Shown here in pieces: positions 1 to 37,591 of a stretch of DNA of 37,591 nt. The notes beneath the pieces are model-generated. The model made no database searches, was not told the DNA's origin, and was given only the letters and a program-made list of their open reading frames with translations. The position numbers were made by a program, and so were the translations under genes. The first letter of the stretch is position 1. The number at the start of each line of letters is the position of its first letter. The DNA comes from Chloroflexi bacterium OHK40 (lineage in GTDB: Bacteria; Chloroflexota; Chloroflexia; Chloroflexales; Chloroflexaceae), in assembly GCA_004367505.1 (NCBI GenBank), contig SFCB01000200.1:1-37591 (forward strand). The letters are read 5' to 3'.

Positions 1-107
1 CCCCTACCCCCTATCCTCTCCTCGTCACGATCTTCGCGCTCACGACGAGCCAGGCTCCCAACGTGACATCCCGGATCGATCTGCTTGTACAGGAAGGAAC
101 ATTCCCT

Positions 108-1457
108 ATGGCCCGCTTTCTCTTTGCCACCGTGCCGGTTCCCGGCCACGTCAACCCCGGACTGCCGCTCGCCCGCGCCCTCGTGCGGCGCGGCCACGAT
201 GTGCGCTGGTATGCCGGGCTGCGCTTTCGCGCCGTCGTCGAGGCGACCGGTGCAACGTTCATCCCCCTGGACCATCGGCTCGACTATGATGCCTCTGATC
301 TCGATGCCGCCTTCCCTGGCCGCAGGGGCCTGACGGGCCTCGCCGGCATGAAGTGGGATCTGAAGCACATCTTCCTCGACGCCGTGCCCGTACAGGTCGA
401 TGAGTTGCGGCGTCTGTTTCGCGAGCTGCCGACCGATGCGATTGTTGCCGATCCGGGCTTTATGGGTGTTGGCGCCCTCGGCAAGGACGCGCCGCCCTAC
501 GCCCACTATGGTATTTCCGCCCTCACGCTCAAGAGCCGCGACACCGCGCCCTTTGGCCTGGCTCTCCCTCCAGATGCCTCGACCATTGGCCGCCTGCGCA
601 ACGGCGCCTTGCAGCTCGCCTTCCAGCAGTTGCTCTTCCGCGACGTGAACGCCTATGCCACGAGGCTGCGCGCCCGGCTCGGGCTGCCGCCGCTCCTAGG
701 CAGTGTGCTCGACAGCTTCTCGCCCTTCCTCTACCTCCAGGGCGGTACGGCGGCCTTCGAGTATCCGCGCAGCGACCTGCCGCCCCAGGTGCATTTCGTT
801 GGCCCGCTGCTGCCGGAGTTGCCTCAGCACGTGGCGTTGCCGCCCTGGTGGGGCGACCTTGAGAGCGGCAGGCCGGTCGTGGTGGTCAACCAGGGGACGA
901 TCGCCACCAACCCGCAGGCGCTGATCGTGCCGGCGCTCCAGGCCCTGGCCGACGAGGATCTGCTGGTGGTGGCCGTCACCGGGGGCGCGCCGACCGACCG
1001 CCTCGGCATCACGCTCCCGGCCAATGCACGGGTGGCGTCGTTCATCCCCTTCGGCGCGCTGCTGCCCCACGCCGACGTGATGCTCACCAACGGCGGCTAC
1101 GGCGGCGTGCAGTTCGCCCTGGCCCACGGCGTCCCGCTGGTTGTGGCCGGGGTCACCGAGGAGAAGCCCGAGATCGCCGCGCGAGTGGCCTGGAGCGGCG
1201 CGGGCATCAACCTCAAGACCGGAACGCCGAGGCCGGAGCAGATCCGCTCTGCGGTACGCGCGGTGCTCGACCAGCCGCAGTATCGCCGGCATGCCCAGCG
1301 TATCCAGGCTGACTACCGACGCCACGGCGGTGCTGACGCCGCGGCGACGCTGCTTGAGCGCCTGGCGGCGACGGGGCAGCCGGTGCTGCGTGACGAGCCC
1401 GCCGTCGCTGTGCCCGCCGAGCCTGTGTCTATCGGGAAGCGAACGCTGCGCCCCTGA
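108..1457 (+). CDS. MGT/GT1-family glycosyltransferase
   Basis: A 449-residue GT-B fold glycosyltransferase of the UGT/macrolide-glycosyltransferase type. It would transfer a sugar from a nucleotide-sugar donor to a small acceptor in the cytoplasm. The N-terminus has the acceptor-domain pattern (PVPGHVNPGLPLARALVRRG, residues about 9-28). The C-terminal half carries the donor-binding stretch PHADVMLTNGGYGGVQ followed by GVPLVVAGVTEEKPE. I chose the ATG at 108 because AGGAAGGA (91-98) sits nine bases upstream and the family N-terminus begins MARFLFATVPVPGH; an in-frame GTG at 63 lacks this support. It stands alone, converging on the racemase gene. The acceptor cannot be read from sequence; lipids, carotenoids or natural products are all possible. 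The family call is firm, the substrate unknown. Confidence 0.88.
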   Translation: MARFLFATVPVPGHVNPGLPLARALVRRGHDVRWYAGLRFRAVVEATGATFIPLDHRLDYDASDLDAAFPGRRGLTGLAGMKWDLKHIFLDAVPVQVDELRRLFRELPTDAIVADPGFMGVGALGKDAPPYAHYGISALTLKSRDTAPFGLALPPDASTIGRLRNGALQLAFQQLLFRDVNAYATRLRARLGLPPLLGSVLDSFSPFLYLQGGTAAFEYPRSDLPPQVHFVGPLLPELPQHVALPPWWGDLESGRPVVVVNQGTIATNPQALIVPALQALADEDLLVVAVTGGAPTDRLGITLPANARVASFIPFGALLPHADVMLTNGGYGGVQFALAHGVPLVVAGVTEEKPEIAARVAWSGAGINLKTGTPRPEQIRSAVRAVLDQPQYRRHAQRIQADYRRHGGADAAATLLERLAATGQPVLRDEPAVAVPAEPVSIGKRTLRP

Positions 1458-1506
1458 GTGCGATGCCGGCGGGCCACACGCCACCCCTGATGAGGCTCGA
1501 TGCGAA

Positions 1507-1536
1507 GGGGCCGTGCGATGCGCGTCGCACGGCCCC
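1507..1536. terminator. Bidirectional hairpin terminator between convergent genes
   Basis: A perfect 12-bp stem, GGGGCCGTGCGA (1507-1518) with TCGCACGGCCCC (1525-1536), around a 6-base loop. It lies between the convergent glycosyltransferase and racemase-family genes. There is little U tract on either side, so termination may be only partly intrinsic. Confidence 0.65.
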
Positions 1537-1557
1537 TCGGTTCCCCCGCCGCTTGTC

Positions 1558-2253
1558 TCACGCGGTGGCAGCCCGCACCGCCACCTCGGCCAGCAGCTCG
1601 GCCGGATTGATCAGGTCGGGCTCCAGGCTGCCGCTAAGTGCAAGTGGAAACTCGGTGCAGGCCAGGATGATGCCGTCGGCGTGGCGCGCCTGCAGGAGCA
1701 AGATCGCCAGCCGCAGCTGCGCCTCCTCGGCGTCACCGTTGCGACCCTCGTTCACCGCGCGCATCACCGTGGCGAGTTGCTCCTGGTAGCGGCTCGGCAG
1801 CTCCACCCAGCTCAGCCCGAGTGCCTCCAGGTGCGGTGGGTAGACGCCCCACGCCGCCGGGCGAAAGTCCACCAGGCCGACGTGTCGACAGCCGCGCCGC
1901 TGTACCTCGGCAACTACGGCGTCCACCATGCTGACGACGGGTTTGCCTGCAGCCTCTTCGATCTCGGTTTGCCAGAGATGTACCCCGTTGGACGGGATGA
2001 CCAGGAAGTCCACGTGGCCGCCGAGCGCCCGTGCGGCCTCCAGCAGGCGCGGGTTGACGGGCGGCAGCTCGGTCGGCGGGGGGGTGTCAGCGGCGATCAG
2101 GACAGGCGGCTCGCGGAAGAACCAGCTGACTAATGGGGGATACGTCATGTTGCCCTGCTGCGGGGTGAGCTGCTGCGCCGCGCGATGCAGCCGCTGCTCG
2201 AAGTCGATCGTCGCCTGCGGGCCGAGCCCGCCGAGAATGCCGATGGTTTTCAT
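1558..2253 (-). CDS. Aspartate/glutamate racemase-family protein
   Basis: 231 residues, the usual length for Asp/Glu racemases. The N-terminus shows the family start MKTIGILGGLGPQATIDF. Members invert the alpha carbon of an acidic amino acid without a cofactor, using a thiol pair. Here the first catalytic motif, normally PCNTAH-like, reads IPSNGVHLW, so Ser88 occupies the cysteine position. The second motif ACTEFPL keeps Cys199. Some relatives (YgeA type) use Thr/Cys and are stereospecific, so it may be a one-direction or altered-specificity enzyme rather than inactive. GGAGG lies a few bases upstream of the ATG at 2253. It is monocistronic, with terminators on both sides. Family sure; substrate unknown. 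Confidence 0.85.
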   Translation of the reverse strand: MKTIGILGGLGPQATIDFEQRLHRAAQQLTPQQGNMTYPPLVSWFFREPPVLIAADTPPPTELPPVNPRLLEAARALGGHVDFLVIPSNGVHLWQTEIEEAAGKPVVSMVDAVVAEVQRRGCRHVGLVDFRPAAWGVYPPHLEALGLSWVELPSRYQEQLATVMRAVNEGRNGDAEEAQLRLAILLLQARHADGIILACTEFPLALSGSLEPDLINPAELLAEVAVRAATA

Positions 2254-2499
2254 CGAACCTCCAGATTCGCTTGCAACCTGGAGGCAGCGTAGCCCATCGC
2301 GCTCGACAAAAGCTCGACACGGAGACCATGGCGCCGCTGTGTTCAGCTGGCCGACGAGCGTGCTGCGAACGCACGGTGCGGTGCAAATACCTCATCGTCG
2401 GCTCCCTTCGGTGGTGGTGTGACTGCTCGCCCACCGGGGCGGGAAGCTACTCCCCTGATTGTCTCACTCAGTGTGCGGACTACTCGTTCCCTACGGTGG

Positions 2500-2534
2500 G
2501 GAAAAATGGCGCCACCATTTGGCGCCATTTTTCC
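2500..2534. terminator. Bidirectional rho-independent terminator
   Basis: A perfect 14-bp stem, GGAAAAATGGCGCC (2500-2513) with GGCGCCATTTTTCC (2521-2534), loop of 7. The A and T runs make it a U-tract terminator read from either strand. It sits 12 bases beyond the stop of the Spo0M gene and separates it from the racemase gene. I saw no gene in the remaining 246 bases (2254-2499), which must hold the racemase promoter. Confidence 0.85.
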
Positions 2535-2545
2535 TGCCTTGCAGA

Positions 2546-3475
2546 CTACCGGCTCCACTCCAGGGCCTGGCGAAGCTCGCGTTCCCAGTCGACCTGGTGG
2601 TAGTTGGTGTGGTTGAGCACGAATGAGCGGTAGCTATCGCCGTGGCGGAAACGGCTGTCCACCTCGACCAGTACCCCCGTATCGGTGGGGCGCGTGACGA
2701 AACTCACTTCGAGCTGCTTGATCCCGGTATTGCGCCCGTAGGCCTCGCGGTACTCCAGCTCCTGGTAGCAGCCGATGGTGGACTGGAAGCCGCCACCGCG
2801 CAGCGTTCCCCGCTCGACATCGGCCGATCGGAGCACGAAACCCAGGTTCTCCAGGGCGGCCATGAAGCGCAGCATCGGCGCGGTGGGACGCACCGTAAGC
2901 ATATCGCGGTCGCTGGAATCGACACCGTTGTCGATATCGAGACCGGTGTGGAGCCAGACCTTCGTACTGTTTCGCACGCTCGTGGGCATCACGCTCCAAG
3001 CCGAGCTATCTTCTTTGCCCTCGAACGAGCCATTGCCGCCGCTGCCCTTGCCCACGCCCCCGAGCGAGCCATTGCCGCCGCTGCCCTTGCCCAAGGCGCT
3101 GGTGGACGAGCCCCAACGAGCGCCCTGCTGGCCGTCGGGCTGAAAGCCTGGGCGGGGCAGATCAGTGATCGGCGTCTCGAGATGGACCAGGATGGTGAAG
3201 GGGAAGCTCAGTTGCTCGCCGGCGCGGATAGTGAAGCTGCGGGCGAGGGGTGCACGGCTGATGATGAACGGCTGGCGAAACTTCTTGCTGCCGTGCTCAA
3301 CCTCGGATTCTGTCATCAGAAACAGACTGAGCTCGTCGATCTCCTGGTTGGCGTTGCCACCGCGAACCACCACCTCGCCACTCAGTTGCTCGCCAGGGCT
3401 GACGAGCGTGTTGTGGAGCCTGGTAGCAACCTCGGCAGAGCCGATACCCAGCGGGGCCAAAAGTTTCTTGATCAT
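2546..3475 (-). CDS. Spo0M-like sporulation-control family protein
   Basis: A 309-residue protein of the Spo0M family (arrestin-like beta-sandwich fold). Despite the name, members occur in many non-sporulators and their molecular role is poorly defined. Seen: the family N-terminus MIKKLLAPLGIGSAEVATRL, LVSPGEQLSGEVVVRGG, and a C-terminal half with TGVLVEVDSRFRHGD. A Gly/Ser/Asn-rich insert of two 13-residue repeats (GKGSGGNGS core) splits the two halves. The start at 3475 is preferred over the in-frame ATG at 3481 because AGGAGG (3482-3487 on this strand) directly abuts 3481 but is six bases from 3475. It is monocistronic with its own terminator, and its upstream region is unusually AT-rich. 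Confidence 0.85.
   Translation of the reverse strand: MIKKLLAPLGIGSAEVATRLHNTLVSPGEQLSGEVVVRGGNANQEIDELSLFLMTESEVEHGSKKFRQPFIISRAPLARSFTIRAGEQLSFPFTILVHLETPITDLPRPGFQPDGQQGARWGSSTSALGKGSGGNGSLGGVGKGSGGNGSFEGKEDSSAWSVMPTSVRNSTKVWLHTGLDIDNGVDSSDRDMLTVRPTAPMLRFMAALENLGFVLRSADVERGTLRGGGFQSTIGCYQELEYREAYGRNTGIKQLEVSFVTRPTDTGVLVEVDSRFRHGDSYRSFVLNHTNYHQVDWERELRQALEWSR
3026..3093 (-). repeat. 39-bp tandem repeat coding a Gly/Ser linker
   Basis: A 29-base identical core occurs at 3026-3054 and 3065-3093, a period of 39 bases or 13 codons. It encodes two GKGSGGNGS units inside the Spo0M-like protein. In-frame tandem repeats of this kind can change copy number by slippage, so linker length may vary between strains (inference). 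Confidence 0.85.
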
Positions 3476-3789
3476 CGACATCCTCCTCGATGTGTGTTTG
3501 TAGCGGGTCTTGAACGCCCACTCGAAACAAAATATACATGCAGAGATATGGATGCGGCAGGGGAAAAGATGTCGTTACAGCCATGGGATTTATTCACCAC
3601 TCAAAATACAACGACCTCTCGTATGACCATATTCCGAACATACTCTTTCCATAAATAGTGAGCGCAGATAAGCCAAATATGAGCGTTTAATGAGTTTTGT
3701 GCTGCAAATGGTCTCTATACCGGAAGAATGTCCCTGTCAGGACAGGATAAAATCATCTATGTATGCCTACTCATCGATGATATCGTAAA
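3476..3789. other. AT-rich intergenic region between divergent transcription units
   Basis: 314 bases without a credible gene, visibly richer in A/T than anything else in the window (for example around 3525-3780). It must hold the promoters for Spo0M (minus) and for the riboswitch-pst unit (plus). A TATATT hexamer at 3531-3536 on the minus strand is a possible -10 for Spo0M but has no good -35. A 10-base palindrome TCATCGATGA lies at 3771-3780. Confidence 0.6.
3733..3753 (+). promoter_or_regulatory. Possible operator palindrome and -10 box for the pst leader
   Basis: The inverted repeat CCTGTC-AG-GACAGG (3733-3746) is followed at once by TAAAAT (3748-3753), which resembles a -10 element reading into the riboswitch. 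No convincing -35 was found. A palindrome here could bind a repressor or activator. Weak evidence. Confidence 0.3.
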
Positions 3790-3924
3790 GGTGCGAAGCG
3801 GGGAGTAGCCGCTCACAAAGTGAGTTGGCCAGCCGTCACTACGGGGCAACCCCGGCTGGTCACACGGGCTGCGCGCCCAGGGGCGAGACCGACGACAGCA
3901 CTGTCGTGGTCTCGCCCTTTTGTC
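3790..3924 (+). promoter_or_regulatory. yybP-ykoY-type (Mn2+) riboswitch with terminator platform
   Basis: The leader carries the two hallmark boxes of the yybP-ykoY RNA family: GGGGAGTAGC (3800-3809) and GGCGAGACC (3882-3890). Between them are three helices: CTCAC/GTGAG (3812-3816, 3820-3824); CCAGCC/GGCTGG (3829-3834, 3854-3859), with CGTCA next to its 5' arm; and GGGC/GCCC near 3865-3878. Known members bind Mn2+ in the L1-L3 pocket. The GGCGAGACC box can pair instead with GGTCTCGCC downstream, forming a terminator. This implies Mn2+ stabilises the aptamer and turns the downstream genes on. The downstream genes (small membrane protein, pstC, pstA) are not usual targets. Confidence 0.82.
3881..3924 (+). 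terminator. Riboswitch-controlled intrinsic terminator
   Basis: GGGCGAGACC (3881-3890) pairs with GGTCTCGCCC (3908-3917), continued by ACGACA (3892-3897) with TGTCGT (3902-3907) and a four-base loop, and followed by TTTTGTCT. The 5' arm contains the aptamer's GAGACC box, so aptamer and terminator exclude each other. Confidence 0.85.
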
Positions 3925-3967
3925 TGGGCTGCTGCGGGAAGCAGCGGAAGAAAAGAAAGGCACAACG

Positions 3968-4324
3968 ATGAACAGCACCATGATGGCCGGCACGGCGCTG
4001 ACTGTTCTTGGCCTCGGCGGGGTGATCGCGACAGGGGCGGTGACCGCCGCGATACCGGCGGTGTTCGGGCTGATCATGCTCGGCCTTGGGGCGCTGCTGC
4101 GGCGGCAGGAGCGAGCACGAGTCGTGGGCTGGACAGCTTTTGGCGTTGCCCTGCTGGGGCTGCTCGCCCCCCTTGGCAACCTGGGGCGCGTCCTGAGCGA
4201 AGGGCCTTTTGTGCTCAACGCCGCTAGCTTCGCCAACATCGCCATGGCTCTGATCTGCGGCCTCTACCTCGCCCTCTGGAGCCGGGAGCGCACGAGCGCC
4301 GACCGGAGCGGCGCCGCGCGCTAG
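3968..4324 (+). CDS. Small four-helix membrane protein
   Basis: A 118-residue integral membrane protein that I do not recognise. Four hydrophobic segments are visible at about residues 5-24, 28-44, 57-75 and 90-108, with an RRQER charged turn after the second. The ATG at 3968 has AAAGG about seven bases upstream. It is the first gene after the riboswitch terminator and ends 25 bases before pstC, so it is probably co-transcribed with the permease genes and under the same Mn2+ control. It could be an accessory subunit of the permease or an independent metal-responsive membrane protein. No function is assigned. Confidence 0.7.
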   Translation: MNSTMMAGTALTVLGLGGVIATGAVTAAIPAVFGLIMLGLGALLRRQERARVVGWTAFGVALLGLLAPLGNLGRVLSEGPFVLNAASFANIAMALICGLYLALWSRERTSADRSGAAR

Positions 4325-4349
4325 CTGCCGGTACATTAGGGAGGCGACC

Positions 4350-5282
4350 GTGCTTGAACAGTCTGTTACCACCGCCGGCACGCGTGCGCTCACCCGCCGC
4401 CGGCAGTTTGCCGGCCCGCTCGCCGAGGCCCTGTTCTTCGCGTGCGCGGCCCTGGCCATCGTCACCTCGATCGGCATTGTCGCAGTGCTCGTCACCGAGG
4501 CACTGCCGTTCTTTCGCAGCGAGGGCGTGAGCCTGCTTTCCTTCCTCACCGGCACCCAGTGGGCGCCGATGATCGGGCGCTTCGGCGTGCTGCCACTGGT
4601 GACCGCCACAGTGGTGATCAGCGCCATCGCTATGCTCGTCGCCACGCCCCTGGGTCTGGGTGCTGCCATCTACCTGAGCGAGTACGCTGCACCGCAGGCC
4701 CGCCAGATCCTGAAGCCCACCCTGGAGTTGCTCGCCGGCGTGCCCACAATCGTCTTCGGCTATTTCGCGATCACCCTGCTCAGCCCGACCTTGCAGGCCG
4801 CCTTCACCCCGGAGCGAGTCTCGATCTACAACATGGCCGCTGCCGGCCTCGCCATGGGTCTGATGCTCACGCCCCTGGTGGCTTCGATGAGCGAGGACGC
4901 CCTGCGGGCCGTACCCCGCTCGCTGCGCGAGGGCAGCGCCGCCCTGGGTGCGACGAATCTGGAGACGACCCTGTTTGTCGTGCTGCCCGCCGCCCTCTCG
5001 GGCATCGTCGCCTCGCTCATCGTTGCCCTCTCGCTAGCCATTGGTGAGACCACCATCGTCTCCATCGCTGCGGGCGCCGGGCCGAACCTCACCCTCAACC
5101 CGCTGGCGTCGGCCGAGACGATGACCGGCCATATCGCCCGGATCGCTGGCGGTGACCTGAGCCACGGCAGCGTCGATTACCTGAGCATCTTCGCCATCGG
5201 GCTCTTGCTGTTTGTGATCACCCTCACGCTGAACCTGGCGAGCCAGGCGATCGTGCGGCGCTTCCGCGAGGTCTACGAATGA
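4350..5282 (+). CDS. pstC: Phosphate ABC transporter permease PstC
   Basis: A 310-residue inner-membrane permease that pairs with PstA to import phosphate using PstS and the PstB ATPase. Six hydrophobic segments fit the family. The ABC permease coupling loop is at about residues 180-205 (EDALRAVPRSLREGSAALGA), and the segment LLAGVPTIVFGYFAI is typical of PstC/PstA. GTG start at 4350, with GGGAGG six bases upstream. The stop overlaps the pstA start by four bases (ATGA), showing translational coupling. Oddities: pstS and pstB are not in the window, and the operon leader is a putative Mn2+ riboswitch. Confidence 0.9.
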   Translation: MLEQSVTTAGTRALTRRRQFAGPLAEALFFACAALAIVTSIGIVAVLVTEALPFFRSEGVSLLSFLTGTQWAPMIGRFGVLPLVTATVVISAIAMLVATPLGLGAAIYLSEYAAPQARQILKPTLELLAGVPTIVFGYFAITLLSPTLQAAFTPERVSIYNMAAAGLAMGLMLTPLVASMSEDALRAVPRSLREGSAALGATNLETTLFVVLPAALSGIVASLIVALSLAIGETTIVSIAAGAGPNLTLNPLASAETMTGHIARIAGGDLSHGSVDYLSIFAIGLLLFVITLTLNLASQAIVRRFREVYE

Positions 5283-6493
5283 GTGCACCGCCAGTCGAAC
5301 ACTACGATCCTTGGGCCGGCGCTACCGCCCGCCGGGACGCCTACCGGCGCCTGCTCAACAGCGGTGGCCGCGTCGCGTTCGCAGGCTGCATCGGCGTAGC
5401 TCTCCTCGCCCTTGCGCTTTTGCTCGGCAACATCGTCAGCGAGGCCTTCGGCCTGGTGGCCACCGTCGACGAACGAGACCGTGACGGGCTCGTGGAAGGG
5501 CGCGCTTTCACGGAGCTGAGCCGCGAGGATCTGGCCAGGCTGTTGCGACAGGAGCTGTCGGCGGGCGGTCTGACGCGACTGGAGGAGGAGCGACCGCTGG
5601 AGGAGCGCAGCCTCGACGACCTGCGGGCCCTCGTGCTCGCGCGGATCGTCGAGCCCGACGTGGTAGGCGTGTGGCCGCTCCACGAGTCGCTGCTGCGACG
5701 TGATGCGATCACCGCCGAGGTCGCCGCCGAGGAGCCGGGGGCACGGCTGGAATTCCGGTCGTGGCTGAACTGGCAGTTCCTTACCAGCCCAATGGCGAGC
5801 GAGCCCCTGGAGGCCGGCATTCGCACCGCCATTCTCGGCACGCTCTGGGTGGTGAGCATCGCCGTGCTAGTGGCCGTGCCCCTCGGTGTCGCCGCCGCCA
5901 TCTACCTGGAGGAGTTTGCCCGCAACACACGGACGACGCGACTTTTGCGCGCCTGCATCACCAACCTGGCGGGGGTGCCCTCGATCATCTACGGCATGCT
6001 AGGGCTAGTAGTCTTCGTGCGCTGGGGCGAGGCCCTGACCGGCGGACGCAGTATTCTGGCGGCGGCCCTGGCCCTGGCGCTGCTACTGCTGCCGATCGTC
6101 ATTATCAACGCCCAGGAGGCGATCCGCGCCGTGCCGCGCTCGGTGCGCGAGGCAAGCATGGCCTTGGGCGCGTCGCCACTCTACACCGTCTGGCATATCG
6201 TCCTGCCCGCAGCGCGGCCCGGCATCCTGACCGGGACGATCCTGGCCATGTCGCAGGCTATCGGCGAGACGGCCGTACTGATCGCCGTGGGCGCGGCGAC
6301 CTTTATCGCCTTCGATCCGAGCGGGCCGCACTCGGCCTTCACCGTGCTGCCCATCCAGATCTTCAACTGGACCTTGCGGCCCCAGGAGGAGTTCCGCCAC
6401 CTGGCTGCAGCGGCGATCCTGGTGCTCCTGGCGCTGCTGCTGAGCCTCAACGCCGTGGCAATCGCCCTGCGCGCCCGGCTGCGGGGGGAGTGA
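5279..6493 (+). CDS. pstA: Phosphate ABC transporter permease PstA (long form)
   Basis: A 404-residue permease partner of PstC. The C-terminal 240 residues show the PstA core: the LGTLWVVSIAVLVAVPLGVA helix, NLAGVPSIIYGMLGL, and the coupling loop EAIRAVPRSVREASMALGA. PstA is usually nearer 280-300 residues. The excess is a charged block of about 105 residues (roughly 60-165, rich in Arg/Glu/Leu) after the first membrane helix, probably on the extracytoplasmic face. The start overlaps the pstC stop. The gene ends at a strong terminator facing the phosphatase gene. Confidence 0.88.
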   Translation: MSAPPVEHYDPWAGATARRDAYRRLLNSGGRVAFAGCIGVALLALALLLGNIVSEAFGLVATVDERDRDGLVEGRAFTELSREDLARLLRQELSAGGLTRLEEERPLEERSLDDLRALVLARIVEPDVVGVWPLHESLLRRDAITAEVAAEEPGARLEFRSWLNWQFLTSPMASEPLEAGIRTAILGTLWVVSIAVLVAVPLGVAAAIYLEEFARNTRTTRLLRACITNLAGVPSIIYGMLGLVVFVRWGEALTGGRSILAAALALALLLLPIVIINAQEAIRAVPRSVREASMALGASPLYTVWHIVLPAARPGILTGTILAMSQAIGETAVLIAVGAATFIAFDPSGPHSAFTVLPIQIFNWTLRPQEEFRHLAAAAILVLLALLLSLNAVAIALRARLRGE

Positions 6494-6506
6494 ATCCGAC
6501 CAGGTA

Positions 6507-6554
6507 GTGAAAGAGGGTTCGGGGAGGGCATGTCCTCCCCGAACCCTCTTTCAC
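6507..6554. terminator. Bidirectional terminator, 21-bp perfect stem
   Basis: The arms at 6507-6527 and 6534-6554 are perfectly complementary over 21 bases (GTGAAAGAGGG... with ...CCCTCTTTCAC), loop GCATGT. The arm ends supply CTTTC-type U tracts on both strands. It separates convergent pstA and the phosphatase gene. Confidence 0.9.
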
Positions 6555-6581
6555 TTCGCCGCAAGCGCGGCCTGCGAACCT

Positions 6582-8153
6582 TTAGCGATCGGGAGCGACG
6601 CGGCCGACGCCGTCGGGCAGGCCGCGGCCAAAGAGGGTCAGGTACGACATGCGGTAGACATCTGTGCTGTCGAAGCGGCCCGCGAAGGTGCTCAGCAGCA
6701 GCTCCGCGTTGCGGCCCTGGGCTCGCGAGATGATGCCACCCGCAGTGTCGGGCTGTCCGGTCCACTTCACGGCGAACATCATCGTCGTGCCCATTGCGTC
6801 GGGGGCGGTGGCGAAGGGATGTGTGCCGCGGCCGTAGTGACCGTCCATCGGGAAGTTCATGTTCTGGGCTCGGTCGCCCGTCGGGTTGCCGCCGACCGTT
6901 GTCACATTGCCGGCCTCGTCCGTGTTGAATGGGCTGACGATCTGCATGCCGCCCGCGTCGCTGTCGGCGGCTGTGAGGATCAGGGTGTTCCGCGCGAGAC
7001 CCTGGAAGACTTGCGCGGCGCCAATCGTCTCGTCAGCGTGGCGCAGTGCGGTCAGGGTGCCAATGGCGTTGTTCTGGTTGCCGAAGTTGTCGGTGCTTTC
7101 AATCTCGCTGACGAGCAGGAACGGACGGCCGGCGGTCTGGCTACGACGCTCGAGGATTGCCAGGGCCATAGTTGTCAACTCGGCAGCCGTGGGCGGGTTG
7201 AAGCCGAGCGTGCCGGGCCGGTCGCCGAAGAGCACCAGGTTGCTGCGCTTGTCCGAGACAGGAATGGCCGGATTCACCAGGCCAAGGCTGATCAGGCGCT
7301 CTTCGGGCACATCGTTGAAGATGTCGTCGGCGGCGAAGAGCCCGAGGACTTTGGGCGTGAAGGCGCGGTCGCTCTGGATGCGCTGCCAGAGGGCGTCGAA
7401 CTCGGCGCGGGTGCGAATCACCGTCCAGCCGTCGGCCTCGGCCTCGCGGAGCAGATTGCGGCCATCCTCGCGGCTGGCCGTTGCGCCGGTGACCGGGTCA
7501 ACGTGGACCGCGCAGTCGAGGGTGATGGCGTTGGCGCAGCGGGGCGTGCCCTTGGGCAGGAAGAAGGCCTCGCCGCCACCCAGGATGACGGCAGGGTCGG
7601 GGTCGTTCATACCGGGACGTCCGGCCAGCATCTGGAGGACGATCTCGGTGCTGTCATCACGATTGCCGACCTCGGCGAGATAGGCCCCCGTGCCGGGCTC
7701 GGCCACGTCACCATCATTGACCACGCCGACCGGATGCCCGACCGCGGCGGCCTCGCGCATAATGCTGCCGCCGAAACCCGAGAGTGCGCGGATTGCGCGC
7801 GCCTCCTCCTCAGCGCCGTCCTGGCCGAAGGAGCCCAGACCGTCGACCTTGTAGCCGAAAGCGTGGACAGTTGCGCCACCGTTCGAAGTGCCGGTGAGCT
7901 GGTTGGACATATGGCCGCGGTACAACGCCATGTACGGCAGTTGATCCCAGCGGCTGAGGGCGTCGGGGCCGTTCCAGTACATCCTCGCGGCCGCCCAGTG
8001 GTTCGGGCCGGCGCCGTCAGGGTGGATGAAGATCACGTTGCCAGTGGGGTAGCGCTGCTGCAGTGGCGGCACGAAGGTCGTGGCGGCCACAGTCGAGACG
8101 CCGACGGCGGCCAGCACGCCGACGCCCAGGAACCCAAGAAGTCTCGCTTTCAC
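6582..8153 (-). CDS. Secreted alkaline phosphatase-family protein (PhoA-like)
   Basis: A 523-residue exported hydrolase of the alkaline phosphatase superfamily, expected to release phosphate from organic esters outside the membrane. A signal peptide is clear (KARLLGFLGVGVLAAVGVSTVAA). Asp46 in VIFIHPDGAGP fits the first metal ligand, and Ser90 in TGTSNGGATVHAFG fits the nucleophile. SEIESTDNFGNQNN and LILTAADSDAGG fit the later metal motifs, but the two histidines usual in those motifs (H331 and H370 of E. coli PhoA) appear as N and S by eye, so metal use may differ. GTG at 8153 is chosen because GGGAGA lies about six bases upstream and the signal peptide starts there. The gene faces pstCA, which fits a shared phosphate role. 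Confidence 0.82.
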   Translation of the reverse strand: MKARLLGFLGVGVLAAVGVSTVAATTFVPPLQQRYPTGNVIFIHPDGAGPNHWAAARMYWNGPDALSRWDQLPYMALYRGHMSNQLTGTSNGGATVHAFGYKVDGLGSFGQDGAEEEARAIRALSGFGGSIMREAAAVGHPVGVVNDGDVAEPGTGAYLAEVGNRDDSTEIVLQMLAGRPGMNDPDPAVILGGGEAFFLPKGTPRCANAITLDCAVHVDPVTGATASREDGRNLLREAEADGWTVIRTRAEFDALWQRIQSDRAFTPKVLGLFAADDIFNDVPEERLISLGLVNPAIPVSDKRSNLVLFGDRPGTLGFNPPTAAELTTMALAILERRSQTAGRPFLLVSEIESTDNFGNQNNAIGTLTALRHADETIGAAQVFQGLARNTLILTAADSDAGGMQIVSPFNTDEAGNVTTVGGNPTGDRAQNMNFPMDGHYGRGTHPFATAPDAMGTTMMFAVKWTGQPDTAGGIISRAQGRNAELLLSTFAGRFDSTDVYRMSYLTLFGRGLPDGVGRVAPDR

Positions 8154-8216
8154 GGTGCTCTCCCTTCTCCTGCTTGTCCACGGAGACAGGCTTCTCACAC
8201 CTGGCTCCGATCGCCA

Positions 8217-8222
8217 AGTATA
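8217..8222 (-). promoter_or_regulatory. Possible -10 box of the phosphatase promoter
   Basis: TATACT on the minus strand, about 65 bases upstream of the phosphatase start. No good -35 is visible at the proper distance. I saw no gene in 8154-8372. Confidence 0.3.
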
Positions 8223-8372
8223 CTGGTGCGACCGCGCCCGATCCTAGAGGGATGTATCCGCGGTACGCAAGATGGAAATAACACGGTGTAGCCTTCTGTC
8301 TCTCTCGGTGGCAGTAGGATGAATTGCCAGTCATACGGGCTGGTTTGGATGAAAGAGTGCCGGGAGTGATCA

Positions 8373-8747
8373 GGTGGAATTCCACTCGCCCGCTCGGCCC
8401 TCAGCAGCGCCGCCCTTGGCCCAGCCGCGCGCGTCGCCCTGCCCTACCACTTGCCCGTCCATCTCGTCTACCTACCAACCGTGGCTCCGGCGTTACCGAG
8501 CCTGTTCAGCAACGCTCACGCTCGCTCGGGGCGATCGCGCACCGTCGCCCCCGAGGGATCCGAAGCCTACCTGGAGGAGCTTGCCCAGGAGCTGCGCGAG
8601 CGCTGGAAGCTGACGGTCGAGACCGTCGTCACCTCCCGGGCCGAGCCTGCCGAGCGGCTCTATCGCGCCCTGGTGATGGGCATCGAAAGCTCGTTCGCCG
8701 AGCGGGGCCTGTGGGCCGTCGAGCCGGTAAACTGCTGCTCGCCCTGA
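8373..8747 (+). pseudogene. Universal stress protein (UspA) remnant
   Basis: One continuous frame after a stop at 8367 reads like the middle of a UspA domain. SALSSAALGPAARVALPYHL then PVHLVYLPTV resembles the first helix and second strand. YLEELAQELRERWKLTVETV then EPAERLY resembles the later helix-strand region. The frame has no usable start before TTG 8451, the ATP-loop Asp of the usual VPLDGS motif is replaced (PLARS), and the C-terminal glycine-rich ATP motif is lost after about residue 95. I call it a decayed gene. A short functional protein cannot be excluded. Confidence 0.5.
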
Positions 8748-8811
8748 GTGCACAGATCCGCCGGTGGCCGGGGCGGTGTGACACTGCTTGTGCCGCAGCT
8801 CTGGCGACCGG

Positions 8812-8964
8812 CGGCTGACGCCCGACCTCAGCCCGCAGACCGAGCTCAGCGCCGACTCGCTGGGGTGGCTGAAGCTGGCCCTGGCGACTCAGGCGCGGAC
8901 GAGGGTAGAACTGAGCGAGACGATGCTCCGCCAGGTGGTAGGCTACGTTCGGCCCAGATACAGA
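8812..8964 (+). pseudogene. Acyl-carrier-protein domain remnant
   Basis: The translated stretch LTPDLSPQTELSADSLGW, then LKLALATQ, then VELSETMLRQVV, resembles an acyl carrier protein. ADSL would hold the phosphopantetheine serine (codon 8857-8859), followed by the amphipathic second helix. Only about 50 residues remain and no start or adjoining enzyme domain is present, so this is likely the tail of a lost ACP-containing gene. Moderate to low confidence. Confidence 0.38.
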
Positions 8965-9007
8965 GGGTGGCGGGAAAGTTCGGCATCAAAACAGCGAAAT
9001 TCTCCCA

Positions 9008-9036
9008 TTGGCCCTGGCCACGACGCCTGCTACACT
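9008..9036 (+). promoter_or_regulatory. Sigma-70-type promoter for the second riboswitch
   Basis: TTGGCC (9008-9013) and TACACT (9031-9036) with a 17-base spacer. The predicted transcription start near 9043 is just upstream of the aptamer's GGGGAGTAGC box. Confidence 0.6.
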
Positions 9037-9039
9037 ATG

Positions 9040-9180
9040 GGCATAACGGGGAGTAGCCCCCCGCCTCAGCGGGGTGAACAGTCGTCACCTCGGCCACCAG
9101 GCCCGGCTGTTCAGGTGCAATGGCATCACCACTGGCGAGACCGAACCGGCATTTGTTGCCGTGGAGGTCTCGCCTTTCTG
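9040..9180 (+). promoter_or_regulatory. Second yybP-ykoY-type (Mn2+) riboswitch
   Basis: It has the same architecture as the element at 3790. GGGGAGTAGC lies at 9048-9057 and GGCGAGACC at 9134-9142. The helices are CCCCGC/GCGGGG (9059-9064, 9069-9074); GAACAG/CTGTTC (9076-9081, 9107-9112), with CGTCA just after its 5' arm; and GGTG/CACC (9114-9117, 9127-9130). The helix sequences differ from the first element while pairing is kept, which is covariation support. The leader ends in a terminator that uses the GGCGAGACC box, implying gene activation by Mn2+. It precedes a site-2 protease. Confidence 0.82.
9134..9180 (+). terminator. Riboswitch-controlled intrinsic terminator
   Basis: GGCGAGACC (9134-9142) pairs with GGTCTCGCC (9166-9174), with an inner CGGCA/TGCCG helix, and is followed by TTTCT. 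As in the first leader, the 5' arm is the aptamer's conserved GAGACC box. Confidence 0.82.
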
Positions 9181-9217
9181 TGTCTCCACGGCCTTCCACC
9201 GTGAGAGGAGTTCTCCG

Positions 9218-10342
9218 ATGGGCTGGTCGTTGCGTCTCACCCGCATTGCGGGCATCGACCTCAAGCTGCACGTCACGTTTTTCCTGATCCTGGCCTTTGG
9301 CGCCGTCGTGTGGGGCGCACCCTTCGGGCTCAACGGCGCGCTCTTCGGCATCCTATTGATGGCCCTGATCTTCGCCTGTGTGCTGCTCCACGAGATGGGA
9401 CACGCCCTGATGGCGCAGCGCCTGGGCATCCCGGTGCGCGAAATCCTGCTTCTGCCGATCGGCGGCGTGGCCGTGCTCACCCGCAGCCCGCGCACGGCCA
9501 GGGACGAGCTCCTGATCGCTGCCGCCGGCCCCGCCGTCAATGTAGCGATCGTCGCCCTGCTGCTGCCCGCCCTGGCCGCCCTGTGGGCCGATGGCGCCCT
9601 CCCGCCTGCGGGTCTGATGCCTGGTGTCGGCGAGCCCGGTCTGGCCACGGCCCTGCTCTGGCTGGTGCAGGCCAACGTCTTCCTGGTGCTCTTCAACCTT
9701 ATCCCGGCCTTTCCTCTGGACGGCGGGCGCATCCTGCGGGCCTGCGTCTGGATGGCCACCGACCAGGTGCGGGCCACTCGTGTCGCCACCGGCATCGGGC
9801 AGGCCTTTGCCCTGGCGATAGGTTTGTTCGCGCTGTTCAGCTTCGACCTGTTGCTGCTCGTGGTGGCCCTGTTCATCTTCCTGGGCGCGGGTGCGGAGCG
9901 GGGCCAGAGTGAGGTACAGTCAGCGCTCAAGGGCTTGAAGGTTGGTGACGCCTATAACCGGCATGCCCTCACACTCTCCCGCGACGAGCGCGTCAGCACG
10001 GTCGCCGACTACATCCTCACCAGCTATCAGTCCGACTTCGCCGTGCTGGAGGACGGACGGCCCATCGGCATCATCACACGCAATGAGGTGCTCCAGGTCC
10101 TTGCACGGGGTGAGGGCAACGCGAATGTCGCAGCGGTGATGCGCCCGGTCGAGCTGCGATTCGACGTCGCGCGACCGCTGGACGAGGTGCGGCAGGTAAT
10201 GGCCGAGCGCGCGGTACGTGTAGCTGCGGTGTTCGACGGCGGGGCCTACCGCGGCCTTGTGAGCCTGGAGGATCTCGCTGAGGCGTACCCCCTGGTGGCG
10301 CTGCGCCGCGGGAACGTGCCCCCGGAAAGCAGCCCGGCGTAA
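9218..10342 (+). CDS. Site-2 protease-type M50 metallopeptidase with two CBS domains
   Basis: A 374-residue intramembrane zinc protease of the M50B/SpoIVFB-like group. The zinc motif HEMGH is at residues 58-62 and the third ligand in NLIPAFPLDGG (160-170, Asp168), both inside predicted membrane helices. Two CBS domains follow (about 241-300 and 306-358), which usually bind adenine nucleotides and gate activity. ATG 9218 has GAGAGGAG seven bases upstream and matches the family start. The 5' leader is a putative Mn2+ riboswitch, and an SPFH protein follows 94 bases downstream, probably in one operon. The natural substrate is unknown. Confidence 0.9.
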   Translation: MGWSLRLTRIAGIDLKLHVTFFLILAFGAVVWGAPFGLNGALFGILLMALIFACVLLHEMGHALMAQRLGIPVREILLLPIGGVAVLTRSPRTARDELLIAAAGPAVNVAIVALLLPALAALWADGALPPAGLMPGVGEPGLATALLWLVQANVFLVLFNLIPAFPLDGGRILRACVWMATDQVRATRVATGIGQAFALAIGLFALFSFDLLLLVVALFIFLGAGAERGQSEVQSALKGLKVGDAYNRHALTLSRDERVSTVADYILTSYQSDFAVLEDGRPIGIITRNEVLQVLARGEGNANVAAVMRPVELRFDVARPLDEVRQVMAERAVRVAAVFDGGAYRGLVSLEDLAEAYPLVALRRGNVPPESSPA

Positions 10343-10436
10343 TTCGGCCCGACGAGCGCGGCAGCCCTTCACGCCGCCGTGCTTCCACTCCCTACTGGTG
10401 GCAATGAAACGGTACCTGAGCAATTAGGAGGAAGTC

Positions 10437-11399
10437 ATGCAAGGACGTGTACCCGCCTCGCCCCAGCTGCCTCGGCTCCCTGCCAATGTTGGCGCCGTGG
10501 TCATCGGCCTTGGCCTGTTCATCGCGGTCGGCCTTGGTGCCCTGCTGAGTAGCATCACCGTGATCCAGGCCGGCACCCGCGGAGTGACGAAGACCTTCGG
10601 CGAGATTACCGCCGTCAAGAGCGAGGGGCTGCACTTCCGTGTGCCCTTCATCACCCAGGTTACGCCCGTTGATATTCGCACCCAGCGCCATGAGAGCGCC
10701 TCGTCGGCCGCATCGAGGGATCTTCAGGTGGTTAGTACCCAGGTGGTGCTGAACTACCGCCCGGATCCCGACCAGGTTGAGAACCTGCTGCGCACGATTG
10801 GGCCGAACTACGTGCCGGTGGTAGTCGAGCCGGCCTTGCAGGAGGCCTTGAAGGCCGCCACGGCTCAGTTCACCGCCGAGGAACTGATCACCCAGCGGCC
10901 CCTGGTCTCTGAGCAGATCCGCCAGGCTCTCATCGAGCGCCTGGCCCCGCGGGGGATCATCGTCGAGGACCTGTCGATCACCGAGTTCGCTTTCAGCGAG
11001 GAGTTCCGTGCGGCGATCGAGGCCAAGCAGGTGGCTGAGCAGAACGCGCTGCGGGCCGAGCAGGAGCTGCGGCGCGCGCAGATCGAGGCCCAGCAGCAAG
11101 TAGCGCGGGCCGAGGCCGAGGCTGAGGCGCGGCTGGCGATCGCCCAGGCCGAGGCCGAAGCCCTGCGGCTCCAGCGCGAGGTGATCTCGCCCGAGTTGCT
11201 GCAATTGCGCTTCATCGAGGCCTGGAACGGTACCCTGCCGCAGTTTATGGCCGGCAACGAGGCCAATCTGATGCCGATGATCGCCCCGGGTGCCGTGCCG
11301 CCCGTGGCTGTCGACGCCGCTGAGGGCGCCGTTCCCGCCCCTGCTGCCGACACGGTCGCGCCGGCCTCGGCGCCTGCCGCCGTACCGAGCGCACCGTAG
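10437..11399 (+). CDS. SPFH/prohibitin-family membrane protein
   Basis: A 320-residue protein with one N-terminal membrane helix (about 19-42), then an SPFH domain (about 43-220: VIQAGTRGVTKTFGEI, GLHFRVPFITQV, VSTQVVLNYRPDP). A long Glu/Ala/Arg coiled coil follows (about 205-250), with an Ala/Pro-rich tail. SPFH proteins form ring-like cages that organise membranes and hold or shield membrane proteases such as FtsH. The ATG at 10437 has a perfect AGGAGG upstream. Its position behind a site-2 protease suggests it scaffolds or regulates that enzyme (inference). Confidence 0.9.
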   Translation: MQGRVPASPQLPRLPANVGAVVIGLGLFIAVGLGALLSSITVIQAGTRGVTKTFGEITAVKSEGLHFRVPFITQVTPVDIRTQRHESASSAASRDLQVVSTQVVLNYRPDPDQVENLLRTIGPNYVPVVVEPALQEALKAATAQFTAEELITQRPLVSEQIRQALIERLAPRGIIVEDLSITEFAFSEEFRAAIEAKQVAEQNALRAEQELRRAQIEAQQQVARAEAEAEARLAIAQAEAEALRLQREVISPELLQLRFIEAWNGTLPQFMAGNEANLMPMIAPGAVPPVAVDAAEGAVPAPAADTVAPASAPAAVPSAP

Positions 11400-11410
11400 C
11401 GAACACACGA

Positions 11411-11450
11411 CGCGGGCCGGATGTCAGCCGCGAGGCTGGCCCGGCCCGCG
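11411..11450 (+). terminator. GC-rich hairpin after the SPFH gene
   Basis: CGCGGGCCGG (11411-11420) pairs with CCGGCCCGCG (11441-11450), with an inner CAGCC/GGCTG helix. There is no U tract, so it may be a 3' stabiliser or a rho-assisted stop. Confidence 0.55.
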
Positions 11451-11547
11451 AGTGGTGATACGACAGTTCGACCACCACACCCGCTGCCGGTCTTCGCCGG
11501 GCGCTCCGTGGGCACTGTGCGAGCCTGATCGCCATCCCCGCAGGGAT

Positions 11548-11571
11548 GCGCCGCATGCGCCTGGCGCTTTT
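11548..11571 (+). terminator. Candidate second terminator in a gene-free stretch
   Basis: GCGCC (11548-11552) and GGCGC (11563-11567) are followed by TTTT. It lies in the 329-base gap 11400-11728, where I see no gene: only this hairpin, the one at 11411 and a small CCCCG/CGGGG hairpin at 11587-11600. Confidence 0.4.
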
Positions 11572-11728
11572 CCCGCCCCTGACAGCCCCGGGTTCGGGGA
11601 TGTGGAACACTCCCTACCGTTCCCCGCCCCCATTCCCGGCGCCGCCGCCGGTCCTATTGCCCCACAGTTGGTACCGTGGGCCTTGCCGGTGAGCGCCGCC
11701 GCGCACCGTTCTCGTCGCTAGCCGTGGC

Positions 11729-13132
11729 TCAGCGCCCTACGAGTGGAAGATGGGCGGTGTAGCGCACGGCATCGGCGAAGACCACGCTGCCCACGGGCTG
11801 GTTTTCCCCATCGCCGGTCGCGTAGACGCTCACCACAGCGCCAGGCGTCAGCAGAAAGGGTGGCACATCGATCAGCGTCTGCCCGCCGCCCACCGTCGTC
11901 AGGCGCAGGTCGTAGGTGCCGGGCGCCAGGGGGATCTCGACGCGCTCGCCGTAGGTGAGCGGGCCAGGGGCCACCAGCTGGCCACGGAAGTCGCGCACCT
12001 CTACCCGGCTCGCGGAGCCGGTGGCGAAGGGGGCCGCGTGGGTGATCACCACCAGGCCACTCTCGCCGGGCAGGCCGCCCGGCAGCGGCTCCTCGATGAT
12101 CTCCAGAAGCACCGGCGCGCCGCTAGCGCCACCCCGCGCGAGGGCGGTGTAGGTGCGCTCGCGGACCATCAGCCGCCGGGCGCTGGCCACCTCCGTCGGT
12201 GGGTCGCCGGGCAACTCCAGGGCCAGGGTGTAGTCGCCCTCATCCAGCTGGAGCGTGGGCACGGCGCCGAACACGACGTTGCTGATCACCCGCGTGCCGT
12301 TTAGGAGCACGTTGACGGCCGCGCTACCCTCGGCGAAGGGCGCGCCGTGGACGATACGCAGCGCCACCTGGGCACGCGGTGGCGTGGTCACGGGCAGGAG
12401 TTGGAGCTCGCGCCCATTGGCGCCGCCGATGGCGAACAGCGTCAGGCTCTCGCCGTCGGTGAGCGTCAAGGGCGGTGGGTTGAGCAGCGGCGCAGCGCCG
12501 GGCTGGCCCGAGGGCACCAGCCGGACATCCAGGGGCGAGCCGGTGGGAAACGTCAGGAAGGCGCTGGCCTCGCCGAAGCGCAGGTTGAGCAGGCCCGGTA
12601 TGGCATCCAGGTCCTCCTCGATCACGTCGATGGCCGTCGCCCCGGCGCCTGTGGCGAAGGGCGCGAGGTGGACCACGCGCAGCTCGGCTGCGCCGACCGC
12701 AGGCCGGCCAGGGGTATTGGGCAGCAGCAGGGCCTCCAGGGGAAAGCCGTTGGCCGCGCCGGCCGCTGCGAGCGTGTAGTCCTTGCCAGCCTCGAGCGTC
12801 ACGCTGGTGTCGAGCAGGGGCGTCGCGGCGGCGAGTTCATCGGCGCTGAGGGCCCCGGCGTAGAAGCGTACCTGGAGTGGGCCGGCGCCGACATCGAGGT
12901 AGTCGAGCGTCCCGCCGAAGGAGCGGCTTGCCACCACCACATCGGGGCCGCTGCCGAGGGCAACGGTTACGAGGCTATCGCCGGCGAGAGGCGCCGCGTG
13001 GATGAACGCGACGCGCGCAGGCAAGCCGGCGGGCTGCGCACGGACGGGCGCGCTCCCGCGAGGGGCGGCGAACGCAAAGGTGATGAGGGTGATGGCGACG
13101 ACGAAAAAGGAAGTCACCTGGCCAGGGCGCAT
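11729..13132 (-). CDS. Secreted DUF4397 protein, four repeats (paralogue 1)
   Basis: 467 residues with an N-terminal signal peptide (TSFFVVAITLITFAFAAP). Four DUF4397 beta-sandwich units follow, each opening with a V(I)H-APFA-type motif: VAFIHAAPLAGDS, LRVVHLAPFATG, LRIVHGAPFAEG and VVITHAAPFATG. The domain's role is unknown; it is found on exported cell-surface proteins. The chain ends in AHLPLVGR, a short hydrophobic-basic tail. AAGGAG lies seven bases upstream of ATG 13132. The bases around this ribosome site closely match those of the neighbouring paralogue, so the pair arose by duplication. Confidence 0.85.
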   Translation of the reverse strand: MRPGQVTSFFVVAITLITFAFAAPRGSAPVRAQPAGLPARVAFIHAAPLAGDSLVTVALGSGPDVVVASRSFGGTLDYLDVGAGPLQVRFYAGALSADELAAATPLLDTSVTLEAGKDYTLAAAGAANGFPLEALLLPNTPGRPAVGAAELRVVHLAPFATGAGATAIDVIEEDLDAIPGLLNLRFGEASAFLTFPTGSPLDVRLVPSGQPGAAPLLNPPPLTLTDGESLTLFAIGGANGRELQLLPVTTPPRAQVALRIVHGAPFAEGSAAVNVLLNGTRVISNVVFGAVPTLQLDEGDYTLALELPGDPPTEVASARRLMVRERTYTALARGGASGAPVLLEIIEEPLPGGLPGESGLVVITHAAPFATGSASRVEVRDFRGQLVAPGPLTYGERVEIPLAPGTYDLRLTTVGGGQTLIDVPPFLLTPGAVVSVYATGDGENQPVGSVVFADAVRYTAHLPLVGR

Positions 13133-13295
13133 GCGCTGCTCCTTTGCTGCGGGGACAGACAGCGTGGCGAGGTGTGCGTGGCCACGCCGCAGCCTGGGAT
13201 CGACGGACGCTCAGTGCGTTCGCTTATGGTACGATCTCAGCGCCGATCTGTCGAGGAGGAGTTTCAGGCCGGGCCAGAGGCATACAGACGACAAA

Positions 13296-13352
13296 GAGGC
13301 GCGGGGGCGAGGATTGGTGCGCGTACTGCACCGTTCCCCACCCCCGCGCCTC
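13296..13352 (-). terminator. Terminator of the upstream DUF4397 gene
   Basis: GAGGCGCGGGGG (13296-13307) pairs with CCCCCGCGCCTC (13341-13352), enclosing a GGTGC/GCACC hairpin. Reading the minus strand, the stem is followed by TTTGTC. It lies 28 bases past the stop at 13381. Confidence 0.75.
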
Positions 13353-13380
13353 GTCGTCCGCTCGGGCAGCGACGCTCCGG

Positions 13381-14835
13381 CTAGCGTGCGGCCATCGGAA
13401 TGAAGAGCCGGGTCGTCACCGACTGGTCATCGAGCAGGAGCACCGTCGGGGTCTGGCCATTGGCGCCACCGATGGCGAGCACGGTGAAGGCGCTCCCGGC
13501 GCCAAAGGTGAGCGGCGGCAGATCGATGATCGGATCGCCGTCCGCATCGCCGGCGGCCACAACCTTCAGGTCGAGCTCGGTGCCGCTCGGCACACTGAAG
13601 CCGCTGCGCACCTCCTCATAGCGGAGATCGCCCGTCACGAGGACCGTGCCGTCCTGGCTGCGCACATCCACGCCGCTGGCGGCACCCTCGGCGAAGGGCG
13701 CGAAGTGGCCGATGCGCAGTCGCGCCGTGGCCGAGGGCGCGGCCGTGGGGTCGTCGGCGAGGACGACTAGCTTCAGCGGGAAGGCGCTCGCGCCGGTGCC
13801 GATCGCCACCACGGTGTAGTTCTGGCCGTCCTGGAGCACCAGCGGCGCCGAGATCGCCGGGGTGCCGGTGGCGCTCGTGCCAGGGAAGACCTGGGCGGTG
13901 TAGACCCCCGCCGGAACGGTGGCGTAGGGGCGGACCTCGCCGAAATCGAAGCCGCTGGCGACAACCTGGCCATTAAGCGTGACCGTCACCGTCGCGGGGC
14001 CCGTGGCGAAAGGCGCGGCGTGCACCAGGCGCACCTGGGCCGGGGCCTGGGCCACAAAGGGCAGGACGACGATCGCCGGCGCCTGGTTGACGCCGTCGCC
14101 CACGGCGAAGACGGTGACAATATCGCCGGCATTGAACGTCACCGGGTCGAGGTCGATGATCGCCGGGTCGGTGGTGCCATCAGCGACGACCTTCAGGTCG
14201 AACTCCACCCCACTGGGGATGGTGAGGAAGTCGGTGTTCTCGCCGTAGATGAAGGGTTCAAGCGCCGGTGGGATGATCGAGCTACCACCCGCATCCGGGA
14301 TCACGTCCACGGCGGTGCCAGCGGGGGAGGGGGCGAAGGGCGCGGTGTGTACCACGCGCAGCTTGGCCGAGGCCGAGCCGGGCGGGGTGGTCGTATCGTC
14401 GAGGATGAGCAACTCCAGCGGGTACGTGGCATCGCCCTTACCGACCGCCGCGACGGTGTAGTCGGTGCCGGCGGTGAGCGTGACGGTCTCGGTCAGCACC
14501 GGAGAGGTGGTGTCGGGGATGGGGAGCGTAAGCGAGCCGGCGTAGAGCTTGATCTGGTAGGTCGTGGCCGGCACCGTCACGTAGGTGATCACGTCGCGGA
14601 ACTTCAGATCGTTGGTGAGCAGGATGTCCTGACCGAGCACGGTGGCGACAACGGTGACAGTCGCGTCGCCAGCGGCAAAGGGGGCCGCGTGGACGATCGC
14701 AATCCGTGCGGGTTCACTCGTCTGCTCGATGCCGGGTTCCTGGGCCAGTGGAGCCGCCTGGGTGGCGGCGGCGAGGGCCACAGCGATCGCAACGATACAG
14801 GCAGGTAACAGGCGAGCGAGGGATGGCAGACGCAT
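13381..14835 (-). CDS. Secreted DUF4397 protein, four repeats (paralogue 2)
   Basis: 484 residues with signal peptide (LARLLPACIVAIAVALAAATQAA is split by one polar residue) and four DUF4397 units opening ARIAIVHAAPFAAGDA, KLRVVHTAPFAPS, QVRLVHAAPFATG and RLRIGHFAPFAEG. It ends TRLFIPMAAR, similar in character to the tail of paralogue 1. ATG 14835 is chosen over 14877 because AAGGAG lies eight bases upstream and the signal peptide starts MRLPSLARLL. It is likely a surface or extracellular adhesin-like protein, but no function is known. It is separated from paralogue 1 by a terminator, so the two are independent units. Confidence 0.85.
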   Translation of the reverse strand: MRLPSLARLLPACIVAIAVALAAATQAAPLAQEPGIEQTSEPARIAIVHAAPFAAGDATVTVVATVLGQDILLTNDLKFRDVITYVTVPATTYQIKLYAGSLTLPIPDTTSPVLTETVTLTAGTDYTVAAVGKGDATYPLELLILDDTTTPPGSASAKLRVVHTAPFAPSPAGTAVDVIPDAGGSSIIPPALEPFIYGENTDFLTIPSGVEFDLKVVADGTTDPAIIDLDPVTFNAGDIVTVFAVGDGVNQAPAIVVLPFVAQAPAQVRLVHAAPFATGPATVTVTLNGQVVASGFDFGEVRPYATVPAGVYTAQVFPGTSATGTPAISAPLVLQDGQNYTVVAIGTGASAFPLKLVVLADDPTAAPSATARLRIGHFAPFAEGAASGVDVRSQDGTVLVTGDLRYEEVRSGFSVPSGTELDLKVVAAGDADGDPIIDLPPLTFGAGSAFTVLAIGGANGQTPTVLLLDDQSVTTRLFIPMAAR

Positions 14836-14972
14836 GCCGATGCTCCTTTGCTGCAAGGCAGAGTCGGGTGCCGCCACGTGGCGGCATGTGGGCAGGTGTC
14901 AGGCCTGCAAGTTCCGGGCCGCACCATCCGGAAGTACGGCCACGGGTAGCCGGTGGATGTATCGGCTCGCGC

Positions 14973-14978
14973 TATAAT
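14973..14978 (+). promoter_or_regulatory. -10 box (TATAAT) of the DsbA-like gene
   Basis: A perfect TATAAT 41 bases before the GTG start at 15020. The -35 region is weak. It lies in the divergent spacer shared with DUF4397 paralogue 2. Confidence 0.5.
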
Positions 14979-15019
14979 GGCGCTGTAACCGCCTGGCCCG
15001 ACGCCCGGGAGGCTGCCCT

Positions 15020-15772
15020 GTGAGACGTTTCGCCATCGCCTTGCTGCTCGTCACCATGCTCCTGGCAGCCTGCGGTGCTCCGGCGCCGGCCTCGCCGACT
15101 CGCTCGGCGATCGAGGAGCGGCAGACCGCCGTAGCCCTGGAGGGCCGCCCTACGCTCGCGCCACTCCCCAGCAGCCCCGCTGGCCCACCAGCGCCACGGC
15201 CTACCTCACCCGCGCTACGCGAGCTCCTGGCGCTGCGCGCGGACGATCCACGGGCCCTGGGGCGACCGGATGCGCCAGTCACACTGATCGAGTTTACCGA
15301 CTTCGAATGCCCATTCTGCCAGCGCTTCTTCCGTGAGACACGACCGCAGATCATCGAGCAGTTCGTCGAGGCCGGCGTGGTTCGTTTTGTCGCCCGCGAC
15401 CTGCCGATCACGGAGGTCCACCCGGCGGCGCTGGTGGCCGCGGTGGCGGGACGCTGCGCCGCCGCACAGGGCCAGTTCTGGCCGATGTATGAGCGCCTCT
15501 TCGCCACCCACGGCGTCGTGTGGGGCGGGGCCGCCGAGCGCGACAGCGCGATGTTTGCCGATTTCGCCGCCGAGCTCGGGCTCGACCAGGCGGCATTCGT
15601 TGCGTGCCAGAATGACCCGGCGGTGGAGCGGGCCGTGCGCGACGAGGCCGACCTGGTGATGCGCGCGGGCATCACCGTGACGCCGAGCTTCCTCGTGAAT
15701 GCCACGCCCCTGCGTGGGGCGCTGCCCTTCCGCGTCTTCGAGGACGTGATCCAGCAGGAGGCAGGGCGCTAA
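15020..15772 (+). CDS. DsbA-family thiol-disulfide lipoprotein
   Basis: A 250-residue lipoprotein: lipobox LLAAC with Cys18, a Pro/Ala-rich linker to about residue 65, then a thioredoxin-fold DsbA domain. The active site is CPFC (Cys97-Cys100) in FTDFECPFCQRFF, and the cis-Pro loop is VTPSFLVN. It would form or shuffle disulfides in secreted proteins on the outer face of the membrane. GTG 15020 has GGGAGG seven bases upstream. It has its own promoter and terminator. Neighbouring secreted proteins have few cysteines, so its clients are unclear. Confidence 0.9.
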   Translation: MRRFAIALLLVTMLLAACGAPAPASPTRSAIEERQTAVALEGRPTLAPLPSSPAGPPAPRPTSPALRELLALRADDPRALGRPDAPVTLIEFTDFECPFCQRFFRETRPQIIEQFVEAGVVRFVARDLPITEVHPAALVAAVAGRCAAAQGQFWPMYERLFATHGVVWGGAAERDSAMFADFAAELGLDQAAFVACQNDPAVERAVRDEADLVMRAGITVTPSFLVNATPLRGALPFRVFEDVIQQEAGR

Positions 15773-15777
15773 GGTAT

Positions 15778-15815
15778 GGAACGCCGGGCCACCGCCATCC
15801 CGGCCCGGCTGTTCC
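15778..15815. terminator. Hairpin between convergent genes
   Basis: GGAAC plus CCGGGCC (15778-15790) pair with GGCCCGG plus GTTCC (15802-15815), with a small internal loop. No strong U tract. It separates the DsbA-like and ferredoxin genes. Confidence 0.6.
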
Positions 15816-15825
15816 GCGCACCGTG

Positions 15826-16197
15826 CTAGGCCCCGAGCTCGGCGCGGGGCACCCACACCGCCTCGGGGGTGACGGTTGGCTCGGGAGCCGGGCCGGTATC
15901 GGTCCAGCCCTGGTTCTCGCGCGTCATCGCAACCTCGGCGATCGCCATGTCGTGGTCGCAGACGATCTGGCAGGCGAGCCGGTACTGGCCGAGCAGGCCA
16001 CGCTCGGCGAGCCTGGCGTGCTCAGCCCTGGTCATCGTCTCGGGCTCTCCCTCGGCGAAGCGCACCCTGCAGGTTGTGCAGCGCGCGAAGCCACCACAGC
16101 GGTGTCCGATCTCCACCCCTGCCTCCTCGATCGCCAGCACCAGCCGCTTCTCGGCAGGCACCTCCACCGTCTTTCCCGCAACACTGAGCCTGGGCAT
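15826..16197 (-). CDS. 2Fe-2S plant-type ferredoxin
   Basis: A 123-residue electron carrier. The cluster ligands are clear: Cys34, Cys40 and Cys43 in GHRCGGFARCTTCRVRF, and Cys76 in YRLACQ. The last 35 residues (TDTGPAPEPTVTPEAVWVP) extend beyond the usual fold. ATG 16197 is preferred over upstream in-frame starts because AAGGAG is six bases upstream. The partner reductase or oxygenase is not in the window. Confidence 0.9.
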   Translation of the reverse strand: MPRLSVAGKTVEVPAEKRLVLAIEEAGVEIGHRCGGFARCTTCRVRFAEGEPETMTRAEHARLAERGLLGQYRLACQIVCDHDMAIAEVAMTRENQGWTDTGPAPEPTVTPEAVWVPRAELGA

Positions 16198-16413
16198 CAC
16201 CCACTCCTTGTGCTCATGCTGAGTCAGCGTCAATCATCAGCGTGAAAGCTGCGCGCGTCCGGCAGAGGGATCGGTCCGACGGCCCCGGGCGCGCATCCAC
16301 ACGCCATCTTCACCCTAACACAGGCGCCATGGAGCGTCAACCGCGCCCGGCCCGGCGAAGTGACTGAAGCCTCAAATATTCATCTCACCGAACTAGAAAT
16401 GCTTCGTACTTTT

Positions 16414-16422
16414 TGCTATAAT
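16414..16422 (+). promoter_or_regulatory. Extended -10 promoter in the gap before the recombinase
   Basis: TGCTATAAT is a textbook extended -10 element, which can work without a -35. Transcription would start near 16429, giving a leader of about 105 bases before the recombinase ATG. The 336-base gap 16198-16533 is AT-rich around 16370-16450 and holds no other gene that I can see. Confidence 0.65.
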
Positions 16423-16533
16423 GAAAAAGCTCAGCAGATATAAGACAGAGGTTATCTGGCACGGCCTGGCAGCTACGGCATGCCGCAGCAGCGGAGCGAG
16501 TAGGGGAAGGCCCGGCTGGAGGGAGGGCGGCCA

Positions 16534-17496
16534 ATGACGAGCAGCGACAGTCCAGGCGGGTATCGCCCGCGCACCATCGCCAGCGAGATGGAGCAGTTCC
16601 TGAGCGATATCCAGCGTGAGCAGGGGCTCAGCGCAAACACGATCACGTCATACCGCTGCGACTTGCGGACGGCGGCGGGAGCGATCACCAAGCCGATCGA
16701 GGCGATCGCGAGCGCTGACATCAAGGCCTTCCTGGATGGCCGCAACGAGCAGCCAGGCACGACGAACCGGCGGATTGCCAGTATGGGCCGGTTCTTCCGC
16801 TGGGCCGTAAGCCGGGGCTACGCGCTTCACAACCCCGTGGACCAGGTAGGTGGGCGCTATCACGCCGAGCACCGGCCACAGCCGATTGCCAGTGAGGCGG
16901 AGCGCCGGGCGCTTGATCACGCGATCGCCGCGAGCCCTCAGCCTTACCGGCTGATCTTCACGCTGCTGCGCGAGATCGGGATGCGCACCGACGAGGTGTT
17001 GAACCTGAATGTTGGCGATGTGATCCTTGAGCCGGGGCGCGAGGTGCTGCTGGTGCGGGACAGCAAGAGCGGCACGAAACGCATGGTGGTGCTCACGCCC
17101 GACGCGATGCCTCGGAGCCTACGCGGCCTGCGGAGCTGGGTGCGCGATCTGGCCGAGCCCCTGGCGCCCGACACGCCGCTCTTCCAATCCTCGCGCGGGA
17201 ACCGGGCCTCCTACGATACGCTACATCGCCGCTGGGTCCAGGTGTGCAAGCAGGCCAGGCTCGTCGATCTGGAGGACGGCCGGGAGGTGCCACGGTACAC
17301 CCTGCACCACCTTCGCCATACCGCCGCCGCCGAGCTGATCGCCTTCTACCCCGAGCAAGTGGTGCGCCGCATCCTCGGCCACCGCGACCCACGCAGCACC
17401 CGCCGCTATGTCGAGATCGTCCACGCCGGCAGCCATCGCGCCAATGGCAATGGCAGCGGCCACGCGCCCCAGCGACGGGAGCAGCAGGCGTCGTAG
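16534..17496 (+). CDS. Tyrosine recombinase (XerC/XerD-like)
   Basis: A 320-residue site-specific recombinase with an N-terminal SAM-like core-binding domain (about 15-105) and a C-terminal catalytic domain. The catalytic residues are all present: Arg151 (EIGMRTDEVL), Lys178 (DSKSGTKRM), His258 and Arg261 (LHHLRHTAAAEL), His284 (ILGHRDP) and Tyr292 (RRYVEI). A GGAGGGAGGG run precedes the ATG. It could be a chromosome-dimer resolvase or an integrase left by a mobile element. No phage or conjugation genes adjoin it, but a truncated gene lies directly downstream. Confidence 0.9.
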   Translation: MTSSDSPGGYRPRTIASEMEQFLSDIQREQGLSANTITSYRCDLRTAAGAITKPIEAIASADIKAFLDGRNEQPGTTNRRIASMGRFFRWAVSRGYALHNPVDQVGGRYHAEHRPQPIASEAERRALDHAIAASPQPYRLIFTLLREIGMRTDEVLNLNVGDVILEPGREVLLVRDSKSGTKRMVVLTPDAMPRSLRGLRSWVRDLAEPLAPDTPLFQSSRGNRASYDTLHRRWVQVCKQARLVDLEDGREVPRYTLHHLRHTAAAELIAFYPEQVVRRILGHRDPRSTRRYVEIVHAGSHRANGNGSGHAPQRREQQAS

Positions 17497-17610
17497 CGAT
17501 CGTTGGTGAGTGCCAGCGCCGGCGCTACGAGGTCGTCACGGGGGCCAGACCGATCGCGGTAGATGCGATGGGCCGCGCTCGCCCGACACCCCATCGAGGG
17601 CGTCGAAAAA

Positions 17611-17652
17611 GCGGCACGGCCAACTCAGCCGCGCCGCCTGACTCCGTTTTTT
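17611..17652 (+). terminator. Intrinsic terminator after the recombinase
   Basis: GCGGCACGGC (17611-17620) pairs with GCCGCGCCGC (17628-17637) with one mismatch. A TTTTTT run at 17647-17652 begins nine bases beyond the stem. Confidence 0.6.
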
Positions 17653-17690
17653 GTGTCTTGTTGAGGGGGCCTGCAGCCCCTCCTCTGCCC

Positions 17691-18233
17691 CTATGCTGTG
17701 ACGGATCGCTGGAGGGCTCGAGCAAACACCGGCAGTGCCCGTTCAATCATCGGCGCACTCGCGGTGAGCGACAGTCGCAGATAGCCAGGCAACTCGCAGA
17801 CACTCCCTGGCAACACGTACACGTGGTGCTCGGCGAGGGCTGCCGCGAATGCCCAGTCGTCGGCGATCGGCGTTCGCACGAGGACATAGAATGTGCCTTC
17901 GGGAAGCGTCGCCTCATAACCGAGATCACGCAGGCCGCCGACCAGCCGGTCACGCTTTCGACGGAGCGCGTCCAGATCGATCGTGAGCTTGTTGAGGTCC
18001 GGGAGGGCGTACTGCAGCACGGCATTCGGTACCGTCAGCCCCATCGTAAAGAGCCCAATGTAGAGCGCCTGGCGCACTGGCTCGCGGGCGGGCATCCCGG
18101 GCGACAACGCTAAATAGCCTATGCGCTGCCCTGGAGTAAGGAGCGTCTTGCCGTACGTGTAGATGACGATCGTGTGCGGGTAAAACCGGCTGGGGCTGAC
18201 GAAGGCCTGTGGCTCGGATCGGCGCGCCGCCAC
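17691..18233 (-). pseudogene. PLP-dependent aminotransferase, C-terminal half only
   Basis: 180 residues matching the second half of a class I/II aminotransferase. FVSPSRFYP, then IVIYTYGKTLLTPGQR with the PLP lysine (Lys29), then a small domain ending LRLSLTASAPMIERAL. Intact relatives are about 380-400 residues; roughly 200 N-terminal residues, including much of the PLP-binding large domain, are missing. Homology stops around 18205-18210, where unrelated sequence and the next gene begin. It is probably inactive, cut by a deletion or rearrangement near the recombinase. Confidence 0.8.
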
Positions 18234-18253
18234 GAGCAGGGGAGAGGGGAAGA

Positions 18254-18700
18254 TTACCGCTCACCGGCCAGGCGCGTGAGCGCCTCGACGGTGATGTACC
18301 AGGCCACCACGTGCATCACCATCAGGGCGATCACGTTCCCAGTGGTGGCACCCGGCATCCCGGCGGGGTTGGCGATCAGCAGCAGGTCGGGGATCATGGA
18401 GATCAGCAGCACCACCAGAGCCACCCGGCGGAAGAGGGTGATCGGCCGGCTCGCGAAGCGCCCCAGCAATGCATACACGCCGATTGCGCCTACTACGCCG
18501 ATCACGGTGAAGACGATCGGCGGCCCCCAGCCAAGCGGCAGAAAGGCCGGGTCCGGTCGCAGCAAGGCCACCGCGATGACCCGTACCAGCAGATTCCCGA
18601 TCACCGACCCGACCAGGGCCACCAGGCCCGCGATCAGCAGCTTCCCGTACACCACTCGCTCCGCCTGAGGGGCGCTCTTGCCGGCAATCACACGGGACAT
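18254..18700 (-). CDS. Four-helix membrane protein, DUF6069-like
   Basis: 148 residues with four predicted membrane helices (about 19-45, 58-80, 88-108 and 120-142) and a pattern (LGWGPPIVFTVIGVVGAIGV, then MVMHVVAWYITVEAL) that I associate with the DUF6069 family. The function is unknown. GGAGGAG lies before ATG 18700. The gene is on the same strand as, and 197 bases downstream of, the MarR gene, so it may be that regulator's target. Confidence 0.65.
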   Translation of the reverse strand: MSRVIAGKSAPQAERVVYGKLLIAGLVALVGSVIGNLLVRVIAVALLRPDPAFLPLGWGPPIVFTVIGVVGAIGVYALLGRFASRPITLFRRVALVVLLISMIPDLLLIANPAGMPGATTGNVIALMVMHVVAWYITVEALTRLAGER

Positions 18701-18897
18701 GGCTCTCCTCCACGTTTGCGTCCGTATCTAGTTGCGCGCCTGGATCGGCCTATTTCCTGCGCTGTCGCGCCTGTGGCCTGGCTGGTGCCGGCCCGCCGGT
18801 CCTGCATTTGTTTTGCTGGCAAGAATCTAGTGGCCTACCTATCTGAGCGGAAGGCACCCGTGCTCGGAACGGGTCCTACAACGGCTGGTGCCAGCGC

Positions 18898-19350
18898 TCA
18901 GTCGTTGCAGCCTTCGCCGCCGACACCCATGTTGGCGGCGACCCGCCGCAGCCAGTCCTTCAGCAGGGCCTGCTCACTCGGGCTGAAGCCGTGCACGAGC
19001 CGCAGTTGCACGCGCTGCATCGCCTCGACGAAGGCGGCCTCGGTAGCGCGCCCGGCATCGGTGAGCAGAAGCAGCCGCACCCGCGCGTCCTCCGGGCTGA
19101 GACACCGCTCCACCAGCCGCCGCTCGACCAGGCTATCGATCACTCCGGTGAGCGTCGGCGATGAAACACCCAGCCGCTCCTGGATCACCCGCTGCTCCAG
19201 GCCGTCCTCGCTCCACAGCTGGCGGAGCACCTCGAACTGGGCGCCCGTGATGTCGTGGCGGCTCAGCTCCTCCTGGATCGCGCGGTGCATCGCCAGGAAG
19301 GCCCGCCGCAGCCAGTAGACCGGGCTGTCCAGATAGTCGGATGTGTCCAT
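18898..19350 (-). CDS. MarR-family transcriptional regulator
   Basis: 150 residues with the winged-helix layout of MarR: ITGAQFEVLRQLW, the recognition helix SSPTLTGVIDSLVERRLVER, and the wing SPEDARVRLLLLTDAGR. It likely binds DNA as a dimer and responds to a small ligand or oxidant. ATG 19350 is assumed; an in-frame GTG at 19356 is possible, and neither has a strong ribosome site. A palindrome next to its promoter points to autoregulation. Confidence 0.88.
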   Translation of the reverse strand: MDTSDYLDSPVYWLRRAFLAMHRAIQEELSRHDITGAQFEVLRQLWSEDGLEQRVIQERLGVSSPTLTGVIDSLVERRLVERCLSPEDARVRLLLLTDAGRATEAAFVEAMQRVQLRLVHGFSPSEQALLKDWLRRVAANMGVGGEGCND

Positions 19351-19363
19351 TGCCACCTGATCA

Positions 19364-19404
19364 TTAGGTGCCTAGAAAATATCACGGTCAGGGAGATGTG
19401 TCAA
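19364..19404 (-). promoter_or_regulatory. MarR promoter with overlapping operator
   Basis: On the minus strand, TTGACA (19404-19399) and TATTTT (19381-19376) are 17 bases apart. Directly downstream is the near-perfect palindrome TTAGGTGCCTAG (19364-19375), of the size and type bound by MarR dimers, placed over the expected start site. Bound repressor would block its own transcription. Confidence 0.75.
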
Positions 19405-19504
19405 GGGGTGGCGCACATTCCCGCAATGCGAGAGGCCTACCTGGCGTGGCGGTGGGAGCTGCCGGGCTGCGGGCTACGTGGCCACCGGGCGCGCTGCATG
19501 GCAC

Positions 19505-21250
19505 TCACGGGCGCGCCGCTTCGCTCGCAAGCTGGAAGCAGTGGGGATTGGCGCGCATCAGGTCGTCGGAGCTGCGGAAACCCTGGAGGACGAGCGGGGT
19601 GCCAAGGGAGCCCAGTGCCACCACCGGCCCGGTGATCATAAACGTGTAGCGCCCGGTACGTTTCGGATCGGGCAGGGAGCAATAGCGGGCGAAGCCCTCC
19701 TTCCCGAGCTCCGTCTCCACGTACTCGCGGTCGGCGCCCAGCTTGAAGCCCTGCCCGAAGGCCTTCACTTGCAGCTGGCGCAGAATCGTCTTATCGAAGT
19801 CGTGGAGCGTCTGAGTGATGAACATCCAGCCCACACCATACTTGCCCGTCATGCGGACGCTCTGAGCGAGCAGCGCGCGAGTACGGGCGCCGTCGCTACT
19901 CTCGCCGGCGTGTTCTCCCGCGAAGAGGTGGGCTTCGTCGAGCACAACGAGCGCGTTGGACTGCTGACCCCCGTGGAAACTGCGGTGGATCACCTGGCGC
20001 AGGCGGGTGAGGATCTCATTGAGCAGAAAGTAGGGCACAGCGTCGGCGCCCTCCTGGGCGAAGGAGAGCACCACCACCTCGCGATCGGCCAGCACGCGCT
20101 GGATGAGCTGTGAGAGCGGCACCCGCCCGCTATCGGTGCGAAAGGCGGTGAGCGACTGAGCCCAGACCCGCTTGAGGCGCGTTTCGTCGAGCTGGTAGCG
20201 GGCGAGCACATCCTGGGCCCGCTGGCCTTCGCCGGGGGTAGTGCCGGGCCGGCTGGCGTAGATCACATCGGCAAAGCGGGCCAGATCGCGCACGAGCAGG
20301 GGCAGGTCGGCGGCGCGCAGCTCGCGCACGGGGCGGCGCTTCCCCTCGGCGTCGGTAAGCTCGGACAGGAGCCCGGCGAGCCGATCGCTGGCTTCGCGCT
20401 CTTTACTGGCGCCCTTGAACCCCAGGCTCTCGAAGAACCCGGCGCGCCGCAGCGTCTCGGTGAAGGCCTCGGCCCCTTCGAGCGCCACCTCGTCGGTCGT
20501 CGTCACGGTCACCTGGCGGGCGCTGCGCAGCGAGCCGAGCAAGCGCCTGATGCTAAAATCCACCCGATGGTCGCCGGCGGCGAAGCGATCGCGCCCGAAC
20601 TCGCCCTGCGGATCGAGCACCAGCAGGCCCATCTGGGGGTTGGCGGCAAAGCCGGCGAGGATCTGAGCGGCGAGGATGCTCTTGCCGCTGCGGGTTTGCC
20701 CGAAGATGCCCATCATCACGGCCTCGCCAAAGCCGCCGGCCTCGGTGGAGCCGAAGTGACGCAACGTGAGCGGCACGGGTAGCCCGTCCCCCGGGGAGGT
20801 ACCCGCGTAGAAGATCCCGGGCTCGGTGTGGACCAGGGCCTGCAGGGCCTCGGCCGTAGCGGGGAAAACGGGAGTGCCACTTGGCGGCGGGGTGGAGAGG
20901 GTGGTGCGTCGGCGCACCCGGCCATCCTCCTCCAGCAGAAAGACGCCGAGGGCCGTGAGCTGGGCGCTCGTCAGATCGCTCTCGCCGGAGAGGGCGGGGA
21001 GCGCGCCCTGGTGCTTGATCACCGAGCGGATGACCGGATCTTCGTGCCAGCGGTTGCGCGTTACAATGCCGCCTAGCTGGCAGAGGGCCCGCTTGCGATA
21101 AGCCTTGCCGTTAAAGCGTTCCACCACCTCGAAGGTGACCCATGCATGGTCCAGCGCGCGATCCCGCGCGCGTTCGAGAATATCGACGGTGAAGGAGGTC
21201 GTCGAGTTCGGGCTACCGATGACGGCGATCGGCGTGTGGGGTTCTGTCAT
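19505..21250 (-). CDS. HerA/VirD4-like P-loop ATPase (DUF87)
   Basis: A 581-residue ATPase of the HerA-FtsK superfamily. An N-terminal HAS-barrel-like region (about 5-165) precedes Walker A GQTRSGKS (184-191), VLDPQGEFGRD (211-221), Walker B VVLDEAH (435-441) and a sensor-like FITQTLHDF. HerA proteins pump or unwind DNA, usually with the NurA nuclease, and variants serve in defence systems; no nuclease is adjacent here. The ATG at 21250 is supported by a promoter 37-65 bases upstream; longer in-frame starts would lie within that promoter. It is divergent from a dual-specificity phosphatase gene. Confidence 0.85.
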   Translation of the reverse strand: MTEPHTPIAVIGSPNSTTSFTVDILERARDRALDHAWVTFEVVERFNGKAYRKRALCQLGGIVTRNRWHEDPVIRSVIKHQGALPALSGESDLTSAQLTALGVFLLEEDGRVRRRTTLSTPPPSGTPVFPATAEALQALVHTEPGIFYAGTSPGDGLPVPLTLRHFGSTEAGGFGEAVMMGIFGQTRSGKSILAAQILAGFAANPQMGLLVLDPQGEFGRDRFAAGDHRVDFSIRRLLGSLRSARQVTVTTTDEVALEGAEAFTETLRRAGFFESLGFKGASKEREASDRLAGLLSELTDAEGKRRPVRELRAADLPLLVRDLARFADVIYASRPGTTPGEGQRAQDVLARYQLDETRLKRVWAQSLTAFRTDSGRVPLSQLIQRVLADREVVVLSFAQEGADAVPYFLLNEILTRLRQVIHRSFHGGQQSNALVVLDEAHLFAGEHAGESSDGARTRALLAQSVRMTGKYGVGWMFITQTLHDFDKTILRQLQVKAFGQGFKLGADREYVETELGKEGFARYCSLPDPKRTGRYTFMITGPVVALGSLGTPLVLQGFRSSDDLMRANPHCFQLASEAARP

Positions 21251-21286
21251 GCCCAACTCGCACAAAGATGTGGAACGCTTGTACGG

Positions 21287-21315
21287 AGTATAGCAACAGG
21301 TGTGCATCAGATCAA
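21287..21315 (-). promoter_or_regulatory. Promoter of the HerA-like gene
   Basis: On the minus strand, TTGATC (21315-21310) and TATACT (21292-21287) with a 17-base spacer and a TGC just before the -10. The start site near 21280 gives a leader of about 30 bases. Confidence 0.65.
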
Positions 21316-21354
21316 GTGTCCGTGCAGGATTGAACCCTTTCGTATCGCAACGCA

Positions 21355-21909
21355 ATGATGCTTGAGCGCGCGCTCACTTCGCCGACGGCGGGCTTCGGGC
21401 CGGCAGCCCCCGGCGAACCTACGGTCCACGGGGCGCGGCGGCCCGGCTTCCCGCTGGCCCGGCCGTCGCCCGCTACCGTGCGAGCCTGGATCGCGGCTAT
21501 GCAGCGCGCCGGGATGCGGCGGGTGGTCTGCCTGTTGCCGCCTGAACAACTCGCGGGTTATGACCATCTGCTTGACGCATACCGGGAGGCCTTCGGCGAT
21601 GATGCGGTCTGCTGGGCGCCCATCGACGATTTTCGGCTCGCGGACCCCGCGACGCTCACGGGGGTGATTCTGCCGTTTCTTTTCAACGCCGATGAGCGCA
21701 AGGAGCAGACGGTGGTGCATTGCGCCGCCGGTATCGGCCGGACGGGCCAGGTGCTCGCGGCCTGGCTGGTGAGCGCGCGCGGGCTGTCGAACGCCGAGGC
21801 GATCGCGGCCGTGCGCCGCTCCGGCCGCAATCCCCACGAGTCTGGCGACCCGGGGCTCGACGCTCTGCTCGATCGCTGCCGCGCCTATGGGCGCTCCACC
21901 AGGCCGTAG
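21355..21909 (+). CDS. Dual-specificity/tyrosine phosphatase-like protein
   Basis: 184 residues with the cysteine-phosphatase signature HCAAGIGRTG (Cys123, Arg129) and an upstream PIDDFRLAD that may supply the general acid. It would remove phosphate from protein Tyr/Ser/Thr or another phosphoester through a cysteinyl intermediate. Two consecutive ATGs begin at 21355 with no clear ribosome site. It is divergent from the HerA-like ATPase, sharing a spacer of about 100 bases, so the two may be co-regulated. Confidence 0.8.
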   Translation: MMLERALTSPTAGFGPAAPGEPTVHGARRPGFPLARPSPATVRAWIAAMQRAGMRRVVCLLPPEQLAGYDHLLDAYREAFGDDAVCWAPIDDFRLADPATLTGVILPFLFNADERKEQTVVHCAAGIGRTGQVLAAWLVSARGLSNAEAIAAVRRSGRNPHESGDPGLDALLDRCRAYGRSTRP

Positions 21910-21930
21910 TAGCCGGGTCGGCTCGGAGAA

Positions 21931-22155
21931 TCACGCCTGGCCTCTCTCGTCCGTCGAGTCGATCCAGGGGACGAGCCAGAAGTCCAGGATTACAGCGCGC
22001 AGGCGTGGCGTGGCCTGGTTCTGCGTTCGCCGCCGAACCTGCTCATCGATCGCGCGGGCCGTGCCGAAGAACAAAAGCCCAGCAATGGCGAGGGCCAGCG
22101 CGACAGCGGGCGAGTCCTGCGGGGAGTGCCGCTCCGGCCCATCGCAGCTCTCCCG
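21931..22155 (-). CDS. Possible small membrane ORF behind the SnoaL-like gene
   Basis: The same frame continues open for 74 codons after the TAG of the SnoaL-like gene. It contains a hydrophobic helix (AVALALAIAGLLFFGTARA), a basic stretch and then RAVILDFWLVPWIDSTDERG. Codon third positions are mostly G/C, as in real genes here, but there is no ATG, GTG or TTG start before the helix. It may be a decayed gene, a non-standard start or stop-codon read-through. Low confidence. Confidence 0.28.
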   Translation of the reverse strand, partial: RESCDGPERHSPQDSPAVALALAIAGLLFFGTARAIDEQVRRRTQNQATPRLRAVILDFWLVPWIDSTDERGQA

Positions 22156-22587
22156 CTACGCGGCCGGCTGCACTGCCGGCAGCATGCCCAGCTGGGCCAG
22201 CAGCGAGACATCGGCATCAAATCGCCAGAACTCAGCGAGCTTGCCCCCGCTAAAGCGGAACAGCTCGATCCCGGGCACCACTACCAGGGCACCGGTGGGC
22301 GGGTTGCCCAGGAAAGAGCCGGTGTTCCTGACGTGGTGGGTGTGGAAGATCGCCACGTAGTCGCCATCGGCGATGGTGAGGTGCAGCTCGGTGCGCTGTT
22401 CGCCGAAGGCCTGGCGGAAGAAGGCCAGCAGGCCACGGAAGGCCTCGATCCCGCGCTGCTCGCCGCTGAAGGGGTCGTGAATGATCACGTCCGGGTGGCA
22501 GAGTTCGTCCAGCAGTTCGTAGCGCAGCCCATCGTTCGCCTCGGTGAAGATTCGCTGCGCCGCCAGCGTGTATGCCTCGTTCGCCAT
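22156..22587 (-). CDS. SnoaL-like/ester-cyclase family protein A
   Basis: 143 residues with the NTF2-like alpha+beta barrel pattern of SnoaL-like proteins: HPDVIIHDPFSGEQRGIEAF, TIADGDYVAIFHTHH, NPPTGALVVVPGIELFRFSGGKLAEFW. Characterised members are polyketide cyclases; most small family members have unknown ligands. AGGAGG precedes ATG 22587. It lies 101 bases downstream of the HD-GYP/LuxR regulator on the same strand. Two more paralogues are at 24779 and 25369. Confidence 0.85.
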   Translation of the reverse strand: MANEAYTLAAQRIFTEANDGLRYELLDELCHPDVIIHDPFSGEQRGIEAFRGLLAFFRQAFGEQRTELHLTIADGDYVAIFHTHHVRNTGSFLGNPPTGALVVVPGIELFRFSGGKLAEFWRFDADVSLLAQLGMLPAVQPAA

Positions 22588-22688
22588 CAGGGGTTCCTCC
22601 TGCCTGTGCTCATCGCGGATCCGATGGTGGCAGGGTAGCAGACCCGTGCCGGCCGGCGCATCGCGTGATCGCGCTATTGTTGCGCGGC

Positions 22689-24221
22689 TCAGCCGACGAG
22701 CTGCTGCTCCATGGCGAACAGGGTCGCGGCGATGCGGGTGGAGCAGCCGATCTTGGCGTAGATATGGCGGATGTGGTGATCGACGGTGGCGGGGGCGATC
22801 ACGAGTTGCTCGCCGATCTCCCGGTTCGTCAGGCCGCGCGCGAGCAGCACCAGTACCTCGACCTCACGCCGGCTCAGCCCGGCAGGGCGGGCCGCCCGGC
22901 GGGACGGGGTCGGGTGGCCCGCCGCCGCGAGGACGGCCTCAACGGCCACGCTATCGAACTGGCCATCCCGGGCCGCTGAGCGCAACTCGGCCGCTGACCG
23001 CTCGGGGCTGAGGGCTGGCCGGTGAGCGCGGGGCTCGCGCATGCCGCAGTAGGCCTCGGCCACTGCAAGCACCCGGGCGGCCGTCCCGAGCTGAGGGGCG
23101 GCACACTGGCGGTGGTAACCGGTGCTGTCGAGGCGCTCATGGTGCAACGCGGCAAGGCGGCCCAGGGGCACCAGAGCCGGCGCGCGCAGCAGTACCCGCT
23201 CGGTGTAGTAGGCGTGCAAGCGCACCCGCTCCCACTCGTCGGCGCTTAGCGGGCCGGCCTTCTCCCAGACGCTCACACTCACGCTTGCGGTGCCCAGATC
23301 GTGGAGATAAGCTGCCCGGCGCAGAATCGTCAGCTCGGGCTCGCGCAGACCGAGGCGCGCCCCTGCCTGGATGCACAGCGTAGCGACCGCCGTCGAGTGG
23401 CCGCTCATCATCGGCAGGCGCAGGTCGACGAAGTCGGCCACTGCCCGCAGGGCCTCATCGAGCGCTTCCTCGGCGATGAATGGGCGCGGACCAGGCTCCT
23501 GGGCCAGCGCCGCATCCCAGGGCGCGGTGGCGCCCAGCGCCTCCAGGAGCGATGGGCGCGCCAGCAAGAGCGTGGCAATCGCCGGATCGTACTGGCCGCC
23601 GGAGCGCCCGTGGAGCAGCGTCCGCACGGCCTCTTCGCCGCCGACGCGGTAGAAGAGCTCCACATCGAGCGCGATGGTCACCACACGCGCGGCGAGGGCG
23701 ATCGCCTCGCCATGGGCCCGGCCCGGAACACCGCGCCCATCCCAGCGCTCGAACATGTCGCCAAGCGCCCGTGAGACGCCGGGGCCCAGGCCGAGCCGCC
23801 CGGCCAGCGATTGTCCAACCTCGCAGGTGCCGATCGCGGCCTCCACCGAGCGCTGCACCCCGGTGGCCATGAGCGCCTGATACTCAGCCGCCGGGAGGCG
23901 GTCGAAGCCGTGGCGGTGCAGGAAGGCGAGCATCGGCTCAAGCTGCCAGAGCTCGACCATATCGATCTCGGGGCCGAGGGCGATCTCGTCGCCGAAGAGC
24001 GCCGCGCGATGGCGGGCATCGGCGGCGCAGCCAGCGTAACGCAGCAGCGCCACGTAGTAGCAATCGGCCAGGGTCGCCTCGTCACAGCCGAGGGCGCGGC
24101 CGAGCTGGAGCGCGAGCAGGCAGGCCCGCAGGGAGCGCTCCATCGGGTGCCCGGTGCCCAAATCGGTGGCGATCGACAGCGTGGCCACCAGTTCGGCAAG
24201 GCGCAACGGTGGCAGACTCAT
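22689..24221 (-). CDS. Tandem HD-GYP-like domains with C-terminal LuxR HTH
   Basis: A 510-residue regulator. The N-terminal HD-like domain is degenerate (GHPMERSLRACLLALQLG ... FERWDGRGVPG, residues about 24-168). The second HD-GYP-like domain holds HDLG (His307-Asp308), LH at about 336, HH (360-361) and GYH in place of GYP (368-370). A LuxR helix-turn-helix occupies about 448-505 (GLSRREVEVLVLLARGLTNR). HD-GYP proteins hydrolyse cyclic di-GMP; here Thr replaces the usual Lys after HDxG, so it may sense or cleave another phosphate ligand. It probably couples a nucleotide signal to transcription. Confidence 0.87.
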   Translation of the reverse strand: MSLPPLRLAELVATLSIATDLGTGHPMERSLRACLLALQLGRALGCDEATLADCYYVALLRYAGCAADARHRAALFGDEIALGPEIDMVELWQLEPMLAFLHRHGFDRLPAAEYQALMATGVQRSVEAAIGTCEVGQSLAGRLGLGPGVSRALGDMFERWDGRGVPGRAHGEAIALAARVVTIALDVELFYRVGGEEAVRTLLHGRSGGQYDPAIATLLLARPSLLEALGATAPWDAALAQEPGPRPFIAEEALDEALRAVADFVDLRLPMMSGHSTAVATLCIQAGARLGLREPELTILRRAAYLHDLGTASVSVSVWEKAGPLSADEWERVRLHAYYTERVLLRAPALVPLGRLAALHHERLDSTGYHRQCAAPQLGTAARVLAVAEAYCGMREPRAHRPALSPERSAAELRSAARDGQFDSVAVEAVLAAAGHPTPSRRAARPAGLSRREVEVLVLLARGLTNREIGEQLVIAPATVDHHIRHIYAKIGCSTRIAATLFAMEQQLVG

Positions 24222-24339
24222 ACTACCCTTCGGGTCGAGCGGGGTGACGGATGCAGGGTATTGTAGCGAGCCAACCCCGTGGCGGGCAAGGGGCTAACGG
24301 GGGTGTGCCGGATGTTGCTGCCCCCCCGCACGCCTGGGT

Positions 24340-24625
24340 CACGCCGCAGCACGCCTGGAAAGTAGCAGTATGCGCACCGACACCCCCCGCGTGCGCTGGG
24401 TTCCCGCTTGCGCGGGAACGCCCCATCGCGCTGCCGATGGGCCTCCCGGGCGCGCGTGTGTCACGCCCGCGCAGGCGGGCGTCCAGGGCGCGCTGCCTCC
24501 ACTGGCCCCGCGTCCAGCTGCTTGCTGGGTTCCCGCTTGCGCGGGAACGACACCCCCCCCGCGTCCCTGAGGCACGCCGCAGCACGCCTGGAAAGTAGCA
24601 GTATGCGCACCGACACCCCCCGCGT
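24340..24625. repeat. 53-bp perfect direct repeat within the REP cluster
   Basis: A 53-base identical sequence starting CACGCCGCAGCACGCCTGGA lies at 24340-24392 and again at 24573-24625. The 180 bases between hold the hairpin units. This suggests duplication of a compound element rather than independent insertions. Confidence 0.85.
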
Positions 24626-24735
24626 CCCTGGGTCACGCCCGCGCAGGCGGGCGTCCAGGGCGCGTACTCACAGCAAGCCCGATGGTGTGCATCACGCCCG
24701 CCTCCCTGGCCTCCGCTCCCAGCGCGGGAACGGGG
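24340..24735. repeat. Cluster of REP-type palindromic repeats
   Basis: About 400 gene-free bases built of short repeats. Unit 1: GGGTTCCCGCTTGCGCGGGA (continuing ACG) at 24398-24420 and 24527-24549, a perfect 8-bp hairpin (GTTCCCGC/GCGGGAAC), plus a partial copy near 24716-24732. Unit 2: TCACGCCCGCGCAGGCGGGC, continuing 12 bases, at 24461-24492 and 24633-24664, plus a partial copy near 24692. Read as protein these give the VPAQAGTQ and WTPACAGVT strings common to REP elements in many bacterial genomes. Such elements spread through RAYT transposases; none is seen here. Confidence 0.85.
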
Positions 24736-24778
24736 GTGGGAGTGCAGAGGCGGCAACGAGATCTGGTATCACACCCTG

Positions 24779-25192
24779 CTACGCCGGGATGACACCGATC
24801 TGCTGCAACAGGCCGAAGGCGTCGAAGACCACCTGGTTCTGGATCAGCTTGCCGTCCTTGCAGGTAAAGATCCCCGTCGCGTGGATCGTCACCGGCCGGC
24901 CAGTTGGCGGCACCCCCATGAAGTCACCCTGGTGCGTGCCGGTATGGCAGGCCCGCACCGCCACCCGCTCGTCCTCGGCGGCGATCAGCTCGATCCGGCT
25001 ACTGAAGTCGGGGAAGCCCGCCTTCAGCATACCGATCAGCGCCCGCGCCCCGTCCAGCCCCTCCATCGGCGGCAGCGATGGGTCAACGTTCCGCCACGCC
25101 GAATCGAAGAGCTCCGGTACCGCCGCCGTATCGCCCGCGTCGACCGCCTGGTAGAAGCGCCGTACCAGTTCCTTGTTCGCATCCGTGCTCAT
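24779..25192 (-). CDS. SnoaL-like/ester-cyclase family protein B
   Basis: 137 residues of the NTF2-like fold: VRRFYQAVDAGDTAAVPELF, FPDFSSRIELIAAEDERVAV, GVPPTGRPVTIHATGIFTCKDGKLIQNQVVFD. ATG 25192 has CAGGAG about eight bases upstream. The ligand is unknown. Its paralogue C starts the next gene upstream on the same strand, 176 bases away (25193-25368, no gene seen). Confidence 0.85.
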   Translation of the reverse strand: MSTDANKELVRRFYQAVDAGDTAAVPELFDSAWRNVDPSLPPMEGLDGARALIGMLKAGFPDFSSRIELIAAEDERVAVRACHTGTHQGDFMGVPPTGRPVTIHATGIFTCKDGKLIQNQVVFDAFGLLQQIGVIPA

Positions 25193-25368
25193 TGCTTGCT
25201 CCTGCTCATTCACAAGACGGGATCGTCGCCGGAGAGGTTGATTGGAAGGGCCATCCTTTTCCAGCGTCCCTCCCACGTCCCGAACCACCGCTCTGCTCCT
25301 CGATCGCTGGCTCGCACAATCCGCCGCGTGCGCGGGGCATGCGGCCCCACCAGACCTTCCCCGGACAC

Positions 25369-25797
25369 CTACTCCGTTGCCGGCGCCGGAACGAGGCCCA
25401 GCTGCATGAAGAGGCCCAGCTGGTCGTTGTTGCCCCAGCGCTCGACGATCCGGCCGTCGCGCATACGGTTGAAGGTGATCCCCGCCATGAAGCCCTGCTT
25501 CCCGGTGGGCGGGATGCCCATCAGGTCGCCGAGGTGCGTGCCGCCGCCCGACCAGGCGATCACCACCAGATCGCCCTCGGCCACAATGTCGTGGTTGGTG
25601 ATCTTCAGATCGGGGAAGGCCGCGCGCCAGATCTGCGCGAGCTGCTTGAGGCTCTGGTTACCGTGCTGTAGGTGTGGCGGCGCGGTGTGATCGACCAGAT
25701 CGGCGGCCACGAACTCGTCGATCACCGAGAGATCGCTATCGGCGTTGAAGGCATCGTTGACCTGACGGACGATCATTTTGTATTGCTGACTGGACAT
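25369..25797 (-). CDS. SnoaL-like/ester-cyclase family protein C
   Basis: 142 residues with the same fold as proteins A and B: FVAADLVDHTAPPHLQHGNQ, FPDLKITNHDIVAEGDLVVI, GIPPTGKQGFMAGITFNRMR. ATG 25797 has AAGGGG ten bases upstream. It is divergent from the XRE-NB-ARC regulator with 148 bases between them, which suggests that regulator controls it (inference). Confidence 0.85.
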   Translation of the reverse strand: MSSQQYKMIVRQVNDAFNADSDLSVIDEFVAADLVDHTAPPHLQHGNQSLKQLAQIWRAAFPDLKITNHDIVAEGDLVVIAWSGGGTHLGDLMGIPPTGKQGFMAGITFNRMRDGRIVERWGNNDQLGLFMQLGLVPAPATE

Positions 25798-25875
25798 CGG
25801 GCTGGCCCCTTTCACTTCGCTACTGGCTTCCGATGGCGCGATGATAGCGCGCCGACCAGCGCCGGTGTGAGGCGG

Positions 25876-25938
25876 AAAGCGCCACAAAAAGCGCCACCAA
25901 TCGAGCCATTGTCGGGTGCGTCCGGTGGATCGTATAAT
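25876..25938 (+). promoter_or_regulatory. Leaderless promoter with upstream direct repeats
   Basis: TTGTCG (25909-25914) and TATAAT (25933-25938) are 18 bases apart. The ATG at 25946 starts eight bases after the -10, where transcription should begin, so the mRNA is probably leaderless. Just upstream, AAAGCGCCAC occurs twice (25876-25885 and 25888-25897), a possible regulator site shared with the divergent SnoaL-like gene. Confidence 0.6.
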
Positions 25939-25945
25939 CAGGCTG

Positions 25946-28459
25946 ATGAGCAGCGATGCCCCCCAGTTGAGCTTCGGCCAGTGGTTGCGCCGGCGGCGCA
26001 AAGCGCTCGATCTGACCCAGATCGAGCTCGCGGCGCGTGTGCCCTGCGCAACAGGTACCATCCGGCGGATCGAGGCCGACGATCTGCGCCCGTCGAAGGC
26101 CCTCGCCGAGCGGCTGGCCGACATCCTGCAGATCGCTGGCGCAAGCCGCGACAGGTTCGTGCGCTTTGCCCGCAGCGCGCCTGGCGACGGCGCCTCGCCA
26201 GTGCCAGAACCCTCTGTGTCTCCCCCGTCGCCCACACCCGCTCGCCGGCGCGCGCTCCCCAGTGAGCTCACCATGCTGATCGGCCGCCAGCACGCCGTCG
26301 CGGTCGCGGTCGAGATGCTGGCGCGCCCCGATGTGCGCCTGCTCACCCTCGTCGGTCCGCCAGGCGTCGGCAAGACCCGGCTCGCCCGCGCGGTCGGCAC
26401 GGCGATCCAGCAGCGCTACCGCGATGGGGCTTGCTTCGTGGAGTTGGCGCCGCTGCAGGATGCCGCGTACGTCTTGCCGGCAATCGCGCAGGCGCTGGAG
26501 TTGGCCGATAGCGGGGCGCCGCTGCCGCTGCGCCTGGCCGAACGCCTGCGCGGCGAGGAGTTGCTGCTCATCCTCGACAACTGCGAGCACGTGCTCGCCG
26601 CTGCGCCCGCGATCGGCGCGCTGCTCGCGGAGGCACCGGGGCTGCGGGTGCTCTGCACCAGCCGGGCACCCTTGCGCATCGGCGGTGAGCACGAGTTTGT
26701 CGTGCCGCCCCTGGCACTCCCCGACCTCGACCAGCCCGGCGTGGTGGCCAGCCTCGAGACGAACCCCGCCGTGGCGCTCTTCCTCGCCCGGGTACGCGCC
26801 GTTCAGCCGGCATACCGCGTGAGCGAGGAGGGCCTGCGCCAGATCGCCGCGATCTGCCACCGGCTCGATGGCCTGCCGCTGGCGATCGAGCTAGCGGCCC
26901 ACCGGGCCCGGCTCTTCAGCCCGGCGGCCCTGCTGGAGCGCCTCGAGCAGCGGCTGCCTGTCCTGACGGCCGGCGCCCGCGACGCGCCAGTGCGCCAGCA
27001 GACGCTCGATGCCGCGATCGGCTGGAGCTACGACCTGCTCGATGGCCCCGCCCAGCAGTGCCTGGCCCGCCTGTCCGTCTTCGCGGGTGGGGCGACCCTC
27101 CCGGCAATCGAGGCGGTCTGCGGCGCTGACGGCGATCTGCTCGTCGCGGTCACGGCACTGGTCGACCACCATCTGCTCCAGGCCACCTCGCCCGACGCGG
27201 GCGAGGTACGCTTCACGCTGCTGGAGACGATCCGCGCCTTCGCGCTGGCACGGCTGGAGGAGCAGACCAGCCGCGCGGAGGTGCAGGCACGCCATGGACG
27301 CTACTACCTGGATCTGGCGATCGCGGCCGAACGCGGGCTGCAAGGGGCCGGCCAGGTGCGCTGGATGGACCGGCTCCAGGCCGAGGAGAACAATCTGCGC
27401 GCCGCCTTCGCATGGAGCCTGGCCCCGGAGGGCGATCTGGCCCTCGGCCTCCGCGCGGGCGCCGGTCTCTGGTGGTACTGGTGGACCAGCGGCCAGGTCG
27501 ATGCGGGCCGGCGCTGGCTTGCCGAGTTGCTCCGCCAGGCGCAGGCCCGGGGGCTCGGCACAACGTACGACTACGGGCGCGCCCAGCTCGGCGCCGGCAT
27601 TCTGGACTTCTTCGGCGGCGATTTTGCCGTGGCCCGGCAACGCTGCGGTGTGGCCCGCGACCTCGGCGCCCGGCTGGCGGACACAATCACGCATGGCTAC
27701 GCCACCTGTATGCTTGGCACCGTGCTGATACTGGAAGGGCAGCACGGCGTGGGCTACCCCTTGCTCGAGACAGGGGTGGAGCTCCTGCGTGGCGCCGGGG
27801 CGCCGGCCGACTGGCACGTCGCGGTGACCAGCCTGGCCAGCACGCTTCTCATGCTTGAACGGGATGACCTTGAGGCGGCCCAGGGATACGCCGACGCCGG
27901 CATGGCGATCTTCCGCCGGCTCGGCCAGCCCTACGGGATCGGGCTGGCCCACAACTACCAGGGCGATGTGGCCCGGCTGCGGGGTGACCTGGCGAGCGCG
28001 GCGGCGCAGTACCAGGCGGCCCTGCCGCTGCTGCGCGAGGCCCACGCCCGCAGCGAGATCCCGGCCGTCCTCCACAACCTGGCCCTCGTCGTGCTGGCTC
28101 AGGGGGACGCCCACCAGGCCCGCACGCTGCTGGCCGAGGCGTTCGAGCTTCATCGCGAGATCGGCAACACGATGGGCATGGCCGAGTGCCTCAACGGACT
28201 CGCGGCGACACAGGTCGCCCTCGGGCGGCCCGAGCACGCGGCGCTACTCATTGGCGCGCTGGACGCGCTGCTCGCGAGTCTTCGCGTGCCGCTCTTCGCC
28301 GCCGAGCAGGCACTCCTCACCCGGACGAAGGCCGCCGTCGCGGCGCTCCTCGACCCACAGCGCGGCGACGAACAACGGCTGGCCGGCCGCGCCCTGAGCC
28401 TCGCTGCCGTCACGAGCGTTGTGGGCGCCCTGGCTGGCGAACCGGACGGAGCGCCGTGA
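25946..28459 (+). CDS. XRE HTH - NB-ARC ATPase - TPR regulator
   Basis: An 837-residue STAND-type regulator. The XRE helix-turn-helix is at about 10-70 (LTQIELAARVPCATGTIRRIE). The P-loop is GPPGVGKT (137-144), Walker B LLLILDN (206-212), a GLPLAIELAAHRARLF motif is near 318, a winged-helix region follows, and TPR-like repeats run from about 480 to 800. STAND proteins switch on when the repeat domain binds a ligand and ATP replaces ADP. The ATG at 25946 is supported by the XRE domain start and by a TATAAT eight bases upstream. Some STAND ATPases are defence sensors, but the DNA-binding domain favours a transcription role here. Confidence 0.87.
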   Translation: MSSDAPQLSFGQWLRRRRKALDLTQIELAARVPCATGTIRRIEADDLRPSKALAERLADILQIAGASRDRFVRFARSAPGDGASPVPEPSVSPPSPTPARRRALPSELTMLIGRQHAVAVAVEMLARPDVRLLTLVGPPGVGKTRLARAVGTAIQQRYRDGACFVELAPLQDAAYVLPAIAQALELADSGAPLPLRLAERLRGEELLLILDNCEHVLAAAPAIGALLAEAPGLRVLCTSRAPLRIGGEHEFVVPPLALPDLDQPGVVASLETNPAVALFLARVRAVQPAYRVSEEGLRQIAAICHRLDGLPLAIELAAHRARLFSPAALLERLEQRLPVLTAGARDAPVRQQTLDAAIGWSYDLLDGPAQQCLARLSVFAGGATLPAIEAVCGADGDLLVAVTALVDHHLLQATSPDAGEVRFTLLETIRAFALARLEEQTSRAEVQARHGRYYLDLAIAAERGLQGAGQVRWMDRLQAEENNLRAAFAWSLAPEGDLALGLRAGAGLWWYWWTSGQVDAGRRWLAELLRQAQARGLGTTYDYGRAQLGAGILDFFGGDFAVARQRCGVARDLGARLADTITHGYATCMLGTVLILEGQHGVGYPLLETGVELLRGAGAPADWHVAVTSLASTLLMLERDDLEAAQGYADAGMAIFRRLGQPYGIGLAHNYQGDVARLRGDLASAAAQYQAALPLLREAHARSEIPAVLHNLALVVLAQGDAHQARTLLAEAFELHREIGNTMGMAECLNGLAATQVALGRPEHAALLIGALDALLASLRVPLFAAEQALLTRTKAAVAALLDPQRGDEQRLAGRALSLAAVTSVVGALAGEPDGAP

Positions 28460-28541
28460 CATCCCCGGCGCTACTGGACGCTGGCTATGCCGCCCTGCGC
28501 CGCCTGTCCCCTGTGCGTGCTCCGCTCCTCGCGGCGCCACC

Positions 28542-29366
28542 TCACCCCTTGACCGCGCCCTGGAGCAAGGCGGTGATAATCTGGCGCTGAAAGAGCACGA
28601 AGAGGATCAGCGTGGGAGTCAGGATGAGCAGTGTCCCGGCGCACAACAACGGCACATCGGTGGCGTACTGGCCTTGAAACGCGCCCAGTGCGCCGGCCAT
28701 CGTCCGCCGGGTTGGGTCTTCCACCAGCACCAGCGCGAGCAGGAACTGGTTCCACGTCCAGATCGACAGGAGGATGGCAAGCGATGCCAGTGGCGCCCGG
28801 GCGAGCGGAACGTGAATGCGCCAGAAGAGGTCCCACAGTGAGGCACCATCAACACGGGCCGCATCCGAGATCTCCGCTGGCATGCTGATGAAGTGGGCCC
28901 GCATCCAGAAGACGGCGAAGGGCATGAAGAGGGCGATGAGCGGCAGCACGATCGCGAGCCGCGTGTTGTAGATCCCCAGGGCTCGCTCCAGGATGTAGAT
29001 CGGCACGATCACTCCCGGGAACGGCAGTGTCAGCCCGAGCACGAAGAGCGCGAGTAGCACCCGGGCGCCTGGAATGCGCAGCAGGCCGATCGCGAAGCCT
29101 GCCATCGTCGCGATCACCAATGACACCGGCACGACGGCCAGGACGATGAGGGTGCTCGACAGGAGTAGCGCGTGCATCTCCGCGACCCTGTAGGCCGTGA
29201 CGAAGTTGCCCCACTGCGGCTCAGCAGGCCACACCAGCCCGCGCGGCACCGTTCCCGAGGGGTGCAGCGCGGTTGTGAAGATGCTGATGAAGGGCAGGAC
29301 AGTGAGCCCCATCAGCGCGACGAGGAATACCCGGCCAGCCCATCGTTCGCCGCGAGCGATCTGCAT
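28542..29366 (-). CDS. Sugar ABC transporter permease (MalG-like)
   Basis: A 274-residue inner-membrane permease with six helices and the coupling loop EISDAARVDGASLWDLFWRI (about 165-184). It is the second permease of a carbohydrate importer (CUT1 type). Its ATG shares one base with the upstream permease's stop (TAATG), showing translational coupling. No ATPase gene follows; CUT1 importers often borrow a shared MsmK-type ATPase. Confidence 0.9.
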   Translation of the reverse strand: MQIARGERWAGRVFLVALMGLTVLPFISIFTTALHPSGTVPRGLVWPAEPQWGNFVTAYRVAEMHALLLSSTLIVLAVVPVSLVIATMAGFAIGLLRIPGARVLLALFVLGLTLPFPGVIVPIYILERALGIYNTRLAIVLPLIALFMPFAVFWMRAHFISMPAEISDAARVDGASLWDLFWRIHVPLARAPLASLAILLSIWTWNQFLLALVLVEDPTRRTMAGALGAFQGQYATDVPLLCAGTLLILTPTLILFVLFQRQIITALLQGAVKG

Positions 29367-30310
29367 TACGGGTTCTCCCTACTCAACCGCTGCACTGGCA
29401 GGATCACGACAATCACCAGCGCCATAAGCAATACCGCCAGCGCCGAGGCCAGCCCGATCTGCCGTTGTGAAAATGCAAGCACATAGATCTGAATTCCAGG
29501 AACCGCGGTTGCATTCCCTGGTCCGCCACCCGTCGCAACATAGACGATGTCGAACGCGGCCAGGGCCGCGATCATCGTCACCGTGAGACAGACGCCGATC
29601 TCGTAGCGGAGCAGCGGGACGGTAACGGCGACAAACTCGCTGAGCCACCCGGCGCCGTCGATCCGGGCCGACTCGTAGAGCGCCTCGTCGATCTTGCTCA
29701 TCCCGGTCAGCAGCAGGACGGTGCAGAAGCCCAGTAGCACCCAGACCCCGATGATACCGACGGCGGAGAGCGCGGTGTCGAAGTCGCCGAGCCAGGCGCG
29801 GGTGAACGGGCCGAGGCCGATGGCGCGCAGGAGCTCGTTGACCAGACCAGTGAGTGAGAGCAGCCAGCCCCAGATGATCCCCGCCGCGACCAGCGGGATC
29901 ACCTGCGGCAGAAAGAGCACGGTTCGGGCTACGGCTCCCAGCGGCCCCATCGCCACGCGGTGGATCACCTGCGCGACGATGAGCCCCAGCGCCACCGGGA
30001 TGGCGCTGAACCACACGACCAGCCAGAAGGCGTTGAAGACGGTCCCGATCAAGTCGGGCACCTCCAGAACGGTCTGGTAGTTCTTGAGGCCAACCCAGGT
30101 CATCGGGCCGATGCCGTTCCAGCGCACGAAGGAGTACCCCACTGTCAGCAGGAGCGGTACCAGCACAAAGACTGCGTAGATCAGCAGGGCGGGCAGGACA
30201 AAGAGCCAGCCGGCGACCTGCTCTCTGCGCACACGGTACGTGCGTGTGGGCCGTCGGGTGGCCCCACGCGCCGGGGGAGAGTGCTCTGACGTCATCACAT
30301 CTGTCACCAT
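29366..30310 (-). CDS. Sugar ABC transporter permease (MalF-like)
   Basis: A 314-residue permease with a basic N-terminus, six helices and the coupling loop YESARIDGAGWLSEF (about 216-230). It is the first permease of the CUT1 importer. The start could be ATG 30310 or ATG 30295; neither has a strong ribosome site. It lies 69 bases downstream of the binding-protein gene, across a strong hairpin. Confidence 0.9.
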   Translation of the reverse strand: MVTDVMTSEHSPPARGATRRPTRTYRVRREQVAGWLFVLPALLIYAVFVLVPLLLTVGYSFVRWNGIGPMTWVGLKNYQTVLEVPDLIGTVFNAFWLVVWFSAIPVALGLIVAQVIHRVAMGPLGAVARTVLFLPQVIPLVAAGIIWGWLLSLTGLVNELLRAIGLGPFTRAWLGDFDTALSAVGIIGVWVLLGFCTVLLLTGMSKIDEALYESARIDGAGWLSEFVAVTVPLLRYEIGVCLTVTMIAALAAFDIVYVATGGGPGNATAVPGIQIYVLAFSQRQIGLASALAVLLMALVIVVILPVQRLSRENP

Positions 30311-30323
30311 CTCGCTGCTGGCC

Positions 30324-30355
30324 GGGCCCGCCCCCGCCTGTGCAGGGGCGGGCCC
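30324..30355 (-). terminator. Intercistronic hairpin after the binding-protein gene
   Basis: GGGCCCGCCCC (30324-30334) pairs with GGGGCGGGCCC (30345-30355), 11 bp, without a U tract. In importer operons such hairpins protect the abundant binding-protein mRNA and lower permease expression (inference here). Confidence 0.65.
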
Positions 30356-30379
30356 TCATGGGTAGCCGATCGCCGTGGA

Positions 30380-31801
30380 CTACTGCGAAAGCTCGCGCTC
30401 GTACTGCTCCTGCACGGCCTTCAAGAGCCCTGCCGCGTCCTGCCGACCGCCAACCATCTTCTGCAGTTCGGGCGTCCAGCCCTGGGCGAAGATCGAGCTC
30501 GTGGCATTGGCGATGAAGTCCATCGATGTGCCCGCCGCGCCAATCACCGCCCCGGCGGCCAGCGTGTCGTTGGTCACTGAGCCGGCGGCCACACTGGGGA
30601 TCGGTGCATCGGCGGGGCCGCCCGGGTTTGATCCGCCGACCGTCACGTTGATCTCACGGGCGGCCGGATCCGTCGCCACCCAGTTGAGGAAGAATGCGGC
30701 ACAGTCGGCATGCTTCGCGTTGGCTGCGATCCCGTAGGTCAGCGGCGCGGACATCGCCACCGGGCTCCCGTTGGCATCGACCGGTGGCATCAGGAAGAAA
30801 CCGACGTTGCCAGCCATACCGGCATCGTACCCGGCGTTCTGCCAGTCACCGTTGAAGGTAAAAACCCCCTCACCCTCCGTGAAGCGAGCGGCGGCGTCGG
30901 TGTACTCGATCGAGTTGATATCGGGTGGAAAGTAGCCGCTGCTGATCCACTGTTGCAGGTGCTGCGCGGCTTCCAGATTGGTCGGGGTATCGATGGTCGC
31001 GCCGGGCTTCTGGAAGATCCAGTCGTTGATCGGTTCGACTGGCCCGAGTGAGGCCATGAGGCCCTGGAGCGGGAAGGCCAGCCCCATGCCGCTCTTGGCG
31101 CTACCCCACTGCATGATCGGCAGGAGCCCCGCCTCTTTGGCTCTGGCGAGGAGCTCCTCGAATTCGGCGAGCGTGCCTGGCGGCTCGGTCATCCCGATCT
31201 GCGCGGCGAGTTGCTTATTGTAGAAGATCCCCGTGAGACTGTAGTTGAGGCCCATCGCATAGAGTGAGCCAGAGCCCCGAGTGCCGTCCTCGGCCACGCG
31301 GGCCTGGTTGAGCTGGGGCACGGGCCAGCCGTCCCAGCCGAACGCCGCCGCATACGGGTCGAGGTTCTTGAGCAACCCATCCCGGGCAATGGTGGCCAGA
31401 GTCGGCAGGCGGATGAGATCCGGCGGGTTATCGCCGGAGAGCAGGCGTGGCGTGGCGTTGATCAGGTTCGTGAACTGGTCCTGCTTGATGTCCCACGTCA
31501 CATTGGGGTACTGCCTGCTAAACTCCTCGGAGAGCTTGAACGGCAGATCGAAGCCGGTCTCGAAGTAGGCGTTCAGGGTCACCGGCTCGGTGCCGCAGGT
31601 GGGCGCTTCAGTCGCCGGGGTTGAGGCGGCCGGGGCTTCAGTCGCCGGGGTTGAGGCGGCCGGGGCTTCAGTCGCCGGGGTGGAAGCGGCCGGTGCATTT
31701 GAGCCGCCGGTGGCTGTAGAGGGTGCCTGGGTGCCGCAGGCGGAGAGCACGAGTGCGATGAGCAGAGCAAACGCTGCTGATGAAAGCTGCCAGTGTCGCA
31801 T
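30380..31801 (-). CDS. Sugar-binding lipoprotein of ABC importer
   Basis: A 473-residue extracellular solute-binding protein (family 1). It has lipobox LSAC with Cys22 and a linker of three 10-residue repeats APAASTPATE (36-65), then the binding fold (VTLNAYFETGFDLPFK, PDLIRLPTLATIARDG, TFNGDWQNAGYDAGMAG). It delivers a sugar or oligosaccharide to the MalF/MalG-like permeases downstream. AGGAG lies ten bases before ATG 31801. A LacI-type operator about 160 bases upstream links it to the neighbouring repressor. The sugar is not known. Confidence 0.9.
   Translation of the reverse strand: MRHWQLSSAAFALLIALVLSACGTQAPSTATGGSNAPAASTPATEAPAASTPATEAPAASTPATEAPTCGTEPVTLNAYFETGFDLPFKLSEEFSRQYPNVTWDIKQDQFTNLINATPRLLSGDNPPDLIRLPTLATIARDGLLKNLDPYAAAFGWDGWPVPQLNQARVAEDGTRGSGSLYAMGLNYSLTGIFYNKQLAAQIGMTEPPGTLAEFEELLARAKEAGLLPIMQWGSAKSGMGLAFPLQGLMASLGPVEPINDWIFQKPGATIDTPTNLEAAQHLQQWISSGYFPPDINSIEYTDAAARFTEGEGVFTFNGDWQNAGYDAGMAGNVGFFLMPPVDANGSPVAMSAPLTYGIAANAKHADCAAFFLNWVATDPAAREINVTVGGSNPGGPADAPIPSVAAGSVTNDTLAAGAVIGAAGTSMDFIANATSSIFAQGWTPELQKMVGGRQDAAGLLKAVQEQYERELSQ
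31605..31694 (-). repeat. Three 30-bp tandem repeats in the lipoprotein linker
   Basis: The units 31605-31634, 31635-31664 and 31665-31694 (the last slightly diverged) encode APAASTPATE. They set the length of the linker between the lipid anchor and the binding domain. Confidence 0.9.
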
Positions 31802-31961
31802 GAGTTCATTCTCCTGATTGAGTCGCCGTAGAGAGGGTGCGTCAGCTGATCGATGGCACCTGTCCGATAGGCCGTTCCTCCTTCCCGTATCGCTGCTGTC
31901 CGCTGGACCTTCGGGCGCGCGTTGCCCCGGCGCCGCCAGCCATAAAGTATTTTCCTGGCTA

Positions 31962-31975
31962 TGAAAAGTGTTACA
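31962..31975. promoter_or_regulatory. LacI-type operator upstream of the sugar importer
   Basis: TGAAAAGTGTTACA fits the LacI-family pattern TGnAAnnnnTTnCA. The arms ATGAAA and TTACAT are identical to those at the repressor's own promoter. It lies in the AT-rich part of the 233-base spacer between the importer operon and the repressor gene; the promoter boxes themselves are not clear. Confidence 0.7.
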
Positions 31976-32034
31976 TCACTGATAGCGATCCTACCGCTCC
32001 GGGGCGTGCCTCATTCCGGCCATCCCGGAGCCCG

Positions 32035-33042
32035 TCAGGCGGTCGTCCGAACCTTGAGCGTGAGGGGCATTTCGAGCTGCTGCACCGCCTGCGGCGATTC
32101 ACCGAGCTGCTGCAGCAACAATGCCACCGCCTGCCGTCCGGCCTCCTTCAGCGGCTGGCCGACGGTGGTGAGCCCGATAAACTCGGCGATCTCGATATCG
32201 TCGAACCCGATCACGGCCAGGTCGTCTGGAACGCGCAGGCCACGCTCGCGGGCCGCGCTAATCACACCGATGGCCTGGGTGTCGCTCGCGGCATAGATCG
32301 CCGTTGGAGGGAGAGGCAGATCGAGGAGGCGGTAGGCCTGTTGCCGGGCCTGCTCCAGGCCGAAGGCGGCCAGGCTGACATAGGCGTTGGGCAGGGGCAC
32401 GCCAGCGAGCGCGAGCGCCTGGCGAAAGCCGTCCAGGTTCGTGGTGCCGAAATCCGGCGCGACATCTGGCTGCACGCCGGTGCCCACAAAACCAACCCGC
32501 CGGTGGCCACGGCTGAGCAGATAGCCGGCGGCGATGCGGCCGGCTGCCTCGTCATCGGTGACGATGCGATCAAACACGTGGCTGAATGGTTGGGCCAGCG
32601 TGCCGATCTGGACGACCGCCATCCGGTGCTTGCGCAACCGGCTGGCCATGGTCGCATCGAATGGTAAACCGATGACGATCAGCCCGTCGACCTGGTGGGT
32701 GATCGCCAGGCTCGTCAGGTAGCCGTCGCGCTGGGCCGGGGTGGTAACGTCGTAGACGACCAGTTCGTAAGGTAGGCCGGCGAGCGCCGCGCTCACGCCG
32801 CGCAGACGATCAACGAAGGAGTCGGCGGTAAAATGGGGGGTAAGCACACCGATACGCCCGATCTGCTTCCGGGCACGGGTGCGGGCCTCAAACTTCGGCA
32901 CGAAGCCGAGCTCGTCGATCGCCGTGAGCACCTGGGTGCGCGTCTCTTCCGCGACGCGGTCGGGGGCGTTGAGCACCCGCGAGACGGTGGCGATGCTCAC
33001 GCCAGCGCGCCGGGCTACGTCATAGATCGTCACGGCTGCCAC
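32035..33042 (-). CDS. LacI-family transcriptional repressor
   Basis: 335 residues: the LacI helix-turn-helix TIYDVARRAGVSIATVSRVL at the N-terminus, the hinge, then a periplasmic-binding-protein-like sugar domain (GRIGVLTPHFTADSF, VDGLIVIGLPFD, VIGFDDIEIAEFIGLTTV). GTG 33042 is chosen because AAGG lies six bases upstream; GTG 33048 is also in frame but abuts that site. It lies upstream of the sugar importer on the same strand. Both have matching operators, so it probably controls the importer and itself. Confidence 0.9.
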   Translation of the reverse strand: MAAVTIYDVARRAGVSIATVSRVLNAPDRVAEETRTQVLTAIDELGFVPKFEARTRARKQIGRIGVLTPHFTADSFVDRLRGVSAALAGLPYELVVYDVTTPAQRDGYLTSLAITHQVDGLIVIGLPFDATMASRLRKHRMAVVQIGTLAQPFSHVFDRIVTDDEAAGRIAAGYLLSRGHRRVGFVGTGVQPDVAPDFGTTNLDGFRQALALAGVPLPNAYVSLAAFGLEQARQQAYRLLDLPLPPTAIYAASDTQAIGVISAARERGLRVPDDLAVIGFDDIEIAEFIGLTTVGQPLKEAGRQAVALLLQQLGESPQAVQQLEMPLTLKVRTTA

Positions 33043-33087
33043 GGGCACCCTTACTAGCGAGCAACGCTGCGCTTCCTTACCAGATCA

Positions 33088-33129
33088 TGTAAGCTCTTTC
33101 ATTGTATGCGTGGCCGCTGACTCTGTCAA
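33088..33129 (-). promoter_or_regulatory. lacI-type gene promoter with overlapping operator
   Basis: On the minus strand, TTGACA (33129-33124) and TACAAT (33106-33101) with a 17-base spacer: a near-consensus promoter. The operator TGAAAGAGCTTACA (33101-33088) begins at the last base of the -10 and covers the expected start site. Confidence 0.8.
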
Positions 33130-33194
33130 GGACCACTCCCTCCATCCCCCCGGGCCATCCCGGCCTCCCGACCCCTGTCCCCTGTCCCCTGTTC

Positions 33195-33866
33195 TCATGT
33201 GGGCGCCATGTGCTCCATGCCGCCGGCGCACCGGATCTCCCTGAGCGCCCGCTGCATCAGGGCTGGCGTCGCCCGCTCCCAGGCGCCGGTATCGTACGGC
33301 GGCTGCGGGTCATATTCGATTGCCAGCTGCAACGCCTGCGCCAGATCGTCGCCGCCGGTCTGCCCGGCGATAAACAGGGCCATGTCGATCCCCGCCGACA
33401 CGCCGGCGGCGGTGATGATCTTACCCTGGCGCACAAAGCGCTCGGCCACATAGGTCGCGCCGACCTGAGCCAGGAAATCTCGCGAGGCCCAGTGGGTGGT
33501 AGCCTGCAACCCCTGCAGCAAACCGGCCGCGCCAAGGATGAACGCGCCCGTGCAGACCGAGGTCGTCCACTGACTGGTAGCGTGGGCGGCCCGGAGCCAG
33601 TTGAGGGCCCGCTCGCTGCGCATCACCTCCATCGTGCCGGTTGAGCCGCCCGGGATCAGCACGATATCAGGGTCGGGCAGATCTTCGAGCCGCGCTTCGG
33701 CGTGGATGGCGAGGTTCGAATGAAACCCGTGCGTGTCGGTGCGGATGGAGCCGGGGGTCTCGGCGACGAACTGCACCAGCGCATTGGGGATGCGGCACAG
33801 TACTTCGTACGGCCCGACTGCGTCGAGCGCGGTCATGCGGTCATAGGCCAGAATGGCGATCTTCAT
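33195..33866 (-). CDS. DJ-1/PfpI-family protein
   Basis: A 223-residue class I glutamine-amidotransferase-like protein with the nucleophile elbow SVCTGAFILGAAGLL (Cys105) and an acidic partner in VGPYE (Glu21). Relatives include isonitrile hydratases and deglycase/chaperone proteins. Its ATG overlaps the stop of the ABC ATPase gene (TGATG), so it is translated with the importer operon. This hints at a task linked to the imported compound, such as cleaving or detoxifying a chelate (inference). Confidence 0.87.
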   Translation of the reverse strand: MKIAILAYDRMTALDAVGPYEVLCRIPNALVQFVAETPGSIRTDTHGFHSNLAIHAEARLEDLPDPDIVLIPGGSTGTMEVMRSERALNWLRAAHATSQWTTSVCTGAFILGAAGLLQGLQATTHWASRDFLAQVGATYVAERFVRQGKIITAAGVSAGIDMALFIAGQTGGDDLAQALQLAIEYDPQPPYDTGAWERATPALMQRALREIRCAGGMEHMAPT

Positions 33867-34651
33867 CAGTCCTCCGCAGGTTGAGGGGGCCGTGGCACAA
33901 ACGCCAGTTGCAGCGCACCGGTCGCCGGGTGCTGCCCGACGATCACCTCGACCATGAACACTTCCCGCAGGCGCTCGGGTGTGAGCACCTGTGCCGGCAA
34001 TCCCGAGGCGACGATCCGCCCCGCTCGTAGCAGGTAGAGCCGCTGGCAGTAGGCCGCCGCCAGGTTCAGGTCGTGCAGCGTGATCAGGGTGGTGATCCCG
34101 AGATTGCGCACCAGCTCCAGCAGTTCCAGCTGGTAGTGGATGTCGAGATGGTTGGTCGGCTCATCGAGGACCAGGAACCGCGGCTGCTGGGCCAGCGCCC
34201 GCGCCACCAGCACGCGCTGCTTTTCGCCGCCCGAGAGCGTACTGAACTGGCGGTCAGCGAAGTGCGCCATCTGCACGCGCCGCAGCGCTCCGGCTACAAT
34301 GCGCGCATCCTCTTGTGTGTCCGACGCCAGCACGCCCTTGTGGGGCGTGCGGCCCATCTGGACCACCTCGGCCACCGTGAACTCGAAGTCGCCTGGCGTC
34401 TCCTGAACGACAACCCCCGTGCGGCGGGCACTCTCACGGGCGCTGAGTTGCCAGACATCGTCGTCGTTCAGGCGGATCACGCCAGCCGACGGCCGTAGCA
34501 TACGGTACACCGCACGCAGCAACGTGGATTTGCCGCTGCCGTTCGGCCCGATCAAACCGACCACCTCGCCTGGCGCAATCTTCAGGCTGACATCATCCAC
34601 GATCCGCCGGCCGCTCAGTTCGACCGCAACACGGTCGGTATCGAGCTTCAC
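33866..34651 (-). CDS. ABC transporter ATPase, FecE/BtuD type
   Basis: 261 residues with Walker A GPNGSGKST (35-43), the Q-loop near VVQE, signature LSGGEKQ (139-145), Walker B LVLDEP (160-165) and H-loop LITLHDLN. It energises the metal-chelate/cobalamin-type importer. GTG 34651 is chosen because GGGAGGTG lies six bases upstream; an upstream in-frame start at 34684 would overlap the permease gene. Confidence 0.9.
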   Translation of the reverse strand: MKLDTDRVAVELSGRRIVDDVSLKIAPGEVVGLIGPNGSGKSTLLRAVYRMLRPSAGVIRLNDDDVWQLSARESARRTGVVVQETPGDFEFTVAEVVQMGRTPHKGVLASDTQEDARIVAGALRRVQMAHFADRQFSTLSGGEKQRVLVARALAQQPRFLVLDEPTNHLDIHYQLELLELVRNLGITTLITLHDLNLAAAYCQRLYLLRAGRIVASGLPAQVLTPERLREVFMVEVIVGQHPATGALQLAFVPRPPQPAED

Positions 34652-34673
34652 GCACCACCTCCCGCGTCGTGCT

Positions 34674-35768
34674 TCATGCACCACCCCCCGAGCGGCGTCG
34701 GTGCATCAGCCAGATAAAGAACGGCCCGCCGAGCGCCGCCGTCACGATCCCGACCGGCACTTCGCTCGGCGCGATGATCGTGCGACCGATCAGGTCGACC
34801 AGCACCAGGTAGAGCCCACCGAGCAGCGTGGCGATCGGCAGCACCCGGCGATGGTCGGCGCCAACCAGCAGCCGCACGATGTGCGGGATCATCAGGCCGA
34901 CAAAGCCGATCGCTCCCGAGATCGCCACCACGGTGCTGACCATGAGCGAGGTGATCACAAACAACTGGATGCGAAAACGCTCGACATTCACGCCCAACCC
35001 GATGGCTGTCTCCTCGCCAGCCAGCAGCGCGTTGAGCGGGCGGGCCTGCAGCAGGAGCAGGAACGTCGAGACGGCCACCGCGAGGCCTGGCACACCCAGG
35101 TACTCCCACTTCGCGCCGCCGAGGCTGCCGGCCAGCCAGGTGAGCACCGCCGCCGCGCCGCCGCCAGGGGTGGCCGAACGCAGCACCAGAAAGCTCGTCA
35201 CCGCCGAGAGCACATAGCCAACCGCCACGCCCGCAAGGACCAGGCGCGTCGGGGCGGCCCGCCCGCCCTGCTGGGCCAGCACATACACCAGCACCATCGC
35301 GCCGAGCGCCCCCAGGAAGGCGGCGAGGGAGAGCGAGAGCCCGCCCACAAGCGCCGAGCCGAGCGTGATCACCGCTACCGCTGCTACCGAGGCGCCCGAC
35401 GAGATCCCAAAGATGTATGGGTCCGCGAGCGGGTTGCGCACCATGGCCTGGAGTGTGGTGCCACTAACCGACAGCGCCGCGCCGACGATCACCGCCAGCA
35501 GCGCCCGTGGCAGGCGAAACTGCCAGACGATCTGATCCTCGGTTGGCGTCCAGGTGACCGGCACGGCCCCGGGCAGCAGGTGGTGCAGGATGATCCGCAC
35601 CACCCGCTCAAAGGGCAGCGGCACCGCGCCGATCGCCACCGCCACGACGATCGCCGCAAGAAGCGCCAGGCTCAGGCCGGCCAGCTGCACCCAGAAGCGC
35701 GCGGGCGCGGCGCGATGGCCCACACCCACCGTTGCCGCACCCGCGCGCGGATCGACGAATCGTCTCAT
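34674..35768 (-). CDS. FecCD/BtuC-family permease
   Basis: A 364-residue permease with about ten hydrophobic segments and the family motifs PRALLAVIVGAALSVSGTTL, MVRNPLADPYIFGISSGAS and GFVGLMIPHIVRLLVG. It transports an iron-siderophore, haem or cobalamin ligand. Its start overlaps the binding-protein stop by four bases (ATGA). Confidence 0.92.
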   Translation of the reverse strand: MRRFVDPRAGAATVGVGHRAAPARFWVQLAGLSLALLAAIVVAVAIGAVPLPFERVVRIILHHLLPGAVPVTWTPTEDQIVWQFRLPRALLAVIVGAALSVSGTTLQAMVRNPLADPYIFGISSGASVAAVAVITLGSALVGGLSLSLAAFLGALGAMVLVYVLAQQGGRAAPTRLVLAGVAVGYVLSAVTSFLVLRSATPGGGAAAVLTWLAGSLGGAKWEYLGVPGLAVAVSTFLLLLQARPLNALLAGEETAIGLGVNVERFRIQLFVITSLMVSTVVAISGAIGFVGLMIPHIVRLLVGADHRRVLPIATLLGGLYLVLVDLIGRTIIAPSEVPVGIVTAALGGPFFIWLMHRRRSGGGA

Positions 35769-36787
35769 TCAAAGGCCTCAGGGTGGAGCGCCCTGGCGAT
35801 CTGCTCCAGCCCATCGATCACCCGTACGCTGGCCTCGGTGTCAATCGTTGGGATGGGCACCAGTCGATCGTTCTGTACCGCCGGGACGTTCGGGAAGGTG
35901 GCTTTGAGGAAGGCGATCCGATCTGCGGCCTCCTGGCCAGGGTAGACGCCGATCAGGATGACATCTGGCTGGCTAGCGGCAAACTCCTCGTTGCTGATCT
36001 GAAAACCCTCGGTGGTGATCACATTCGTGCCACCGGCCTTCGCCATCAGGTCGGCCCAGATGCCGAAGCTCAGCACGAAGACCGGCCCATCGCCGCCGTT
36101 GTAGAAGGCCACCTTCACCGGCTCAAGCCCCGCGACCTTCGCGACCACCGCAGCCTCACGCGCCTGCAACTCGGCGATCAGCGCCTCCGCCCGCTCGCTC
36201 ACGCCGAAGACCTGGCCGAGCATGCGCAGATCATTGTAGACCGTCTCGATCGACTTCGTCTGGCTGGCCGGGTCAGTCGGGGTGCAGCTGCCGCCGGTGG
36301 AGATGACCTGCGCCCCGGTGGCCTCGATCTCGGCTACTGTCGCGTAGCCGTTGGCCGGGTCGTAGGCGAAGCCCTCCAACCCCTCGGAGATCACCAGGTC
36401 AGGCTGCTGGCTCAGGAGCACCTCCCTGGCGGGCCAGGCCATGCCGGTGCCGATGACCGTAATCCCCTCGGCGCGTGCCGCGAGGTCGGGCCGGATGTCG
36501 GTGTAGGTTCCCGCCAGGGCGACAATCCGGTCCTGCACACCCAGGGCGAGCAGCAGCTCGGTGGGGGGCTGCCAGAGGCTCACCACCCGCTCGGGCGGCG
36601 CGTCGAAGGTCAGGCTGCGCCCACAGTTCTCGATGGTAACGGGGAAGGCGGCGGGCGCTACCGGCGCGCTGGTTGCGTTCGGGGGCGAGGGTATGCTGGT
36701 CGGCACCGAAGCCGCTGGAGCACTCCCACAGGCGGCCAGGAGCGTGCAGCAGACCAGCATGCTGAGCAGGCGGTTCAGGCTATACAC
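35765..36787 (-). CDS. Metal-chelate/cobalamin-binding lipoprotein (FecB/BtuF type)
   Basis: 340 residues: lipobox LLAAC with Cys20, a Pro/Ser/Thr linker to about 45, then a class III binding fold (PERVVSLWQPPTELLLALG, LSQQPDLVISEGLEGFAYDP, and a long backbone helix). It captures the ligand for the FecCD permease. GTG 36787 has GGAGG about ten bases upstream. I found no cobalamin-riboswitch box upstream, so the ligand stays open between siderophore, haem and B12. Confidence 0.87.
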   Translation of the reverse strand: MYSLNRLLSMLVCCTLLAACGSAPAASVPTSIPSPPNATSAPVAPAAFPVTIENCGRSLTFDAPPERVVSLWQPPTELLLALGVQDRIVALAGTYTDIRPDLAARAEGITVIGTGMAWPAREVLLSQQPDLVISEGLEGFAYDPANGYATVAEIEATGAQVISTGGSCTPTDPASQTKSIETVYNDLRMLGQVFGVSERAEALIAELQAREAAVVAKVAGLEPVKVAFYNGGDGPVFVLSFGIWADLMAKAGGTNVITTEGFQISNEEFAASQPDVILIGVYPGQEAADRIAFLKATFPNVPAVQNDRLVPIPTIDTEASVRVIDGLEQIARALHPEAFE

Positions 36788-36992
36788 GGATTCGCTTCCT
36801 CCATCGTGATCACGTAGGTCGTTCCATGCAGGAGGTTATCAGAACGATCAGGCGCGTGGGAGAAGCTCCCCGCCTGAGCGAGGATGGCCTCCGGGGCGTC
36901 ACCAGGCCCGCTCCCCCACACACGCCTACCGCTGCTGTCCAGCCCTGAACGCGCGTGGGAGCGGGCGACTCAGGGCAAGGCGATGGGCTGCA

Positions 36993-37241
36993 TCACCACC
37001 GAACCGGCTCGCGGCGGGCAGGAGCAACCCGGGTCGGACACATCAGATCGTCGATCTGCGGCTTGAAGAGATAGATGATGCTGGTGACGGCCAGGATCAG
37101 CCTGAACGGCACGACAAACAGGCCAGCGTAGAAGTGCCAGCGCCAGATCAGGCGATAAAGCCGGGAGGCGACCGCAGCCTCACTGCCCAGCGCGGTATCC
37201 GCCGCCGGTAGCGCCGGCGATGTATCGGTCATTGTCGACAT
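36993..37241 (-). pseudogene. PepSY-TM protein, N-terminal fragment
   Basis: 82 residues. The first 66 match the start of PepSY-associated membrane proteins: LYRLIWRWHFYAGLFVVPF, then a helix and IIYLFKPQIDDLM. Family members are usually 400-500 residues; homology ends near 37040, then unrelated residues run to a stop. CAGGAG lies 11 bases before ATG 37241. It is probably a deletion remnant. The spacer 36788-36992 holds no gene that I can see. Confidence 0.7.
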
Positions 37242-37591
37242 GAGGCGAAACTCCTGTGTACTAGCGTAAGGGCGGTGCCATCAGTGCCGAGATGGGTGGA
37301 CACTGGCACGCGGGCGTCCCGCATGCTATGGCTCAAGCCGCGAGCTCGTGCCCGGCGAAACCAGCCTGCGCCGGCGCGATCCGGCCCTGCCGGCGGCCCA
37401 CGGGGCGGCGAGCAAGGGGCCGCACCTGCACTCCTGGTGCAGGCCGGCCATGCGGGGCGACCGGCGCTGCGCGTCGCTCAGGCAAAGCGCACAGCACAGC
37501 CGGCTGGAATACGCGGCCGGAACAAACCACGGGATGGGAAACCCTGAGGCGATCTGTCGGGCGGGCGGAGGTCAGGCGGCGCGTGGGGGCG
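37242..37591. other. Terminal 350 bases without a supported gene
   Basis: GC-rich DNA with overlapping short frames on both strands but no recognisable motif, signal peptide or family match. It may be the decayed end of the region upstream of the PepSY-TM fragment. Confidence 0.4.

Follow-up and report, generated by a model that had tools for sequence, protein, structure and literature searches.

The window analysed here, that is, the whole stretch of 37,591 nucleotides, corresponds to the entire contig C89 of the 6.9-Mb genome of Chloroflexi bacterium OHK40. A leader spanning positions 9040–9174 of the forward strand lies upstream of a gene encoding an M50 site-2 protease of 374 aa with a CBS domain (9218–10342, forward strand; Pfam PF02163, E 1.5e-21). 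A gene encoding an SPFH/Band 7 protein of 320 aa (10437–11399, forward strand; Pfam PF01145, E 1.9e-35) begins 94 bp after the M50 gene. An earlier note on this DNA had named the two products as an M50 protease with CBS domains and a prohibitin-like SPFH protein, and Pfam confirms both identities. Elsewhere in the same genome, leaders of the same type precede TerC, CaCA, and P-type ATPase genes. Further along, the window carries two neighbouring proteins made of DUF4397 repeats, with 3 and 4 stretches (11729–14877, reverse strand), a tyrosine recombinase/integrase gene (16534–17496, forward strand), and a MalT/NB-ARC-like regulator with HTH, NTPase, and TPR parts (25916–28459, forward strand).

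The two leaders of the window

The aptamer upstream of the M50 gene, a putative Mn2+ riboswitch of the yybP-ykoY type, occupies positions 9040–9146 of the forward strand according to two covariance models (RF00080 and a clade model named R1, described below) and to the MFE fold. Its L1 box is GGGGAGTAGC, at 9048–9057, and its 3' strand is GGCGAGACC, at 9134–9142. When folded alone, 9040–9146 is predicted to adopt the known topology of this class, a four-way junction composed of P1.1 (9047–9049/9141–9143), which has only 3 pairs in this leader, P1.2 (9056–9058/9134–9136), P2 (9059–9064/9069–9074), P3 with an internal loop (P3.1, 9075–9084/9104–9113; P3.2, 9092–9095/9100–9103), and P4 (9114–9118/9123–9127). 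The earlier note had described three helices: the yybP-ykoY fold stands, and the helix count gives way to a four-way junction running from P1.1 to P4. The L3 adenosine at 9087 (forward strand), an invariant alignment column, takes the place of the Mn2+-contacting A41 of L. lactis and A48 of X. oryzae, and L3 of the window reads UCA, aligned with UCA41 of L. lactis (mapping from PMC6754395).

Downstream, an intrinsic terminator hairpin followed by TTTCT is predicted at 9134–9174 (forward strand; −28.6 kcal/mol, z −5.18). It shares GGCGAGACC with the aptamer helices P1.2 and P1.1. When the fold is extended by 34 bases, GGCGAGACC pairs instead with GGTCTCGCC in a 9-bp terminator stem, and the terminator is thus predicted to be exclusive with the aptamer, as the earlier note had claimed. 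Across the clade, a stem of at least 7 pairs with a T-rich tail follows 50 of 81 leaders, versus 1 of 81 when the downstream bases are shuffled. At the other end, a −10 promoter-like TACACT (9031–9036, forward strand) is located 17 nt upstream of the GGGGAG box, and a simple scan found no consensus −35/−10 pair near this leader. Among the 81 leaders, TANNNT starts 16 or 17 nt ahead of GGGGAG 46 times, whereas no other position has more than 6 cases.

The earlier note had proposed a search with RF00080 and would have taken the lack of a match above the gathering threshold as a refutation. Taken literally, this test fails, since no match was found in the window at that level: positions 9034–9196 reach 29.8 bits (E 1e-6) against a cut of 45 bits, a score that is a curation cut-off and not a structural feature. 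This cut is passed in only 2 of the 158 genomes of the class, and leaders of TerC and CaCA genes in the class fail it as well. Since it is insensitive in this clade, a covariance model, R1, was trained on 16 leaders that precede TerC, CaCA, P-type ATPase, or APC genes, with the window excluded. R1 gives 71.5 bits (E 2e-17) for the M50 leader of the window and 76.8–86.9 bits for the other M50 leaders. Strong covariation in the 16 related leaders supports the R1 structure: both partners vary in 17 of 29 pairs, and the share of paired cells is 92.8%, versus 77.7% after shuffling and 34–42% after sliding. The L1 box GGGGAGUAG and the 3' strand GGC(A/G)AGACC are invariant columns, both found in the window, and the L3 adenosine is likewise invariant among the clade leaders. 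Six weak RF00080 matches (L005, L057, L059, L060, L062, and L063), which lack the internal boxes, were rejected by eye. Judged from its sequence, the M50 leader is confirmed as a real leader of the yybP-ykoY type, in agreement with the boxes and the class that the earlier note had given, and the presence of a Mn2+ riboswitch of this type before the M50 gene is strongly supported. Most leaders of this type in the class thus go unseen at the Rfam cut-off.

A second putative Mn2+ riboswitch of the same type, absent from the earlier note, is located at 3792–3894 (forward strand; R1 63.3 bits, E 5e-15) with its own predicted terminator hairpin (3880–3918, forward strand; −31 kcal/mol, z −6.7). The first gene after it encodes a 118-aa membrane protein (3968–4324, forward strand) with a weak PspC-TM match (PF22571, 19.1 bits for a cut-off of 27). 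It is followed on the same strand by the phosphate ABC permease genes pstC (4350–5282; NCBIfam TIGR02138, above cut-off) and pstA (5279–6493; TIGR00974, above cut-off), and Mn2+ control of phosphate uptake via this leader is possible. Convergent with pstCA is an alkaline-phosphatase-like gene (6585–8198, reverse strand), overlapped by a longer ORF (6507–8291, forward strand) with no Pfam match. A Spo0M gene also lies near the second leader (2549–3481, reverse strand). The R1 search found no leader for it, an 18.5-bit match at 2412–2463 being located downstream of the gene.

Targets of the leaders in related genomes

The R1 survey recovered about 137 leaders in 85 of the 158 genomes of the class. 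Targets were tallied for the 88 distinct leaders with accompanying DNA, one of which had too little sequence. The next gene encodes TerC in 31 cases, a P-type ATPase in 19, a CaCA protein in 17, an M50 protease in 5, a DedA protein in 4, and Spo0M or UPF0016 proteins in 2 cases each. The single targets are a CDF protein, an APC protein, an Mrp-type antiporter, a NEW3 protein, and the 118-aa membrane protein of the window; inspected by eye, two further targets classed as 'other' are TerC-family-like (L172) and lipoprotein-like (L170). M50 is the fourth commonest target among these leaders.

Direct leader-M50 pairs number five and come from four genera (G000, G031:C133, G029:C586, G030:C333, and G030:C537); in G029, about 340 nt separate the end of the leader from the M50 start codon. 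All five came out of the R1 survey, which did not use M50 genes as a guide. By a rough estimate, 0.015 such pairs would be expected by chance with close homologues, and 0.11 with any M50 gene. The earlier note had proposed a survey of related Chloroflexota genomes for RF00080 matches upstream of M50 proteases. It had also held that M50 genes lacking the leader in close relatives would refute the proposal. Many such genes do exist: no leader was found within the flank read beside M50 homologues of G019, G020, G022, G023, G056, and the f4 genera, and many close homologues have neither a leader nor an exporter gene beside them. Yet the leader-M50 arrangement recurs in four genera, and control by the leader is thus lineage-specific rather than universal. 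In the M50 tree, the leader-bearing members fall into two well-separated clades, which fits one or several origins. A related-locus search in genome contigs returned two relatives only, and among the best-scoring M50 matches listed for PF02163 across the phylum, CBS-type M50 genes were not located.

Other members of this leader family deserve mention. The genome G030 carries eight leaders in total, including those of two Spo0M genes that adjoin an M50 copy. At L096 (G030:C537, 743–3915), four Mn leaders are packed into about 3.2 kb, before M50, the two Spo0M genes, and a P-type ATPase gene. In several families, the gene after a Mn leader encodes a DedA/VTT protein (L155 in G030:C405, L152 in G087, and L198–L200 in genomes of family f19), UptA-like in two cases, which may point to a link between Mn2+ and undecaprenyl phosphate or lipid flipping. 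Unusual single targets include an Mrp/Mbh-type antiporter subunit (L123, G029:C604), a NEW3-domain secreted protein (L148, G030:C651), an APC permease (L054, G056:C5), and the lipoprotein-like protein of L170 (G029:C500).

The M50 and SPFH proteins and their gene neighbours

The M50 protein harbors the HEMGH (HExxH) motif, the FPLDGGR motif carrying the second metal ligand, and a CBS domain at residues 242–296 (PF00571, E 1.4e-10), and its catalytic residues are invariant across 20 relatives. Solved relatives are SpoIVFB and the S2P of M. jannaschii (mjS2P, PDB 3b4r; E 1.5e-38). It shares HExxH, the LDGG motif, and the CBS domain with the CBS M50 proteases of the mjS2P type, and differs from them in being tied to Mn2+ exporter genes, with a putative riboswitch upstream, a type of control for which we found no description among such proteases. 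To our knowledge, site-2 proteases with CBS domains occur widely, and for most of them neither an input nor a substrate has been described.

The tie to exporters is visible in the gene order of relatives. In G059, a leader, a TerC gene, and an M50 gene follow each other, and G063 has TerC-M50 on a contig that starts inside TerC. M50 homologues with 36–39% identity, from other families of the phylum, adjoin P-type ATPase genes: the order is M50-leader-DedA-P-type ATPase in G418 and G497, M50-leader-P-type ATPase in G355 and G485:C10 (with a DedA match also labelled after the G485:C10 leader), M50-P-type ATPase without a leader between them in G485:C65, and P-type ATPase-M50 in G222. Where a leader is present at these loci, as in four cases from family f19, it is located 3' of M50 and would control the next genes, so that M50 there is only a neighbour.

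No terminator-like site was found between the M50 and SPFH genes in the window, and the two genes are probably co-transcribed. The SPFH protein resembles HflK/HflC below cut-off; HflK/HflC and other SPFH proteins modulate FtsH. The Band 7 domain is common to this protein and to the HflK/HflC type; the difference is the M50 gene beside it, an arrangement seen in just two genera. The other genus is represented by G030:C628, where an SPFH homologue with 73% identity follows an M50 fragment after a gap of about 500 bp. Joining this contig (M50 C-terminus and SPFH) to C537 (leader and M50 N-terminus) was tried and rejected; their overlap differs in sequence, and they thus represent separate copies or strains. 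Nine other SPFH contexts had neither a leader nor a close M50 neighbour, except in G040, where a weak M50-like match lies in the opposite orientation. The link of SPFH to the leader and to M50 is therefore weak.

Proposed mechanism of the switch and likely role of the protease

In L. lactis, the 3' strand of P1.1 goes into the terminator unless docking with Mn2+ stabilises this helix (PMC11087558), and in X. oryzae, mutating the L3 adenosine abolishes Mn2+-induced docking (PMC6754395). The Chloroflexota leader shares with these yybP-ykoY RNAs (RF00080; yoaB in L. lactis) the L1 box, the four-way junction, the L3 adenosine, and a terminator that uses the 3' strand of P1. It differs in having GUCGUCA at L3, more G+C, and a sub-gathering Rfam score, and the gene it precedes encodes a protease, where the others have exporters, P-type ATPases, or TerC/UPF0016 proteins. 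Given the terminator overlap as in L. lactis, we infer from sequence, homology, and the L. lactis mechanism that the leader acts by antitermination, as an ON switch that responds to Mn2+. As long as Mn2+ is not in excess, GGCGAGACC would enter the terminator stem, and the transcript would stop before the M50 gene. When Mn2+ is bound between L1 and L3, the four-way junction would dock, P1.1 and P1.2 would retain the GGCGAGACC strand, and RNA polymerase would continue into the M50 gene and probably the SPFH gene.

By association with its neighbours, the induced CBS site-2 protease most likely serves the response to Mn2+ overload by cutting a membrane protein; the substrate could be a transporter of metals, a regulator tethered to the membrane, or a membrane protein that has suffered damage. 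It would act alongside Mn2+ exporters carrying the same leaders. SPFH may scaffold or modulate the protease, which is the weakest step. Overall, a Mn2+ ON switch that drives M50, and probably SPFH, in Mn2+ overload is a likely explanation of the locus. A precedent for proteolysis of this kind is the rhomboid YqgP of B. subtilis, which cleaves MgtE at low Mg2+/high Mn2+ and helps growth in Mn2+ stress (PMC7231995). The likeness to the YqgP-FtsH-MgtE system lies in intramembrane proteolysis linked to Mn2+ excess, presumed in the case of the window. YqgP is a rhomboid that senses Mn2+ by its own N-domain, whereas the window protein is an M50 zinc S2P with CBS, under putative RNA control, and has no rhomboid protease part with a metal-sensing N-domain. 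The metal-controlled membrane-proteolysis module proposed in the earlier note fits the recurrence of TerC and P-type ATPase genes beside M50; its SPFH part is weaker, this gene occurring elsewhere and without the leader in most relatives.

In the main rival, the switch does control M50, and the S2P, raised on Mn2+ overload, releases an ECF sigma factor or another membrane-tethered regulator by classical regulated intramembrane proteolysis, with no part in processing transporters or damaged proteins. This reading should be taken seriously, even if we judge it the less probable one. SpoIVFB, a solved relative, is a known regulatory S2P, and several targets are of an envelope type (Spo0M twice, DedA/UptA-like four times, an Mrp-type antiporter, and a PspC-like small protein), a set that resembles an envelope stress regulon of the sigma-W kind. 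The recurrence of TerC and P-type ATPase genes beside these M50 genes argues against it, and no anti-sigma neighbour was noticed among the minority of neighbours that are annotated. We favour a role in Mn2+ overload, through membrane quality control or transporter processing. On a wider scale, a riboswitch-run Mn2+ regulon of Chloroflexota may extend beyond exporters to the upkeep of the membrane, with the CBS S2P, SPFH, Spo0M, DedA/UptA-like, and PspC-like proteins, and PstCA, with the S2P processing transporters or regulators on Mn2+ overload; this broader picture is tentative, falling a little short of an even prospect.

The signal itself could differ, with a yybP-ykoY fold that senses another cation or cue such as Ca2+ or pH. 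The CaCA and SERCA-like P-type ATPase leaders are common (36 of 88), and the whole class scores poorly with RF00080; given that the L1 box and the L3 adenosine are kept, and that TerC, UPF0016, and CDF proteins are among the targets, we consider this unlikely. Equally improbable is that the leader was shuffled to M50 with no selected role, the protease being a housekeeping enzyme. Leaders are indeed numerous and move among targets, as the eight of G030 illustrate, and many M50 homologues lack one, but the five direct pairs, which are spread over two M50 clades, speak against this reading, as does the fact that in other genera and families M50 independently clusters with TerC and P-type ATPases. 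As to a chance resemblance, in which a G+C-rich hairpin region happens to match the boxes, nothing beyond the sub-threshold RF00080 score speaks for it, and the E value obtained with an independent model, the conserved −10 position, and the terminator make its probability negligible.

A search of the open-access literature found no M50 or site-2 protease named as a Mn2+ riboswitch target; the target lists of Dambach 2015 and Price 2015 are outside that scope. The data support a new kind of target for a riboswitch class that is already known, whose link to M50 is recurrent but lineage-specific, and suggest that excess Mn2+ triggers the cutting of proteins inside the membrane. The range of Mn2+ riboswitch targets would thereby widen from transporters to membrane proteolysis. 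For CBS site-2 proteases, the recurrent riboswitch and the clustering with TerC and P-type ATPase genes would provide a concrete signal, Mn2+ overload, and this clustering also offers a short list of candidate substrates.
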